From: Bradyrhizobium canariense
GTDB lineage: Bacteria; Pseudomonadota; Alphaproteobacteria; Rhizobiales; Xanthobacteraceae
NCBI RefSeq assembly: GCF_900105125.1
Contig: NZ_LT629750.1
Span: 7,219,001-7,283,000 of the forward strand
DNA length: 64,000 nt
Direction: 5' to 3'
This document shows, piece by piece, positions 1 to 64,000 of the stretch. The position numbers were made by a program, and so were the translations under genes. The notes beneath the pieces are model-generated. The model was not told the DNA's origin and did not search any database. It was given only the letters and a program-made list of their open reading frames with translations. Positions within the stretch are counted from its first letter, which is position 1. Each line of letters begins with the position of its first letter.

Positions 1-93
1 TTTCGACATGGCATGATGCTCGGCGGCCGACGCCGTGCCGATTGTAGATGCAAGCGCGGCAGCCGTGGCGATGGTGATGAGTTGAAACTTCAT
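1..93 (-). CDS. N-terminus of a secreted protein (partial, runs off the window)
   Basis: Reading the minus strand from the ATG at 93, the frame stays open to the window edge. It encodes MKFQLITIATAAALAS followed by TIGTASAAEHHAMSK, a textbook Sec signal peptide with an Ala-x-Ala type cleavage site near residue 24. Only about 31 residues are visible, so the mature protein and its function cannot be named. The product is expected to be exported. The 209 bases between this start and the protease start at 303 would hold divergent promoters. Confidence 0.6.
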   Translation of the reverse strand, partial: MKFQLITIATAAALASTIGTASAAEHHAMSK

Positions 94-302
94 GGCGGTT
101 CTCTTGATGAGCCGCCCCTACGCTAAAAGTACGGGAAGAAAAAATGTTCCGTTAAAGATCGTTCATATGCTTTCATACCAAAGCGTGCGGTGGTTCGTCG
201 CACAGTTCTTGCGAAAGATTAATCAGCCGAACAGGACCACGTAATGTGACTTCGCCATGTTGGGGCCAGGGACTCGCCCTGCTCAACATTGGAGACGCCA
301 TC

Positions 303-1841
303 ATGAACGATCAAACGAACACCCCGCACCTCACACCACGAAAAGTTCTCAAGCCCCGGCGGCTGGCGCTGCTGGCCTCGGCTGCCGGTCTCAGCCTGGC
401 CGTTCTTGCCGCTGGTCCGGGCGGCTATCTGCCGTTCAATCTTCCGGCATGGACTTCATCCGCACACGCGGCCGAAACCACGCAGAACACGCCGGGCTTC
501 GCCGATCTCGTTGCAAAGGTCAAACCCGCTGTCATCTCGGTGCGCGTCAAGATCGACGGCGACACCGAAAATGGAGCGAGTGTCCAGAAGGAAGGGATGA
601 ATTCGGATGAGTCCGATTCCCAGCTCGACCAGTTTTCGAAGCAATTTGGTTTCCGCATTCCGAACGGCATGCCGCAGCGGCATCAGGTAATAACAGGTGA
701 AGGCTCGGGCTTTTTCATCTCGCCGGATGGCTACGCCGTGACCAACAATCACGTGGTCGATCACGCCCAATCCGTCCAGGTCACGACGGATGACGGCACC
801 GTCTACACGGCCAAGGTCATCGGCACCGACAAGAAGACCGATCTCGCACTGATCAAGGTCGACGGCAAGAAAGACTTCACCTACGTGAAGTTCGCGGACG
901 CGCTGCCGCGCGTTGGTGACTGGGTGGTCGCCGTCGGCAATCCCTTTGGTCTCGGTGGCACGGTCACGGCTGGAATCGTTTCCGCGCGCGGCCGCGATAT
1001 CGGCGCAGGCCCGTATGACGACTATGTCCAGATCGACGCGCCCATCAACAAGGGCAATTCCGGCGGTCCGGCGTTCGACATGAACGGCAATGTCATCGGT
1101 GTGAACACGGCGATCTTCTCGCCATCCGGGGGCTCGGTCGGCATCGGCTTCGACATTCCCGCCGCTACTGCGAAGCTCGTCGTCGCCCAGCTCAAGGACA
1201 AGGGCTACATCACGCGCGGCTGGCTCGGCGTGCAGGTACAGCCGGTCACCGCCGACATCGCTGACAGCCTCGGCATGAAGCAGGCAAAGGGTGCGATGGT
1301 CGATAATCCGCAGGACGGCAGTCCGGCGGCCAAGGCCGGAATCGAAGCCGGCGATGTCATCACCGCGGTCAATGGCGCCGACGTCAAGGATGCACGCGAT
1401 CTCGCCCGTAACATCAGCATGATGGCGCCGGGCACTTCCGTGAAGCTCGATGTCCTGCATAAGGGCGACGCCAAGACGGTGACGGTGGCGCTCGGCGAAA
1501 TGCCGAACGACCATCAGGCCAACGCCGGCGGAGAGCAGTCGAAGGAAACGGCTGGCACGCCGCGTCTCGGCCTGCAGCTTGCGCCCGCGGGCGAGGTTGA
1601 AGGCTCCGGTGACAAGGGCGTCGTGGTAACCGCTGTCGATCCGAACGGTCCTGCGGCAGAGCACGGCTTCCAGACCGGTGACGTCATCCTCAATGTCGGC
1701 GGCAAGACGGTCTCCAGCGTGTCCGACGTGCGGGCGGCGCTGAACGCAGCCAAGGAAGGCGGCAAGCACAGCGTCCTGATGCGCGTGAAGACATCCGACG
1801 CGACCAGATTCGTCGCGGTTCCTCTCACCAAGGAGGGATAA
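303..1841 (+). CDS. Do/HtrA family periplasmic serine protease (DegP/DegQ-like)
   Basis: A 512-residue Do-type serine endoprotease that degrades or chaperones misfolded proteins in the cell envelope. The ATG at 303 is preferred over the frame's earlier start at 246 because GGAGA lies about 10 bases upstream and the hydrophobic export segment (about residues 20-55, ending near SSAHAAE) follows. The trypsin-like triad is visible: His150 in NNHVVDH, Asp180 in DLALIKV and Ser253 in GNSGGPA. Two PDZ domains follow (about residues 290-385 and 415-505), both with recognisable G-D-V-I blocks. Length and order fit the family. Nothing looks damaged. Whether it is the main DegP or a paralogue such as DegQ/MucD cannot be told from sequence alone. 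Confidence 0.93.
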   Translation: MNDQTNTPHLTPRKVLKPRRLALLASAAGLSLAVLAAGPGGYLPFNLPAWTSSAHAAETTQNTPGFADLVAKVKPAVISVRVKIDGDTENGASVQKEGMNSDESDSQLDQFSKQFGFRIPNGMPQRHQVITGEGSGFFISPDGYAVTNNHVVDHAQSVQVTTDDGTVYTAKVIGTDKKTDLALIKVDGKKDFTYVKFADALPRVGDWVVAVGNPFGLGGTVTAGIVSARGRDIGAGPYDDYVQIDAPINKGNSGGPAFDMNGNVIGVNTAIFSPSGGSVGIGFDIPAATAKLVVAQLKDKGYITRGWLGVQVQPVTADIADSLGMKQAKGAMVDNPQDGSPAAKAGIEAGDVITAVNGADVKDARDLARNISMMAPGTSVKLDVLHKGDAKTVTVALGEMPNDHQANAGGEQSKETAGTPRLGLQLAPAGEVEGSGDKGVVVTAVDPNGPAAEHGFQTGDVILNVGGKTVSSVSDVRAALNAAKEGGKHSVLMRVKTSDATRFVAVPLTKEG

Positions 1842-1870
1842 ATCGGAATGAACTTTTATTGATGCAGCTT

Positions 1871-1899
1871 GGAAGGCCGGGCCTAAAGCCCGGCCTTCC
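1871..1899 (+). terminator. Hairpin terminator after the HtrA protease
   Basis: A perfect 12-bp stem, GGAAGGCCGGGC (1871-1882) and GCCCGGCCTTCC (1888-1899), with a CTAAA loop, begins 30 bases after the protease stop. Only a weak T-containing stretch (TGTATT) follows, so it may work as an intrinsic terminator of modest strength. Confidence 0.65.
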
Positions 1900-1986
1900 T
1901 GTATTCTCGACCAGCTTTCCTTGCACCTTCGCTCAAAGCCGGCGCCGGCTTCCGGCGGCAATCCTCTCGAAATCGGAGGCTCCCCA

Positions 1987-2841
1987 ATGAATTCAACGAC
2001 CACTTCGGCAATTGAAACGACCGCGCCGCCGGTCACGATGCACAAGCTGCTCACCGGCCAGAGGGCGCTGGTGACCGGCGCCAATTCCGGGATCGGCAAG
2101 GCGGTGGCGATCGCGTTGGGACAGGCCGGCGCCGATGTCGTCATCAACTATGTCGATGATGACGCAGCGGCTACCGCTGTGGTCGAGGAAATCAAGAAGT
2201 CCGGCACCAGGGCCTATGCGCACAAGGCCGACGTGTCGTCGGAAGATCAGGTCGCCGCGATGTTTGCGCGAATGATGCAGGAATTCGGCACGGTCGACAT
2301 TCTCGTCAGCAACGCCGGCCTGCAGCGGGACTCGGCGTTTCACGAGATGACCCTGGCGCAGTGGAACAAGGTTCTGAACGTCAACCTGACGGGACAATTT
2401 CTGTGCGCGCGCGCGGCGGTGCGCGAATTCCTGCGCCGCGGCGTCGTGCCATCGGTATCGAGCGCGGCCGGCAAGATCATCTGCATGAGCTCGGTGCATC
2501 AGGAGATCCCGTGGGGAGGCCATGTGAACTACGCCTCTTCCAAGGGCGGCATCAAACTATTGATGGAGAGCATGGCGCAGGAACTGGCGCCGAAGCGTAT
2601 CCGCGTCAATGCCATTGCCCCCGGCGCGATCAGAACGCCGATCAACACCGCAGCCTGGCAGACCAAGGAAGCCTATGATTCCCTCATGACGCTGGTTCCC
2701 TATGGGCGGATCGGCGAGCCCGAGGATATTGCACGCGCCGCGGTCTGGCTCGCATCGGATCATTCCGACTATGTCGTCGGCACAACGCTCTTTGTCGACG
2801 GCGGAATGACGCTCTATCCGGGTTTTGCCACCGGCGGCTAG
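1987..2841 (+). CDS. SDR family oxidoreductase, glucose 1-dehydrogenase-like
   Basis: A 284-residue classical short-chain dehydrogenase/reductase. The Rossmann nucleotide site is TGANSGIG near residue 37, the NAG motif is in SNAGLQ, and the catalytic Ser and Tyr-x-x-x-Lys are in the stretch ending YASSKGG. The C-terminal FVDGGM ending is usual for glucose 1-dehydrogenase-like members, which oxidise sugars or other alcohols with NAD(P)+. The substrate cannot be inferred. The ATG at 1987 was chosen because CGGAGG sits 8 bases upstream; a TTG at 1921 in the same frame lacks this. The gene stands alone, between the protease terminator and a small exported protein. Confidence 0.87.
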   Translation: MNSTTTSAIETTAPPVTMHKLLTGQRALVTGANSGIGKAVAIALGQAGADVVINYVDDDAAATAVVEEIKKSGTRAYAHKADVSSEDQVAAMFARMMQEFGTVDILVSNAGLQRDSAFHEMTLAQWNKVLNVNLTGQFLCARAAVREFLRRGVVPSVSSAAGKIICMSSVHQEIPWGGHVNYASSKGGIKLLMESMAQELAPKRIRVNAIAPGAIRTPINTAAWQTKEAYDSLMTLVPYGRIGEPEDIARAAVWLASDHSDYVVGTTLFVDGGMTLYPGFATGG

Positions 2842-2967
2842 GGGCTGCCGATCATCCGAGCCTTGCCGGGAAGACGCGGGTAACCTTGGCGGCAACTTCG
2901 GCTGGAATTGCGCGTTTTACTACCTAAATACGGGTATCGGGGTTTCGAGTATTCAGGATAGCCGCAG

Positions 2968-3375
2968 ATGGTCGCGAAAAATGTTTTGGGCGCCTTGATC
3001 GGCGCGGCGCTGCTGGCGTGGAGCGGTCAATCGATCGCCGATGAATATCGGCCCGGCGAATTCCTCGGGCTTGATCTCTCCAAAGCGGTGCTTTCGCCAA
3101 AGCGGCTCGGGCCCGAAACGCAATTCGCGCCGGTCCGCGTTGAGGCCAATTCCAGCAACTCGATCGCGCAGGCGCCGGCACGGCCGAAGGTCGCTTCGCA
3201 TGTCACCGTTTCCAAAACCAGAACGGCGCATCTACGCCCCGAGAAACCGCGCGGATCGGCGCGAACGAAGCTGGTGCGGCGCCACAGCAATCCGCTCGAC
3301 GCCGAGGCGTTCGACACGCGTATTCAGGTCTGGCCATGCAAAACCGGCGGCATCTGCGACTGGCAGCGCCAATGA
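2968..3375 (+). CDS. Small exported protein of unknown function
   Basis: A 135-residue protein with a clear signal peptide (MVAKNVLGALIGAALLAW, cleavage near SIADE). It is followed by a basic, Pro/Arg-rich mature part and a C-terminus containing two cysteines (WPCKTGGICDW). An AGGA element lies upstream of the ATG. I do not recognise a domain. The two terminal cysteines could form a disulfide in the periplasm (inference). Similar short exported proteins are common in Bradyrhizobium, but I cannot name a family. Confidence 0.65.
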   Translation: MVAKNVLGALIGAALLAWSGQSIADEYRPGEFLGLDLSKAVLSPKRLGPETQFAPVRVEANSSNSIAQAPARPKVASHVTVSKTRTAHLRPEKPRGSARTKLVRRHSNPLDAEAFDTRIQVWPCKTGGICDWQRQ

Positions 3376-3532
3376 AGCAATCGACCGCGAACTGAGCCGT
3401 CAACGCGGTCTTGATTTGGACTTGGCCCGCCTGTCAGGCTATCAAGCCCACGGTCTTCTATTCCCTCACTAAAGCGCCGTTCGTGCGCGTCGCCGGGTTT
3501 CATCCGGCGTTCCCCAGCTTTCAGGAGTCATC

Positions 3533-4351
3533 ATGGATTATCTGCAAACCCAGGGCCTCAGCCTGCCACGGCTCGGGCTCGGCACCTTTCGCATGCAGGG
3601 CGATGTCTGCCGCGCGGCGGTCGAAAGCGCGCTGGGTCTCGGCTACCGGCACATCGACACGGCCGAAATGTACGCCAACGAGGAGGCCATCGGCCCGGCG
3701 ATCGCCGCCTCGGGTGTCGCGCGCAAGGATCTGCACGTCACCACCAAAGTGTGGCACGAAAATCTGGCGCCGGATGCGATCCGCAAGGCGTTCGACACCA
3801 GCCTCCAGAAACTGAAGCTCGATCATGTCGATCTTTATCTGGTGCATTGGCCGTCGAAGAACATGAATCTGCCGGCGGTATTCGAGACGCTGATGAAATT
3901 GAAGGAAGAGGGCCGCACCCGCGCCATCGGCGTCGCCAATTTCAACATCGCGCTGCTCAAGACCGTGGTCGAGGAAATCAAGGCTCCGATCGCCTGCAAC
4001 CAGATCGAATATCATGTGATGCTCGATCAGACGCCGGTTCGTAAATATCTGGCGTCGAAATCGATCCCGCTGGTGGCTTATTGCCCGCTGGCGCAAGGCC
4101 GCGCCGCCACCAACGAGGCGTTGATCGCGATTGGCCGCAAGCATAATGCCAGCGCAGCACAAGTCGCGCTGAAGTGGCTGCTTGATCAGGATGGCGTCGC
4201 CGCCATTCCGAAGGCGTCGCGCGCTGAAAGCCAGCAGGCCAACCTCGGCGCGCTCAAGGTGAAGCTCGACGACGAGGACAGGAAGGCGATCGCGGCGCTG
4301 CCGAAAGACCAGCGCTTCGTGAAGCCGGCTTTCGCGCCGGCATGGGATTGA
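3533..4351 (+). CDS. Aldo/keto reductase (2,5-diketo-D-gluconate reductase-like)
   Basis: A 272-residue aldo/keto reductase, a TIM-barrel NADPH-dependent enzyme reducing aldehydes and ketones. All four catalytic residues of the family are visible: Asp42 and Tyr47 in IDTAEMYANE, Lys72 in TTKVW and His105 in LVHWPS. The C-terminal IPKASR block, which contacts the cofactor phosphate, is present. The start has AGGAG 7 bases upstream. Its length matches the bacterial AKR5-type reductases (DkgA/DkgB). The physiological substrate is unknown; methylglyoxal or keto-gluconates are family possibilities. It is a single-gene unit closed by the strong terminator at 4375-4400. Confidence 0.9.
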   Translation: MDYLQTQGLSLPRLGLGTFRMQGDVCRAAVESALGLGYRHIDTAEMYANEEAIGPAIAASGVARKDLHVTTKVWHENLAPDAIRKAFDTSLQKLKLDHVDLYLVHWPSKNMNLPAVFETLMKLKEEGRTRAIGVANFNIALLKTVVEEIKAPIACNQIEYHVMLDQTPVRKYLASKSIPLVAYCPLAQGRAATNEALIAIGRKHNASAAQVALKWLLDQDGVAAIPKASRAESQQANLGALKVKLDDEDRKAIAALPKDQRFVKPAFAPAWD

Positions 4352-4374
4352 ACCCAAAGAAATTGAACCTTAAG

Positions 4375-4400
4375 AAAATGGCCCCTCGCGGGGCCATTTT
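4375..4400 (+). terminator. Rho-independent terminator of the aldo/keto reductase gene
   Basis: An 11-bp perfect stem AAAATGGCCCC / GGGGCCATTTT with a TCGC tetraloop, ending in a T-run. Because the stem begins with A residues and ends with T residues it can act in both directions, and so also serves the convergent gene that ends at 4431. Confidence 0.88.
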
Positions 4401-4430
4401 TGTGTCGTGCCTCTTTTTATTTTGTCGCTC

Positions 4431-4643
4431 TCAGTAGTCGTGATGGCGGTGCTTCACGATCACGACCCTGTCGTGATGATGCCAGCCGTGATCACGATGC
4501 CAGCCATGATCGCGCATTTCGGCGCGTGCGCCGAACGGATGATGATCGCCGTGTCGAACCACGACGGTTTCAGCGCTGGCAATCGACGGCGCCGCAATGG
4601 CAATCGCACCCAGTGCGGCAATGACGTAAGTAAACTTTCTCAT
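4431..4643 (-). CDS. Small histidine-rich exported protein
   Basis: A 70-residue protein. The ATG at 4643 is preferred because a perfect AGGAGG lies just upstream, and MRKFTYVIAALGAIAIAAP starts a good signal peptide (cleavage near IASAE). The mature part is only about 48 residues and unusually rich in His, Asp and Arg (for example HGWHRDHGWHHHD and KHRHHDY). Such composition suggests binding of a divalent metal such as Zn, Cu or Ni in the periplasm, but this is inference. No named domain is recognised. The downstream hairpin at 4375-4400 probably terminates it. Confidence 0.72.
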   Translation of the reverse strand: MRKFTYVIAALGAIAIAAPSIASAETVVVRHGDHHPFGARAEMRDHGWHRDHGWHHHDRVVIVKHRHHDY

Positions 4644-4782
4644 ATTATCCTCCTCGGTTGAGCAGGGATGTAACGTCACATTTGATGCGACGTTCCCGCG
4701 GAACCCGAGGAGAATTCTGAACAGCTGTTCAGCTTGCGACTAATGCGGGCAATGAGAGCAAGTCGATGCCCGATAGTGCGCT

Positions 4783-6057
4783 TCACTCGATGATCGCTTG
4801 ATACACCAGCGCGTTGATCTTCTGGCGATAGTGCCAGCGCAGCGGTCCGGGCGCCGCCGAGAGGTAGACCACCGCGAGCTCTTCCTTCGGATCGACCCAC
4901 CAATCGGTGCCGCTGGCGCCCGGCCAGGAGAACTGTCCGACCGATCCCATCATCCTGACCACACCCGGCGTCATGCGAACCGCAAGCCCGAGACCGAAGC
5001 CGTAATCGGCGCGCGTGGGATCGGCGTTGCCGATCAGGTTCTTGATGTTGGGACCGAGCTGGTCGGACAGCATGTAGTCGACGGTCTTGCGGCCGAGCAG
5101 TTGCGCCTCACCGGCGCGTCCGTGGTTCATCAGCATCGTCGCAAAGCGCAGATAATCCGTTGCGGTCGAGGCCGCGCAGCCGCCACCGCATTCGAATTTC
5201 AACGGCTCTGTCAATTCCGGGCTGCGCGCCTGCGGCTTGCCGGTGTCGGGATCGGCCGGCAGCGGCTTGGCGTAGCGCGCCGCCTTGTCCGGCGAAATCG
5301 AAAATCCGGTGTCGGTCATCCCGAGCGGCGCGAACAGATTGGCCTGCAGATATTGCCCGAGCGTCTGCTTGCTGATTTTTTCGATGATCAGGCCGGTGAT
5401 ATCAAGACCGAATCCATAGTCCCACACGGTGGCCGGCTGATAGAGCAGCGGCAGCGACGCCAATTTGTCCAGGAAGGCTGCGCCGTCATAATCATGCGAG
5501 GCATCGCCGCTGCCGGCGGGATACATCTTGTGCACCAGCGTGGTGCCGCGGCCGCCATAGACGATACCCGAGGTGTGACGCATCAGATCCTGGATCGTGA
5601 TCTGGCGATTGGCCGGAACGGTCTCCGCGGTCGGCTCGCCATTCGCATCGCGCGCGGCGACACGCATATTGGCGAATTTCGGAAAGTATTTGCTCAAGGG
5701 ATCGTCGATCAGGATCTTGCCCTGTTCGTAAAGCATCAGGGCGCCCACCGTCGTCATCGGTTTGGTCATCGAAGCGATGTTGAAGATGGTGTCGGTGGTC
5801 ATGGCAACGCCGGCCGCCTTGTCGCGCCAGCCATAGGCATTGAGCATCACCAGTTTGCCGTGCCGGGCAATGGCAATGACCGCGCCGGGAATCCGCCCGG
5901 CTTCGATGTCGGCTTTCAGCGTCGTCTCGATCCGCGCCAGCCGTTCCGAAGACATGCCGACGTCTTCAGGCTTGGCGCGGGGCAGGGGGTCTTCGGCGAA
6001 AGCGGCGCTGGAAGCCATCAGGCAAAGCGCAGTTGCGAGGATTCGGATGGCAGTCAT
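4783..6057 (-). CDS. Exported class C beta-lactamase-like serine hydrolase (esterase/penicillin-binding protein fold)
   Basis: A 424-residue protein with a signal peptide (MTAIRILATALCLMASSAAF, cleavage after AFA-E). It has the serine beta-lactamase/transpeptidase fold of the class C and EstB-like family. The nucleophile motif is S96-M-T-K99 in NIASMTKP. A conserved Tyr region (VWDYGFG) and a C-terminal GASGTDWW block replace the usual KTG. Family members are esterases or D-amino peptidases more often than true beta-lactamases, so antibiotic resistance should not be assumed. The start at 6057 has GGGAGA upstream; an earlier in-frame ATG at 6306 would run into the aminotransferase gene. Confidence 0.85.
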   Translation of the reverse strand: MTAIRILATALCLMASSAAFAEDPLPRAKPEDVGMSSERLARIETTLKADIEAGRIPGAVIAIARHGKLVMLNAYGWRDKAAGVAMTTDTIFNIASMTKPMTTVGALMLYEQGKILIDDPLSKYFPKFANMRVAARDANGEPTAETVPANRQITIQDLMRHTSGIVYGGRGTTLVHKMYPAGSGDASHDYDGAAFLDKLASLPLLYQPATVWDYGFGLDITGLIIEKISKQTLGQYLQANLFAPLGMTDTGFSISPDKAARYAKPLPADPDTGKPQARSPELTEPLKFECGGGCAASTATDYLRFATMLMNHGRAGEAQLLGRKTVDYMLSDQLGPNIKNLIGNADPTRADYGFGLGLAVRMTPGVVRMMGSVGQFSWPGASGTDWWVDPKEELAVVYLSAAPGPLRWHYRQKINALVYQAIIE

Positions 6058-6166
6058 GGAGATCTCCCGTTCGGGCTCTTCGGGCCCTTTGATGTCAAAG
6101 ATGGAGGATTGGAGTGAGGTCTGTGCAGGGTAGTTCCGTTGTACGCGATGATCGGCGATCCCGGGC

Positions 6167-7402
6167 TTACGCCCGCTTCTCCACATTTGCGCTTCTGGCC
6201 GGCACACCGAATTCGCGACGGCAAACGTCGGCCAATACGGCGACGCCTTCGCGGATCTGCTCATGTGACGGACTGGCAAAGCAGAGCCGCAGCCGGCTGC
6301 CGGCATAGGCCTTGTCGGTCGACCATTCCGGCCCGGGATTGATGGCGACGCCCGCGGCGAGCGCGGCCTGATAGAGTTTCAGCGTATCGACATTGTCAGG
6401 CAGTTTTACCCACAGGAAGATGCCGCCCTTGGGATCGCAAAATTCCGCCGCCGTGCCGAATTGCTCATTGAGCGCTTCCATCAGCGTATCGAGCTTGGCG
6501 CGCAATCCGCGTGTCAGCTTCGGCACGTGGGACGCGAAATGCGGCGCGCAGTATTCCGCGAGCACCATCTGCTCCAGCGCGCCGGAACCGGCGTCGGTCT
6601 TCAGCGCCAGCATCCGCGACAGCATTTGCCAGGGCGCCACGATATAGCCGACCCGCAGCGCCGGCGCGATCGATTTGGAGAACGAGCCGATATGGATCAC
6701 CCCACCGGTCTTGCTCATCGCATGGATCGCCGGCGGCCGCTTTCCGTCCCAGATCAGGTCGGCGTAGCAATCATCCTCGAAAACCGGCACGCCATATTCC
6801 TGCGAAAGCCTGAGCAGTTCGGCGCGGCGCACCTCGGGCAGGATGGTTCCGGTCGGGTTCTGCACGGTCGGGATGGTGTAGATGTATTTCGGCGTGACGC
6901 TGCGGCGCTTGAGGTCGGCAAGCACGGACGCCAGCGCGTCCATCCGCATGCCGTCCTGGTCCAGGGGAATGCCGACCACGTTGACGCCGAGCCGGGTCAG
7001 CCGGTTCAGCGAGCCCTGATAGGTTTCCTGCTCGATGATGACCGTGTCGCCACGCGTCAACAGCGACTGGTTGACAAGGTCGAGCGCCTGCAGCGAGCCG
7101 GAGACGATCAGGATGTCGTCGGCCGTGCAGTTGATGCCGGCGTCGCGCTTGAGCTTGGCCGAGATGAATTCGCGCAGCGGCCGATAGCCCTGCGGACCGC
7201 TGGCCAGCCCGTAGGTGGCGAGCGTCTTGCCCTCGCGCTTGAGAACGGCGTTGACCGCGTCGATCAGGCCCTCGACCGGGACCTGGTCGGCATCGTTGTT
7301 GCCGCCGATGAAGCTGTATTTCGCCAGCCCTGTCCATTTTGCGGCGGGGGCGGGTAGTCCGGCTGGAAGCAGGGGGGCGAAGTCGAAAGTTGCCGAGGTC
7401 AT
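6167..7402 (-). CDS. PLP-dependent aminotransferase, fold type I (2-aminoadipate/valine-pyruvate aminotransferase-like)
   Basis: A 411-residue class I/II aminotransferase that moves amino groups between an amino acid and a 2-oxo acid. The cofactor signature is visible: NPTG (182-185), Asp near FEDDCYADL, and the PLP Schiff-base lysine K243 in GSFSKS, with the phosphate-binding Arg in ALRVGY. It lacks the N-terminal GntR helix-turn-helix of MocR regulators, although the aminotransferase part is of that type. A GGGAGA element lies upstream. The exact substrate is not decidable. The serine hydrolase gene follows 110 bases downstream on the same strand. Confidence 0.87.
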   Translation of the reverse strand: MTSATFDFAPLLPAGLPAPAAKWTGLAKYSFIGGNNDADQVPVEGLIDAVNAVLKREGKTLATYGLASGPQGYRPLREFISAKLKRDAGINCTADDILIVSGSLQALDLVNQSLLTRGDTVIIEQETYQGSLNRLTRLGVNVVGIPLDQDGMRMDALASVLADLKRRSVTPKYIYTIPTVQNPTGTILPEVRRAELLRLSQEYGVPVFEDDCYADLIWDGKRPPAIHAMSKTGGVIHIGSFSKSIAPALRVGYIVAPWQMLSRMLALKTDAGSGALEQMVLAEYCAPHFASHVPKLTRGLRAKLDTLMEALNEQFGTAAEFCDPKGGIFLWVKLPDNVDTLKLYQAALAAGVAINPGPEWSTDKAYAGSRLRLCFASPSHEQIREGVAVLADVCRREFGVPARSANVEKRA

Positions 7403-7463
7403 AAACGCTGTCTCCCTTATTATTTTCTCGTTGCGAAGCCGCTGATCGTGGCTTCGGTGCAGG

Positions 7464-8006
7464 CTAGTTCTTTCCGACCATCTTCAGGGGCCGGCCCTGG
7501 CTGATAAAGGCGTAGTGCCCGCTACCCAGGCTGCCGATCATCAGCGCCTCGACCACGGGTTCGGCGATCTCGCCGGTGGCTGCCCAGTCCACCGCAAAGT
7601 TGGCCCCGGTGCCGCCACGGACGTCCACCGCGCCCACGAAGACTTCAATCGTCGAGAAGGGTTTCAGCGCTACCGGCGCCTTGAGATAGCTCTCCACCAA
7701 TTTTCCGCCGGTGTCGAAATAGGCGATCCGCTTCAAAACCAGTGGGCGCGTTTCCGAGGCATTATGAACGCTCAGGGTAACCGAGAAATCAGCACGCAAT
7801 TTACCCTGGCTCATCGAGACGCTCGAGTAAACCGGAACATAGAACGCACCGGATACGTCGAGATTTTCCGACGGCATCGTGGTCAGAGAACCGGCAAAAG
7901 CCTGTTCGATGCCGGCGGCGGTCTGTGCGCTCGCGGGCGGCGCAAGTATCGGCGCCAGGCCTCCGAGAATCGCCAGAAAAAGGCCCCTTGTCAGGATGTG
8001 ACACAT
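7464..8006 (-). CDS. DUF3124 exported protein
   Basis: A 180-residue protein starting MCHILTRGLFLAILGGLAPIL, a signal peptide with cleavage near ASAQT. The mature part matches the DUF3124 pattern: a YVPVYSSVSM block, a LSVHN block of an immunoglobulin-like beta-sandwich, a YFDTGG block and a C-terminal AFISQGRP. The role of DUF3124 is not known. It starts 54 bases from the divergent Kef-type antiporter, so the two may share a control region. No strong ribosome-binding site is seen, and the start could lie slightly upstream. Confidence 0.75.
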   Translation of the reverse strand: MCHILTRGLFLAILGGLAPILAPPASAQTAAGIEQAFAGSLTTMPSENLDVSGAFYVPVYSSVSMSQGKLRADFSVTLSVHNASETRPLVLKRIAYFDTGGKLVESYLKAPVALKPFSTIEVFVGAVDVRGGTGANFAVDWAATGEIAEPVVEALMIGSLGSGHYAFISQGRPLKMVGKN

Positions 8007-8060
8007 TGCCCGTTTTACCGTCACGACCGCGCCTTTAGGCTGAAACAGGGGGCCTCGGTC

Positions 8061-9788
8061 ATGCATGAACTTATCGGCGATATCACTCTGTGCATCCTGT
8101 TTGCGTGGCTGCTGGGGCTTCTGGCCCATTTTTTCCGGCAGCCTCTCATCCTGGCTTATCTTATCGCCGGGTTTTTCATTGGTCCATTCGGGATGGGGTG
8201 GGTCGAGTCCCAGGAATCCATCCGCATTATCTCCGAACTGGGCCTGATTTTCATGCTGTTCATGATCGGGCTGGAAATCGATCTGAAGAAGATCGTGCGC
8301 GCCGGCCGGGTGATCCTTTTCGCCGCCGGCGGACAGCTCGTGGGCGGCTGCGTGCTTGGTGTCCTGTTTTTCGCAGGGATCGGGCTCTCGATGGGAGGCG
8401 GCCGTTTCGACGCGGTCTATCTCTGCGTCGCCTGTGCGCTGAGCAGCACGGTCATCATCGTCAAGGTGCTTTACGAGAAACGCGAACTCGATACGCTTCC
8501 CGGCCGCGTCACGCTCGGCGTGCTGGTCTTGCAGGATATTTTCGCGATCCTGTTCCTGGCCGTTCAACCGAGCCTCGGCAACCTTCAAGTCAGCGTGATT
8601 TTATTGTCGATCGGCCGTGTCGGAATATTGATGGCGACGGCGCTGATGCTGAGCCGCTATGTTTTGCCGCGGCTGTTCCACCAGATCGCGCGCCGGCCCG
8701 AGCTTGTGCTGCTCGGCGCGCTGGCCTGGTGCTTTTTGATCGGGGAAATCGCCGAAAAGCTGCATCTGTCGCGCGAAATGGGATCGCTGGTCGCCGGGGT
8801 TTCGCTCTCGACGTTTCCCTATGCGCTCGACGTCACGGCCAAGGTCACGACGTTGCGGGACTTCTTTATCACGCTGTTTTTTGTCGCATTGGGCATGACG
8901 ATCCCGATCCCCAATCTGCCGGTGATCGGGCTTGCGCTGATTATCGCCGCCTTCACCGTGGTCAGCCGCGTGATAACGACGTTTACGCCGCTTTACCTGA
9001 TGAAGCAGGGGTTGCGCGCCAGCCTGTTGCCGGCGCTTAATCTGGCGCAGATCAGCGAATTCTCGCTGGTGGTGATCCAGACCGGCGTGGCCGCGAAACA
9101 TATCCAGGCCCCGACCGCCAACGCGGTCTCATTTGCCTTTGTGATCCTGGCGGTGCTGAGCACGTTTGTAATGGTGCGCAGCGACCAGATCACGCGGCTG
9201 GCCATCGGCCCGCTGAAGCGGATCGGCCTTCGCGACCTCGACCATGTCCATTCCGGCGAGCCAGGGCACGAAGGCGGTCATGGCGAAGCGCGGCGGATCG
9301 TCATTCTGGGGTTTTTCCGCGCCGCCAGCGCCTTGTTGAGCGAGATCGAGCGCCAGAATGCATCCTTGCTTGACCAGATCAGCGTCGTCGATTTCAACCC
9401 CGATGCGTTTCGAAACCTGGCAGACCGCGGCGTGCATGTTATCTATGGAGATATCAGTAATCTCGATACCCTGGTGCATGCCGGCATTGGCAACGCCGAA
9501 GTCATTATCCTGAGCGTGCCGGATGCCCTGCTCAAGGGCGCCGACAACGAAAAGCTGGTCCGCCACGTTCGCACGCTGAACGCGGTCGCCAAGATTGTTG
9601 CGACAGCCGATCTGCTGGCGAATGTCGCAGACCTCTATGCCGCGGGCGCCGACTATGTGACGGTACCGCGGGTCAGCGACGCCCACGAGCTTTTCATGGT
9701 CATTGAGGCCGCCGACAAAGGGCTGTTGCAAAACATGCGAGCCGAGATGGACGCGCAATTGAGCGAACGAAAGGAGGTGCTGCCGTGA
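8061..9788 (+). CDS. Kef-type cation/proton antiporter (CPA2) with TrkA-N/RCK-like domain
   Basis: A 575-residue membrane protein. Residues about 1-395 form a dozen transmembrane helices of the Na/H exchanger (CPA2) fold, with MIGLEIDLKK and a long hydrophobic ladder. From about residue 411 a cytosolic Rossmann-like TrkA-N/RCK domain follows (RRIVILGFFRAAS, VDFNPD, GDISN). Family members exchange K+ or Na+ for H+ under nucleotide control. The usual GxGxxG dinucleotide motif is replaced by GFFRAA here, so classical NAD binding is doubtful. The ATG at 8061 is preceded by a GGGGG purine run; the frame is open much further upstream, but that part lies antisense to the DUF3124 gene. Confidence 0.88.
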   Translation: MHELIGDITLCILFAWLLGLLAHFFRQPLILAYLIAGFFIGPFGMGWVESQESIRIISELGLIFMLFMIGLEIDLKKIVRAGRVILFAAGGQLVGGCVLGVLFFAGIGLSMGGGRFDAVYLCVACALSSTVIIVKVLYEKRELDTLPGRVTLGVLVLQDIFAILFLAVQPSLGNLQVSVILLSIGRVGILMATALMLSRYVLPRLFHQIARRPELVLLGALAWCFLIGEIAEKLHLSREMGSLVAGVSLSTFPYALDVTAKVTTLRDFFITLFFVALGMTIPIPNLPVIGLALIIAAFTVVSRVITTFTPLYLMKQGLRASLLPALNLAQISEFSLVVIQTGVAAKHIQAPTANAVSFAFVILAVLSTFVMVRSDQITRLAIGPLKRIGLRDLDHVHSGEPGHEGGHGEARRIVILGFFRAASALLSEIERQNASLLDQISVVDFNPDAFRNLADRGVHVIYGDISNLDTLVHAGIGNAEVIILSVPDALLKGADNEKLVRHVRTLNAVAKIVATADLLANVADLYAAGADYVTVPRVSDAHELFMVIEAADKGLLQNMRAEMDAQLSERKEVLP

Positions 9789-9965
9789 GTTGGCTTTTGC
9801 CACCACCTTCCGCTGCGGCGGCGATCGTTACTTGCGGGCTTGATCGCGCAATGGCGGGCGTTTACATCACGCGATGTCCCATGGGCGATATTCTGCCCTG
9901 CGTAATCGTGCTGGCGCGGGCTGGCGAGTCCGGCTAATGCTGCCCCGATAAAGCAGAGATCCTCA

Positions 9966-11042
9966 ATGGCCGATCCGATCCAGGAAGTTTTGAATGCCTT
10001 CGCCCGCGGCGAACTCGTTGTCGTGACCGATGACGACGATCGCGAGGGTGAGGGCGATCTGATTATCGCGGCGTCGCTGTGCACCGCCGAGAAAATGGCG
10101 TTCATCATCCGCCATACCTCCGGCATCGTCTGCGCCCCGATCACCACGGACGATGCGCGGCGGCTGCGGCTTGATCCGATGGTCGCGCATAATGAGTCCA
10201 ATCACACCACCGCCTTCACCGTGTCGATCGACTACAAGCCCGATAACGGCACCGGCATCTCGGCGGAGGAACGCGCTTCCTGCTGCCGCGCGCTGGCCAA
10301 CCCCAATGCCGGCGCCAACGACTTTGCCCGTCCCGGCCATATCTTCCCGCTGATCGCGCGCGATGGCGGCGTGCTGCTTCGCTCGGGCCACACCGAGGCC
10401 GCGGTCGATCTCTGCAAGCTCAGCGGCCTGCCGCCGGTCGGCGTCATCAGCGAATTGATGAACGACGACGGCACCGTGATGAAGGGCGAGCAGGTGGCGC
10501 GGTTCGCCGCTGACCATAGACTCAAGCATGTCACCATCGCTGACATGATCGCGTATCGTCAGGCGCGCGAGAAGCTGATCGAGCGGGTCGCGACCTTTAC
10601 GACGGAGAGCCCGATCGGTCCGCTGCAAGGCTACGCCTATCGATCGCCGTTTGACGAGATCGCGCATGCGGCTTTTGTTTATAACGGCATCGGCGATGGC
10701 AAGAATGTCCTGACCCGGCTGCACAAGCCGAACATCGTCAAGGATCTCTTCACCGGCCAGGCCCGCATGCAGGTCATCCTCCAGCATTTCAAGAAGGCCG
10801 GCCGCGGCGTGCTGGTCTATTTGCGCGATGGCGCCGCCGGTGTTCCGGTCGAGCCGGTCGGTCAATCGCAATCGGCCGAAGCCGATCGCAACCGGCAATG
10901 GCGCGAGGTTGGCGTCGGCGCGCAGATTCTTCGCGACCTCGGCGTCACCTCGATCGTCAATCTGACGTCGTCGGTGCATGACTACAAGGGATTGTCCGGC
11001 TTCGGTATTGAGATCGTCTCCAACGAACGTCTCGACGGTTAG
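9966..11042 (+). CDS. ribB: 3,4-dihydroxy-2-butanone-4-phosphate synthase with degenerate GTP cyclohydrolase II-like domain (RibBX type)
   Basis: A 358-residue riboflavin biosynthesis enzyme. Residues 1-205 are a complete RibB domain, converting ribulose 5-phosphate to dihydroxybutanone phosphate. The acidic Mg-binding loop is DDDDREGEGD (22-31) and the active site is SGHTEA (140-145). Residues about 209-358 align with RibA (GTP cyclohydrolase II), but the zinc-binding cysteines and the CDCG motif are absent: the equivalent stretch reads VLTRLHKPNIV. The domain is therefore unlikely to open GTP. This matches the RibBX variant described in Proteobacteria, in which the second half is a non-RibA domain. 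No FMN riboswitch is evident in the 177-base leader. Confidence 0.88.
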   Translation: MADPIQEVLNAFARGELVVVTDDDDREGEGDLIIAASLCTAEKMAFIIRHTSGIVCAPITTDDARRLRLDPMVAHNESNHTTAFTVSIDYKPDNGTGISAEERASCCRALANPNAGANDFARPGHIFPLIARDGGVLLRSGHTEAAVDLCKLSGLPPVGVISELMNDDGTVMKGEQVARFAADHRLKHVTIADMIAYRQAREKLIERVATFTTESPIGPLQGYAYRSPFDEIAHAAFVYNGIGDGKNVLTRLHKPNIVKDLFTGQARMQVILQHFKKAGRGVLVYLRDGAAGVPVEPVGQSQSAEADRNRQWREVGVGAQILRDLGVTSIVNLTSSVHDYKGLSGFGIEIVSNERLDG

Positions 11043-11157
11043 ATCGTGCCATTCCGGGATCGCCCGAGCCAGATTCGGCATCCCGCAATTGCGCTTCCGT
11101 TCGTAGCGCATTAATTTAGCAAGTTGATCCATAAGGACTGACGCGAAAGGAATTGTT

Positions 11158-12372
11158 ATGAGCGTGCGCCCTCAGACCAAGGACAAGCCGACCGCGGCGG
11201 GTTTTCAGTGGGATGATCCATTCCTGCTCGACGAGCAGCTCACCGAGGATGAGCGCATGATCCGCGACACCGCGCGCGCCTATGCGCAGGACAAGCTGCT
11301 GCCGCGCGTCACCAAGGCCTATCTCGAAGAAAAGACCGATCGCGAGATTTTTAACGAAATGGGCGAGCTTGGCCTGATCGGCATTACGCTGCCGGAAGAA
11401 TATGGCTGCGCCAACGCGAGCTACGTCGCCTATGGCCTGGTCGCGCGCGAGATCGAACGCGTCGATTCCGGCTATCGCTCGATGAATTCGGTGCAGTCGT
11501 CGCTGGTCATGCACCCGATCTATGCCTATGGCGACGAGAACCAGCGCAAGAAATATCTGCCCAAGCTCGCCACCGGAGAATGGGTCGGCTGCTTCGGCTT
11601 GACCGAGCCGGATGCCGGTTCCGATCCCGGCGGCATGAAGACACGCGCCGAGAAGACCTCCGACGGCTACCGGCTGACCGGTTCCAAGATGTGGATTTCC
11701 AATGCGCCGATCGCCGACGTGTTCGTGGTGTGGGCGAAATCGGCCGCGCATGACAACCAGATCCGCGGCTTCATTCTCGAAAAGGGTATGAAGGGCCTCT
11801 CGGCGCCCAAGATCGGCGGCAAGCTCTCACTGCGCGCCTCGGTCACCGGCGAGATCGTGATGGAAGGCGTGGAAGTGCCGGAGAGCGCGCTGTTGCCCAA
11901 CGTATCCGGTCTGAAGGGGCCGTTCGGCTGCCTCAACCGCGCGCGCTACGGTATCTCCTGGGGCGCCATGGGCGCGGCCGAAGACTGCATGCACCGCGCG
12001 CGGCAATACACCCTTGATCGCAAGCAGTTCAATCGCCCGTTGGCGGCGACGCAACTGGTTCAGAAGAAGCTTGCCGACATGCAGACCGAGATTGCGCTGG
12101 GCCTGCAGGCCTCCTTGCGCGTCGGCCGGCTGATGGATGAAGGCAAGATGGCGCCGGAGATGATCTCGATCGTCAAGCGCAACAATTGCGGCAAGGCGCT
12201 CGATATCGCGCGCATGTCCCGCGATATGCATGGCGGCAACGGCATTCAGATCGAATACCATGTCATGCGCCACACCGCGAACCTGGAAACCGTGAATACC
12301 TATGAAGGCACGCACGACGTTCACGCGCTGATCCTCGGCCGCGCCATCACCGGCATCCAGGCGTTTTCATAA
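11158..12372 (+). CDS. gcdH: Glutaryl-CoA dehydrogenase
   Basis: A 404-residue FAD-dependent acyl-CoA dehydrogenase. The N-terminal [15 protein letters not shown] block and the C-terminal [19 protein letters not shown] are diagnostic of glutaryl-CoA dehydrogenase, which oxidatively decarboxylates glutaryl-CoA to crotonyl-CoA in lysine, tryptophan and aromatic degradation. The catalytic base is Glu383. The flavin-contact block [12 protein letters not shown] is intact. The start has AAAGGAA 5-6 bases upstream. It is a single-gene unit here; a CoA-transferase, often a neighbour in Rhizobiales, is absent from the window. Confidence 0.93.
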
Positions 12373-12414
12373 GGCGGTGTTGTCAGGACTCCGGCGTGGC
12401 CAAGAATTCTGCTG

Positions 12415-12512
12415 TCATCGTCCGCGAAAGCGGACGATCCAGTGCTCCGCGGCGCCTCGTTTTTATCTCGAACGTCTGCGACTACTGGATACCCCGCTTG
12501 CGCGGGGTATGA
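12415..12512. repeat. REP-like intergenic palindromic element
   Basis: Two hairpins of about 20 bases, CGTCCGC-GAAA-GCGGACG (12419-12436) and ATACCCCGC-TTGC-GCGGGGTAT (12489-12510), are joined by an arm containing CCAGT and its partner ACTGG. The element lies between the glutaryl-CoA dehydrogenase and MBL hydrolase genes. The form is typical of dispersed REP/BIME elements of Bradyrhizobium and relatives. It could also stop transcription from the upstream gene. Confidence 0.75.
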
Positions 12513-12566
12513 CGGTTGTGAGTGCTTCTCGCATCCGCGCAACGTAGTTTGAGTAGGGAATCCTCC

Positions 12567-13490
12567 ATGGCCGATAATGACGACGTCCCGTTCAACCGCG
12601 ATTTTCCGCTGAAGCCCGGCGTGGTGGATGAAGTCTGTCCCGGCGTGCGGCGGATTCTCTGCAACAATCCGAGCCCGTTCACCTTCACGGGCACGGTGAG
12701 TTACATCGTGGGCAAGGGCAAGGTGGCGATCATCGATCCCGGCCCCGCCGACGAGGCCCACGCCGCGGCGCTGCTGGATGCGGTGCGCGGCGAAACCGTC
12801 ACGCATATTTTTGTCACCCATACCCACCGCGATCATTCGCCGAACACCGCGCGGCTCAAGGCCGCGACCGGCGCCACTGTCTATGCCGAGGGCCCGCACC
12901 GGGCCTCGCGGCCGCGCTATGAGAGCGAGAAGCACAATCCGGAATCCGGCGCCGACCGCGAGTTCAATCCCGATGTCCGGCTGCGCGACGGTGAAACCGT
13001 CGAGGGCGACGGCTGGGCGTTGCAGGCGGTGGCGACGCCCGGGCACACCGCCAACCATCTGGCGTTTGCGTGGCCTGAACGGAAAATCAATTTCGTCGGC
13101 GATCACGTCATGGGCTGGTCGACCTCGATCGTGGCGCCGCCGGACGGATCGATGATCGATTACATGGCATCGCTCGAACGGTTGGCCCTGCGCGACGAGG
13201 AGCTGTATTTCTCCGGCCACGGACCGGAAATCCCGGAAGGGCCGCGCTATGTGCGCTTCCTGATCCGGCATCGGCAGGCGCGCGAAGCCTCGATCCTGCA
13301 TCGCCTCGCCAAAGGCGAGGCGGACATCCCATCCATGGTGCGCGCGATTTATATCGGTATCGATCCGCGGCTGACCGGAGCTGCCGGCTACTCCGTGCTG
13401 GCGCATCTGGAAGATCTGGTCGCGCGCGGAATGGTCGCGACCGATGGCGATCCCGTGATCGGCGGAACCTATCGGCTGGCTAGCCCCTAG
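12567..13490 (+). CDS. MBL-fold metallo-hydrolase (LACTB2-like)
   Basis: A 307-residue metallo-beta-lactamase-fold hydrolase with the metal-binding motif HTHRDH (85-90), a further metal His in ATPGHTANH, the bridging Asp in FVGDHVMGW and the last His in FSGHGPEI. A C-terminal winged-helix part of about 70 residues (HRQAREASILHRL, GYSVLAHLEDLVARGMV) matches the LACTB2/BLACT group, whose members are nucleases or thioesterases. The substrate is not predictable. The ATG at 12567 has TAGGGAA upstream. The gene is bracketed by two REP elements. Confidence 0.86.
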   Translation: MADNDDVPFNRDFPLKPGVVDEVCPGVRRILCNNPSPFTFTGTVSYIVGKGKVAIIDPGPADEAHAAALLDAVRGETVTHIFVTHTHRDHSPNTARLKAATGATVYAEGPHRASRPRYESEKHNPESGADREFNPDVRLRDGETVEGDGWALQAVATPGHTANHLAFAWPERKINFVGDHVMGWSTSIVAPPDGSMIDYMASLERLALRDEELYFSGHGPEIPEGPRYVRFLIRHRQAREASILHRLAKGEADIPSMVRAIYIGIDPRLTGAAGYSVLAHLEDLVARGMVATDGDPVIGGTYRLASP

Positions 13491-13587
13491 TTGTCATTCC
13501 GGGGCGATGCGGAGCATCGAACCCGGAATCTGGAGAATTGTGGCACGAGATTTCGGGTTCGCGCTGATGCACGCCCCGGAATGACAA
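13491..13587. repeat. REP-like long inverted repeat between convergent genes
   Basis: The ends TTGTCATTCCGGGGCG (13491-13506) and CGCCCCGGAATGACAA (13572-13587) are perfect 16-base inverted copies enclosing about 65 bases that pair partly with each other. It occupies almost the entire gap between the MBL hydrolase and the convergent DUF1499 gene and may double as a bidirectional terminator. This end sequence is a familiar Bradyrhizobium repeat type. Confidence 0.8.
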
Positions 13588-13590
13588 CCG

Positions 13591-14445
13591 CTACTTCTTC
13601 ACCGTCTTGGCCGGAAGCTTGACCGGCAACTGCGGCTTCTTCACCACCGGCTTGAGGTTGGCGTTGTCGACGGCGCTATTGAGGTCGTCGATCAGCCTGC
13701 TGATCCGTGCGGCATTGCTGCCGAGGTCGCTCTCGAAATAGCGCGAGGACGACCGGATATCGACGCGGGAATCCTCGCCATCGGGCGCGACGCGGATCGA
13801 TACATCCTCGCGAAAACCCATGATCGGGGTCCGCGCCACCGCCTCGATGTGGCCGATCATTCGCGGCGGCTGCGGAGCCCGTTCGTCGATCACCAGCCAT
13901 TTGCGCCGGTTCACCAGTTGCAGCGTGATCTGATAGGCCCGCTGTGCCGGGGTTTCGAGGTCCACCGGCTCGATGTCGGGATAGGCCTGCCGCTGCAACT
14001 CGGCGGAGTACAGCCCGGCATAGACGGCCGTATTGGCGCCGTCGCCGGTGCGAAGCCGGGCCAGCGCGTCGAAGCGCGGCGGATCGATCGGATCGGTGGT
14101 GATGTCGTGGATCGGCGGAAGCTTGCGATATTGATAGGCAAGATAGCCCGGGTAGGCGAGCACCACGGCGTCGATCAGAAGCGCCAGCAGGATGAGGCTC
14201 ATGCCGCGCGAACCATTCTGCCAGATCGCGGCAAAGGCGGCGAAGCCGACCAGGATGGAAAGACCGGAGCAGGCCAGCGCGCCGAAAAACGTCGCCAGCG
14301 CGGGTTTGATTTCGAGGAAGCCGAAGCGGACGATCAGGATCGAAACCACCACCGCGACCACCGAAAATACCGCAAGATTGCGCGCCCAGGAGGCGAGGCG
14401 GGACACGGGCTCCGTCTGATAGGGAGCGGAAAACCTGCGGGCCAT
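13591..14445 (-). CDS. DUF1499 membrane protein
   Basis: A 284-residue protein with three hydrophobic helices in its first 105 residues (about 22-42, 50-72 and 78-100) followed by a soluble DUF1499 domain (about 115-265). The domain contains DPPRF, YPDIEPVDL, GFREDVSIRVA and the DIRSSSRYFESDLG signature. DUF1499 has no established role. The C-terminus is Lys/Pro-rich. The start lacks a strong ribosome-binding site but is the first ATG before the membrane segments. The gene is convergent with the MBL hydrolase gene. Confidence 0.8.
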   Translation of the reverse strand: MARRFSAPYQTEPVSRLASWARNLAVFSVVAVVVSILIVRFGFLEIKPALATFFGALACSGLSILVGFAAFAAIWQNGSRGMSLILLALLIDAVVLAYPGYLAYQYRKLPPIHDITTDPIDPPRFDALARLRTGDGANTAVYAGLYSAELQRQAYPDIEPVDLETPAQRAYQITLQLVNRRKWLVIDERAPQPPRMIGHIEAVARTPIMGFREDVSIRVAPDGEDSRVDIRSSSRYFESDLGSNAARISRLIDDLNSAVDNANLKPVVKKPQLPVKLPAKTVKK

Positions 14446-14767
14446 CGTTTGATTCTGCCGGGTTGGAACCTTGCCGGATAAAATATGCCGGGCTGGAAAC
14501 TAGAGCATGATCCGGAAAAGTGGAAACCGGTTTTCCGAAAAGATCATGCTCGAACAAGGAGATGAGATCATGATCGGATTTCATCTCATCAGATCATGAT
14601 CCAGCCCGTTGAGACCACGGGGTTGCGGCGAATTCAAGGGACTTTCGCGCCTATCAGCCCGGGTCCGCCGCGGCCGGGCCCGGTAATCGAGCCCGCGCAG
14701 GCCGGGTATACTTGCCTGCGCTCCCGGCTATCCAGACCTCTTGATCCACTGCGCAGCTAACTAATTT
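14446..14767. repeat. Intergenic region with dispersed palindromic repeat
   Basis: This 322-base gap has no credible gene. At 14503-14551 lies an imperfect inverted repeat whose ends are GAGCATGATC and GATCATGCTC, containing the AACCGGTTTTCC core seen in many Bradyrhizobium intergenic repeats. A second hairpin (GATGAGAT near 14561 with ATCTCATC near 14583-14590) and a further ATCATGATC follow. The remainder is GC-rich, and I see no promoter or RNA gene that I can defend. Confidence 0.7.
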
Positions 14768-16396
14768 CTACGCGGCGGCGTTCGGGAAGCTATAGGCCTT
14801 GAACTGATCGCGCAGCGCCGTTTTCAGGATCTTTCCCGTCGCGGTATGCGGAATGGCCTCGACGAAGGCGACGTCATCGGGCATCCACCATTTGGCGATC
14901 TTGCCATCCATGTATTTCAGGATGTCCTCGCGGGTCGCTTGCTGGCCCTGCTTGAGCTGCACGATCAGGAGCGGGCGCTCGTCCCATTTCGGATGATGGA
15001 TGCCGATCACGGCGGCTTCCGCGACCGCGGGATGTCCGACCGCGAGATTTTCCAGGTCGATCGACGAAATCCATTCGCCGCCGGATTTGATCACATCCTT
15101 GGAGCGATCGGTGATCCGCATGTAGCCATGTTGGTCCATGGTCGCGACGTCGCCGGTGTCGAAATAGCCTTCCTCGTCGAGAATGCTGCTGTCGACCCGG
15201 AAATAAGCCTTCGATATCGCGGGGCCGCTGACCTTCAGCCGGCCGAACGTCTTGCCATCCCATGGCAGTTTCTCGCCGGCATCGTCGGTGATCTTCATCT
15301 GCACCCCGAACGGCGGATAGCCTTGGGTCTGCAGGATATCGAGCCGTTCTTCGCCGGTGCGCTCAGTGAAGGGCGGCTTCAGCGTAGCCAGCGTACCGAG
15401 CGGGCTCATCTCGGTCATGCCCCAGGCGTGGCGCACCTTCACACCCATGTCGAGGAATGACTTGATCATCGAGCGCGGCATCGCCGAGCCGCCGCAAACC
15501 ACCATTCTGAGGTGAGGCAGCTTCAGATTATGCGCGGCCATGTGATTGAGCAGCATCAGCCAGACCGTCGGCACGCCCGCGGTGTAGGTGACTTTCTCGG
15601 TATCCAGCAACTCATAGACCGAGGCGCCGTCGAGCTTCGGGCCGGGCATGACGAGCTTAGTGCCCATCGAGGGCGCAGAGAAGGCGATGCCCCAGCTATT
15701 GGCGTGGAACAGCGGCACGACCGGCAGCATGGTGTCGCTGGCGGAGGTCCCCAGCGCATCGATGCTGTTGGCCATCAGCGCGTGCAGGACGTTGGAGCGG
15801 TGCGAATACAGCACGCCCTTGGGATCGCCCGTGGTGCCCGAGGTGTAGCACATCGCGGCCGCGGTATTTTCGTCGAAGGTCTTCCACGCGAAGTCTCCAT
15901 CCGCCTCGGCGATCCAGTCCTCATAGGCGACGGCGTTCTTCAGCGTGGTTTGCGGCATATGCGCCTTGTCGGTGAATACGACATAGCGTTCCACGCTCGG
16001 CAATTTGTCGGCGATTTTTTCCAGGACCGGCACGAAGGTGATGTCGGTCATCACCACGCGGTCCTCGGCATGGTTGATGATCCAGGCAATCTGTTCGGGA
16101 AACAGCCGCGGATTGACGGTGTGGCAGATCGCGCCGATGCCCATGATGCCGTACCAGGCTTCGAGATGGCGCCAGGTGTTCCATGCGATGGTGGCGACGC
16201 GGTCGCCGAGCTTGATGCCGTCGCGATCGAGACGCTGCGAGACCTTCAGGGCGCGATCGCGAATTTCGGCGTAATTGGTGCGATGAATGGGGCCCTCGAC
16301 CGATCGCGTCACGACCTCCTGGGTTCCGTGATACAGCGCGGCATGCTCGATAATGCGGTGACACAGCAAAGGCCAATCTTGCATCAATCCACGCAT
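14768..16396 (-). CDS. Acyl-CoA synthetase (AMP-forming), medium/long-chain fatty acid or DmdB-like
   Basis: A 542-residue ANL-superfamily ligase that activates a carboxylic acid to its CoA thioester through an acyl-adenylate. Visible motifs are the P-loop [12 protein letters not shown], the adenine-binding WGMTE, the GYFDTGDVA hinge region and the catalytic C-terminal lysine in [10 protein letters not shown]. Length and the LFHANSWG region fit the fatty-acyl-CoA/3-methylmercaptopropionyl-CoA ligase group (FadD/DmdB-like). The substrate is uncertain. A strong GGAGGAA lies upstream of the ATG at 16396. A DmdC-like acyl-CoA dehydrogenase occurs in this window at 61799-63577, but far away. Confidence 0.9.
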
Positions 16397-16451
16397 ACGA
16401 ACGTTCCTCCAGATTGTGTTATCGCTTACCGCGGCTCTTCACGGAATTGAC

Positions 16452-17498
16452 ATGAACTTTAGCGCGGAGAAAGCAGCCCGCAAATGGCCTTGTAATGCGT
16501 TTGGCCGCGGCGAAGTGGCAATGGTTACCGTCGCGGCGGTGCTGCTGGCGGTTTTCGCGCCGTCCGGACCGGCTGTGGCGGCACGGAAGTCCGGATTGGC
16601 GCCGTGGATCGGCCTGTTCGGGGAGAACAGGCCGAAGCCGCGCCGCGCCAGGCCGCCCAGATCGGTGCCGCTGCCGAAGGCGCGTCCCGCCGAGGCGCCG
16701 GCGACCGGGCCGGCGGAGGGGACCGCGGCTGAAAAGCAGGCGCCCCCTTCGACTGAGGAGCCAGCCAGACAGGCGACGCCCGCGCCGGCGCTTTCGGCCT
16801 GCCGGTTGGCGCTGACCGACGCAGTGGCCATTGCTCCCAGCATTCCCGACATCCATGGCCCCGGCGGATGCGGCGGCGAGGGCCTGGTGCGGCTGGAGGC
16901 CGTAGTGCTGCCGGATAGGCGGCAGGTGGCCGTGAAGCCCGCCGCGACCCTGCGCTGCGCGATGGCGTCGGCGATTGCGGACTGGATCCGGACCGACATC
17001 GCACCGCTGACGGCCCCCTTGGGCACGACGATCAGCAGTCTCGACAATTTCGATTCATTCGAGTGTCGCGGCCGTAACCGCATCGTCGGCGCCAAACTAT
17101 CCGAACATGGCCGTGCCAATGCGCTCGACGTCCGCGCGTTTGGGCTCGCCAACGGCCAGTCGATTTCACTGACCGACCGCACGGTGCCGCGCGAGTTGCG
17201 AGAGAATGTGCTGCATTCGGTGTGTACGCGGTTTTCGACGGTGCTGGGGCCGGGCTCGGACGGCTACCATGAGGATCACATCCATCTCGATTTGATGGAG
17301 CGGCACAACAATTACAAGATCTGCGAGTGGGACGTGTGGGAGCCCATGCCGCAGATTGCGCCGCTGCTGCCGGCTGCGCGGCCCGACGATGCGCCGCCGC
17401 GCAAGATTGCCGAAAAACCCGACGAGACGGAATCAGTTGGCGTTAAACCGGATACGCCGAGGCCGGCCAAGCCAGGCAGGCAAAATCACCGCCAATAA
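16452..17498 (+). CDS. Extensin-like C-terminal domain protein, exported
   Basis: A 348-residue protein. The N-terminus has a hydrophobic export segment (MVTVAAVLLAVFAPSGPAVA, about residues 24-43), then a Pro/Arg/Ala-rich linker, then an extensin-like C-terminal domain (about 115-300). Its family blocks are visible: CGGEGLVRLEAV, RCAMASAIADW, the central FECRGRN and EHGRANALDVRAF, and the metal-binding-like GYHEDHIHLDL. This His/Asp pattern resembles M15-type peptidoglycan peptidases, suggesting a periplasmic cell-wall role. The start is ambiguous: ATG 16452 or the internal ATG 16521 at the signal peptide. Confidence 0.8.
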   Translation: MNFSAEKAARKWPCNAFGRGEVAMVTVAAVLLAVFAPSGPAVAARKSGLAPWIGLFGENRPKPRRARPPRSVPLPKARPAEAPATGPAEGTAAEKQAPPSTEEPARQATPAPALSACRLALTDAVAIAPSIPDIHGPGGCGGEGLVRLEAVVLPDRRQVAVKPAATLRCAMASAIADWIRTDIAPLTAPLGTTISSLDNFDSFECRGRNRIVGAKLSEHGRANALDVRAFGLANGQSISLTDRTVPRELRENVLHSVCTRFSTVLGPGSDGYHEDHIHLDLMERHNNYKICEWDVWEPMPQIAPLLPAARPDDAPPRKIAEKPDETESVGVKPDTPRPAKPGRQNHRQ

Positions 17499-17500
17499 AA

Positions 17501-17522
17501 AAGCGCCGGTAAACCGGCGCTT
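17501..17522 (-). terminator. Rho-independent terminator between convergent cell-wall genes
   Basis: A 10-bp perfect stem AAGCGCCGGT / ACCGGCGCTT with a minimal loop. On the minus strand it is followed by a run of T residues (the complement of the A-run at 17495-17500). This makes a good intrinsic terminator for the L,D-transpeptidase gene, and a hairpin stop for the plus-strand extensin-like gene. Confidence 0.82.
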
Positions 17523-17552
17523 GATGTTGTCGGATCGAACTGATGCGATCGG

Positions 17553-18230
17553 TTACTGAACGGTGTTGCCGCCGCCCTGGAGCGCCATCTGCGAATTGTA
17601 CGGCGAATCGCCATGGTGCGGCTCAAGCACCACCACCACGGTTCCGACCTTCACCCGGTTATACAGGTCGATCGCGTCCTCGTTGGTCATCCGGATGCAA
17701 CCGGAAGAGATCGAAGCGCCGATATATTCCGGCTGGTTGGTGCCGTGAATGCGGAACAGCGTGTCCTTGCCGCCCGCATAGAGATACATCGCGCGTGAGC
17801 CCATCGGATTGTCTGGTCCCGGCGCCACGAATGTGGGAACGCCGAGCCGCTCGATTTCGCCCTTGGTCGGATGCCAGGCCGGCCATTCGGTCATGCTGCC
17901 GACCTTGGCGATGCCCGACCATGCCATCGCTTCCTCGCCAACGGTGATGCCGTAGCGGATCGCCTTGCCGTTATCGAGCACGTAATAGAGATAATGATTG
18001 TCGGAATCGACCAGGATCGAGCCGGGCGCTTCCTTGCGATGATAGTCGACAATGGCGCGGCGGAATGGCTCGGCAACCGGAACGTTGGTGTAGCGAATCT
18101 TCGCCAGCAGTTCCTTGTCGTGCGGTTTGAAAGCGGCCGTGTTGGTCGCCTCATAGGTCGTGGCCTGCATGCAGCCCGACAACATCAGGCCGGCGGCCAT
18201 AATCCCAAACGTTACCTTGAGCGACGACAT
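17553..18230 (-). CDS. L,D-transpeptidase (YkuD domain) lipoprotein
   Basis: A 225-residue L,D-transpeptidase that forms 3-3 cross-links in peptidoglycan or ties proteins to it. The N-terminus MSSLKVTFGIMAAGLMLSGC carries a lipobox, with Cys20 as the predicted lipid anchor. The YkuD catalytic block is HGTNQPEYIGASISSGCIRM, containing the nucleophilic Cys in SSGCIRM. The ATG at 18230 is preferred because the signal peptide starts there; another ATG 6 bases upstream is possible. It is convergent with the extensin-like gene, another predicted envelope protein. Confidence 0.9.
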   Translation of the reverse strand: MSSLKVTFGIMAAGLMLSGCMQATTYEATNTAAFKPHDKELLAKIRYTNVPVAEPFRRAIVDYHRKEAPGSILVDSDNHYLYYVLDNGKAIRYGITVGEEAMAWSGIAKVGSMTEWPAWHPTKGEIERLGVPTFVAPGPDNPMGSRAMYLYAGGKDTLFRIHGTNQPEYIGASISSGCIRMTNEDAIDLYNRVKVGTVVVVLEPHHGDSPYNSQMALQGGGNTVQ

Positions 18231-18569
18231 GTGCATTTCCGATCGAAAGTCTCGCGTTCGTAGCGTCAAAATTGCGCTCTGAACGCCACGATTCCATTGA
18301 TCTCATTATCGTCAAAATTGGCCACAATTCCAGAACTAGATGCCCGGTCCCGCAATGCGGGATACACTCTGTGTCTTTTTTGCCGCATATTTTGCGGTTT
18401 CTGGCGTATTTTCGGGCAGAATGCGCAGCGGGGCGAATCATTGTCACGGTCTCGCTACCCGGTTGCCGTAAATGCGATCGGTGGTTCATGCCCCGCTCAT
18501 GAAGCGCTTGCCAGAATCGAGCGAAGTCCTGTTTGGGTGGCCACGCGCTCAGCTCTGGAGTCCTGCTGC

Positions 18570-19550
18570 ATGCTCTCGGTGTTCATTCCTTCCGAAGCCT
18601 CGCTCAAGAAAGTCGCTTCGGTCGATCTCGCGGCGTTGCCCGAAGCCGCGGTCTGGATCGATCTCGTCAAGCCTAGTCCGGAAGAGGATCACGCCGTGGA
18701 ACGGCTGGCCGGCATCGCGGTGCCGACCCGGGAAGACATGCAGGAAATCGAGATTTCCAGCCGGCTCTATATCGAGAATGGCGCACGCTACATGACGGCA
18801 ACCCTGATGTGCTCGTCGGACAGCGAGAATCCGCGCACGACGGCGGTGACTTTCATTCTTGCGGGTCATCGCCTGGTGACGGTGCGTTACGACGCGCCGA
18901 AGCCGTTCATGCTGGTGGAGAACAAGCTGGCGCGATCCTGTCCGCAGGGCATCACTGGCGAAATGGTGCTGATGGAACTGCTCGATGCGGTGATCGATCG
19001 CAACGCCGATATTCTGGAGCGCGCCGGCGGCGACATGGATACCATCAGTCATGATATTTTCGAGCCCGACGGCGGTGGGCGCACCGGGCATGCCAAGCGC
19101 TATTCCGACATCCTGATCGCGATCGGCCGCAAGGGCGATCTGACCTCCAAAGTACGCGAAAGTCTGGTCTCGGTCGGCCGGGTGGTGACGTTCGTCACTG
19201 CCGCCGTCGAGGGCGCCAAATGGTCCAAGGACATGCGCGAGCAACTGAAGACCATGCAGCGCGACGTGATCTCGCTGACCGATCACGCCTCTTATCTCTC
19301 CAACAAGATCACCTTCGTGCTGGATGCGATGCTTGGCGTGGTTAATCTCGAGCAGAACAACATCATCAAGCTGTTTTCGGTGATGGCGGTGGTGTTGATG
19401 CCGCCGACGCTGATCGCCTCGATCTACGGCATGAATTTCAAGATCATGCCGGAACTGGAATGGACCCACGGCTATCCGTTGGCGCTTGTCATGATGGTGC
19501 TCGCGGCCGTGCTGCCCTACCTTGTTTTCAAGTGGAAGAAGTGGCTGTAG
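18570..19550 (+). CDS. CorA-type divalent cation transporter
   Basis: A 326-residue CorA/MIT-family channel for Mg2+ (or Co2+/Ni2+). The large N-terminal cytosolic domain is followed by two C-terminal transmembrane helices. The GMN selectivity signature is present at 287-289 (SIYGMNFKI), and the basic tail KWKKWL matches the family. Start: the ATG at 18570 has GGAG about 10 bases upstream, and MLSVFIP fits the family N-terminus; the frame is open for about 90 codons before it, but that part looks non-coding. It could also be a ZntB-like exporter; sequence alone does not separate them. Confidence 0.88.
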   Translation: MLSVFIPSEASLKKVASVDLAALPEAAVWIDLVKPSPEEDHAVERLAGIAVPTREDMQEIEISSRLYIENGARYMTATLMCSSDSENPRTTAVTFILAGHRLVTVRYDAPKPFMLVENKLARSCPQGITGEMVLMELLDAVIDRNADILERAGGDMDTISHDIFEPDGGGRTGHAKRYSDILIAIGRKGDLTSKVRESLVSVGRVVTFVTAAVEGAKWSKDMREQLKTMQRDVISLTDHASYLSNKITFVLDAMLGVVNLEQNNIIKLFSVMAVVLMPPTLIASIYGMNFKIMPELEWTHGYPLALVMMVLAAVLPYLVFKWKKWL

Positions 19551-19711
19551 GAGCTGGCGGGGCGCGGCTGCAACTGGTTCCCTGGCAAGGTGGTATTGGG
19601 CAAGAATCCTGCCGTACCTGCCTCAATTTCTCTGCTAAAATTTGAGCGTTGCACTGAACGTTTGAGCGAAATGTTTCTGCGATAACGCTGCCTCACGCCG
19701 CGAGGATAGCA

Positions 19712-19930
19712 ATGGTTGAAAAAGTCATAACGCCCGGACCCAACGTCGTCGACTTCTCGCGCTATCAGGGTCGTAACGCAGCCGGCAAGGCGCGCGCGAT
19801 GGTGGCGCGGAACTGCCGGCATTGCGGTGCGGCGCTGTTGGAAGGTGAAAGCGAAGACGACTGTTCCAGTGCCTTCAACAAGGAGGCGTCGGTCCTTTGC
19901 GCGGAACCGCGCCGGTTTTACGCGGATTGA
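19712..19930 (+). CDS. Small cysteine-containing protein of unknown function
   Basis: A 72-residue protein with a good GAGGA ribosome-binding site 6 bases before the ATG. It carries a CRHC pair at about residues 35-38 and further cysteines at about 50 and 63, which could bind a zinc ion (inference). No named family is recognised. It stands alone, 160 bases after the CorA-type gene. Confidence 0.5.
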   Translation: MVEKVITPGPNVVDFSRYQGRNAAGKARAMVARNCRHCGAALLEGESEDDCSSAFNKEASVLCAEPRRFYAD

Positions 19931-20005
19931 TCGCGCATCTTTTGCTCGCAAGGGCTGCATTCCCTGCGATTGGCGCAGCTATGTCCATGCATGGATGACA
20001 AAGCC

Positions 20006-20758
20006 TTAAACGTGCTGGCCGCCGTTGATGTGGATCTCGGCGCCGTTCACGTAGGATGATGTTTCCGTGCACAGCACATAGATGATCTTTGCGACTTCAT
20101 CCGGTGTCCCGAGCCGGTGCATCGGAATTTGCTGATCGACAATTTTCTCGGTGCCGGGCGACAGGATCGCAGTGTCGATCTCGCCGGGCGCGATCGAATT
20201 GACGCGAACGCCGATGCGGCCGAACTCGGACGCCATTTCGCGAGTGAGTGAGGCCAGCGCCGCCTTCGAGGTTGCATAGGCCGCGCCCGCAAATGGATGC
20301 ACGCGTGAACCCGCGATCGAGGTGACGTTGACGACGGAGCCCTTGGCCGCCTTCAGCTCATCCATCAATCCGCGGGCCATCATGATCGGCGCGAAAAAGT
20401 TCACGCGGAACACATGGCTCCAGGTGTCGATGTCGGTATCGATCGCCCCGAGACGGCCACCGCCCGGTGCTTTCGGCGAGATCGCGGCGTTGTTGACCAG
20501 CGCATGAAGTTCGCCACCGTCCAGCCGGCGGCGGATTTCCGAGATGGCGCGCGTGGTGTCGTCGTGGTCGGCAAGGTCGACCTGGACGTGATCCTCAGGT
20601 CCGGCGCCCCATGGACATTCTTCCGGAAACGGGTGCCGCGAACAGGTGATGACGCGCCATCCCGCGCTGGAAAAGCGGATCACGGTCGCATGGCCGATGC
20701 CGCGGCTGGCCCCGGTCAGAAGCAACGTGCGCCGCGGCGCGTTAGCGGAACTCGGCAT
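20006..20758 (-). CDS. SDR family oxidoreductase
   Basis: A 250-residue classical short-chain dehydrogenase/reductase: TGASRGIG cofactor loop near residue 15, NNAAIS, Ser in NVTSIAGS and the catalytic YATSK. The ending INGGQHV is usual. The substrate is unknown. It lies 23 bases downstream of pdxH on the same strand, so the two are very likely co-transcribed. That pairing suggests a link to cofactor or aldehyde metabolism, but no specific reaction can be named. Confidence 0.85.
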   Translation of the reverse strand: MPSSANAPRRTLLLTGASRGIGHATVIRFSSAGWRVITCSRHPFPEECPWGAGPEDHVQVDLADHDDTTRAISEIRRRLDGGELHALVNNAAISPKAPGGGRLGAIDTDIDTWSHVFRVNFFAPIMMARGLMDELKAAKGSVVNVTSIAGSRVHPFAGAAYATSKAALASLTREMASEFGRIGVRVNSIAPGEIDTAILSPGTEKIVDQQIPMHRLGTPDEVAKIIYVLCTETSSYVNGAEIHINGGQHV

Positions 20759-20781
20759 GGAAGTCCTTCAGGCTGTCGGTG

Positions 20782-21423
20782 TCACGGGTAAAGCCGTGTC
20801 TTGGACCATGGTTGATCCGGCGCATCGCGGCGGAATTCGATGCGGTCATGCAGGCGGAACGGGCGGTCGTGCCAGAATTCGAATCGCGACGGCGCGACGC
20901 GCCAGCCGCTCCAGCCCGGCGGGCGCGGCACGTCGCTGATGATGTGCTTGGCGGCGATTGTGGCGATCGCCTGCTCGAAGGCAAAGCGGCTTTCCAGCGG
21001 CTGCGACTGCTTGCTGGCCCAGGCGCCGATCTGGGCCTGCTTCGGCCGGGTCGCAAAATAGGCGTCGGCCTCCGCGTCCGTCACCGGCGACACGTTGCCG
21101 CGGATGCGCACCTGACGGCGCAGCGATTTCCAATGGAACAGTAAAGCAGCCTTAGGATTTGTGGCGAGTTCGCGGCCTTTCTGGCTGGCGATGTGGCTGT
21201 AGAACACAAAACCTGCGGCGTCATAGCCTTTCATCAACACCATTCGCACGTCGGGCAGGCCATCGGCATCAACGGTGGCCAGCGACATCGCGTTGGGATC
21301 ATTCGGCTCGGCCTTCACGGCCTCGGCGAACCACTCGGCGAACAGCGCGAACGGTTCATCGGCCGCGGTGAAATCACCGGATGTTAACGGTGTCGTGTGT
21401 CTGATGGAGGTCGTGTCCGTCAT
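20782..21423 (-). CDS. pdxH: Pyridoxamine 5'-phosphate oxidase
   Basis: A 213-residue FMN-dependent oxidase that converts pyridoxamine or pyridoxine 5'-phosphate to pyridoxal 5'-phosphate, the last step of vitamin B6 synthesis and salvage. Family blocks are complete: [20 protein letters not shown] with YSHIASQKG (FMN and substrate binding), [14 protein letters not shown], and the C-terminal signature region ending WSKTRLYP. It is the first gene of a likely two-gene unit with the SDR. It is divergent from the surface lipoprotein gene, and their starts lie only about 15 bases apart. Confidence 0.94.
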
Positions 21424-21438
21424 GCCCGGAGATTCCAG

Positions 21439-21957
21439 TTGCGTACGCCCGCGGCCCAGAGCGCGCTATCGCCCCGGTATAGGCAAGCCCTATATAGGAC
21501 ATGGCGGCGCGTTGGCCTATCGGCGATCAGGCCGGCGGGCGCCATGATGACACTGATTCTAATCGGCGTAGGCTCGAGCGGCTGCAGCATGTCCCGTACC
21601 GGCAATGCCTTTGCCAAAATGGAAGACCGGGAGGTTACCGGTTCGCTCAACCCCTTGGCGGCCGGCGCGGTGCCCGCGCCGACTGAAAGCGACCTGGCCT
21701 TTGCCCGCAACGCCGCTTCCGACGTGCTGACCAAGGGCGATAAGGATTCCAGCCAGCCCTGGGAAAATCCCCAGACCGGCGCGCGCGGCTCGGTGACGCC
21801 GCTGGCCCAGGCCTATTCTTCGGACGGGCGCACCTGCCGGGATTTTTTGGCAAGTTACGTTAACGGCCACTCGGAAAGCTGGCTGCAGGGCGCGGCCTGC
21901 CAGTCCGGTCGGGGCCGCTGGGAGATCCATACGCTAAAGCCCTGGAAGCAGGGTTGA
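21439..21957 (+). CDS. RT0821/Lpp0805 family surface protein, probable lipoprotein
   Basis: A protein of about 172 residues of the small surface-antigen family seen across alphaproteobacteria. A basic stretch ([12 protein letters not shown]) precedes a hydrophobic [14 protein letters not shown], a probable lipoprotein signal with Cys as anchor. The mature part holds a conserved [14 protein letters not shown] block and a C-terminal [14 protein letters not shown] at 21439 is chosen as start because GGAG lies exactly 7 bases upstream and it supplies the positively charged region. The ATGs at 21397 and 21544 are alternatives. The function of the family is unknown. Confidence 0.65.
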
Positions 21958-22063
21958 TTGCGTAATCCCGTTGCAAAAATGCCACGAAGACCCCAAATGA
22001 AACCGAGATGGGCAAGCAGCCCGAAGTTCAAACGCCTGATTTTCCTTGAAGGAGACGTGACGG

Positions 22064-23032
22064 ATGCGCGACCCCTATGAGGTCCTGGGGGTGCCGCGGG
22101 GCGCCAGCGCTGCGGCGATCAAGAGCGCCTATCGCAAGCTCGCCAAAAAGCACCACCCGGACAATAACAAGAACGATCCAAAAGCTGCGGCCCGTTTTTC
22201 CGAGCTGAACTCAGCCAACGAGATCGTCGGCGACGAGGACAAGCGCAAGCAATTCGATCGCGGCGAGATCGACGCCGAAGGCAAGCCCCGCTTCCAGGGC
22301 TTTCCCGGTGGAGATCCGCGTGCGCGCGGGTCCTCACCCGGCGGCGGATTCGAATCGCGGACCTACCGTAGCGGCGGCACCGGTCCCGGCGGCTTCGGCG
22401 GCGGAGGTTTCGAAGACATCCTCAACAGCATGTTTTCTGGCGCGGCGCGCGGCGGCCGGCCGGGCGGAAGCACGACCTTCGAGTTCGATCCGGGCGGGAT
22501 TGCGCTCGATCTCGATCTCAACGTCTCCATGTCGGTGTCGCTGGAGGAGTCGGTCCACGGCGCCGAGAAGCGGGTCCGGCTGCCGACCGGCAAAGAGCTG
22601 AATGTCAAGATTCCGGCCGGCGTCGTCGCCGGCCAGCAGATCCGGCTGAAGGGGCAGGGCGAGACCGCGCAGGGTCATCCGCCCGGCGATCTCCTGATTA
22701 CCGTCAGCATCGCGCCGCATCCCTTCTTCAAGGTCGACGGCAGCGATCTGCGCGTCGACCTGCCGATCACGCTGTACGAAGCGGTTTTGGGCGGCAAGGT
22801 TCGCGTGCCGACGCTCGGCAATGCGGTCGAATTGTCGATCCCGAAGAACACCTCGAGCGGCCGGATTTTTCGGCTGAAAGGCAAGGGATTGCCGAAGGTT
22901 GCGGGCACGCCGGGCGATCTGTTCCTGACCACAAGAATTATGCTGCCGGACGGGAACGACAGCGAGCTGGAGGCGTTAATGCAAAAGTGGCGCGATGGAC
23001 ACCCTTACAACCCGCGCACCGATCTGGGCTGA
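22064..23032 (+). CDS. J-domain co-chaperone (CbpA/DnaJ class II type)
   Basis: A 322-residue Hsp40 protein. Residues 1-70 form a J domain with the HPD motif at 31-33, which stimulates the DnaK ATPase. A Gly/Phe-rich linker follows (about 80-130, with GGGFESR and [12 protein letters not shown]), then the C-terminal substrate-binding beta domains (about 150-320). The cysteine-rich zinc domain of true DnaJ is absent, which places it with CbpA. GGAG lies upstream of the ATG. It stands alone, with no dnaK nearby. Confidence 0.88.
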
Positions 23033-23231
23033 CAGTTCCGGATCGCCATAAAAGGGGTGCGGCCTCGAAAGGGGGACCAGCGCGGTACCAAACCCCGATC
23101 GAGGCCGCATGCGCCGATCGGCGGATCGAACGCGCTACAATTTCCCGTGAGTACCGGTGCGATATTGAGACGCACCCATGTTCCAATTTCACATTTTCGA
23201 TGTCGGAATTGGGACATCGGGGGTGACCTAC

Positions 23232-24017
23232 TCACCCGCCGGTCTTTTCCGCCCCGGTCTTTTCCGTCTGGTCGTAGACCAGCCGCGCGACCTGGTTGAG
23301 CCGGGTTTTGTCGGTTGGGCCGCTCAGGACGTAGCCGACGCCGCGATCGGCCCAAAACATGGCGCCGTCGCCATTGCTTGCCGCATAGCGCATCTGGGTG
23401 GTCTGGGTGTCCGCCCGCGAGGCGTAGAGCGTGAAGCGCTCGCCGGTCGGGCTTTCATACATCAGGAACGCCGCGGGAGCTTCCGGCCCGGGTAACAGCC
23501 GGCCGCCGACCAGTTTGAGGCCGGTGCCGTCAAGCTCCGGCGCCATCACGTCATAGCCGCAACGCTTCGACAGCCATTGCACCAGATGGTCGCGCTCGGA
23601 GCCTGCGACCTCCACCGGATGACGCACCTCGACCACGTAGAGCCGGTGCGCATCCAGCGCATCCAGCGTGAAATTCTGGAATGCCGAAGGTGAGGCAGCC
23701 ACTCCGCGCGCCACCCAGCCCGCGCCACCGCCAGCGATGAACGCCACCAGCGTCGCCGCGACAGCGCCATAAATCCATTTGCGCGGTTGCCGCACCAGCC
23801 GCTCGATCTCCAGCCGCTTCGGAACAGCTTCGTCGAGAACGGTGTCGTAGCGCGCATGCAGCGCGTCCGCCATCGCGCGCCATGACTGCACCCGCGCCGC
23901 ATCGTCAGGATGCGCCGTCAGCCATGCCTCGACGTCGCCGCGGCGTTCCGCCGGCAATTCATTGTCGATGTAGGCGTGCAACTCGTCTTCGGTGACGGGA
24001 ATTTTGGGGTCGGTCAT
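23232..24017 (-). CDS. Membrane-bound anti-sigma factor
   Basis: A 261-residue protein with a cytosolic N-terminal helix bundle (DELHAYIDNELPAERRGDVEAWL), which is the usual sigma-binding segment, then one transmembrane helix (about 85-107, IYGAVAATLVAFIAGGGAGWVA) and a periplasmic C-terminal domain. It lacks the zinc-binding HxxxCxxC of ZAS-type factors. It lies 179 bases downstream of an ECF sigma factor on the same strand, so the likely job is to sequester that sigma factor until an envelope signal releases it. Confidence 0.8.
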   Translation of the reverse strand: MTDPKIPVTEDELHAYIDNELPAERRGDVEAWLTAHPDDAARVQSWRAMADALHARYDTVLDEAVPKRLEIERLVRQPRKWIYGAVAATLVAFIAGGGAGWVARGVAASPSAFQNFTLDALDAHRLYVVEVRHPVEVAGSERDHLVQWLSKRCGYDVMAPELDGTGLKLVGGRLLPGPEAPAAFLMYESPTGERFTLYASRADTQTTQMRYAASNGDGAMFWADRGVGYVLSGPTDKTRLNQVARLVYDQTEKTGAEKTGG

Positions 24018-24196
24018 TGTCGTCGTCTCTGTCTAATCTCGGTCGAGGTCTGTCGCCCGGCCGGTTGCGATCCCTCCCACGCGAGGGGATTGAGAAAATG
24101 CCATCGTGATTCAAATTCGATCATCTCATCCACTTGGCTTCCACTTCGTTTCTTAACTTGTTCCTTAATTCGTTCGCTGATGCATATTACCTGCCA

Positions 24197-24685
24197 TTAT
24201 TTCACCCGTCGCAGCGCCGGGCGGTCGCCTTCGAGCGAGGCTTTCACATGGGCGCGGGCGCGCGCAAGGCGGGACATTACGGTGCCGATCGGCACGCCCT
24301 GAATATCCGCGACCTCGCGGTAGCTTAATCCCTCCAGCATCACCAACAGCAGCACCGCGCGCTGTTCTTCGACCAGCGTGGACAGCGCGCGGGCGATGTC
24401 CCGGCCCTCCGCCTCGGTGCCGCTGGCGTCGGGATTATTGTCGAGCAGCGGCATGAATTGCGGCCGCCGGGCCAGCGAGCGGCGCCTGTTCTTGTTGAGG
24501 TTGGTCAGGATGGTGTAGAGCCAGCTCCTGACGTCGCCGCCAAGAAACAGCCGCTCCGAACGCAGCGCCCTTACCAGCGTATCCTGCACAAGATCGTCGG
24601 CGATATCGGCATCGCGCGCGAGCGCGCGCGCGTAGCGGCGCAGGGCCGGAATCATGGCTTCGACGCTGTCGCGAAATGCAGTCAT
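24197..24685 (-). CDS. ECF-type RNA polymerase sigma factor
   Basis: A 162-residue sigma-70 family ECF factor with region 2 (about 10-75, ALRRYARALARDADIADDLVQDT and RSWLYTILTN) and region 4 (about 105-155), which ends in the helix-turn-helix YREVADIQGVPIGTVMSRLARAR. It directs RNA polymerase to envelope-stress-type promoters and is paired with the downstream anti-sigma factor. It lacks an N-terminal or C-terminal extension. Its own promoter should lie in the 200 bases shared with fabI; I could not identify a convincing recognition motif there. Confidence 0.9.
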   Translation of the reverse strand: MTAFRDSVEAMIPALRRYARALARDADIADDLVQDTLVRALRSERLFLGGDVRSWLYTILTNLNKNRRRSLARRPQFMPLLDNNPDASGTEAEGRDIARALSTLVEEQRAVLLLVMLEGLSYREVADIQGVPIGTVMSRLARARAHVKASLEGDRPALRRVK

Positions 24686-24885
24686 GGAGGCTCGGTCTGT
24701 ATCTGTCAGCAGCGTTCAATCATGCAACGCGAACGCCTTACTTGAAGCTAACACCTTGGTGACGTGACTATTCCGGCCGTCAGGGTTTCCGGCCAAACAG
24801 CGTTAATCCCGGGTGGATTTAAGACTGTACCGCGCTGGAGCGCTGGTGTACCTCCAAATCGCAGATGGGCTCGATTGGAAACCGG

Positions 24886-25716
24886 ATGACTCAAAGTTCA
24901 GGTCTGATGCAGGGCAAGCGCGGAGTGATCCTCGGCGTCGCCAATAATCGCTCGATCGCCTGGGGCATCGCCAAGGCCTGCCGTGCGGCGGGGGCCGAGA
25001 TCGCGCTGACCTGGCAGGGCGATGCGCTCAAGAAACGCGTCGAGCCGCTGGCTGCCGAACTCGGCGGTATCCTGCTAGGTCATTGCGACGTGACCGATGC
25101 CGCGACCATCGACGCCGTGTTCGATGTACTCAAGCAGAAGTGGGGCAAGATCGACTTCGTGGTTCACGCCATCGCGTTCTCCGACAAGGACCAGCTCGAC
25201 GGCCGCTATCTGGAGACCACCGCCGACAATTTCTCGAAGACCATGCTGATCAGCTGCTACTCGCTGACAGCGATCGCGCAGCGTGCCGAAAAGCTTCTGA
25301 CCGACGGCGGCTCGATCCTGACGCTGACCTATTACGGCGCCGAGAAATGGATGCCGCATTACAACGTGATGGGCGTCGCCAAAGCAGCGCTCGAAGCAAG
25401 CGTGCGTTATCTCGCCGCTGATTTGGGCGAGAAGAACATCCGCGTCAACGCGATTTCGGCGGGGCCGATCAAGACACTGGCTGCGTCCGGCATCGGCGAT
25501 TTCCGCTATATTCTCAAATGGAATGAATACAACACGCCGCTGCGGCGTAACGTGACAACAGAGGAAGTCGGCAACAGCGCGCTGTATCTGCTGTCGGACA
25601 TGTCGCGCGGCGTCACCGGCGAAGTGCATCATGTCGATTCCGGCTATCACGCCGTCGGCATGAAGCGCCCGGAGGCGCCGGACATCTCGCTCAGCCATTC
25701 CACGAGCAAGGAATAG
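24886..25716 (+). CDS. fabI: Enoyl-ACP reductase (NADH), FabI type
   Basis: A 276-residue enoyl-[acyl carrier protein] reductase that completes each elongation cycle of fatty acid synthesis. It shows the FabI version of the SDR cofactor loop (GVANNRSIAWGIA), the FabI active-site series with Tyr and Lys in YNVMGVAKAALE, and the C-terminal GYHAVGM. The ATG at 24886 (MTQSSGLMQGKRG) fits the family N-terminus better than the in-frame ATG at 24865. Rhizobiales often hold two FabI paralogues, so essentiality should not be assumed. The phosphatase gene follows after 11 bases, suggesting co-transcription. Confidence 0.93.
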   Translation: MTQSSGLMQGKRGVILGVANNRSIAWGIAKACRAAGAEIALTWQGDALKKRVEPLAAELGGILLGHCDVTDAATIDAVFDVLKQKWGKIDFVVHAIAFSDKDQLDGRYLETTADNFSKTMLISCYSLTAIAQRAEKLLTDGGSILTLTYYGAEKWMPHYNVMGVAKAALEASVRYLAADLGEKNIRVNAISAGPIKTLAASGIGDFRYILKWNEYNTPLRRNVTTEEVGNSALYLLSDMSRGVTGEVHHVDSGYHAVGMKRPEAPDISLSHSTSKE

Positions 25717-25727
25717 TTGCAGCTTCG

Positions 25728-26327
25728 ATGCCGGTGCCGACGATCTACTATATTCGCCACGGCGAGACGGCGTGGAACGCTGCAGGCCGCTTTCAGGGAT
25801 CGAAAGATATCCCGCTCAACGATCTTGGCCGCAAGCAGGCGGTTGCCGCCGGTGAAATCCTCGCCCGCTTGCTGGCGCGCGATGGCCGTGAGGCGGCATC
25901 ATTGCCTTATGTCGCAAGCCCGCTCGGCCGTGCGCGGCTGACGATGGAATTGGCGCGCGGGGCGCTGCAACTGCCGGCGGCGGATTACAGCGTCGACGAT
26001 CGATTGCGGGAAATCGGCTACGGCCATTGGGAAGGGCTGACGCTGCCGGAAATGGAGCGGCATGACGCGGCGACCTTCGCCTCGCGCAATATCGACAAAT
26101 GGGGTGTCGCCGCCCCGTCCGGCGAGAGCTATGCCAGCGTCACGCTGCGGATGCGGGAATGGTTCGATTCCCTCCTTGCCGATACGGTGACTGTTGCCCA
26201 TGGCGGCACCATGCGCGCGCTGATGGTGGCGCTCGGCGTGGCGACGCCGCTGGAAGCTGCCGAGACGCCGATCGGGCAGGGCGTGGTCTATGTGTTCAGG
26301 GACGGCGAGCTGAAAAAGTATAGTTAA
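25728..26327 (+). CDS. Histidine phosphatase (phosphoglycerate mutase-like)
   Basis: A 199-residue branch-1 histidine phosphatase. The phospho-accepting histidine is in YIRHGETAWN, the second catalytic His is in VAHGGTMRAL, and the acid/base Glu region is GHWEGLTLPEM. These cytosolic enzymes act on phosphorylated sugars or other small substrates; a cofactor-dependent mutase role is less likely given the short length. It follows fabI by 11 bases and is probably translated from the same message. Confidence 0.87.
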   Translation: MPVPTIYYIRHGETAWNAAGRFQGSKDIPLNDLGRKQAVAAGEILARLLARDGREAASLPYVASPLGRARLTMELARGALQLPAADYSVDDRLREIGYGHWEGLTLPEMERHDAATFASRNIDKWGVAAPSGESYASVTLRMREWFDSLLADTVTVAHGGTMRALMVALGVATPLEAAETPIGQGVVYVFRDGELKKYS

Positions 26328-26353
26328 GAGCGGTGATAGCCCGGGCTATTCGC

Positions 26354-26441
26354 CGTCATGCCCGGCCTTGTGCCGGGCATCCACGTCTTGGCAGCACGAA
26401 GAAACAAGACGTGGATGGCCGGGACAAGCCCGGCCATGACG
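26354..26441. repeat. REP-like palindromic element (BIME type)
   Basis: A nested palindrome: CGTCATG (26354-26360) pairs with CATGACG (26435-26441), and ATCCACGTCTTG (26379-26390) pairs perfectly with CAAGACGTGGAT (26405-26416). Small GCCCGGC / GCCGGGC hairpins lie in each arm. It sits between the phosphatase and aroC. The pattern is a widespread intergenic repeat in Bradyrhizobium-group genomes and could attenuate read-through into aroC. Confidence 0.78.
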
Positions 26442-26478
26442 AATGAGGTTTGACGGCCGGGCGTTACGACATGTAGTT

Positions 26479-26514
26479 ATGTTGACAGTTCGCATTAATG
26501 CGGATTGTCAACAT
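26479..26514. promoter_or_regulatory. 36-base dyad upstream of aroC, probable operator
   Basis: Outer 9-base inverted repeats ATGTTGACA (26479-26487) and TGTCAACAT (26506-26514) enclose a perfect 12-base palindrome CGCATTAATGCG (26491-26502). The two outer arms and the palindrome share one centre. The centre lies about 40 bases before the aroC ATG, and TTGACA within the left arm also matches a -35 hexamer. It lies just outside the REP element. Its regulator is unknown. Confidence 0.55.
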
Positions 26515-26535
26515 AGGCAGCGAGCGCACGGCTTC

Positions 26536-27621
26536 ATGTCCTTCAATACCTTCGGCCACATGTTCCGGGTCACGACCTTTGGCGAAAGCCACGGGATCGC
26601 GATCGGCTGCGTGGTCGATGGCTGCCCGCCGCAGATACCGCTGACCGCAGAGGACATCCAGCACGATCTTGATCGCCGCCGCCCCGGACAGTCGCGCTTC
26701 ACCACCCAGCGCCAGGAGCCCGACGCGGTCAAGATTCTGTCCGGCGTGATGGCGCATCCGGAGACGGGCGTGCAGGTGACGACGGGCACGCCGATCGCGT
26801 TGCTGATCGAGAATACCGATCAGCGCTCGAAGGATTATTCCGAGATCAAGGACAAGTTTCGCCCGGGCCATGCCGACTTCACCTATGAGGCCAAATACGG
26901 CCTGCGCGACTATCGCGGCGGTGGACGCTCCTCGGCGCGCGAGACCGCGATGCGGGTCGCGGCCGGCGCGATCGCCCGCAAGGTCGTGCCTGCTATGACG
27001 GTGCGTGGCGCGCTGGTGCAGATGGGGCCGCACAAGATCGACCGCGACAAATGGGATTGGGACGAGATCGCGCGCAACCCGTTTTTCTGTCCGGACAAGG
27101 ACAAGGCCGCGTTCTTCGAAAGCTATCTCGACGACATCAGAAAGAAGGGATCGTCGATCGGCGCGGTGCTCGAGATCGTGGCCGAAGGCGTGCCGGCGGG
27201 ATTGGGCGCACCGATCTACGCCAAGCTCGACGCTGAACTCGCGGCCGCGCTGATGAGCATCAACGCGGTGAAGGGGGTCGAGATCGGCTCAGGCTTCGGG
27301 GCTGCGGAATTGTCGGGCGAGGAAAATGCCGACGAGATGCGGACCGGCAATAACGGCACGCGGTTCCTGTCCAACCATGCCGGCGGCGTTTTGGGCGGCA
27401 TCTCGACCGGCCAGCCGGTGGTGGCGCGCTTCGCGGTGAAGCCGACATCGTCGATCCTGTCGCCACGCCGCACCGTGGACCGCAGCGGCGCCGATACCGA
27501 TATCATGACCAAGGGCCGCCATGACCCCTGCGTCGGCATTCGCGCGGTGCCGGTCGGCGAAGCGATGATGGCTTGCGTGCTGGCGGATCACTTTTTGCGG
27601 CATCGCGGGCAGGTTGGCTAG
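26536..27621 (+). CDS. aroC: Chorismate synthase
   Basis: A 361-residue FMN-dependent enzyme that converts 5-enolpyruvylshikimate 3-phosphate to chorismate, the branch point of aromatic amino acid, folate and quinone synthesis. Family signatures are complete: [14 protein letters not shown] at the start, [20 protein letters not shown] in the middle and [18 protein letters not shown] near the end. The ATG at 26536 is used because MSFNTFG is the family N-terminus, although the frame is open upstream through the palindrome region. No other shikimate gene is nearby. Confidence 0.95.
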
Positions 27622-27669
27622 CTGCCTGGGGTGCCGGTTATCTGAGTTGGTATTCGGCTGGATGACCCC

Positions 27670-28854
27670 ATGAACGCATCGGACCTGCAGAAGATTATCG
27701 ACTGGATGGTCGACGGCGCGAGGTCGGCGGCCACTCCGACACAGATGATGACGGAGTGCTGCGAACGCCTTGTGCAGGCAGGTGTGCCGTTGTGGCGTGT
27801 CGGCGTCTTTGTCCGGACGTTGCATCCCGACATTTTCGGTCGAAGCTTCACCTGGCGTCCGGGGACCGAGGTTATCGTCGCCAATGCGGACTTCGATGTC
27901 CAGGACTCACCGCAATTCAAGAGCAGCCCGCTGGCGATCCTCTACGCCACTGAAGACGAGGTCAGGTACCACCTCGACGACCCCGCAAGTCCGAATTTTC
28001 CGATCTTCGACGACCTGCGCGTGGAGGAGGTTACCGATTACATCGCCATTCCGCTTCGCTACATCGAAGGTCCGATTCACGCGTCGAGTTGGACCACCAA
28101 GCAGGCTGGAGGGTTCACCGACGAACAGGTGACCGCCCTGCGAAAGATCGTGCCGGCGCTGGCGCGCTACGTCGAAGTGATCAGCCTCCGTCGCACCGCC
28201 CTGACGCTGCTCGATACCTATGTTGGCAACCGCGCCGGCGAACGGATCATGGGTGGCCAGATCCGCCGTGGCCACACCGAGACGATGAATGCCGCGATCT
28301 GGCTGTCCGATCTGCGCGGCTTCACCGCGCTATCGGACCGGTTGCCGGCCGAAACCGTGGTGGACATTCTCAATCATTACTTCGATTGCCAGGTATCCGC
28401 GATCCGGGCGCATGGCGGTGAGGTCCTGAAATATATGGGTGACGGACTGCTCGCGGTTTTTCCGATCGATGAGTATGTCGGCGATGCCCAGCACGTTTGC
28501 AGCCGCGTGCTGGAAGCGGCGCGCGAATCCCGCGCCAGCGTCGATGCGCTGCATTATCCGTACGGTGAAGCCGTCGAGCGTTTTCGCTTCGGGGTTGCGC
28601 TGCATCTGGGTCGGATCCTGTACGGCAATATCGGCGGCGGCAATCGGCTCGACTTCACCTGCATCGGGCCGGCGGTCAATCTCGCGGCCCGGCTGGAGAA
28701 GATCGCGGGTCGACTCCACCGCACCATCGTCGCATCTTCAGGTTTCGCCGGAATATGCGCCGGCGGCTGGGCTGATCTCGGCGAATTTCCGATCGCGGGA
28801 TTTTCGAAAGCCGAACGCGTCTATGGCATGGAGGACGAAACGCCGGCCGCCTAG
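27670..28854 (+). CDS. Class III adenylate cyclase with N-terminal GAF-like sensor region
   Basis: A 394-residue nucleotide cyclase. The C-terminal class III catalytic domain (about 200-390) has both metal-binding aspartates, D214 in WLSDLRGFT and D258 in KYMGDG. It has a lysine at the adenine-selecting position (LKYMGDG) and the Asn/Arg pair in AVNLAARLE that stabilises the transition state. It is therefore predicted to make cAMP and to be active as a homodimer. Residues about 1-180 contain no membrane helix and look like a soluble GAF-type sensor, though I cannot name the ligand. The upstream spacing from aroC is 48 bases, so co-transcription is possible. Confidence 0.85.
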   Translation: MNASDLQKIIDWMVDGARSAATPTQMMTECCERLVQAGVPLWRVGVFVRTLHPDIFGRSFTWRPGTEVIVANADFDVQDSPQFKSSPLAILYATEDEVRYHLDDPASPNFPIFDDLRVEEVTDYIAIPLRYIEGPIHASSWTTKQAGGFTDEQVTALRKIVPALARYVEVISLRRTALTLLDTYVGNRAGERIMGGQIRRGHTETMNAAIWLSDLRGFTALSDRLPAETVVDILNHYFDCQVSAIRAHGGEVLKYMGDGLLAVFPIDEYVGDAQHVCSRVLEAARESRASVDALHYPYGEAVERFRFGVALHLGRILYGNIGGGNRLDFTCIGPAVNLAARLEKIAGRLHRTIVASSGFAGICAGGWADLGEFPIAGFSKAERVYGMEDETPAA

Positions 28855-28905
28855 GGCGATCCGGCACAAGGAAGGTGGTTGCCGAAAAGTCAGCCTGGCC
28901 GCCGG

Positions 28906-29211
28906 CTATTCCTCCGGCTCGGTGGTGAACAGCAGCGGATAGCCCTTGGCACGGCCGGCGTCGGTGGCGCGTGTCGCCTTGGTCTCGGCAATATCCTTGG
29001 TGAAGACCGCGACCACGCAGACGCCGCGCTGATGCGCCGTTATCATGACCTTGTGGGCCTGGTCCTCGGTCATGCGGAATTCCGCCTTCAGAACGGTGAC
29101 GACAAATTCGCGGGGCGTGTAGTCGTCATTGACCAGGATCACCTTGTGCAGGCGAGGCCGCTCGGTCTTGGTCAGGACTTTGGTTTTGGGTGTGGTGACG
29201 GTGTCGATCAT
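28906..29211 (-). CDS. clpS: ATP-dependent Clp protease adaptor ClpS
   Basis: A 101-residue adaptor that delivers N-degron substrates to ClpA-ClpP. The ClpS core is intact: VILVNDDYTPREFVV (N-degron pocket), the MTEDQAHKVMITAHQRG helix and the final beta strand. No clpA lies next to it. Alphaproteobacteria often have two ClpS proteins, so this may be the second (ClpS2-like) copy; the window does not decide this. Confidence 0.92.
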   Translation of the reverse strand: MIDTVTTPKTKVLTKTERPRLHKVILVNDDYTPREFVVTVLKAEFRMTEDQAHKVMITAHQRGVCVVAVFTKDIAETKATRATDAGRAKGYPLLFTTEPEE

Positions 29212-29447
29212 CCCGGAGGCGTCTCCAGATATCTTCGGGGTTCATCCACCACAATACCGTCTCGCGAGCAGCGGCGGAACCGGCTGTTTGCGATGGCTTC
29301 GTTGCAGCGACGGCACCGTTCGCAGGTCAACGATGACAGCCGGCCGGTGTCCTCGAGTCCGGTTCCCGCCCAAAACAACAGCAGCGATTGCCTGACTTGA
29401 ATGTGAAGAGCAACCGATCTTCCCGCTTTTCGGAGCGCGTTTTGCAT
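29208..29447 (-). CDS. Candidate small Cys-rich protein overlapping the clpS start
   Basis: A possible 79-residue protein (MQNALRKAGRSVALH onward) whose stop overlaps the clpS start as ATGA, the usual sign of coupled translation. It contains CERCRRC and a further Cys about 12 residues later, which could bind zinc. It lies in the 268 bases between clpS and the divergent DUF1194 gene. Evidence is weak: the ribosome-binding site is poor and the composition is Arg-rich like a chance frame in GC-rich DNA. Listed because the ATGA overlap and the cysteine spacing are suggestive. Confidence 0.25.
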   Translation of the reverse strand: MQNALRKAGRSVALHIQVRQSLLLFWAGTGLEDTGRLSSLTCERCRRCNEAIANSRFRRCSRDGIVVDEPRRYLETPPG

Positions 29448-29479
29448 GTCACGATCCGTCAGACGACGGGAGGGCCGCA

Positions 29480-30322
29480 ATGCGATGGTGTGTCTCGATC
29501 GGGGCCGTGCTTTTCGCGGGGGCGATGGCAGGTGGCGACGTCGCGAGTATCGCGGCGCCGAATACTGCACGTCAACTGACGGAAACCACTGACAGCCGGC
29601 CTGCCGTCGACATCGAACTGATCCTTGCCGTCGACGTCTCCTATTCGATGGACATGGACGAACTCGCCATTCAGCGCGAGGGGTATGCGCAGGCGATCGT
29701 TTCCAAGGAATTTCTGCAGGCGCTGAAGACCCTGCCGAACGGCAAGGTTTCCGTGACCTATTTCGAATGGGCGGCATCGAGCGACCAGAAGATCATCATT
29801 CCCTGGCGGTTGATCGACGGGCCGGAAACGGCGGATGCGGTTGCCGACGAGATCATGAAGACGCCGGTCCGCCGCGCGTCGCGCACCTCGATCTCGGGCG
29901 CGATCTATTTTGCGATGCCGCTGTTCGATCAGGATCCGTATCACGGGCTGCGGCGGGTGATCGATATCTCCGGTGACGGTCCCAACAACAACGGTGCGCC
30001 GGTTACCGGCGCCCGCGACGAGGCGCTGTCGAAGGGAATCACCATCAACGGCCTGCCGATCATGGTGAAGGAGCCGTCCTACTCGACCATGGATATCGAC
30101 AACCTCGATTACTATTACGAGGACTGCGTGATCGGCGGCCCGGGTTCCTTCGTGGTGTCGATCAAGGACCGCGAGAAGTTCAAGGAGGCGATCCGCACCA
30201 AGCTCGTGCTCGAAGTCGCAGGGCGAACGCCGGAGCGCCGGGTTATCCCGGTGGCCGAGAAAGAGCCGCGTGTTTCCTGCCTGATCGGCGAGAAGATCTG
30301 GCAGGATCGCTGGGGCAGGTGA
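29480..30322 (+). CDS. DUF1194 exported von Willebrand A-like protein
   Basis: A 280-residue protein with an N-terminal export signal (about residues 1-27) and a vWA-like domain of the DUF1194 family. The metal-ion-dependent adhesion motif is recognisable as DVSYSM near residue 52, with TSISGAI and DISGDGPNNNG in the later blocks. Members are exported from alphaproteobacteria and their ligands are unknown. GGGAGG lies upstream of the ATG. A Cys pair in the C-terminal part (YEDCVIGG and VSCLIGE) may form a disulfide. Confidence 0.86.
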   Translation: MRWCVSIGAVLFAGAMAGGDVASIAAPNTARQLTETTDSRPAVDIELILAVDVSYSMDMDELAIQREGYAQAIVSKEFLQALKTLPNGKVSVTYFEWAASSDQKIIIPWRLIDGPETADAVADEIMKTPVRRASRTSISGAIYFAMPLFDQDPYHGLRRVIDISGDGPNNNGAPVTGARDEALSKGITINGLPIMVKEPSYSTMDIDNLDYYYEDCVIGGPGSFVVSIKDREKFKEAIRTKLVLEVAGRTPERRVIPVAEKEPRVSCLIGEKIWQDRWGR

Positions 30323-30391
30323 TCCCAACGCTTTCGAGCGAAGTGGATATCGCTTCGCGCCGGGAAAACGCCTCAAACAAAATAGGAGAGC

Positions 30392-30416
30392 CCGGTTCTG
30401 ATCCAATCAGAACCGG
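30392..30416. terminator. Hairpin between convergent genes
   Basis: An 11-bp perfect stem CCGGTTCTGAT (30392-30402) / ATCAGAACCGG (30406-30416) with a CCA loop sits in the 101-base gap between the DUF1194 gene and the convergent methyltransferase gene. There is no T-run on either side, so termination strength is uncertain, but the position suits a bidirectional stop. Confidence 0.6.
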
Positions 30417-30423
30417 TAACGCT

Positions 30424-31482
30424 CTATACCCGGGCCTCCAAAATCAGATTGAAGGGCGTTTCGGTCGCCCGACGGAACCGGGTCAGGCCGCCTTGGCGGG
30501 CGACTTCGCGAAGCCTTGCCTCACCGGCCTGTGCGCCAAGCGCGAGACCGACCTCCTGATCGAGCGACGCAGGCGTGCAGACCACCGTCGAAGCGGCGTA
30601 ATAGATGCGTCCGATCGGGTTGAGATTATCTTCCAGGCGGTCGTTGGCGAATGGCTCGACCAGCATGCAGGTGCCGTCCTCGGCCATGGTCTCGCGCACA
30701 TGCTTCATCGCGCCGACCGGATCGCCCATGTCGTGCAAGCAGTCGAAGAAGCAGATGAGGTCATAGCCTTCCGCCGGGTAGGTCTTGGCGGAGTGGACGT
30801 CGAAGCGCACACGATCGCTCAGTCCGGCCTTCCTGGCCCCCTCGCGCGCGGCTTCGATCGATCCCTCGTGATAGTCGAATCCATAGAAGCGTGATTTCGG
30901 AAATGCCTCCGCCATCAGGCGGGTCGAAACGCCATGCCCACAACCGACATCGGCGACCTTGGCGCCGCGTTTGAGCTTTTCAACAACGCCGTCAAGCGCG
31001 GGCAGCCATTCCTGCACCAAATGGTGCTTGTAGCCGGTGCGGAAGAAGCGTGCCGTGCCGCAGAACAGGCACTCGCTGCGCCGGTTCCAGCCGACGCCTT
31101 TGCCGGTCTTGAATGCGTCGGAGATCTTCGGCTCGTCGAGAAACGTCGCCGAGACCAGATCGCCGACCGCGCCCATGAAAACGGGACTGTCCTCGTCCGC
31201 CAGTGCCATCGCTTGTTCAGGCTGCATCGAGAATTTGCCGGACTTGGCGTCATATTCGACATAGCCGGATGCAGCCTGCGCCGCGAGCCATTCGCGAACA
31301 TAGCGTTCGGTGGTACCGGTGGCCTTCGCAAGCTCCAGGGAATTCATCGGACCTTTTGTCGCGAGTGCTTTGTACAGGCCGAGCTTGTCGCCCATCAGCA
31401 TCAGCGACGCATTCATTGCCGAGCCGACATCGCCCAGCATTTTTCCCATGAAGGCGTTCAGTCTGTCAGGATTGACGTCCAT
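30424..31482 (-). CDS. SAM-dependent methyltransferase with N-terminal winged helix
   Basis: A 352-residue methyltransferase. Residues about 15-90 form a winged-helix dimerisation part (DKLGLYKALATKGPMNSLELAKATGTTERYVREWL), and residues about 165-345 form the class I SAM-binding Rossmann fold with ADVGCGHGVSTRLM and GFDYHEGSIEAAR. The layout matches small-molecule methyltransferases of the Rv2258c-like/O-methyltransferase group. The substrate is unknown. GGAGG lies upstream of the ATG. It is transcribed alone. Confidence 0.82.
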   Translation of the reverse strand: MDVNPDRLNAFMGKMLGDVGSAMNASLMLMGDKLGLYKALATKGPMNSLELAKATGTTERYVREWLAAQAASGYVEYDAKSGKFSMQPEQAMALADEDSPVFMGAVGDLVSATFLDEPKISDAFKTGKGVGWNRRSECLFCGTARFFRTGYKHHLVQEWLPALDGVVEKLKRGAKVADVGCGHGVSTRLMAEAFPKSRFYGFDYHEGSIEAAREGARKAGLSDRVRFDVHSAKTYPAEGYDLICFFDCLHDMGDPVGAMKHVRETMAEDGTCMLVEPFANDRLEDNLNPIGRIYYAASTVVCTPASLDQEVGLALGAQAGEARLREVARQGGLTRFRRATETPFNLILEARV

Positions 31483-31647
31483 GATGACCTCCGTCGAATG
31501 TGAGATGTTTCAATGACGTGGCGTGATTGCTTCGTGCGGATCATATGGCGGCTGCGCCGCATCAGGGGCGGTGAAAAACCGGCCCCGCAAACTCCGTCAC
31601 TTCAGGATATGTCACGCGGTCGCTGGGAAGGTTCAACGGCGGCAGGT

Positions 31648-32892
31648 TCAGCGTTTCAGCGTGAATCTGGCCACCAATTCGACATGCGGCGTGTGACGAA
31701 ATTGGTCAACCGGCGTGACGTTTTCTATTTTATAGCCGCCATCGATCAAACTTCGCGCATCGCGCACGAATGTCGCGACGTTGCATGACACGGCAATAAT
31801 CGAAGAGATCTTGCTGGCCGCGAGTTGCCGCACTTGTGCCTGCGCGCCTTGCCGCGGCGGATCGAACACGACCGCGTCGTAATCGCGCAGTTCCTGCGGC
31901 ATCAGTGGTCGCCGGAACAGATCGCGCGTCTCGGCCTTGATCGGTTTCAGTCCCGACGCCGACGCCGCGGCCTTCTGTAGCGCCGTCACCGCGCCGGCAT
32001 CGCTGTCGAAAGCCGAGACTCGCGCGATGGCCGCGAGCCGCAGCGCAAATGGTCCGACCCCGCAAAACAGATCAGCGATATGTTTGGCGCGCTTGCAATG
32101 CTGGATGACCAGTGCCGCCAGCGCTTCTTCGCCGGCGCGCGTCGCCTGCAGGAACGAACCCGGCGGCAGGTTCAATCGCGCGGTGCCGATCGCGACCGTC
32201 GGCGGCGTCCGCATCAACACCAGTTCGCCATGGCGTGTCAGCCGCGCCAGACCGTGCCTTTGAGCGAGATCGGACAGAACCGCGATGTCAGCCGACGTCA
32301 GCGGCCCGGAACCGCGCACGTCGATGTCGAGCCCGTTGTCGGCAGCCGTGATCTGGATGTCCAGCGGCTTGCCGGCGGGCTTCAAGGCTTCGGCTAGCGC
32401 ACGCGCAGCGTCGAGCGCGCCGCGCAAGGCTGGATCGAGGATCGGACAATCGTCGATCGCGACAATCGCGTGGCTGTTGGCCGCGGCGAACCCGGTTCGC
32501 AACTCGCCATCATCGCCGCGGCGCGCATGCACGGTGATGCGCCGGCGGCCGGCGCCGTGGGCGTCGATCAGCGCATCGACCTCGCATTCGATACCGGCGT
32601 GCGCCAGCGTATCGGTCACGATCTGGCGTTTCCACGCGCGATAGGCTTCCGGCTGCCAATGTTGAATGGCGCAGCCGCCGCAAGCGCCGAAATATCTGCA
32701 GAACGGCGTGATCCGCTCCGTACTCGCGCGCTCGATGCGTAACAGGTGTTTGCGGTCGGGGTGCCCCGCGACGGGCTCGACCTCGACGATTTCCCCACCG
32801 AGCGTGTAAGGCACGAACAGGCTCTCGCCGCCGGCAAAACCCGCGCCGTCGCCGCGATGACCGACGTGATCGATGACGACACGTTCAGCCAC
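31648..32892 (-). CDS. RumA/TrmA-type m5U RNA methyltransferase
   Basis: A 414-residue class I SAM-dependent RNA (uracil-5-)-methyltransferase. It shows an iron-sulfur cluster motif [10 protein letters not shown], the SAM site [11 protein letters not shown], the FDPPRQGA block and the catalytic nucleophile in SCNVATF. Family members modify 23S rRNA or tRNA uridines. I set the start at the GTG at 32892, because [16 protein letters not shown] is the family N-terminus. This overlaps the 3' end of tlyA by 8 bases, so translation is probably coupled. Confidence 0.88.
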
Positions 32893-33619
32893 GGCGCGCG
32901 CCGATGAAGAATTCGATATTGCCGTCGCCGCCGGTGATCGAAGACGGAAACACCTGGATATCGGTGCATCCGAGCGACGAGGCGAATGCGGCGATGTCGT
33001 CGCAGATCGCCTGGTGCACCGACGCATTGCGGATGATGCCGCGCTTGGAATGCTTTCGCTGGGCTTCGAACTGCGGCTTGATCAGCGCCAGAAGGTGCAT
33101 CGGCGCTGCCGCCAGCGACAGCGCAACCGGCAGCACGGCTTTCAACGAGATGAAGCTGACATCGATGACGACGATATCGGGCCGCTGCGGCAGGCGTTTG
33201 CCCTCAAAGTCGCGGATATCGGTTTCCTCCATCGAAACGACTCTGGAATGGCCCTGCAGCGAGGGATGGAGCTGGTCGCGCCCGACGTCGATGGCGAATA
33301 CCAGAGCGGCGCCGTTGGCGAGCAGGACTTCGGTAAAGCCGCCGGTCGATGCGCCGACGTCGAGACAGACGTGATCTTCGATGTCGATCGGATAGCGTTC
33401 CAGCGCGCCCGCCAGCTTGACGCCGCCCCGCGAAACAAAGGGATGCGCCGGCTGCGCCTGCAGCACGGCGTCGTCGGGAATGCCCTCGGATGCCTTCAGG
33501 ACCTGTTTATCATTGGCGATAACGAGGCCGGCTTCGATGGCGGCCTGGGCCCGCGCCCGGCTTTCGAACAGGCCGCGCTCGACCAGCAATACGTCCGCGC
33601 GCTTGCGGGGAGGGGGCAT
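32885..33619 (-). CDS. tlyA: TlyA family rRNA (cytidine-2'-O)-methyltransferase / hemolysin-like
   Basis: A 244-residue protein with an N-terminal S4 RNA-binding domain (about 5-62, [21 protein letters not shown]) and an FtsJ-type methyltransferase domain (about 65-240) with [22 protein letters not shown] and VIDVSFIS. TlyA methylates 2'-OH of rRNA cytidines and was first described as a hemolysin. The ATG at 33619 is chosen for its GGAG at -8; an upstream ATG at 33646 is less supported. It follows dxs by 82 bases, a conserved neighbourhood in alphaproteobacteria. Confidence 0.9.
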
Positions 33620-33701
33620 GCCGGTCTCCGTCTCGACAACCTTCAATCCGGACCGCCACCATGCCGTCGCTGTGCAGAAAAAACGGAATGAGGCCGAGTG
33701 G

Positions 33702-35627
33702 TCAGGCCAGCTTCACCGTTTCGGTCTTGAAGTCCTTGCCGAGCGCTTCAAACACCTTGGCGACGATGCCCTTGGCGTCGAGGCCGGCACGGGCGTACAT
33801 CGCGTTCGGCGAATCGTGGTCGAGGAACACGTCAGGCAGCACCATCGCCCGCATCCGCAAACCGCCGTCGAGCATGCCGTGCTCTGCCAGCGTCTGCATG
33901 ACATGGGAGCCGAAGCCGCCGATCGAGCCTTCCTCGATGGTGAGAAGCACTTCGTGCTCGCGCGCCAGCTTCAGCACCAGGTCGACGTCGAGCGGCTTCA
34001 TGAAGCGCGCATCGGCGATGGTGGTTGAAAGTCCATGCGCCGCCAGTTCGTCCGCGGCCTTCTCGCATTCGCCAAGCCGGGTGCCGAACGACAACAGCGC
34101 GATCTTGTTACCCTGCCGGACAATGCGTCCTTTGCCGACCTCCATGGGAACGCCCACTTCCGGCATTTCGACGCCGCGGCCTTCGCCGCGGGGATAGCGC
34201 AGCGCGCTGGGCCGATCGTTGATCGCGACCTGGGTTGCGACCATGTTTACGAGTTCGGCCTCATCCGATGCCGCCATGATGACGAAGTTCGGCAGGCAGC
34301 CGAGATAGGCGTTGTCGAAGGAACCGGCGTGGGTGGCGCCGTCGGCGCCGACCAATCCGGCGCGGTCGATCGCGAAACGTACCGGCAGGCTCTGGATCGC
34401 GACGTCGTGGACCACCTGATCGTATCCGCGTTGCAGGAAGGTCGAGTAAATCGCGCAGAACGGCTTGTAGCCTTCGGTCGCAAGACCGGCGGCGAAAGTC
34501 ACCGCATGCTGCTCGGCGATGCCGACATCGAAAGTGCGGTCGGGGAAGGCCTTGTTGAAGATGTCGATCCCGGTGCCCGACGGCATTGCCGCGGTGATGC
34601 CGACGATCTTGTCGTCCTTTGCCGCTTCCTTGACCAGGCTCTGGCCGAACACGTTCTGGTAGGACGGCGCATTTGGCTTGGCCTTGGCCTGTGCGCCGGT
34701 GGCGACGTCGAATTTGACCACCGCATGATATTTATCGGCGGATGCTTCGGCGGGCGGATAGCCCTTGCCCTTCTGGGTGACGACGTGGACCAGGATCGGA
34801 CCGTCCTGCATGTCGCGGACGTTCTTCAGCACCGGCAGCAGATGGTCGAGATTGTGGCCGTCGATCGGGCCGACATAGTAGAAGCCAAGTTCCTCGAACA
34901 GCGTTCCGCCGCCGACCATGAAGCCGCGCGAATATTCTTCCACACGGTTGGCGCGGTCGGCCAGCACTTTCGGCAGACGCTTGTTGATCTGTTTTGCGGC
35001 TTCGCGCAGCGAGCGGTAGGTCTTGCCCGAATAAAGGCGCGACAGATAGGCGCTCATCGCGCCGACTGGCGGCGCAATCGACATGTCGTTGTCGTTGAGG
35101 ATGACGATCAGCCGGGAGTTCATCGCGCCGGCATTGTTCATGGCTTCATAGGCCATGCCCGCCGACATCGCGCCGTCGCCGATCACGGCGATGACATTGT
35201 TCTTGCCGCCGGAGAGATCGCGCGCCACCGCCATGCCGAGGCCGGCCGAGATCGAAGTCGAGGAGTGGGCTGCGCCGAACGGATCGTAATCGCTCTCGGT
35301 TCGCTTGGTAAATCCGGACAGCCCGCCGCCGGTGCGCAGGGTGCGGATGCGATCGCGGCGGCCGGTCAGGATCTTGTGTGGATAAGCCTGATGGCCGACG
35401 TCCCAGATCAAACGGTCGCGCGGGGTGTCAAAAATATAATGCAACGCTGTGGTTAGTTCCACGACGCCGAGGCCCGCGCCGAAATGGCCGCCGGTGACCG
35501 AAACGGCGTCGATGGTTTCCTGACGCAACTCGTCGGCGACTTGCCGAACCTGGTCCACCTTGAGCCGGCGGAGATCGTCAGGGGTGCGGATCGTATCGAG
35601 AAGCGGCGTTTTACTATATGTGGTCAC
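33702..35627 (-). CDS. dxs: 1-deoxy-D-xylulose-5-phosphate synthase
   Basis: A 641-residue thiamine-diphosphate-dependent transketolase-like enzyme that joins pyruvate and glyceraldehyde 3-phosphate in the first step of the MEP isoprenoid pathway. The TPP motif is [18 protein letters not shown]; the early His block is [11 protein letters not shown] and the central pyrimidine-domain block is [17 protein letters not shown] prefer the GTG at 35627 as start, matching the usual family N-terminus; the ATG at 35648 would add seven residues. A CRP/FNR-like site lies about 150 bases upstream. Confidence 0.95.
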
Positions 35628-35648
35628 AGCGATATTCCAATTTTGCAT

Positions 35649-35975
35649 GTCGGGATAAATGGCCCGACGTGAGATGGGTTGCGCATTATCAGCGCAGCGA
35701 AAACCCAGACGCCGGATGCCACCTGAGCAGGCCGAAGCCCGATTTGAAAGCCCAGATGCGCCCCGGATCGTTCAATGTGATATACATCACTCTTGGTGAT
35801 TTAGCCCTTCTCGATCATTTTCATGAGGTATTTGAAGCGCTTACACCCGTCTAAAGCTGGCGCCAAGTCCGCCATCAATAGCCCACAACCCTGCAAGCTT
35901 TACACCAAAGCTGCCGTCAAAGCCAACTCGCAGACAGCATGGCGTGGCACAGATAAGGGAACGAAGGCGCGAGTT
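35649..35975. promoter_or_regulatory. dxs upstream region with a CRP/FNR-type palindrome
   Basis: This 327-base gap holds no credible gene. At 35776-35791 is TGTGA-TATACA-TCACT, matching the CRP/FNR-family pattern TGTGA-N6-TCACA at 9 of 10 positions. An overlapping inverted repeat ATCAC-TCTTG-GTGAT spans 35786-35800. Both lie about 150 bases before the dxs start, which is distant for a classical activator site unless the transcript begins well upstream. Confidence 0.45.
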
Positions 35976-37274
35976 TCAACCCCGGCGCCGGGCCGATGGT
36001 TCCATTTCGCCTAAATCGGCGGCATCCGGGCGGGCAGTGGCGGCCATTTTCAGCCTTTTCCATGCCCATTCGCGGGTGGCGTCGTCCCCGGTTGCAACGG
36101 CCAGCGCAGCTTCGGGCCGAGCCATGCGTTCCCGTAAGGGGACGGGCCCGCAGACGATCATGAAAAAATCGTAGGCATGCGGCCGCTCGTTGGCCATGAC
36201 GAACTGGAAATGGACGCGGAAGAACTTCCAGCGAAACAGATTGTAGTTTTCGGGCTTGATGATCTCGCGAAACCGGACCGGTACGATCGTGGGGTTGCGC
36301 CTGTCGGCGCCGAGATCGATGCCGTGCCCGGCGACCGGATCGAACGGGAAGAAATTCATGACATCCTTGCGCGACTGGCAGTCGATCCAGTCGATCGAAG
36401 GCTCGATCGCCAGCAGGCGCAGGTGATCGCGGAAATCCCGTGACACGGCATGAAAGCCGACGATCGGGAAGTTGCCGCCGATCGTCAGCAGAACAACCCG
36501 GGGGCCGTGGCGTCCGATGTCCGGATCGAGCTGGAGCGCGCGCGCCAGAATCTCCACGCCCAGGAAAGATCCCGAGCTGTGGCCGACGATCACGATTTCC
36601 TCGGCTTCGCTCGATCGGGCGACGTCAACAAGGTAGCGGGCGAAACGGTCGATGCGCGCGTCCCATTCCGGCCGCCGGCGGTGCGAGAATTGCCAGGTCC
36701 AGATCGTGTCGGACAACAGATAAAGCAGATAGGTGCGGTTTTCCGTGTATTTCAGCAATGCGCCGAGGACCGCGACAAACACGCCGAGGGCTGCGACAAC
36801 ACTCAACAGGTTGGGAGAGCCCAGCGCTTCAAGGCCCTTGCCGAAGGCGAACGCGATGCCCAGCGTCCACAGCGCCTCGTTGAACAGCATGAAATGCGGA
36901 TAACTGATGAAGGTCGCAAAGCGCCAATGCGCGCGCCAGAATCGCGCAATGGTGCCGTTGAACACCAGCCGCCAATAGATCCACATCGCCTGGAAAACCG
37001 TGTGCCAGATCGGCGCGGCCAGGTCGCGCTGGATCAGGTCTTCCCATCGCAGGAAATCGTAGCTGGTCCGCGTCTGCCAGTCGTTTCCCTTGGTCTCGAT
37101 GGTCCAGGATGCGGTTTCGCCGTCGGCCGCGCTCTGCGGGCGGCTGACATTGGTCGTGAGCTGATACAAACGGCCAAACTTGCGCAGTTCGGTTCTGAAC
37201 ATGCGATAGTACTGCGCAAGGCCGCGCGGGTCGTATCCTTGCACATAGATGATATGGCGCTGCTGGACGCGCAC
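35976..37274 (-). CDS. Membrane-associated alpha/beta hydrolase-like protein of unknown function
   Basis: A 432-residue protein. The nucleophile elbow GHSSGS (231-236, candidate nucleophile Ser233) after a VIVG strand marks an alpha/beta hydrolase fold. The early IIYVQGYDPRGL resembles the first strand and oxyanion loop of that fold. Hydrophobic segments around 118-150 and 155-175 suggest membrane association within the first half, an unusual insertion for a hydrolase. The substrate is unknown; lipids would be a guess. It occupies the position between xseB and dxs where other bacteria often carry ispA. Confidence 0.65.
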   Translation of the reverse strand: MRVQQRHIIYVQGYDPRGLAQYYRMFRTELRKFGRLYQLTTNVSRPQSAADGETASWTIETKGNDWQTRTSYDFLRWEDLIQRDLAAPIWHTVFQAMWIYWRLVFNGTIARFWRAHWRFATFISYPHFMLFNEALWTLGIAFAFGKGLEALGSPNLLSVVAALGVFVAVLGALLKYTENRTYLLYLLSDTIWTWQFSHRRRPEWDARIDRFARYLVDVARSSEAEEIVIVGHSSGSFLGVEILARALQLDPDIGRHGPRVVLLTIGGNFPIVGFHAVSRDFRDHLRLLAIEPSIDWIDCQSRKDVMNFFPFDPVAGHGIDLGADRRNPTIVPVRFREIIKPENYNLFRWKFFRVHFQFVMANERPHAYDFFMIVCGPVPLRERMARPEAALAVATGDDATREWAWKRLKMAATARPDAADLGEMEPSARRRG

Positions 37275-37445
37275 GTATTGATAATCCCCGGACTAATAGC
37301 CGGACTATATCAGGCCGCGTAATGCGCCAAGAGCTATTTCATCCCCGGTCGGGCGGTCCGCAGTTAATTTCCGGCAATGTGCGGTGCGGTGTCGCGGCCG
37401 GATTGCGCTCGAAGTCTTTAACTATCGCCGGACAGCGTCCGATCA

Positions 37446-37697
37446 TCATTGAACGTCGAGCGGCTCGGTACCGGTCACCTGTCCGGTGGCGTCGGTGGTG
37501 ATCTTGTCGACCCGGGCTTCCGCCTGCCGCAGCAGTTCCTCGCACCGCCTCTTCAAGGACTCGCCCCGCTCGTAGATGGCGACGGATTCCTCGAGCGGCA
37601 CCTTGCCCTCCTCGAGGCGCTTGACGATCGATTCAAGCTCCTCGATCGCGCGCTCGAAGCTCAGTTTCTTGACGTCCATTTGGGTGTTTTCGGCCAT
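37446..37697 (-). CDS. xseB: Exodeoxyribonuclease VII small subunit
   Basis: An 83-residue helical subunit that combines in several copies with XseA to form exonuclease VII, which degrades single-stranded DNA. The family core is clear: SFERAIEELESIVKRLEEGKVPLEESVAIYERGESLKRRCEELL, here reported as residues about 11-54, followed by the AEARVDKI tail. The ATG at 37697 has GGGGAAA upstream. It lies between the deacetylase gene (73 bases upstream) and the alpha/beta hydrolase gene on the same strand. Confidence 0.93.
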   Translation of the reverse strand: MAENTQMDVKKLSFERAIEELESIVKRLEEGKVPLEESVAIYERGESLKRRCEELLRQAEARVDKITTDATGQVTGTEPLDVQ

Positions 37698-37770
37698 ATT
37701 GGTTTCCCCGATGCGTCCCTTCACCGGCTGAGATTCAAGGATATTTATGCGGGCGCATTGTGGCGGGAAT

Positions 37771-38697
37771 TCACGTGCCCATCAATGCCGTGACGTGTTC
37801 CGCCACTGACTCTTTCAGGCCTTGCAAATCATATCCGCCCTCGAGTACGGAGACGATTCGCCCGCCGGCACTGCTATCCGCGACGTCCATCAATTTGCGT
37901 GTGACCCAGCCGAAATCTTCCGCCCTGAGATTGAGCGAAGCCAGCGGATCGCGGTGATGCGCGTCGAAGCCGGCCGAGATGACGATCAGTTCGGGGCTGA
38001 ATTTCTTCAGTTGCGGCAGGATCACGTTGTCGAACGCGGCGCGGAATTTGGTGCTGCCGTCTTCCGGCGCAAGCGGTGCATTGACGATGGTGTCGTGCTC
38101 GCCGCGCTCGCCGCTGGCGCCGGTGCCGGGAAACAGTGGCATCTGGTGCGTCGAGCAATACATCACGGTCGGGTCGGCCCAGAAAATATCCTGGGTGCCG
38201 TTGCCGTGATGCACGTCGAAATCGACCACCGCGGCACGGGCGATGCCGTATTTGCGCTGGGCGTAGCGTGTGGCGATCGCGGCATGATCGAAAAAGCAGA
38301 AGCCCATCGGCTTGTTGGCTTCGGCGTGATGGCCGGGCGGGCGCATCGCGACGAATGCATTATGATGGGTGCCGGTCATGACCGCGTCGGCAGCTGCGAC
38401 CGCGCCGCCGACGCCGCGCATCACCGCCTCCCATGTGCCTGGTGACATCGACGTATCGCCGTCGAGATAGATCAGTCCGCTTGATGGCGAGATGTGCCGA
38501 AGCTCTTCGACGTAGTGGCCATCGTGACAGAGCGTGACCAGGTCGAGCGAGCCTTCGGGCGCTTCCTCGCGCGTCAGCCCGTCAAAGCTGCTTTCGCCGA
38601 GAACTTGCTCGACCGCGCGAATTCGATCGGGGCGCTCGGGATGTCCTGGCGGCGTTAGATGGTTGAGGCTTGCCGGATGGCTGAGAAGAAGCGTCAT
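37771..38697 (-). CDS. Histone deacetylase family protein (acetylpolyamine/acetoin-type amidohydrolase)
   Basis: A 308-residue zinc amidohydrolase of the arginase/deacetylase fold. Visible family blocks are HPERPDRI, the charge-relay histidines in RPPGHHAE, the zinc ligands in DFDVHHGNG and AGFDAHHRDP, and the late EGGYDLQ. Bacterial members deacetylate polyamines or small acyl amides, or act on unknown acetylated proteins. It is the first gene of the minus-strand series leading to xseB, dxs and tlyA. AGGG precedes the start. Confidence 0.9.
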   Translation of the reverse strand: MTLLLSHPASLNHLTPPGHPERPDRIRAVEQVLGESSFDGLTREEAPEGSLDLVTLCHDGHYVEELRHISPSSGLIYLDGDTSMSPGTWEAVMRGVGGAVAAADAVMTGTHHNAFVAMRPPGHHAEANKPMGFCFFDHAAIATRYAQRKYGIARAAVVDFDVHHGNGTQDIFWADPTVMYCSTHQMPLFPGTGASGERGEHDTIVNAPLAPEDGSTKFRAAFDNVILPQLKKFSPELIVISAGFDAHHRDPLASLNLRAEDFGWVTRKLMDVADSSAGGRIVSVLEGGYDLQGLKESVAEHVTALMGT

Positions 38698-38794
38698 GCA
38701 GAACCCTGGCGCTGATTGCGCTTGCGAGAAGCGGCTAATCTAGGGGGTTCGCGGCCGCTCCGAAAGAGCCACGCCACAGTTATGGCGGTGTAAT

Positions 38795-40465
38795 TCAGTT
38801 GATCCGCGCGATGCGACCGGCCGCGGCAGGCCCGATCGGACTGTTCGCCTGGAAATATCCGTACAAGGCGTCGATGTCGTAGACGCCGAACTGCTGCGTG
38901 AGCCCTTCCTTCAGGCCGGTGAAGCCGTCACCGCCGACCGACAGATAGTTGTTGACCGTCACCCGGTAGCTCGCCGCGGGATCGATGCGCTTGCCGTTCA
39001 GCGACATACTATCGGCCACCACGTGGTCACCATAGGGTTTCGCGCCGTCCCATGTGTAGTTGAAACCGTTGGAGACCTGAAGGATGCGCGGCAGTTTCGG
39101 GTCGCGCCATTGCTGTTCCAGCACATTCTTGATCTGCATCCCGGTCAGCGTCAGCGTCACCAGCTGGTTCCGAAACGGCTGGCTGGCGAACAGATCACCG
39201 TAGCTTACCGCACCGTCCTCCTTCTTCGTCACGTTGATGCGGATGCCGCCGGGATTGGTGAACGCGGCCACGGCTCCGCCATTCGTTGGGTTTTGGGTCG
39301 CGGCCAGCTGGGCATCGGCGATGATATCTCCGAGCGGGCTCTCGCCGGCGTTGTTGGGAATGTGGGACAGCGTTTCCGTGATCGACCCCGCGCGGCGGTC
39401 GGCGATCGGCGCGGCGAGCTTTTCATATGAGGCCAGCAATGCGGTCTGGTCCGCGTCCTTGGCGTAAACGCCGGTGCGGACGATAACGTTGTCAGCCTTG
39501 GCGCTGATGACGTCGCGGGTCGCCGAATCGAGCTTCAGATCGATCGCGGTGACGATGGTGCCGTATTTGTCGCCTGAGGTGACGAGCCGGCCGTCGATGT
39601 CGCAGACATAGGCCTGATGGGTGTGCCCGCTGATCACGACGTCGACAGCCTTATCGAATTTCTTGACGATATCGACGATGGCGCCGGATATGCCAGGACA
39701 TTCATTGTAGTCGCCGGTCGGATAGCCGCCTTCATGGATCAGCACGACGATGGCTTCAACGCCGCGCGCCTTCAGCTCCGGCACCAGCGCGTTTACGGTG
39801 TCGGCCTCGTCCCTGAACTCGAGGCCTGCGATACCGACAGGCGACACGATATTCGCCGTCCCCTTCAGCGTCAGGCCGATAAAGGCGACTGGGATGCCGT
39901 CGAAGTCCCTGATCTCGTATGGCGGAAATATCGTCTTGCCCGTGCTCTTCTCGACCGTGCTCGCCGCCAGATAGTGGAATTTCGCGCCGGGAAACGGATG
40001 CGGTCCCTGGCATTTGTCGATCGGATGGCAGCCGCCATTCTGCATCCGGAGCAGTTCGTCCACGCCCTCGTCGAATTCGTGGTTGCCGACCGACGCGATC
40101 TCAAGCCCCATCATCGACAGCGATTCGATGGTGGGCTCGTCGTGAAACATCGCCGACAGAAACGGGCTGGCGCCGATCAAATCGCCCGCCGCGACGAAGA
40201 TGCTGTTTTTTGTCTGCTGGCGAAGTTGCTTGACCAGGGTCGCCATGGTCTCGACGCCGCCGGCCGCCAGCGCGATCTTTCTGGTTTTGTCGTCGGGATC
40301 GGCAATGCGAATTCCACCCGCCGGTGGCTGGAGGTAGCCATGAAGATCGTTGATCGCGAGGATCCTCACATCGACGGGAGCGGCCTGGGCCAGCGCGGGC
40401 GCGGCCGGATCAAGCATGATCGTCAGCAGCACCGCGGCGAGGATCTGAAAAGGCGAACGTCTCAT
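38795..40465 (-). CDS. Exported 5'-nucleotidase / 2',3'-cyclic phosphodiesterase (UshA-like)
   Basis: A 556-residue periplasmic metallophosphoesterase with an N-terminal signal peptide (about residues 1-27, cleavage near ALAQA). The metallophosphatase domain shows AINDLHGYL, VGNHEFDEG and VISGHTHQAY for the two metal ions. The C-terminal 5'-nucleotidase domain (about 330-540) has FTNPGGIRI and NYLSVGGDGF for nucleotide binding. It probably recovers nucleosides and phosphate from extracellular nucleotides. The start at 40465 is chosen for the signal peptide, as the ribosome-binding site is weak. The enoyl-CoA hydratase gene ends 46 bases upstream. Confidence 0.88.
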   Translation of the reverse strand: MRRSPFQILAAVLLTIMLDPAAPALAQAAPVDVRILAINDLHGYLQPPAGGIRIADPDDKTRKIALAAGGVETMATLVKQLRQQTKNSIFVAAGDLIGASPFLSAMFHDEPTIESLSMMGLEIASVGNHEFDEGVDELLRMQNGGCHPIDKCQGPHPFPGAKFHYLAASTVEKSTGKTIFPPYEIRDFDGIPVAFIGLTLKGTANIVSPVGIAGLEFRDEADTVNALVPELKARGVEAIVVLIHEGGYPTGDYNECPGISGAIVDIVKKFDKAVDVVISGHTHQAYVCDIDGRLVTSGDKYGTIVTAIDLKLDSATRDVISAKADNVIVRTGVYAKDADQTALLASYEKLAAPIADRRAGSITETLSHIPNNAGESPLGDIIADAQLAATQNPTNGGAVAAFTNPGGIRINVTKKEDGAVSYGDLFASQPFRNQLVTLTLTGMQIKNVLEQQWRDPKLPRILQVSNGFNYTWDGAKPYGDHVVADSMSLNGKRIDPAASYRVTVNNYLSVGGDGFTGLKEGLTQQFGVYDIDALYGYFQANSPIGPAAAGRIARIN

Positions 40466-40511
40466 GACTTGATGATAGAGGGGCAGTGCAACGATTTCAC
40501 GAAGCGCAAGC

Positions 40512-41273
40512 CTAGGCCTTCTTGCGCGAAAAGAACGCCTTGAACGCGGCAACCGCCTCCTTGGAGCGCATGCGCTCGCCGAACAGGTGGCTTTCCTGGT
40601 CGATCCGGCGCGTCAGGTCTTCGGGCGGCGTCTTCAAAAGCTTGCGCGAGATCGCGACCGCTTCGGCCGGCAAATGGCAGATCTCGCGCGCGACCTTGCG
40701 GGCCTCGGCTTCGGTATGGCCGGGCGGCACCACCACATTGACGAAACCTGCGATGCAGGCGTCATCGGCGCTCATGGTGCGCCCCATCACCAGCGTGGCG
40801 AACGCGCGTTGGTGTCCCATGGTGCGCGGCATCAGCAGGCTGGAGGCGCCTTCCGGCACCAGGCCCAGATGGATGAACGGCGTCGAGAACGTCGCGGTGT
40901 TGCTGGCCAGCACGTAGTCGCAATGGAACAGCATGGTGGTCCCGATTCCGATCGCGATGCCATCGACCGCGGCGATGATCGGCTTGACGTTGTGTGCGAG
41001 CGAATAGAGAAACTTTACGGCGTTGGAGGCGCGCGGCGTGTCGGCGTTCGACGTGCCTTCGTGCAGGAATTCCTCGAGATCGTTGCCGGCGGTGAATACG
41101 CCCGATCCGCCGGTGATGATGATGCAGCGGATATCCGGATTGTTCTGCGCGGTGTCGATGGCATCGCTCATCATGCGATACATGTCCTGCGTGATCGCAT
41201 TCTTCTTTTCAGGCCGCCTGAGCTTGATCACCCGCATCGTGTTTTCGTCGGTGACTATCAGGTGATCCGTCAT
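40512..41273 (-). CDS. Enoyl-CoA hydratase/isomerase (crotonase family)
   Basis: A 253-residue crotonase-fold protein. The oxyanion hole residues are in the FTAGNDLEEF and GIAIGIGTTM blocks. The usual catalytic glutamate of ECH1 is not obvious; the equivalent stretch reads LGLVPEGASS, which retains a Glu. The reaction may be hydration or isomerisation of an acyl-CoA in beta-oxidation or amino acid breakdown. No beta-oxidation partner is adjacent. Confidence 0.84.
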   Translation of the reverse strand: MTDHLIVTDENTMRVIKLRRPEKKNAITQDMYRMMSDAIDTAQNNPDIRCIIITGGSGVFTAGNDLEEFLHEGTSNADTPRASNAVKFLYSLAHNVKPIIAAVDGIAIGIGTTMLFHCDYVLASNTATFSTPFIHLGLVPEGASSLLMPRTMGHQRAFATLVMGRTMSADDACIAGFVNVVVPPGHTEAEARKVAREICHLPAEAVAISRKLLKTPPEDLTRRIDQESHLFGERMRSKEAVAAFKAFFSRKKA

Positions 41274-41398
41274 TGTTCTTGTCCCTGGCCGGTGTGGCGC
41301 TGGCGAGTCTTTCCTGGACAGCCTACATCAAGTCCTCAGGCGTCCAAACGGCGCTGGCCGGTTTTCAACGGTGACTCAATGACGCGCGGAGAGAGGCA

Positions 41399-42346
41399 AT
41401 GCAGTTAACGGGAATTCACCATCTCACGGCGATTTCGGCGAAACCGCGGGAGAATCTGGCCTTTTACACCGGCCTGCTCGGCATGCGTCTGGTGAAGAAG
41501 ACCGTCAATCAGGATGACGTCAGCGCATACCACCTGTTCTACGCCGACGGCAAAGCCAACCCCGGCACCGACCTGACATTCTTCGATTTCCCGGCCGCGC
41601 CCGAGCGCCGCGGCAGCAACAGCATTTCGCGCACGGGACTGCGGGTCGCCGGAGAGAGCAGCCTTGGGTTTTGGCGGGATCGCCTCAGGAAAGCCGGCGG
41701 CCATGCCGGCGATGTCGTCGAAGTCGACGGCCGGCTGACGCTGCCGTTTGAAGATCAGGAAGGTCAACGTCTGGTGCTGGTCGATGACGGTGGCGCGGGT
41801 TCGGCATCGCCGTGGGAGCGCAGCACCGTGCCGGCGCAGCATCAAATTCGCGGCCTCGGCCCGATCGTGCTCAACGTGCATGACGTTGCGCGCACCGAAC
41901 AGGTCCTGACCGGCGTCATGAACATGCGACGGGTGCGCGACTATGCGGCGCCGGATGCACCGGCGCAGGTGCATGTATTCGCCATGGGCGAGGGCGGTCC
42001 GGCCGCCGAGCTTCATGTGATCGAGCAGAAGGACTTGCCGATGGCGCGGCAAGGCGCGGGCGGCGTGCATCACGTTGCGTTCCGCACGCACGACGACGTG
42101 CAGTACCACGCCTGGACGCAACGGCTGAACGAACTTGGCATCCCCAACAGCGGCGAGGTCGACCGGTTTTATTTTCGCAGCCTTTATTTTCGTGAGCCCA
42201 ACGGTATTCTGTTTGAGATCGCCACCGACGGACCCGGCTTTGCCTCCGACGAGACGATGGAAACGCTCGGCGAAAAACTGGCGCTGCCGCCGTTTCTGGA
42301 ACCGCGCCGCAAGCAGATCGAGGCGGGGCTGAAGCCGCTCGGATAG
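41399..42346 (+). CDS. VOC-family ring-cleaving dioxygenase (hydroquinone/glyoxalase-like)
   Basis: A 315-residue protein built of two glyoxalase/vicinal-oxygen-chelate modules (about 1-130 and 145-300). It starts with [10 protein letters not shown] and its second module has [12 protein letters not shown] and the metal-ligand Glu in [10 protein letters not shown]. The repeat structure and length match ring-cleaving dioxygenases of the LinE/MhqO type, which open chlorinated or methylated hydroquinones with Fe(II). The actual substrate is unknown. GAGAGGC precedes the ATG. It is a single-gene unit. Confidence 0.84.
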
Positions 42347-42454
42347 GATGTAGCCGCCGCGTTGCAAAATGCGCACAGACACGCCCCCACGATCGCGCCA
42401 CGCAAGAGGCGCGGGTTGTGCAACGCCTCGCCAATCGTTTGCGGTCGGCGGAAA

Positions 42455-43918
42455 TTATTTTATTTTTGTCTCGGCTGCGATCAGTTCACTGCCTTCCGCG
42501 GTCCTGATCGTCAGCTGTATTTGTTCGCCGCTGAGGCCTTCAGGAATCGTCGCGGAAATGCGATTTCCGTTTTTCGGGTCGGCCTGCACGGTGTCGTCGA
42601 ACAATACCGCGCCGCCGCGTTTCAGCGTGACGCGCAGCGGCGTGTCCGGTTCGATACTGAAGAACTGAAGATTAACGCCGGACGCCTCGGCCGAGAGATT
42701 GATCAAGATGTTCTCGTTCGCCTGCGTCACGTTGCTCATGCCGACGGTTGGGCTGTAGGTTTCCGAAACCGATACTTTGCCCAATGCGGGAAAGTTGGCG
42801 CTGTGGAAAAACTGGTCCGACACCCCCGCCCATAATTCGACGTAAGGCTGCTGCGGCTCCGGGTCTTTGCGCGCGTCGGTTTCGTTCGTAAATGACTGGT
42901 ATCCCCACGTCCACATTTTCAGGCCCGGCGTAACCGTATTGTCGGCGATGCGGATGATCCCCTCTTCGTTGTCGTGGTTGATCACGCCCCAGAAATTCCC
43001 GCCCTGCATATCGGGCGCCGCGTAGGCGATGCCCATCGTCGGCCAGTTCCGGAAATAGCGCAGCTTTTCAAAACGGCTCCGGCCCGGACCCAGGCTCTTG
43101 TCGCCGTCGGCCAGGTTGGCCGACCAGTGGGGCGTGGTGTAGGCTTGGATCGGCGCGATGATTTCGGCGCCACCGGTCGTTTTGGGGTTGTTTGGGTCCG
43201 ATCCCGGCGCGAGCGTCGTGCAGGTCCAGTACTCGTAGTCGATCGTCTTGTCCTGCGGATTTTTCAGCACCACGCGCGCATCGAGCGCGGCGCGATCGGC
43301 TTTCAGCGTGACATAGGTGGTCGCTTCGATGCCCGTCGAGCCCGGCCTGAACCTCTTCGGCGCCGCGCTATAGGCGAAATCGTCTTTCAGCGACATCGAC
43401 ACCGTCACTTCGCTGGCACCCTCCTTCACCACCTTGAAATCCCACGGCTTCAGCCACGTCTTGCCGTGCTCGGGATCCGGGAACGTCGGGAAGATGCCAC
43501 CATACACCATCATCCAGTCGTAATAAAAAGTGCCGCCCTTCATCCCGTAGGGCACGCCGACTTCGGCGCGATAAAGTTGTTCGTGGCCGGTCGGCTTGTA
43601 AATGATGGAAATAATGCGCCCGCCGAATTCGGGCACCAGCGTCACCTTCAGATAACGATTCTCGAGCACGTAGGTCTTGAAGGTGTGATCGACGATGGTC
43701 TTCTCGTCGAGCGACCCGCTGACGAAGCCGTTCTCCGCATCGGTCGCGTACTTGACGGTGCTCCACGTCATCGTCGACTCGCGGAGAGACACTGTGTCGG
43801 GCACAGGCGATGCCGCACGCACGACGGCATGAAACGCACCCATCACTGAAAGTACCGCTGCCGAAAGCACCGCGACCGCGAAACGGACACGGGCAGGCGA
43901 GGGAGCATGAATTGCCAT
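42455..43918 (-). CDS. DUF5107 exported protein (galactose mutarotase-like fold)
   Basis: A 487-residue exported protein with a basic N-terminus and a hydrophobic signal segment (about residues 10-35). The DUF5107 signature is visible: NRYLKVTLVPEFGGRIISIIY near residue 80-100, given here in part. DUF5107 proteins have a beta-sandwich of the galactose mutarotase type and probably bind carbohydrate. A C-terminal beta-rich part (about 385-480) follows. The ATG at 43918 is chosen for the signal; an upstream ATG at 44056 lies in the leader of the divergent helicase. No glycosidase is adjacent. Confidence 0.78.
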   Translation of the reverse strand: MAIHAPSPARVRFAVAVLSAAVLSVMGAFHAVVRAASPVPDTVSLRESTMTWSTVKYATDAENGFVSGSLDEKTIVDHTFKTYVLENRYLKVTLVPEFGGRIISIIYKPTGHEQLYRAEVGVPYGMKGGTFYYDWMMVYGGIFPTFPDPEHGKTWLKPWDFKVVKEGASEVTVSMSLKDDFAYSAAPKRFRPGSTGIEATTYVTLKADRAALDARVVLKNPQDKTIDYEYWTCTTLAPGSDPNNPKTTGGAEIIAPIQAYTTPHWSANLADGDKSLGPGRSRFEKLRYFRNWPTMGIAYAAPDMQGGNFWGVINHDNEEGIIRIADNTVTPGLKMWTWGYQSFTNETDARKDPEPQQPYVELWAGVSDQFFHSANFPALGKVSVSETYSPTVGMSNVTQANENILINLSAEASGVNLQFFSIEPDTPLRVTLKRGGAVLFDDTVQADPKNGNRISATIPEGLSGEQIQLTIRTAEGSELIAAETKIK

Positions 43919-44348
43919 TTGCGCCGCCTTCGAGTGAGCGGGGGCGATCCTATCGCAAATATCAAATGGCTGGAGGGTCCGGCGGAGAATCTGGCCGTCA
44001 CGGTGTACGATCGAATGAAGTCGCCTAGGTCTCCTCGTGGCACGATACGGACCCACCCGCTGGTGTCAGCAAGTCGCCGCAATCCGGGCTGGCAAGCGCC
44101 TTGAGACAATTGTCGGTATCTGAGGTTTTGTGACGCGGCGGGGCGGTTGAGGCCGGATTCCGGCCGATCTTGCACGAAACCGCCAGCAATGCATGGCGCT
44201 TTGGTTTCACTTGGCCTAAAAGCCTACCAACCTCGCTCAAATCCATCGGGCCACGCGGCTGCTCATCTTCCAGGCGGCAGCTCGACCTGTTCGGTTCCGG
44301 GCCTACTCAATGTTCCGGCGTTAAACGCCAACCAAGGTCTGCCATCTC
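43919..44348. other. Long leader between the DUF5107 and DEAD-box genes
   Basis: 430 bases without a credible gene. The interval carries the divergent promoters and probably a long 5' untranslated region of the helicase gene. At 44177-44207 a hairpin can form: AAAC-CGCCA pairs with TGGCG and GTTT across a GCAATGCA loop. A GTTCCGGCGTTAAACGCC segment near 44309-44326 can form a second stem. Long structured leaders are typical of cold-induced DEAD-box messages, but that role is inferred. Confidence 0.35.
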
Positions 44349-46340
44349 GTGACATTCTTGACCACAAGCCCGCCGCTCGCCCGAGCCTTGGCGGAGCGCA
44401 ACTACAATCAGCCGACTCCTGTCCAGACCGCGGTGCTTGCGGACGCAGCTGCCGGCCGCGACCTGCTTGTTTCGGCGCAAACCGGCTCGGGAAAAACTGT
44501 CGCCTATGGACTGGCCATTGCAAAGAATCTTCTGGGCGATGCCGAGCGATTCGAGCAGGCTGCCGCACCCCTTGCACTGATCGTGGCGCCAACGCGGGAA
44601 CTCGCTTTGCAGGTGCATCGCGAACTCGCATGGCTCTATCAGCATGCGGATGGGCGCGTCGTTTCCTGCGTTGGCGGCATGGATCCGCGCCGCGAACAGC
44701 GCGAGCTTGCCGAGGGCGCTCATATCGTGGTCGGCACGCCGGGACGGCTGTGCGATCACCTGCGGCGCGGCCGTCTCGACATCTCGGAATTGAGGGCTGT
44801 CGTGCTGGACGAGGCGGACGAAATGCTGGATCTGGGTTTTCGCGAGGACATGGAGTTCATCCTCAAGACCACGCCGGACACCCGCCGCACGTTGCTGTTC
44901 TCGGCGACTTTGCCGCGCGGCATCGTGGCGCTGGCGAAGCAGTATCAACATCAGGCCTTTCGCGTCGAGGTCACAGGCGATGAAGGTGGCCACGCCGATA
45001 TCGAGTACCGGGCCATCCGGATCGCTGCGAGCGATGTCGAACATGCGGTCGTCAACGTACTGCGATTTTTTGAATCACCGAGCGCACTTGTGTTTTGCAA
45101 CACGAGAAACGCCGTCCGGCATTTGCAGGCGACGCTTCTGGAGCGCGGTTTCTCGGTGGTCGCCCTCTCCGGAGAGTTGACACAGAACGAGCGAACCCAG
45201 GCGCTGCAATCCTTGCGCGATGGACGTGCTCGCGTCTGCGTGGCCACCGACGTGGCGGCGCGCGGCATTGATCTGCCGAATCTTGACCTCGTCATTCACG
45301 CCGATCTGCCGAATGACGCGGAGGTCATGCAACATCGCTCCGGCCGCACCGGTCGTGCGGGTCGAAAGGGTGTGAGTGTCCTGCTGGTGCCGCCCGCGCG
45401 AAGGCGACGCGCGGAAGTGCTGCTGAATCTGGCAGGCATCGACGCCGTATGGGGCACAGCCCCCACCGCGGAAGAAATTCGCAAGCTCGATCAGGAGCGC
45501 ATGCTGCAAGACGCTTTGTTCGCGCAGGAAACGACCGCCGACGATCTGATCCTGGCGCGGGCTTTGCTCGCCGAGCGGTCACCTGAGGATGTCGCCGCGG
45601 CGCTGGCGCGGCTCTATCGGGCGCGGCTTCCTTCGCCCGAGGACATTCTCGATCCCGGCCAAGGCACCGGCCGATCCCGTGACGATCGCAGTCGGGAAAA
45701 AGATAGCCGAGCGCCGCGCGGCGACGATCGGGTTGCCGGACCGCGGTCGAAGACGGGGAAATCATCGCCACGCCATGGTATGGCGGAGGGCAGCGTGTGG
45801 TTTCGCGCCGCCATTGGACGCAGGAAGAATGCGGAAGCGCGCTGGCTGTTGCCGATGATTTGCCGGCGTGGCGGCATCGACAAGCAAGACATTGGCGCCA
45901 TCCGGATTATGGACACGACCACCGAGTTCGAAATTTCCGAGCGGGTTGCGGACTCGTTTGCCGTCAAAATCCGGCGTCCCGACAAGGAAGACAACATTCG
46001 GATCGAGCCGCTGGGAAATGCGCCGCAGGGGCAGGCGCCTTCGGAACAGCGGTTACACACGCCGCCGCGCGAAGGCAAAGAGACCGACCGCGGCGCTCGT
46101 CAGAACAGTAGCGCGCGTGATGAGCGCGGGCCGAGGCAGCACGGCAAGTCTCACAACGAAACCGGATCGAGATTTGACAATGAAGCCGGTCCCAACAGGA
46201 AAAAGCGACACCAGGACAAGTCCGACCACGCGCGACAGCCGCAGCTTGCCAGCGCGTCTGCGGTGAAACCTGCATTCGGAAAGAAGGCAAAGAAGGCAAA
46301 GAAAGATCGCGGCGGCTCCCAACTTCGTCCCCACCGCTGA
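44349..46340 (+). CDS. DEAD-box RNA helicase with DbpA-type RNA-binding domain
   Basis: A 663-residue ATP-dependent RNA helicase. Core motifs are complete: Q-motif region YNQPTPVQ, AQTGSGKT (motif I), APTREL, LDEADEML (motif II), SATLP (motif III) and HRSGRTGRAG (motif VI). A DbpA C-terminal RNA-binding domain lies at about 480-556 (GSVWFRAAIGRR through RIRIEPL-like residues). The last 100 residues are highly basic and disordered, ending in Lys-rich repeats (KKAKKAKK), typical of ribosome-assembly helicases (CsdA/DeaD-like). It begins with GTG at 44349 and has a weak ribosome-binding site. Confidence 0.92.
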   Translation: MTFLTTSPPLARALAERNYNQPTPVQTAVLADAAAGRDLLVSAQTGSGKTVAYGLAIAKNLLGDAERFEQAAAPLALIVAPTRELALQVHRELAWLYQHADGRVVSCVGGMDPRREQRELAEGAHIVVGTPGRLCDHLRRGRLDISELRAVVLDEADEMLDLGFREDMEFILKTTPDTRRTLLFSATLPRGIVALAKQYQHQAFRVEVTGDEGGHADIEYRAIRIAASDVEHAVVNVLRFFESPSALVFCNTRNAVRHLQATLLERGFSVVALSGELTQNERTQALQSLRDGRARVCVATDVAARGIDLPNLDLVIHADLPNDAEVMQHRSGRTGRAGRKGVSVLLVPPARRRRAEVLLNLAGIDAVWGTAPTAEEIRKLDQERMLQDALFAQETTADDLILARALLAERSPEDVAAALARLYRARLPSPEDILDPGQGTGRSRDDRSREKDSRAPRGDDRVAGPRSKTGKSSPRHGMAEGSVWFRAAIGRRKNAEARWLLPMICRRGGIDKQDIGAIRIMDTTTEFEISERVADSFAVKIRRPDKEDNIRIEPLGNAPQGQAPSEQRLHTPPREGKETDRGARQNSSARDERGPRQHGKSHNETGSRFDNEAGPNRKKRHQDKSDHARQPQLASASAVKPAFGKKAKKAKKDRGGSQLRPHR

Positions 46341-46469
46341 CAAAACGCGCGTTGAGACGGACGATTCTCATCTACGAAAAAAATCTGTCGGCCTGAGCGA
46401 ACTTCCACTCTCGCATCTCATGGCCATCTCGCCCTCCCGCTCGGTGAGAAGCGCCAATTGGCCCGAAAC

Positions 46470-46796
46470 TTAGTTCAAGACCGATTTCGCCTTGCGGAAG
46501 AGCACGCTGTCGCCGTTCCGGCTGATTTCGAGCGCACCTGCCTGGTGCGGTGTTGAGAAAGCCACACTCTGACCGGGTGCAAGAACAGACACGACACGGA
46601 TCGGCGTTCCCGCCATGCCCTGCGCAAGGGTCGTGACAACATGGAATCCGTCGCGCTCGACGGTGTAGTAGGCGACACCGGACACCTCGCCGAGGTCGAT
46701 GCTCTTGGCAGCAATCGGACGCAGGCCATCGGCATGGGCGGCCTCCAGAGAGGCCAAGGCGAATACAGCGGCAACAAGCATGCTACGGATCGACAT
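46470..46796 (-). CDS. Small exported protein of unknown function
   Basis: A 108-residue protein with a signal peptide (MSIRSMLVAAVFALASLEA, cleavage near AHAD). A strong AAAGGAGA lies upstream of the ATG at 46796. The mature part (YYTVERDGFHVVTTLAQG, SVLAPGQSVAFSTP) looks like one small beta-sandwich. The family is not recognised. It ends 48 bases after the SDR gene on the same strand, so it may be part of the same transcript and under the same TetR control. Confidence 0.68.
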   Translation of the reverse strand: MSIRSMLVAAVFALASLEAAHADGLRPIAAKSIDLGEVSGVAYYTVERDGFHVVTTLAQGMAGTPIRVVSVLAPGQSVAFSTPHQAGALEISRNGDSVLFRKAKSVLN

Positions 46797-46844
46797 ATCG
46801 ATCTCCTTTGGGTTGCGACATAAAACCTGTAAAGCGCACGGCAT

Positions 46845-47582
46845 CTAGGCGATCGCGCCGCCGTCGACGGTCAACGCCGAGCCGGTAATGTACTGAGCTT
46901 TGGCGCTCGCCAGGAACGCCACAGCGTTGGCAATGTCCTCGACCGCGCCATAACGGCCGAGTGCGGTGATTTGCTGGAGCGTGCCGGCGAACGGGCCGTT
47001 TGTCGGGTTCATGTCGGTGTCGATCGAGCCCGGCTGCACGAGGTTGACCGTGATCTCCTTGGGGCCAAGCTCCCGCGCCAGACCTTTTGTGAATGCGACC
47101 AGCGCCGACTTCGACCCCGCGTATACGCTGAGGACCGAGGCAGGCACGCGGTCGGCGAAGAAACTTCCGATGGTGATGATGCGACCGCCCTTGGTGAGGT
47201 GGGCCAGCGCGGCCTTGCTTGCGACGATCGGCGCGCGCACGTTGACGTTCAGGATTGCGTCAATATCCTCGAGCGAGATGTCCTTCAGCTCCGCCACCCG
47301 AAGAATCCCGGCATTGTTGACGAGGATGTCGAGGCCGCCCAGTTTGGCGACCGTCCTCTCGACCGAAGCCTGGACAGCGGTGACATCAGCGCTGTCGGCC
47401 TGGATCGCCACGGCCCGACGCCCGTGCGCTTCGATCGCGCGGACCACCTCTGCGGCACGCTCCGCGGATTTCTCATAGGTGATCGCCACATCCGCGCCCT
47501 CGGCGGCCAGCGCCTTGGCGATCGATGCGCCAATCCCTCTGCTCGCGCCTGTCACCAGGGCCCGCTTTCCCGTTAGCATCAT
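46845..47582 (-). CDS. SDR family oxidoreductase controlled by adjacent TetR
   Basis: A 245-residue classical SDR: TGASRGIGASIAKAL cofactor loop, NNAGIL, catalytic Ser and Tyr in the VLSVYAGSKSAL block, and the C-terminal DGGAIA. A tandem ATGATG start is preceded by GGAAG. It faces a TetR regulator across a 99-base intergenic stretch holding two copies of an operator-like sequence. Such SDR/TetR pairs usually handle a xenobiotic or signal aldehyde/ketone that also acts as the inducer. The substrate is unknown. Confidence 0.87.
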   Translation of the reverse strand: MMLTGKRALVTGASRGIGASIAKALAAEGADVAITYEKSAERAAEVVRAIEAHGRRAVAIQADSADVTAVQASVERTVAKLGGLDILVNNAGILRVAELKDISLEDIDAILNVNVRAPIVASKAALAHLTKGGRIITIGSFFADRVPASVLSVYAGSKSALVAFTKGLARELGPKEITVNLVQPGSIDTDMNPTNGPFAGTLQQITALGRYGAVEDIANAVAFLASAKAQYITGSALTVDGGAIA

Positions 47583-47594
47583 TGTTCTCTTCCT

Positions 47595-47671
47595 TTCTGT
47601 ATCAATCGACACAGAATTATCTAAGCCATTGATTGCCAGCGTCAAGTGAATTATGTGTTGATTGTTACAGA
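47595..47671. promoter_or_regulatory. Paired TetR-type operators
   Basis: Two related sites face each other between the SDR and TetR genes. Site 1 is TTCTGT (47595-47600) with ACAGAA (47611-47616) as a palindrome around ATCAATCGAC. Site 2 (47652-47671), read on the minus strand, is TCTGTAACAATCAACACATA, which matches site 1 at 17 of 20 positions. Spacing and symmetry fit binding of TetR dimers that repress both genes. Confidence 0.65.
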
Positions 47672-47681
47672 AAGGACGGTA

Positions 47682-48287
47682 ATGGCGATTACCGGGCGAC
47701 CCAGGGGATTTGATCGCGACGCGGCGCTCGAGGCTGCCATGCTGCTGTTTTGGCGCAAGGGCTTCGCGGCGGCCTCGATGAACGACCTGTGCGACGCCAT
47801 GAGCATCCGTTCGCCGAGCCTTTACGCGGCCTTCGGCAGCAAGGAGGCGCTCTATCTCGAAGCGGTCGAGCATTACGTCCAGACCATCGGACCTCCGGTC
47901 TGGGACAAGCTTGCGGAAGGGACGACCGCTCGCGCCGGTGTTGAAAACCTTCTGCTTGCGGGGACCGAGACGCTGCCGGAATCCGGGGCGATGCCAGCGG
48001 GTTGCATGGCGATGCTGGCGGCCGTCAGCGACGAGTGGCCGGCCGCGATTACCGACGTCGTCGGCAAGGTCCGACTTGAAGTGCTGGGCAAGTTGCGGTC
48101 GCGCCTGAAAACTGGCGTGGCCGAAGGCGAACTGCCCGCCTCGACGGACATCGATGGCCTAAGCCGGTTCTATCTGAGCGTCTTCCAGGGGATGGCAATC
48201 CAGGCGCGAGACGGCGCCACCCCGGCCGAATTGAGAAGCATCGCCACAGCGGCCATGGCGGCTTGGCCGAGCAACGGGAGGAAATAG
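47682..48287 (+). CDS. TetR family transcriptional regulator
   Basis: A 201-residue TetR-type repressor. The N-terminal helix-turn-helix (about 8-52) contains FDRDAALEAAMLLFWRKG and the recognition-helix region SPSLYAAFGSKEALY. The C-terminal ligand-binding helices are less conserved. The ATG at 47682 has AAAGGA upstream. It is divergent from the SDR and almost certainly represses that gene and its own through the paired operators. A DUF1488 gene follows in convergent orientation. Confidence 0.9.
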   Translation: MAITGRPRGFDRDAALEAAMLLFWRKGFAAASMNDLCDAMSIRSPSLYAAFGSKEALYLEAVEHYVQTIGPPVWDKLAEGTTARAGVENLLLAGTETLPESGAMPAGCMAMLAAVSDEWPAAITDVVGKVRLEVLGKLRSRLKTGVAEGELPASTDIDGLSRFYLSVFQGMAIQARDGATPAELRSIATAAMAAWPSNGRK

Positions 48288-48362
48288 GCCGTGGGAAATA
48301 CGCTTCTCGACAGTGGCGAATCGGCACGCATCAGGCCGTCGCTGATGGCGGCCGCAATTGTT

Positions 48363-48623
48363 TCAAAAATTTGCGGCAACCAGATCATAAGAACCTCTGC
48401 TTCCGCGCGTATAGAGCTTGGCCGCGGCGGCACAGATCAAATCACGGTTGGAATCGAACGCGTTCAGAAAGCCCGATTCATCGGGGCCGGCATCTGGTTG
48501 AATTCGCCTCAAGGCCTCTTCATTTATAAAAAATGATGCTTCCATCGCGCTGTCGTGTCCCCAAAATCGCACGGCACGCCGCATTGAGTCATATGAACGA
48601 CTATGATTTGGAAAATCAATCAC
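48363..48623 (-). CDS. DUF1488 family protein
   Basis: An 86-residue protein beginning with GTG at 48623 (MIDFPNHSRSYD). It matches the DUF1488 pattern: an N-terminal SRSYD, the VRFWGHDS block, a FFINEEAL strand-helix and a late DSNRDLICAAAAKLY. DUF1488 proteins are small, cytosolic and of unknown function. The start has no clear ribosome-binding site. The gene is convergent with the TetR gene and is the last recognisable unit before a gene-poor stretch. Confidence 0.72.
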   Translation of the reverse strand: MIDFPNHSRSYDSMRRAVRFWGHDSAMEASFFINEEALRRIQPDAGPDESGFLNAFDSNRDLICAAAAKLYTRGSRGSYDLVAANF

Positions 48624-48657
48624 GGGGTCGAGGCCGATTAATTCGTGCCCGGTCCCA

Positions 48658-48710
48658 GGCTGTTCTTATATCGACGGCTGTTCTCATATCCGAGGCTGTT
48701 CTCACAGGGA
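48658..48710. repeat. Tandem repeat, 18-base unit
   Basis: Units GGCTGTTCTTATATCGAC (48658-48675) and GGCTGTTCTCATATCCGA (48676-48693) are followed by a partial GGCTGTTCTCACAGGGA. An 18-base unit keeps reading frame (6 residues). Confidence 0.75.
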
Positions 48711-48965
48711 GTGGAATCTGCGAACCGTCATTGTTGAATGCGTGTTGCAGTGTTCGCCCGGTCGCAACAAGTAATTGTCCACGGATTTGTCTGAGCGACT
48801 TAATGCGTTCAGCCCACCGCCGTTCAATGTTTCGATGCACACTCAGTGGATATATGGCGCTCATTAGGTCAACCTCGCTGACCCGCTCTTACCTGAGATA
48901 ACGTCCTAAGGATGGGACTCTCTCGGTAGACGAAGTCGCAGAAGCGTGGAAGGTTCCAAGCGAAG

Positions 48966-49004
48966 GGCCGAGTGACAAGGCCGAGTGACAAGGCCGAGTG
49001 ACAA
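48966..49004. repeat. Tandem repeat, three copies of a 13-base unit
   Basis: GGCCGAGTGACAA occurs three times without a mismatch at 48966-48978, 48979-48991 and 48992-49004. The unit of 13 bases would break a reading frame, arguing that this part is non-coding. Confidence 0.88.
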
Positions 49005-49267
49005 GGGAGTTCACGACTGCCACCATCCATTTTACGGAATCCTGTGCGGGCCGCCGGCGGGCGTGATCTTTCCGACTTGTCGATCGTGTCGATCAATATC
49101 CGCTGTTCGAGCCGACATCACTTTAATCTACGAAGATTTCGGCTTTTGCCGAAGCGAGGTTGGTTGCCCGATAAGCTCGCGCTCCTCCTTTAATCCTTGG
49201 GCTTTAATTTTTGGACTCGAAGCGTAGGAGTTGTGTACTGCGAAACTGGTTATTATAGGAGGGCGTC

Positions 49268-51748
49268 GTGAGTAAAATTACGAGTTTCCTATCATCATCA
49301 AGCATTCTTCTGTGTGTATCGCTTGCATCGGGTGCTTTGGCTCAGCAAATCACGGGCACGCCGGGTTCGCCAAGCGCCACGACAACGATCGATGGCAAGC
49401 AGCTTCCGCCGGAGCCTCCGAAATTCGACGGCGTGATCAAGGAAGACGCCAAAGATTCCAAGCCTTACTGGCCACCATCGGTCGTGCCGCCCAAGGGCGC
49501 ACCAAACGTGCTTTTGATCATGACCGATGATCAGGGTTATGGCGTGTCTGGTACTTTCGGCGGTGTCATCCCGACTCCGAGTATGGATCGCATCGCCAAG
49601 GCGGGTTTGCGCTACACGGAGTTTCACTCAACGGCGCTTTGCTCGCCAACGCGGGCAGCGCTCATCACTGGCCGAAACCACCATTCGGTCGGCTACGGTG
49701 TCATCGGTGAAATGTCCACCGGCTATCCGGGCTACGATTCCGTCATCGGTCCCGAGAGCGCGACGATCGGAACTATTCTTCGCGATAACGGATATGCCAC
49801 GTCGTGGTTTGGTAAAAACCACAACACTCCCACCTATCTTTACAGCGCGGCGGGACCATTCGACCAATGGCCGGTCGGCATGGGATTCCAGTACTTCTAC
49901 GGCTTCATGGGCGGCGAGACCGACCAGTGGACACCCTATCTTTATCGCAACACGACTCAGATTTTTCCGTGGATCGGCAAGCCCGGCTACAACCTCACTA
50001 CCGATATGGCGGACGAGGCCATCAGCTACATGAACGGATTGAACGCTGCCGCACCGGACACGCCGTTTTTTCTTTATTACGTCCCGGGCGGCACGCACTC
50101 GCCGCATCAACCGAAGAAGGAATGGATCGAGAAGTTCAAGGGCAAGTTCGACATAGGCTGGGAGAAGATGCGTGACCAGATCTTCGCCAACCAGAAGCGG
50201 CTCGGGGTTATCCCGGCGAACACCCAACTCACCCCTTGGCCGGACAGCCTGCCGAAGTGGGACTCGCTTTCATTCGTGCAAAAGAAACTCTACGCGCGGG
50301 AAGCGGAGGTGTTCGCCGCTTACGCAGCCTATACCGACAATGAGATCGGTCGCGTCATACAGGCGGTCGAGGATATGGGCAAACTCGATAACACGCTGAT
50401 CATCTACATCAGCGGGGACAACGGCACCAGCGCTGAAGGCACTCTTGAAGGCACCCCGAACCAGATGACCGCCTACAACGGCATTCTGAAACTCCCTGAA
50501 ACCGAGCTGATGCTGCATTACGAGGATTGGGGTTCCGAAAAAACCTACCCGCACATGTCGGTGGCGTGGTCGTGGGCGTTTGATACACCGTTCAAGTGGA
50601 CCAAGCAGGTTGCATCGCACTTCGGCGGCACCCGGCAAGGCATGGTCATCTCTTGGCCCGGCCACATCACGGACGCCGGTGGCATCCGCACCCAATTCCA
50701 TCACATCATCGACATCGTGCCGACGATCCTCGAAGCGGCCGGCATCCAGGCTCCCGCCACGGTCAATGGCATCACGCAAAAGCCCATCGAAGGCGTGAGC
50801 ATGGCCTATACGTTCGACAAGGCCAACGCCAACGCACCTTCGAAGCGCGACACGCAGTATTTCGAAATGTTCGCCAATCGCGGAATCTACCACGATGGCT
50901 GGTACGCGTGCACAACACCGCCAGTGCCGCCTTGGCTTTTAGGAACGGCAAAGCTTCCTGAGATCAACGACTACAAGTGGGAACTTTACAACATCGCCGA
51001 CGACTACTCGCAATACAATGATGTCGCAGACAAAAATCCTGACAAGTTGCGCGAGCTGCAAGCCTTGTTCCTGACGGAGGCGGGGAAATATCAGGTCTTG
51101 CCGCTGGATAATTCAATCCTGCCGCGCATTGTGACCCCGCGCCCAAGTGCGACCGCCGGACGAACCGTCTTCACATATTCCGGCGAGAACGCTGGCATCC
51201 CTGACGGTAACGCGCCGAGCATTCTCAATAAGGATTACACGATCACGGCCGAGGTTACCGTTCCTAAAGGCGGTGCGGAAGGAATGATCGTAACTCTAGG
51301 CGGTCGCTTTGGCGGATACGCCCTCTACCTGCTCAATGGCAAGCCGGTCTTCGTCTACAACTTACTCGATCTGGAACGGTATCGCTGGGAAGCCGGCGTG
51401 GGAGGTCGTGACTTGTTTAGCGACGCACTCAAGCCCGGCAAACACACGATCGTGTTCGATTTCAAATACAACGGCCCCGGCCCGGGCAAGGGTGGCACCG
51501 GTGTATTGACGGTCGATGGCAAGCTGGTGGCCGCAAAGACGATCCCGCACACGATTCCGTTTCTTATGGCTATCGACGAAACGTTTGACATCGGCAGCGA
51601 TACCCGCACGGCAGTGGACGACAGTTACAAACTTCCGTTCCGCTTCACCGGCAAGATCGATAAACTCATGTACAAACTTGGTCCTGAACAGATGACGAAT
51701 GACGAACAAAAGCTCATTCGACACGCACTCGAAAGAGCGAGAGACTAA
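49268..51748 (+). CDS. Exported Cys-type arylsulfatase
   Basis: An 826-residue sulfatase of the alkaline-phosphatase-like superfamily. An N-terminal signal peptide (about 1-25, cleavage near ALAQ) sends it to the periplasm. The metal-binding MTDDQGYG (residues 85-92) and the sulfatase signature C125-S-P-T-R (FGly precursor) are intact. Maturation needs the separate formylglycine-generating enzyme, not seen here. A C-terminal beta-sandwich (about 630-800) completes the protein. It begins with GTG preceded by a perfect TAGGAGG. It probably releases sulfate from organic sulfate esters. Its base composition is lower in GC than the rest of the window, suggesting transfer. Confidence 0.9.
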   Translation: MSKITSFLSSSSILLCVSLASGALAQQITGTPGSPSATTTIDGKQLPPEPPKFDGVIKEDAKDSKPYWPPSVVPPKGAPNVLLIMTDDQGYGVSGTFGGVIPTPSMDRIAKAGLRYTEFHSTALCSPTRAALITGRNHHSVGYGVIGEMSTGYPGYDSVIGPESATIGTILRDNGYATSWFGKNHNTPTYLYSAAGPFDQWPVGMGFQYFYGFMGGETDQWTPYLYRNTTQIFPWIGKPGYNLTTDMADEAISYMNGLNAAAPDTPFFLYYVPGGTHSPHQPKKEWIEKFKGKFDIGWEKMRDQIFANQKRLGVIPANTQLTPWPDSLPKWDSLSFVQKKLYAREAEVFAAYAAYTDNEIGRVIQAVEDMGKLDNTLIIYISGDNGTSAEGTLEGTPNQMTAYNGILKLPETELMLHYEDWGSEKTYPHMSVAWSWAFDTPFKWTKQVASHFGGTRQGMVISWPGHITDAGGIRTQFHHIIDIVPTILEAAGIQAPATVNGITQKPIEGVSMAYTFDKANANAPSKRDTQYFEMFANRGIYHDGWYACTTPPVPPWLLGTAKLPEINDYKWELYNIADDYSQYNDVADKNPDKLRELQALFLTEAGKYQVLPLDNSILPRIVTPRPSATAGRTVFTYSGENAGIPDGNAPSILNKDYTITAEVTVPKGGAEGMIVTLGGRFGGYALYLLNGKPVFVYNLLDLERYRWEAGVGGRDLFSDALKPGKHTIVFDFKYNGPGPGKGGTGVLTVDGKLVAAKTIPHTIPFLMAIDETFDIGSDTRTAVDDSYKLPFRFTGKIDKLMYKLGPEQMTNDEQKLIRHALERARD

Positions 51749-52200
51749 GCGGAGCAAGGTTCGGCCTATGTCCAGACTCGCGCTGATCCGGAATGGCACT
51801 TAGCTGACGTGGGGCTCGCGTTCGGCGCCGTCGGTTGGTCCGGGTTGAAGCGGACGTCAGATCGTCCAGCGCAAATTGGGTGAGGGGGGCGGAAGACCAA
51901 AGAGGCCGCAACGTCCTGGCCCGGAGCCGCACGCGGCCACACGAGCGGCCCTATAGTCTCCACCGTATCGCCTTGCTTTGGTCAAACCGGGATGAAGTCT
52001 GGGGCAGGATTTCGTCGAGCTGGAGCCTGACCGGCGAAAAATGGGGACCGGTTTCCCCGCGCGACAGACGCCGGGCGTTTGCGCGGCGATCAGACTCAAA
52101 GAAGGAAATGCGATCGTGATCCGATCCAATAGGATCATGATCTCGCGTAAATCCGCCAGCCGTCCTTGGGCGGTGACATTGGACTAAGTATGGAGCGCCA
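51749..52200. repeat. Intergenic stretch with dispersed palindromic repeat
   Basis: No convincing gene in 452 bases. At about 52000-52142 is a repeat with the ACCGGTTTCC core also seen at 14503-14551. It ends in an imperfect inverted repeat GATCGTGATCC (52112-52122) / GGATCATGATC (52132-52142). The rest (51750-52000) contains no domain-like frame; it may be decayed sequence but I cannot name a source. Confidence 0.6.
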
Positions 52201-53184
52201 ATGCAATCGACGCTGAACCCGAAACAATCCGATCCGAGCGATGTGCTTGTGATCGCGCCCGATGTCGTTCTGGTCGCGCCCGGGGATAAAGAGCTTTCCG
52301 GCGTGGCGCACGACGCCATCAGCCGTCCCTGGAATCCGCAGCCCCAGGTGGGATCCGATTTCTCCGCCGTCCCACCGGTGCCACCTGTCGATACGACGTT
52401 TCGCCCTGCTGATATCCATGATGTCCGGATTCCGGGCTACCGGCCCTCGGGTGGCGGGCGCGCGATACGCGCCTTCACGGCGGTGCTGTTGGCCACGTGC
52501 ATCGGTGGCGCCGCCATCGCCTGGCAGTCTTCCGGCAACCTGGCCAAACAGATGGTCGCGAAGTGGGCGCCAAAGTTCGTCGTGACTTCATTATTGCTGC
52601 CGCAGGAAAAACCGGGAGCGACCGCGCAGCCGACGCCACCTCCGGTTCAGGCGGCAGTGGCGAGCGACGCGCCTCCGCAACCGGCAGCTCCGGCTCAAAC
52701 CGCAGCGGAAACAGCTCCGGCTCAGAGCGCACCGGAAAGTGTCGCGCCGGCCATCGCCGCGCTGCCGCCGGAATCGGCGCAGTCGATCCAGTCCATGGCG
52801 CGCGATCTCGCAACCGCGGGGCAAGAGATCGAGCAGCTCAAGGCCAGCGTCGCGCAGCTCAAGGCCAGCCAGGAACAAATGTCCCGTGACCTTGCCAAAG
52901 CTTCTGAGGCCAAAGCTTCCGAAGCCAGAACTTCTGAAGCTAAGGTTTCCGAGCGCAATCTGCGGCCCAGGCCGTTACCGCCTCCACCGCGATGGGCCGC
53001 CACGCCGGCGCGCCGGCCGACGCCGACATATCCGCCCGCGCAGGCCTATCCGGCGCCGCAAGCCGCGGTAGCTCCCCTGCCGCCACCAGCCGCAGCGCCT
53101 TACGTGCCACCGCAAGCCACGCCGCAGCCGCTCACCGATCCCGAGCTGTCATCGGTGCCGCGGCCGCCGATGCCCGTGCGGTAG
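52201..53184 (+). CDS. Proline/alanine-rich single-pass membrane protein of unknown function
   Basis: A 327-residue protein. Residues 1-85 are soluble and Pro-rich, one transmembrane helix spans about 87-105 (IRAFTAVLLATCIGGAAIAW), and the rest is a low-complexity linker. That linker contains a coiled-coil at about 195-240 (SMARDLATAGQEIEQLKASV, then repeated KASEAK/TSEAK units). It ends in a Pro/Ala-rich tail. No enzymatic motif is present. The start ATG is the first after the repeat region. It could be a cell-envelope anchor; this is inference only. Confidence 0.62.
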   Translation: MQSTLNPKQSDPSDVLVIAPDVVLVAPGDKELSGVAHDAISRPWNPQPQVGSDFSAVPPVPPVDTTFRPADIHDVRIPGYRPSGGGRAIRAFTAVLLATCIGGAAIAWQSSGNLAKQMVAKWAPKFVVTSLLLPQEKPGATAQPTPPPVQAAVASDAPPQPAAPAQTAAETAPAQSAPESVAPAIAALPPESAQSIQSMARDLATAGQEIEQLKASVAQLKASQEQMSRDLAKASEAKASEARTSEAKVSERNLRPRPLPPPPRWAATPARRPTPTYPPAQAYPAPQAAVAPLPPPAAAPYVPPQATPQPLTDPELSSVPRPPMPVR

Positions 53185-53255
53185 CAGTGGTTCTTTCACG
53201 CCGCAGGTTCGGCGCCTGAGTCTATGGCGGTAGCCTGCTGTTTCAGCGATAACGA

Positions 53256-56200
53256 TCAAGCGGCCTCCATCACGGCCGGTTCGTGGACCATGAAAATGAA
53301 CCGCCGCTCTTGCCCCTCAAGTTCTGCAGTTATCTCCTCCTCGGGCTCTGCTCGCGATAGCGCGCGCGCCAGCTCCGAATTGATGCTCAAGTACCCATTC
53401 TGCTCGTCCGATTGTCCCTCGCCAATCGCATAGGAAAGCGGTCGCTGGCTGTCGCGATCGACAAACTTGATTACCACACGATCGCCGATCGCCAATCCGG
53501 CGCCTGAGCCGAGATTTGCGGCATTGGCGTTATCATCAGCAGGCAAGCTCTCGATCGGCTCCCCCACCACCCGATGTTCAGTGTAACGGTATGGTTCGAT
53601 CTGGCCGCCGATCGGTCGAATGCCCATCTGCTCTAACGTTGTCAGCAAATCACCGACCACTCCGTCGTTATCAATGATATAGTCAGAGCCGAAGCAGCGC
53701 CAAAACGTCCATCCGACCCGTTCTAGAATCCGCTGCCGCCGCATGTCGTCGGCCCAGCGTTCAGGTCCATGGTACTGGTCGCCATCGCATTCGATCGCCA
53801 AGCGGCGACCGCCGTCACCCTCAACCACCAGGTCAATGAAAAAACCTTCCGAACCGACTTGCGGCGTAACCTTGTAGCCATGCTCAGTAAGACGCGTGAA
53901 TAAGTCTCGCTCAAAACCCGACTGACACAGCTCGATTAGGTTCGAGGCCTTCTGCGCCGAAGCTGGCATCGGGTCTCGGAAGTGCTGAATCACCCGAGCT
54001 TTCAGATCCCTCGGATTAAGAGTGTCTAGCTCAACGGAGCGCACCAGGTACATGCGGTCTCGTGCGCGAGAAAGTGCCACGTTGAAGCGTTGCGCATACT
54101 GCTCAGCGGTTTGCGCGTAACGGTTAGATGGGTCGGCAACCATCGAAAGGAATACAATATCGCGCTCATTGCCTTGCAATGTAGCGCTGTCGCCGCAGAC
54201 AATGCCATGGTGGATGAAAGCCACTTCGCCGATCCGATCGAGTAACATCTTCTGAATCAATGCTGCCTGATGGCCACCGATCAGTGAAATCACACCAATT
54301 GTGCGAGGCTTTTGAGTTTCGGGATTCCTTGCTTGAGAGGGATCGGAAATGATCGACGTGATCTCTTCAACGATAACCTCCGCTTCGCGATCGTTGATCT
54401 TCGACTTGCCACGGCGTTTGCCGTCCTGGACCAAAATATCGATCAGCGGCGGATCCAGCCGTTCGCTGGCAGTCGGCACGCGGAGTGGGATAAGGGGTTG
54501 CGTGTAGAAGTTCGTCGAGAAACGGATGATCGATTCGACGCAACGGAAATGCTCCTTGAGCATGACGAAATTGCCCGGGAACATCACCCGCGCCAGATCG
54601 TAGAGTGAGCCGCCAGGTTCAACCTGGGCTCGATAGGGCATCTCGCTCAAGAAGTTGTTGCGCAAGCGTCTGATGTTGGCGAGCGAAATGAACGCCGCGG
54701 TCGGGCTAATCTGCTTGTCGTCGCCGACCACCAGCAACTTCTTCCCCCGCAGGATCGCTGGGAGGTCTCGCGCATCCGACTGCGAGGCCTCATCAAGAAT
54801 GACGAGATCGAAACTCGCCAGCTTGGACGGCAGCTGTTCGGAGACACGCCACGCGGGCATAATCCAGCAAGGAACAGCATCGTAGCAGTTCTCCATCGCC
54901 TCGCGCGCATCCCGCCTGAAGAGGTTGGCACGATTGCCTGTGCCGGCGCCGATCCTCTTGATGATGTTTGCGAAGATGCCGAGTGCGGTCTTGTGCGCAT
55001 TGGTCATCGTCCGCGTGAGATTATAGAACGTTCGCTCTTTGACGAGTTTGGCGAAGGAGTCGCGCAATCGCTTCTCAATATCCGACCGTTCCCGGTTGAG
55101 GCTTTCGATTTGTTTGACGGATCCGCTTCTCTCTAAGAACGCGATCGATGTCGCCCAATCCCAGGAATCGGTCCAATCCGAAGGAAAGCATGGGTCTCGC
55201 TCGCCAACTGCCGGCTCGGTCTTGAGCCGCTCGGCCCAGTTGGGCGCCCCGGCCTGCGCGATGGCTCGTGCGCCATGTACGATAGCCTCGAAGCTCAGTG
55301 CGAGCATGCGAATACGATTAAGTGTCGCTAGGAACGCGGACCATTCTTTTTCGACCTGTTCCGCACTGAACTGGGCGCAGCCCAACCGCTCGTCAAGGAC
55401 TAGCCGGCCTTCGGTGAGGCAGCGCACGTCCCGTGCCAACAGACCCGTTAGCTTCGCGATAGTCTCACGCGCCTCGTTCAAACGAGCTGCCCGTACCGTC
55501 CTCGACAATGTTTCGGAAAAGTCATTGATCGAGCCGTTATCAGCCATGATCTTGGCCGCATCACCGGGGTTGCGGAGCGCTTCGGTCAGATATTTTGTGG
55601 CCTTGGACGTCTTGGTGGGAATCTCGGTGCTTAGGTTCTCGAGCAGACCGAGTAACGTTTCAAGTTGCGGCGGCGAGTCTTCTGCAAAGTCAATTGACGG
55701 GGGAATTTCCATCAAATCGCGCAATGCATGCCAACGTGCACGTATCGCAGGCAATTCTCGGCGCAGGGTCACAAACCGCAACGCGTGTTTCCATTCGTCC
55801 GTAGTCGCGGGCGGCCGTCCCGCAACCCGTACCTGCTCGAACGGTGTCTTGAAGGACCTATTCCCAAACGCCATAAGACCGAACGGGTTCTTTCCTTCGC
55901 AGAGTGCGATCCAAATCTTGTCGGCGGCTCGATCGGCTAGTTCCGGTGGGTACTGAACTGGTCTAGCCAGGAACGATTGGTAGTTCTTGAGGAAGTTACG
56001 CATGTCGCGCTGAAATTCATACAGCGTCGGATTGACCCGCCGCATGCGAGCGTCGCCCGCTACCTGGCGCCTGACGATCTCAAGGGCCCAAGGCGCGGAG
56101 CCATAGGCTCTTACCGAAACCACCAAGTCCTCGAAGGCCGTGGCCATTTCATGGGCGCGCGACATGCCGACGCTTGCCACGATACGCTTGATCATCATCG

Positions 56201-58229
56201 CTTGGTGGTTTGGCTGCGACGCTACGAGATTATCGGCTTCAAGTAGATCAAGGTGCCAACCGCCCAGTTCGGCTGCAGCTGGCAACAGGTCGGGGCTTGG
56301 TAGTTCCACGTCAACGAATTCAAGATCGCTGCCAGCACGTTTGCGCGCATCTGCGATCAGATCGACCATCTGCCTGGTCAAGCCGGAACTCTCAAAATTT
56401 ACTTTCGGTCTGTCGGTAAACCAGCCGTGACGATCTTTCTCGGCGACCAGCTTCGTTGCCAACTCGAACGCATTGTACGAGCTGCCGGGAATAACGCCGA
56501 AATGCAACGAGGCAAGCGCATCGAGCTTACGATCGATTGATTTCAGTTGCTGCCGGTCTTTCACGATGTTGCTCGAGAGCTGGCTGATGATGGTCTTTTG
56601 CTTCGATAAGTTTGCGTCGACCGTGTTGACGATCTCCAGCATAAGTTGGACCGCTTTTTCGATCTGCTTGGTCCCTTCGCGTTCCGATGTGGTGACGCTG
56701 ATCGCGAGATCGCGGATACCCTCGGGAAGATGGTCGCGAATAACCTTAAGCGCAGTCTCGCCATGGGACACGACTAGCACTCTTTGTCCCGTCGCCAGCA
56801 TGTGACTGATGATGTTCGCGATCGTATGCGTTTTGCCCGTACCAGGCGGACCCTGAACAACAATCCCGTCCGCCTTCTCAAGGCGGCGGACAATCTGTAC
56901 CTGGTCGTCATTGAAGGCTTTGGGGAAGAACAGATCACTATGATCGGGATCCAGCTGTTCCTGATTGACCTCCGCGGACACCGTATCGCGCGCTCCCAGC
57001 GTGGTCCCGAGCGGCTCATAGTCCCGCTCGCGATCATCGCGGGCACCCATGATCAGTGTGCGGGCGGCTCCGGCCAATTTCACACCACCGCCTTCCTCCG
57101 GCGCGACCTCGTCCTTCAAACGCTGGATATCGCGCAACGTCGCGTTGATCGATCGCCGGCGAGCGTAGACGACCCACCGATCGCTAACTACGAGGCGATC
57201 TTCTGGCGGTTCCGGCAGCGGCTGGTTCTTTGGGACTTTATGGGTCTCGGGGAGGTATTCGCATTCCGGATCCAGTGCGCCACCGCAAAGCTTCAAGACC
57301 GATGAGAAAGACTCTGCTCGGAACGGCGAAATGCCCTCCGGTTCGTCGCGTTCAATGATCTTCAATTGCCGGCCGCAAATTTGCTCAGCCGCGCCAACTT
57401 GTTCTTCTGCCAGCTTGTCGAAGGCTGTCAGATCGAACCGAGGCGGAAGGTTTCTCGGGCGAATGATGACGTCGGCACCCTTGTCATCGGCTATCTCAAG
57501 CTCCACGCCCAGTTCAATCAGCGGGATCTCGACGCTGAGCATTCCCTTATTCCAACGTGACACACCGACGCCCCAGACAAGTTCAATCGACTCGCTACCT
57601 CCGGAGAGAGACATTCGCTGGGCCAGATCGAACAGGCGTTGATAGGCCTGAATTGAAAGCCGACGTGGGAACTCACGATCGGCCCAGATCTGCCACGTCT
57701 CCTTCATATAGTCGCTGCAGGTAAGCTGAACATCAGGCCGGTCTTCGAGCCGATAGAAGACGTCAAAGTAAGATTCGTCGTCTTTGTCGCTCGCGGGTTT
57801 GAGCGCGGGGGAGCAATCGCTTGGCCTCAGCATACCTTCCGCGATGAGTTGCTCTTTGACAGATGCCGAAACCCGCTCGTGTACTGTTTCATGCAGGGAG
57901 GGTGGGATCCCTGGGTCATCCGACGACTCGATCCATTGCACCGTCTCTTCGGGCGGGGCTGGGGGAGCAGAGCGCTGCAGGCGCTGAGCGCGGAGCCAGA
58001 CAGGGCCTTCGTAGTCCGCTTTGTTGAGCGTGATTCCAGGAAGTTTGCTGAGTTCGTGTTCGTGAAGTACCACCGAGCTTCCGTTGGGCAGCTTGTGTTG
58101 GCTCAAGCGCAACGGAACGCGCTCATCGAGCTTGATCAATGCATTGACGTAATCGAGCAGGCCGATGAACCGCTTCGATGCGGCCTCATTGTCAGAACCC
58201 GTCACTTGGTCCAACGGCAAAACCCCCAT
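53256..58229 (-). CDS. Superfamily 1 helicase with Vsr/DUF559-like nuclease and GreA/GreB-like C-terminal domain; candidate anti-phage protein
   Basis: A 1657-residue protein. The N-terminal region (about 1-430) is not recognised. A DNA2/NAM7-like superfamily 1 helicase core follows: Walker A GPPGTGKT (460-467), a long helical insertion (about 520-1080), the DEASQ box (1146-1150), VVGDDKQISP, HFRCVESIIRF and NVALSRARD. Next is a Vsr/DUF559 (MTES_1575)-type nuclease domain (about 1420-1530), with a Glu in GFERDLF, an Asp in FFIDLVVEG and the E1480-C-D-G block. Residues about 1575-1652 resemble the FKBP-like C-terminal domain of GreA/GreB: IGDRVVIK, then LSINSELARAL and a final beta strand. It is the only gene in its interval and has lower GC than the housekeeping genes. 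Helicase-Vsr architectures are known in prokaryotic defence proteins (Hhe-type), so anti-phage function is plausible but inferred. Confidence 0.85.
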   Translation of the reverse strand: MGVLPLDQVTGSDNEAASKRFIGLLDYVNALIKLDERVPLRLSQHKLPNGSSVVLHEHELSKLPGITLNKADYEGPVWLRAQRLQRSAPPAPPEETVQWIESSDDPGIPPSLHETVHERVSASVKEQLIAEGMLRPSDCSPALKPASDKDDESYFDVFYRLEDRPDVQLTCSDYMKETWQIWADREFPRRLSIQAYQRLFDLAQRMSLSGGSESIELVWGVGVSRWNKGMLSVEIPLIELGVELEIADDKGADVIIRPRNLPPRFDLTAFDKLAEEQVGAAEQICGRQLKIIERDEPEGISPFRAESFSSVLKLCGGALDPECEYLPETHKVPKNQPLPEPPEDRLVVSDRWVVYARRRSINATLRDIQRLKDEVAPEEGGGVKLAGAARTLIMGARDDRERDYEPLGTTLGARDTVSAEVNQEQLDPDHSDLFFPKAFNDDQVQIVRRLEKADGIVVQGPPGTGKTHTIANIISHMLATGQRVLVVSHGETALKVIRDHLPEGIRDLAISVTTSEREGTKQIEKAVQLMLEIVNTVDANLSKQKTIISQLSSNIVKDRQQLKSIDRKLDALASLHFGVIPGSSYNAFELATKLVAEKDRHGWFTDRPKVNFESSGLTRQMVDLIADARKRAGSDLEFVDVELPSPDLLPAAAELGGWHLDLLEADNLVASQPNHQAMMIKRIVASVGMSRAHEMATAFEDLVVSVRAYGSAPWALEIVRRQVAGDARMRRVNPTLYEFQRDMRNFLKNYQSFLARPVQYPPELADRAADKIWIALCEGKNPFGLMAFGNRSFKTPFEQVRVAGRPPATTDEWKHALRFVTLRRELPAIRARWHALRDLMEIPPSIDFAEDSPPQLETLLGLLENLSTEIPTKTSKATKYLTEALRNPGDAAKIMADNGSINDFSETLSRTVRAARLNEARETIAKLTGLLARDVRCLTEGRLVLDERLGCAQFSAEQVEKEWSAFLATLNRIRMLALSFEAIVHGARAIAQAGAPNWAERLKTEPAVGERDPCFPSDWTDSWDWATSIAFLERSGSVKQIESLNRERSDIEKRLRDSFAKLVKERTFYNLTRTMTNAHKTALGIFANIIKRIGAGTGNRANLFRRDAREAMENCYDAVPCWIMPAWRVSEQLPSKLASFDLVILDEASQSDARDLPAILRGKKLLVVGDDKQISPTAAFISLANIRRLRNNFLSEMPYRAQVEPGGSLYDLARVMFPGNFVMLKEHFRCVESIIRFSTNFYTQPLIPLRVPTASERLDPPLIDILVQDGKRRGKSKINDREAEVIVEEITSIISDPSQARNPETQKPRTIGVISLIGGHQAALIQKMLLDRIGEVAFIHHGIVCGDSATLQGNERDIVFLSMVADPSNRYAQTAEQYAQRFNVALSRARDRMYLVRSVELDTLNPRDLKARVIQHFRDPMPASAQKASNLIELCQSGFERDLFTRLTEHGYKVTPQVGSEGFFIDLVVEGDGGRRLAIECDGDQYHGPERWADDMRRQRILERVGWTFWRCFGSDYIIDNDGVVGDLLTTLEQMGIRPIGGQIEPYRYTEHRVVGEPIESLPADDNANAANLGSGAGLAIGDRVVIKFVDRDSQRPLSYAIGEGQSDEQNGYLSINSELARALSRAEPEEEITAELEGQERRFIFMVHEPAVMEAA

Positions 58230-58445
58230 ACCCGTAACCCCCCATATACGAACACGCTATTCTAATTGGGTTGTTGTTCACTATGCACTTATACAAATGG
58301 TTGAATTAGCAGCGTTTCCTGCTGCTGTCGATAAGCGCCAAATAACGGGCACCGCCAGAGTTATGGCTGTGGGCTACGATGATCTAGCGCTTGCCATGGG
58401 CGAGCGATCCAGTGCAGAGCCGCTTCGGCGGAACGATCATCCTTG
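58230..58445. promoter_or_regulatory. AT-rich promoter region of the helicase-nuclease gene
   Basis: The first 120 bases upstream of the helicase ATG (58230-58350) are AT-rich, with AACACGCTATTCTAATTGGG and CACTTATACAAATGG. On the minus strand a GGGGGG purine run lies just before the start codon. No specific operator is recognised. The structured repeat begins beyond about 58450. Confidence 0.4.
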
Positions 58446-58449
58446 ACAC

Positions 58450-58960
58450 TTTCCCCGACACAGGAATATCCCCCGCCCCGTTCCGCCTCCCAGAGGGGCG
58501 TATCGCGATCGTCACGAACGCGAGGCGGGATGCGGTGGACGCAGCAGCGTCGGGCGCGCGACTGAACTCGCAGGGCGGCTTCATTTGAAGTTCGTGAGCG
58601 ATCAGGGCGAGCGGACGAACGGCGCTAGTTGTGGACGGTGAAGCCGTGTGGTCCTGGCACCCGTTGCTGGTGTCAAGTTGGCGGAGGTGTTGCGAGCCCA
58701 ACCGGGATTCGATGCGCCCTATTCGTCAACGACGGTGACAAGACGAATTCGTCGCCGAGGAGAGCGCGAAATAAGCCGTTAAAACCATTGCGCAGGGAAG
58801 GCCGGGTGTTTCCGGTGAACCTGTGGTGACGACACTCGTGTGCCACTACCACCACCGCACACGGGGCTGCGGGTGCAGCGGGCACCCGGCTTTCCCTGCG
58901 CCCTCTCTTTCTTGGGCGAATGCTTCATGCAAGCCTCGGGCGCATCGTGCCGCGGGATCG
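58450..58960. repeat. Structured dispersed repeat (about 500 bases) with ncRNA-like folding
   Basis: A non-coding stretch of the type I recall as common in Bradyrhizobium-group genomes (its TCCCGCCTCCCAGAGGGGCG-like and CGATCGTCACGAACGCG-like blocks). The 3' half folds strongly: GCGCAGGGAAGGCCGGGTG (58790-58808) pairs with CACCCGGCTTTCCCTGCGC (58883-58901), 19 positions with a single G-T wobble. Inside it, CGTGTGC (58837-58843) pairs with GCACACG (58857-58863). An upstream CCGCCTC / GAGGCGG stem is also possible. A pyrimidine-rich CCTCTCTTTCTT follows. It is not protein-coding in any frame that I can defend. Confidence 0.6.
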
Positions 58961-58969
58961 CGGATGCAT

Positions 58970-59140
58970 ATCCCGCGTCATTCCGGGATGGTGCGTTAGC
59001 ACCAGACCTCAGATGTGCAATTGCACATCGGGGAATCCCGAGATTCTCGGATGTGCAATTGCACATCGTAGTTCGATGCGGAGCCTGTCATCGGGCCGCG
59101 CATCCGCGCGGACCCGGTGGCATCGCCCCGGAATGACGGC
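58970..59140. repeat. REP element with two identical 18-base palindromes
   Basis: GATGTGCAATTGCACATC, a perfect 18-base palindrome, occurs twice at 59012-59029 and 59050-59067, separated by 20 bases that themselves hold GAATC-CCGA-GATTC. Outer sequences near 58978 (CGTCATTCCGGG) and 59126-59138 (GCCCCGGAATGACG) are inverted relatives of the REP ends at 13491-13587. Confidence 0.78.
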
Positions 59141-59176
59141 CTCGGACCGATCCGCTCTTTGAAAACTGAATCGAAA

Positions 59177-61555
59177 TTAGCCAGCCGCCCGCCGAGGCAT
59201 CGCATCCGGCGCTATTTCGGCCGGTGCGGGAATCTGCATCAGAATGGTTTGACCTGCGGACGCGATCTCGATTCCGCACTCCTGGAAGCGCCGCTTCATG
59301 CGGCGGTTGAATTCGCGCTGCACCGGCCAGCGACCGCTGTCGGTGCAGCGAATCTGGCCGACGATCGACGCCATCGAGCCGTCGACCTTGTCGACGCCCC
59401 ACAATTCGAGATCGCCGCGGATCGCCTGCCGGTATTCGGGCTCGCGGCGCATTTCGGCGACGATATCCTTGAGGATCTGGCCGGCGCGGTCGGTGTCTTC
59501 CTTGTAGGAAACGTTGACGCTGACGGCCGCATTGCCGGCGCCCCGGCTTGCATTGGTGAGCGTCGTCACGGCGCTGAAGGGAACGATGTGCAGCGCGCCG
59601 TCGCCGGCGCGCAGACGAATGGTACGGATCGATACATTCTCGACGGTGCCCGACAGGCCGGACACCGTGACGTTGTCGCCGACCTGGACGGTGTTTTCCA
59701 GCAGGAGAAACAATCCGGTAATGAGGTCCTGCACCAGCTTCTGCGAGCCGAAGCCGATGGCGATACCGACGATCCCGGCGCCGGCCAGCAGTGGGGCTAC
59801 GTTGACGCCGATTTCGCTCAGCGCTGTCAAGCCGACCACCATGACGATCAGGCACAGCAGCGCCGTTCGCAGCATCGGCTGAAAAGTACGCAGCCGCGCG
59901 GCGCGCGCGAAGTGACCGTCGCGCGACATCGCAGTGAGCTGACGATCCATCAGCGCATTGCTTGCCTCCCAGATCGCCGCCGCCGCAAGCGCGGCGATGC
60001 CGATCGTCGCCAGCGCCGCCAACAACCGGCTGCCGATCTGGCCGCCGTAGAACCAGACGATGGCATCCACGCCCCAGACCTCAAGCAGCGCAACGAAGCC
60101 GATGAAGGCGATCACAGCCGAGACGATTTTGCGCAGCAGCGGCAGATAGCGATTGGCGCGGGTCTCCAGGCCCGGGAAGCGCTGCAGGATATCCGGGCTG
60201 ATCCGGAAACCGCGATCGATCAGGCTCAGCACCACGATGATGGCGAGACGGGTGATCAGTGCGACCGCAACGGTGCCGACAAAATACTGCAGCAGCAGCG
60301 AGTAGCCGTTGCGGATATTCAGCGCCCACACCGCCCACAATGCGAGGTCGAGCGCGATCGCAAGATAATGCCAGAGACCTGCGACGCGATTGCGCACCAT
60401 GGCGGCTGTGCCCGCGCGGCCTTCCGGCGCGCGAATGGCCTCGGCGACCTGTCGGCGGCATTGCAGGATGATGACGACGATAAAGAGATGCACGATCAGC
60501 AGCACCAGACGCAGCAATGCCGCGTAGCCGGCGCGATGCAGGCCCAGCAGCAGCGCCACATTCGCAAAGGCGATGCCGGATACGCCGACGGTGACGATGC
60601 GCCGCGCCCAGATCTCGATATAGGCCGCGGTCTCGGCGCGAACACGGAACAGGCCGAAAGGTCCCGCCAGCGCCCGCGCGACACAGATCAGCCCGCGCGA
60701 CAGCGCGTAGGCATTGACGACCGCAAGGATCACGAGCCGCGTCGTTACGAGATCGCCGATCTCGGTGCCCAACAGCATGGTGGCGACACCGACGAAGACG
60801 AGCACCGGGAGCAGCTCGAGCGCGAGGCGTCCCAGCACGAACGGCAGCCTGATCAGCGACTGCCAGGCACGCGCCAGACTGAGACGTCGTTGATGCAGTT
60901 CGCCTTCCGCGGTGACATCCGCCGCGGAGGAGGGCGGATCGATCATGGCCGGCGTCTGCACAGGCGCCCGCGCCGTTTGCGGAAGGCGCGCTTCCAGGAA
61001 CGCTACCGGCCGCCTGATAAGACGGAAGATCAGCCATTCGGCGGCGAAGGCGCAGCCGAACACCAGCGCCAGTTTCCACGCGATATCGAGCAACTGATCA
61101 TAGGCGGTGGGATCGTTGGCCGTTCGCACGATCCAGTAATAAAACGCCGGAAAGTGCGTCAGCGTCCGAGCCATATCGGCGACCTCGTGCGAGATCTCGC
61201 CGACCTGCTCGGACACCGTCAGCAAGAGCTGCGCGCCAAGGCTGTCCGCCGTGAGGGGAATCGCAGGCTGCGGTTCGGGCGCGGGTGGCGCGGCCTGGAC
61301 CTGCGGCGCGGCCTGTGCCTGCGGCACGGCTTGGGCGATCGCGCGCAGCGTGTCGATCATCTGCGCGCGCTTGTTGTCGTCCTGAAGCGTATCGAGCGCC
61401 CGCTGCGCCTGATCGGGCGTCAGTACATTGGCGATGTTTGTAGCGGGAGCGGCTACACGAGGCGCATTATTGGGCGCAGCGCCGGTCTGGGCGAAAGCAG
61501 GGAAGGCAAACAATGCGCAGGCGAGCAGGATCGACGGCAAGAGTTTTTGCGACAC
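59177..61555 (-). CDS. Large MscS-family mechanosensitive channel
   Basis: A 792-residue protein. A signal peptide (MSQKLLPSILLACALFAFPAF from the GTG at 61555) is followed by a periplasmic region with a Gln/Pro/Ala linker, then about 10 transmembrane helices and the MscS core. The pore-lining helix is near GIAIGFGSQKLVQDLITG, followed by the beta domain (NTVQVGDNVTVSGLSGTVE) and the C-terminal cytosolic cage. The extra transmembrane part resembles MscK/YbdG-type channels. It opens under membrane tension to release ions on osmotic downshock. The frame is open up to an ATG at 61633, but the GTG start gives the better signal peptide and has AGAGG upstream. Confidence 0.88.
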   Translation of the reverse strand: MSQKLLPSILLACALFAFPAFAQTGAAPNNAPRVAAPATNIANVLTPDQAQRALDTLQDDNKRAQMIDTLRAIAQAVPQAQAAPQVQAAPPAPEPQPAIPLTADSLGAQLLLTVSEQVGEISHEVADMARTLTHFPAFYYWIVRTANDPTAYDQLLDIAWKLALVFGCAFAAEWLIFRLIRRPVAFLEARLPQTARAPVQTPAMIDPPSSAADVTAEGELHQRRLSLARAWQSLIRLPFVLGRLALELLPVLVFVGVATMLLGTEIGDLVTTRLVILAVVNAYALSRGLICVARALAGPFGLFRVRAETAAYIEIWARRIVTVGVSGIAFANVALLLGLHRAGYAALLRLVLLIVHLFIVVIILQCRRQVAEAIRAPEGRAGTAAMVRNRVAGLWHYLAIALDLALWAVWALNIRNGYSLLLQYFVGTVAVALITRLAIIVVLSLIDRGFRISPDILQRFPGLETRANRYLPLLRKIVSAVIAFIGFVALLEVWGVDAIVWFYGGQIGSRLLAALATIGIAALAAAAIWEASNALMDRQLTAMSRDGHFARAARLRTFQPMLRTALLCLIVMVVGLTALSEIGVNVAPLLAGAGIVGIAIGFGSQKLVQDLITGLFLLLENTVQVGDNVTVSGLSGTVENVSIRTIRLRAGDGALHIVPFSAVTTLTNASRGAGNAAVSVNVSYKEDTDRAGQILKDIVAEMRREPEYRQAIRGDLELWGVDKVDGSMASIVGQIRCTDSGRWPVQREFNRRMKRRFQECGIEIASAGQTILMQIPAPAEIAPDAMPRRAAG

Positions 61556-61798
61556 GAGGGCCTCTTTGAATATGGGCACGACCGCAAAACCGGAATCGGT
61601 ATCTGCCCTCGCGCGCGAGTCATGTCGGATCAACCCTTTTCGCCGTTATCATGTGTCGAAAGTTTGCCACTGCGGCGGCGTTCTCTTGGCATTTGCTTTT
61701 GGCATTTGCCCCTGTCAGTTGCCTTTGGCATTTTCCAGGTCACAAAAATGCCGCAGCGATTGATCGCCGCTAACTGTTGCGGGACCCTGCGGATCCTA

Positions 61799-63577
61799 CT
61801 ACGCCAGCAACACCGCGTCGGCGCCGTTGACCGCTTCGGCGCTGTCGATCACCGTCCGCTCCAGCGAGGCAGCCTGCACCGAAATATTCTCGGCAAAGAA
61901 CCGCGCCAGCGTGACGTAACGCTCTGGATCGCCTTCGCTGGCGTCGCGGGCCGCCAGCGCTTCTCCGGCCAGCACGCATCCGCCGAGCGTCGCGCCGAAC
62001 AGCCGCAGATAGGGCGTCGCACCCGCCAGCGCTTCGTTTGGCGCCGAGGTGACGCGCTCCAGCAGCCAGCGGCTGGTGCGGTCCAGCGAATTCAGCGCGT
62101 CGCGCAGTTTGGCGCCGGTCGTGCCAAATGCCGGATCGTTCGATGTTTCGACCCGTATGACGATCTCCGTGAGCTCGCCGAGCAAGGCCCAGACCGCCTC
62201 GCCGCCATTGGCGGCGAGCTTGCGCGTCACCAGGTCGATCGACTGGATGCCGTTGGTGCCTTCGTAGATCGAGGTGATGCGCGCATCGCGAGAATACTGC
62301 GCGGCGCCGGTCTCTTCGATGAATCCCATGCCGCCATGGATCTGCACGCCGAGATACGCCACTTCATTGCCGATGTCGGTGGAGAAGGCTTTTGCTATCG
62401 GCGTCAGCAGCGCGCCGCGGGCGGCGGCGTCGGCCCGCGTTTTGGGGTCCTTTGCGCGCACGGAGACGTCGAGCGCCACGGCCGTCGCGTAGCAAATCGT
62501 GCGCGCCGCCGCGGTGAGGGCGCGCATCTGCATCAGCATCCGCTTGACGTCGGGATGCACGATGATCGCATCCGAGCCGTCGCCCTTCTTGCCGATGGCG
62601 CGGCCCTGGCGGCGGTCCTGCGCATAGGCCAGGGCCTGCTGATAGGCGCGATCGGCGATGCCGACGCCTTCGAGACCGACCCCCAGCCGCGCCTGGTTCA
62701 TCATCGTGAACATGCACAGCATGCCGCGATTTTCCTCGCCGATCAGGTAGCCGATCGCGCCGCCATGGTCGCCCATCGTCATGGTGCAGGTTGGCGAAGC
62801 ATGCATGCCGAGCTTGTGCTCGATGCCGCTCGGATAAATGTCGTTGCGCTGGCCCAGCGAGCCATCGGCGTTGACGAGGAATTTCGGAATCAGAAACAGC
62901 GAAATGCCTTTGGTGCCCGCGGGCGCGTCGGGCAATCGCGCCAGCACGAAATGCACGATGTTATCGGTCATGTCGTGGTCGCCATAGGTGATGAAGATCT
63001 TGGTGCCCTTGATGCGATAGCTGCCGTCGGCCGCGCGCTCGGCGCGGGTGCGCAGCGCGCCGACATCCGATCCCGCCTGCGGCTCGGTGAGCTGCATGGT
63101 GCCGGTCCATTGGCCGGACACCAGCTTTCCGAGATAGATCTTCTTCAGTTCCTCGCTGCCATGCGCATCGAGCGCTTCGATCGCGCTGAGCGTCAGCAGC
63201 GGGCAGAGGCCGAACGCGGCATTCGAGGCGCTCCAGATTTCGGTGCAGGCGGCATTAATCGCGAGCGGAAGGCCCTGGCCGCCGAATGCTTCCGGCCCCG
63301 ATACGGCGTTCCAGCCGGCGGCCGTCCAGCGCTGATAAGCGTCGGGCCAGCCAGGCGCGGTGGTCACCTTGCCATCGTTGAGCTTGATGCCGTTCTCGTC
63401 ACCGACGCGATTGAGCGGCGCCAGCACGTCGCCGGCGAATTTTCCGGCTTCCTCCAGCACGGCCGCGGTGATGTCGCCGTCGAAGTCGCCGTAATGACCG
63501 GCTTCCATGGCGGCTTGCAGGCCGGCGCCATGGTTGAGGGCGAGCAGCATGTCGTTGATCGGCGCGCGGTAGGTCAT
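61799..63577 (-). CDS. Acyl-CoA dehydrogenase, DmdC-like long subfamily
   Basis: A 592-residue FAD-dependent acyl-CoA dehydrogenase with the extra C-terminal segment of the DmdC (3-methylmercaptopropionyl-CoA dehydrogenase)-like subfamily, about 190 residues longer than glutaryl-CoA dehydrogenase. Visible blocks are MQLTEPQAGSDVGALRT (flavin contact), the helical core ending QIHGGMGF, and the catalytic Glu in SIYEGTNGIQS. It uses an electron-transfer flavoprotein. Its substrate is unknown; fatty acyl-CoA and DMSP-derived acyl-CoA are both seen in this subfamily. The start at 63577 fits the subfamily N-terminus MTYRAPINDML. Confidence 0.87.
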   Translation of the reverse strand: MTYRAPINDMLLALNHGAGLQAAMEAGHYGDFDGDITAAVLEEAGKFAGDVLAPLNRVGDENGIKLNDGKVTTAPGWPDAYQRWTAAGWNAVSGPEAFGGQGLPLAINAACTEIWSASNAAFGLCPLLTLSAIEALDAHGSEELKKIYLGKLVSGQWTGTMQLTEPQAGSDVGALRTRAERAADGSYRIKGTKIFITYGDHDMTDNIVHFVLARLPDAPAGTKGISLFLIPKFLVNADGSLGQRNDIYPSGIEHKLGMHASPTCTMTMGDHGGAIGYLIGEENRGMLCMFTMMNQARLGVGLEGVGIADRAYQQALAYAQDRRQGRAIGKKGDGSDAIIVHPDVKRMLMQMRALTAAARTICYATAVALDVSVRAKDPKTRADAAARGALLTPIAKAFSTDIGNEVAYLGVQIHGGMGFIEETGAAQYSRDARITSIYEGTNGIQSIDLVTRKLAANGGEAVWALLGELTEIVIRVETSNDPAFGTTGAKLRDALNSLDRTSRWLLERVTSAPNEALAGATPYLRLFGATLGGCVLAGEALAARDASEGDPERYVTLARFFAENISVQAASLERTVIDSAEAVNGADAVLLA

Positions 63578-63908
63578 GACCGTGGTCTCGCTAAGGGTGT
63601 CTCGCCAAGGGATCGGAACGGCGGACTGCCGTCTTCCCACGAAATTGCCGTTCTCTCAACTCTTCGGAAGGGCCGGAGGAGTACGTTCCGGAGAGGGTTG
63701 GCGGGGCGGCGGTCCGCCGCAACCGACGTCATTTCGAGCCATAAAGACATTATTATGGAGGATTATAAGGGACAAACCGGGTAGCCTGATTTCGCCTGAA
63801 AATCAGGCTCCAGGCTGTTGAAATGGTTCAACTCCCTCTATAGACCGGCGTTGCCGGAGGGAATCCGCAGGGGACGTCACCGCCCCCGGTGTGTTTCCGA
63901 CAGCCTGT
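63578..63908. other. Intergenic region before tRNA-Gln
   Basis: 331 bases without a credible gene. An AGCCTGATTT (63783-63792) / AAATCAGGCT (63800-63809) 10-bp stem with a CGCCTGA loop lies about 100 bases before the tRNA. There is no T-run, so it is not clearly a terminator. The interval should contain the promoters of the divergent acyl-CoA dehydrogenase gene and of the tRNA; I do not see a confident -35/-10 pair. Confidence 0.4.
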
Positions 63909-63983
63909 TGGGGCGTAGCCAAGCGGTAAGGCAGCGGATTTTGATTCCGCCATTCGGAGGTTCGATCCCTCCCGCCCCAGCCA
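63909..63983 (+). tRNA. tRNA-Gln (anticodon UUG)
   Basis: A complete 75-base cloverleaf. The acceptor TGGGGCG (63909-63915) pairs with CGCCCCA (63973-63979). The anticodon stem GCGGA/TCCGC encloses the loop TTTTGAT with anticodon TTG (63941-63943), which reads CAA and CAG glutamine codons. The T-arm GGAGG-TTCGATC-CCTCC is intact, the discriminator base is G and the CCA end is encoded. tRNA genes are frequent integration sites, but no island boundary is visible on this side. Confidence 0.95.
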
Positions 63984-64000
63984 GCCATTCCGCCGTTCGG

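What the first reader, a model, noticed from the sequence alone, without database searches (positions are those of the whole stretch)
53256..58229. Very large helicase-nuclease fusion as a candidate single-gene defence system
The sequence shows Walker A GPPGTGKT, DEASQ, GDDKQISP and NVALSRARD motifs of a superfamily 1 DNA2/NAM7-type helicase, followed by a Vsr/DUF559-type nuclease core (Glu, Asp, ExCDG). Helicase-Vsr fusions occur among described prokaryotic defence proteins (for example the Hhe type). The gene stands alone, has lower GC than its housekeeping neighbours and lies beside dispersed repeats. The N-terminal 430 residues are not recognisable by eye, and I do not see the usual DUF4011 signature.
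Basis: partly seen in the sequence, partly recalled or inferred. Interest (0 to 1): 0.8.

Follow-up and report, generated by a model that had tools for sequence, protein, structure and literature searches.

The report
Helicase-nuclease with RNA-polymerase-docking tail
This very large bacterial protein is probably an anti-virus DNA-cutting motor, and it ends in a domain of the kind that lets other proteins grip RNA polymerase, which suggests an immune enzyme that watches transcription.

Summary

On a helicase-core tree, Gre-tailed members are not one clade (AU p 0.003; 5 changes); two close relatives carry different tails.

Full-length homologues are patchy (2 of 25 same-genus genomes), occur on plasmids, and several lie near BREX, Wadjet, Gabija, restriction or WYL genes. 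The query copy has no defence neighbour.

Best explanation: a single-gene defence helicase-nuclease directed to transcription complexes through RNAP. Folds and conservation are shown; defence is indicated by context; RNAP docking is inferred. It is not Hhe or ProA. PADLOC's candidate PDC-S37 is the closest catalogued relative. New variant of a known kind.

The parts
53256..58229 (-). whole gene, 1657 aa helicase-nuclease-Gre protein
   Evidence: open frame; near-full-length homologues down from 83% identity; single copy in the genome
57030..58229 (-). residues 1-400, conserved N-terminal region of unknown fold
56517..56918 (-). residues 438-571, first helicase (AAA_11) block with Walker A GPPGTGKT at 460-467
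   Evidence: Pfam AAA_11 9e-19; UPF1/NAM7 match in PDB sequences
54885..56516 (-). residues 572-1115, long insertion between helicase blocks; 651-1000 is among the least conserved stretches
   Evidence: conservation by 50-residue windows; not folded here
54015..54884 (-). residues 1116-1405, DEASQ, GDDKQ and motif VI half of the helicase
   Evidence: Pfam AAA_12 1218-1395; PADLOC PDC-S37 stretch 1116-1533; motif positions
53640..53918 (-). residues 1438-1530, Vsr-like PD-(D/E)XK nuclease
53277..53498 (-). residues 1578-1651, GreA/GreB C-terminal-type domain, predicted RNAP-docking module
58770..58905 (+). dispersed intergenic repeat near the 5' end of the gene; not thought to be part of the system
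   Evidence: 35 matches in the genome, itself included

Best explanation
A single-gene anti-phage or anti-mobile-element effector. A UPF1-like SF1 motor moves on single-stranded nucleic acid; a Vsr-like nuclease cuts the DNA it is working on; a GreA-type domain tethers the enzyme to RNA polymerase at the rim of the secondary channel, so that it patrols transcription complexes and acts where RNAP is stalled, hijacked or tangled with invading DNA. SHOWN: domains, predicted folds, conservation, repeated or exchangeable presence of the Gre tail, defence-type context of several homologues. INFERRED: defence activity, RNAP binding, trigger and substrate. The Gre domain is read as a docking module, not a transcript-cleavage module, because the modelled C-terminus has no Gre coiled coil in front of it.
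For: Helicase and nuclease. Gre domain: Pfam over cut-off in L034, L040, L068, PDB profile hit to GreA, Foldseek and VIA matches to GreA, Gfh1, GreB, Rnk, HelD; tail in 111 of 113 sequences, S/T at 1618 in 110 of 111. Not one clade on the helicase tree, tail exchange L110/L114. Defence context: with control; patchy distribution; plasmids. The Gre globular domain is the high-affinity RNAP contact (PMC7749165, PMC7527559, passages); HelD joins an SF1 NTPase to a Gre-like region on RNAP (PMC7749160, passages).
Confidence: 0.5

Rival explanations
1. Defence helicase-nuclease as above, but the Gre-like domain does not bind RNAP: it serves as an internal regulatory or protein-protein adaptor domain, and sensing is by the helicase on DNA (Hachiman- or Hhe-like working).
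Against: The tail matches Gre/Rnk/HelD better than other folds, keeps the S/T position in 110 of 111, and is found in separate branches.
Confidence: 0.27
2. A host transcription-conflict or transcription-coupled repair enzyme (HelD-, Mfd- or SEN1-like) that clears stalled RNAP, R-loops or damaged DNA, not a defence system.
For: SEN1 and UPF1 are the nearest solved helicases; HelD is a precedent for SF1 plus Gre-like domain in RNAP recycling; the query copy stands among housekeeping-type genes.
Against: Patchy: full-length in 2 of 25 same-genus genomes, 4 of 385 class genomes at E 1e-60, own included; plasmid carriage and defence-gene neighbours.
Confidence: 0.15
3. An RNA-directed enzyme: UPF1/SEN1-like translocation on nascent phage mRNA at RNAP, with the nuclease acting on RNA or R-loops.
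For: Nearest solved helicases act on RNA; the Gre tail would place it near the transcript.
Against: The nuclease matches DNA endonucleases (Vsr, I-Bth0305I); DNA2 and SMUBP-2, also matched, are of the same helicase group.
Confidence: 0.08

Closest known systems
PADLOC candidate PDC-S37
   Same: Best PADLOC match, 222 bits, E 4e-66, two stretches; the best is 1116-1533, helicase second half plus nuclease
   Different: Only a candidate model; the best stretch does not cover the N-terminus or the Gre tail; its cut-off was not available
Hhe (HheA; NCBIfam NF042953, PADLOC Hhe)
   Same: SF1 helicase second half plus C-terminal nuclease align (1114-1534, 172 bits)
   Different: Far below the cut-off of 2000 bits; no DUF4011 seen; Hhe's other features were not compared
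ProA anti-phage protein (NCBIfam NF058533)
   Same: Aligns over 421-1534, 241 bits
   Different: Cut-off is 1500 bits; N-terminus not aligned
HelD RNAP-recycling NTPase
   Different: HelD's Gre-like region is N-terminal with a coiled coil and HelD is UvrD-like; here the domain is C-terminal, without coiled coil, on a UPF1-like helicase with a nuclease
GreA / GreB / Gfh1 / Rnk
   Same: C-terminal domain fold and the S/T-P-L-[AG] loop
   Different: No catalytic coiled coil here; fused to a helicase-nuclease
SEN1 / UPF1 / SMUBP-2 / DNA2 helicases
   Same: Best solved-structure sequence matches of the helicase core
   Different: Prokaryotic; about 545 residues between the first AAA_11 stretch and the DEASQ half; C-terminal nuclease and Gre domain

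Membership tests
UPF1/DNA2-like SF1 helicase | Walker A, DExx, GDxxQ and SRA motif blocks in order | tested here: met
   motifs at 460, 1146, 1169, 1383; AAA_11 and AAA_12 over cut-off
Vsr-like PD-(D/E)XK nuclease | fold and catalytic acidic residues | tested here: met
GreA/GreB C-terminal domain (PF01272) | Pfam gathering score reached by the query | tested here: not met
   19.3 of 26.9 bits; 24.1 bits in the genome search. Relatives L034, L040, L068 pass
GreA/GreB C-terminal domain (PF01272) | fold of the Gre globular domain | tested here: met
GreA/GreB C-terminal domain (PF01272) | binds RNA polymerase | not testable with these tools
   needs binding assay or complex structure
GreA/GreB transcript-cleavage factor | coiled coil with acidic tip before the globular domain | tested here: not met
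   residues about 1536-1577 are a low-confidence linker in the model, no coiled coil
HelD | N-terminal Gre-like coiled coil plus globular region on a UvrD-like NTPase | tested here: not met
   Gre-type domain is C-terminal; helicase nearest to UPF1/SEN1
Hhe | full-length match to the Hhe model and DUF4011 | tested here: not met
   172 of 2000 bits; no DUF4011 among 25 of 32 Pfam matches shown
ProA | full-length match to the ProA model | tested here: not met
   241 of 1500 bits
PDC-S37 | full-length match to the PADLOC model | tested here: inconclusive
   E 4e-66, best stretch 1116-1533, cut-off not given
Anti-phage defence system | homologues among defence genes and on mobile elements, patchy distribution | tested here: met
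   not at the query locus itself
Anti-phage defence system | protects cells against phage | not testable with these tools
   needs a phage-challenge assay

The most novel reading that the evidence does not exclude
A transcription-coupled immune nuclease: the protein rides on host RNA polymerase through its Gre domain and uses stalled or phage-perturbed transcription complexes as the sign of infection, then unwinds and cuts the template. In other relatives the Gre tail is absent or replaced by another tail, so one helicase-nuclease chassis is retargeted by exchangeable C-terminal modules.
Probability: 0.35. Interest if true: 0.88.

Novelty: new variant of a known kind. Interest (0 to 1): 0.68.

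Why it matters
Helicase-nuclease defence proteins are common, but how they tell foreign from self is mostly open. A domain whose known job is to bind RNA polymerase, found on separate branches of one helicase-nuclease family, gives a concrete and testable answer: sensing through transcription. It fits a recent preprint in which greA is needed for DRT3 defence and a phage protein with predicted similarity to GreA triggers it (PMC13174585, passages). If confirmed, this would be an immune counterpart of HelD or Mfd. If the domain does not bind RNAP, the family is still a large, little-described, defence-associated group found in several phyla and on plasmids.

Tried and rejected

Counts and drops: the neighbour scan used 129 of 142 neighbour ORFs (13 left out for size: ten of L039, one each of L041, L071, L106), from loci chosen for similarity to the query; L003 and L022 were not in it. 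The tool reports families matched, showing 25 of 102 and 25 of 42, not distinct proteins, so 102 against 42 is a rough comparison; at least the DbpA-type helicase of this window alone accounts for several control families. The control comes from one genus and may itself hold defence genes. Gre-tailed loci whose neighbours were looked at: query, G008 (L159), L160, L034, L037, L040, L107, seven in all; G008, L037 and L040 have a defence-type neighbour, L034 a weaker one (IrrE/M78 with RmrA-like match), the query, L160 and L107 none recognised (L107: one of its ORFs scanned singly; L160: one ORF scanned); L045, L068 and L110 were not examined. Homologue [14 protein letters not shown] on the best 120 of 4431 listed and lean to near relatives.

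Full report
OBSERVATION. The ORF at 53256-58229 on the minus strand is open for 1657 codons and all quoted motifs are present. It is single copy in a 7.84 Mb one-contig genome. Pfam finds AAA_11, AAA_12, the MTES_1575 restriction-type nuclease and DUF559. In 113 aligned sequences of 1580-1760 aa (the query and its own database record among them) the helicase motifs and nuclease residues E1440, D1466, E1480 and D1482 are kept in at least 97%. GC is 0.571 against 0.614 for the window; the nearby sulfatase is lower still (0.564), so the low GC is not a mark of this gene alone. The dispersed repeat at 58770-58905 is real: 35 genome matches, itself included.

RECURRENCE AND EXCHANGE. Among 91 family ORFs from fetched loci, eight have a Gre tail by profile. 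Seven of these helped to build that profile, so only L110 is independent of it; five of the eight were found by an earlier profile built without them. On a tree of helicase columns 1116-1400 (89 rows, tail excluded) the Gre label needs 5 changes, and holding the 19 Gre-tailed rows together is rejected (AU p 0.003, quick tree). L110 carries a Gre tail while its close relative L114 carries a different one. Many relatives end within about 50 residues after the aligned nuclease. L106 has a weak DUF3320 match in its tail (E 0.02). I read this as an exchangeable targeting module; repeated loss is also compatible with the counts.

CONTEXT. Full-length homologues occur in 2 of 25 same-genus genomes, own included; 4 of 385 class genomes match at E 1e-60, own included, some in pieces. 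43 plasmid records match, 22 of them over at least 80% of the query; the best identity is 43%. Neighbours of relatives: JetD directly upstream in Chromobacterium (L031), BrxC about 4 kb downstream in Diaphorobacter (L033), a type I methylase 0.2 kb downstream in an IMG/VR contig (L106). Among Gre-tailed relatives, GajA and GajB lie about 5 kb from L037, WYL regulators within about 0.6 kb of L040 and G008, the latter also near a UvrD-type helicase and a PD-(D/E)XK protein. On an Acinetobacter plasmid the gene follows brxL by about 60 bp; on two Sphingobium plasmids it follows a restriction endonuclease gene by about 125 bp; on a Variovorax plasmid DUF4194 and AAA genes, which I take for Wadjet type (recalled), lie about 5-10 kb upstream; on another a GIY-YIG nuclease is next and AbiE genes 6 kb away. 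Four of the ten proteins scanned singly (L069, L060, L034, L108) and L107's gave no PADLOC match there, which makes five without. A Microvirga plasmid record has no annotated gene there and its nearby ORFs look transposase-like by eye. PADLOC at E 1e-10: 102 families over 129 neighbours, with Wadjet, BREX, Gabija and methylase models at E 1e-100 or better; 42 families over 119 control proteins from this window and six relatives' stretches, the best a general regulator type at 3e-86; the control is not free of defence-type matches (SAVED/HNH effector, SduA). The query's seven flanking ORFs show no defence gene beyond generic matches of an RNA helicase.

MECHANISM. The globular domain of Gre factors is the high-affinity contact to the beta' rim helices at the RNAP secondary channel, while the coiled coil enters the channel and carries the acidic tip residues (passages of PMC7527559, PMC4598747, PMC7749165). 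In HelD a Gre-like region joined to an SF1 NTPase grips the same place (PMC7749160, passages). Here the coiled coil is missing, so transcript cleavage is unlikely and docking is the natural reading. Helicase plus DNA nuclease would then act on nucleic acid exposed at the docked transcription complex. What frees the nuclease is not known; the poorly conserved part 651-1000 of the insertion is a candidate sensor (inference). A preprint reports that greA is needed for DRT3 defence and that a phage protein with predicted similarity to GreA triggers it (PMC13174585, passages): the Gre site is a plausible immune battleground, but that work says nothing on this family.

COMPARISON. Not Hhe (172 of 2000 bits, no DUF4011 seen), not ProA (241 of 1500); the nearest catalogued relative is the PADLOC candidate PDC-S37. 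Eight searches of the open library listed no paper that I recognised as describing the combination. Verdict: new variant of a known kind, with an unusual and testable targeting hypothesis. The name of the host genus comes from no call.

Noticed in passing
window 58770-58905: Intergenic dispersed repeat with 35 genome matches (itself included), 75-100% identity, both strands; the ends look able to pair into a hairpin by eye.
   Followed up: partly
window 59005-59074: Near-perfect inverted repeat (33-nt arms, 85% complementary, 4-nt gap) between the gene and the MscS-type gene.
   Followed up: no
window 59117-63784 (+): A 1555-aa ORF runs antisense to the MscS-type and acyl-CoA dehydrogenase genes; most likely a spurious frame in GC-rich DNA.
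   Followed up: no
window 52201-53184 (+): Unassigned Pro/Ala-rich protein whose type is found in 39 of 40 genus genomes, often more than once; no Pfam family at E 1e-5.
   Followed up: partly
L159 914-8254: UvrD-type helicase (1115 aa) and PD-(D/E)XK protein (884 aa) opposite a WYL regulator, next to the Gre-tailed family gene in G008; looks like an AddAB-like pair in a defence setting.
   Followed up: partly
L058 8453-14272: Paractinoplanes family member whose C-terminal part reads like an arginase/agmatinase by eye; possible fusion with a metabolic enzyme, or a read-through of two genes.
   Followed up: no
L110 and L114, C-terminal tails: Two closely related helicase-nucleases from the viral contig collection with different tails, one Gre-type and one not.
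   Followed up: partly
L165 9785-14515: On an Acinetobacter pittii plasmid a tail-less-type family member sits directly behind brxL of a BREX operon; 24 Acinetobacter plasmid records match the family. Possible BREX accessory gene.
   Followed up: no
L153-L158: Control stretches from six relatives plus this window gave matches to cyclase, SAVED/HNH effector and SduA models; which ORFs was not worked out.
   Followed up: no
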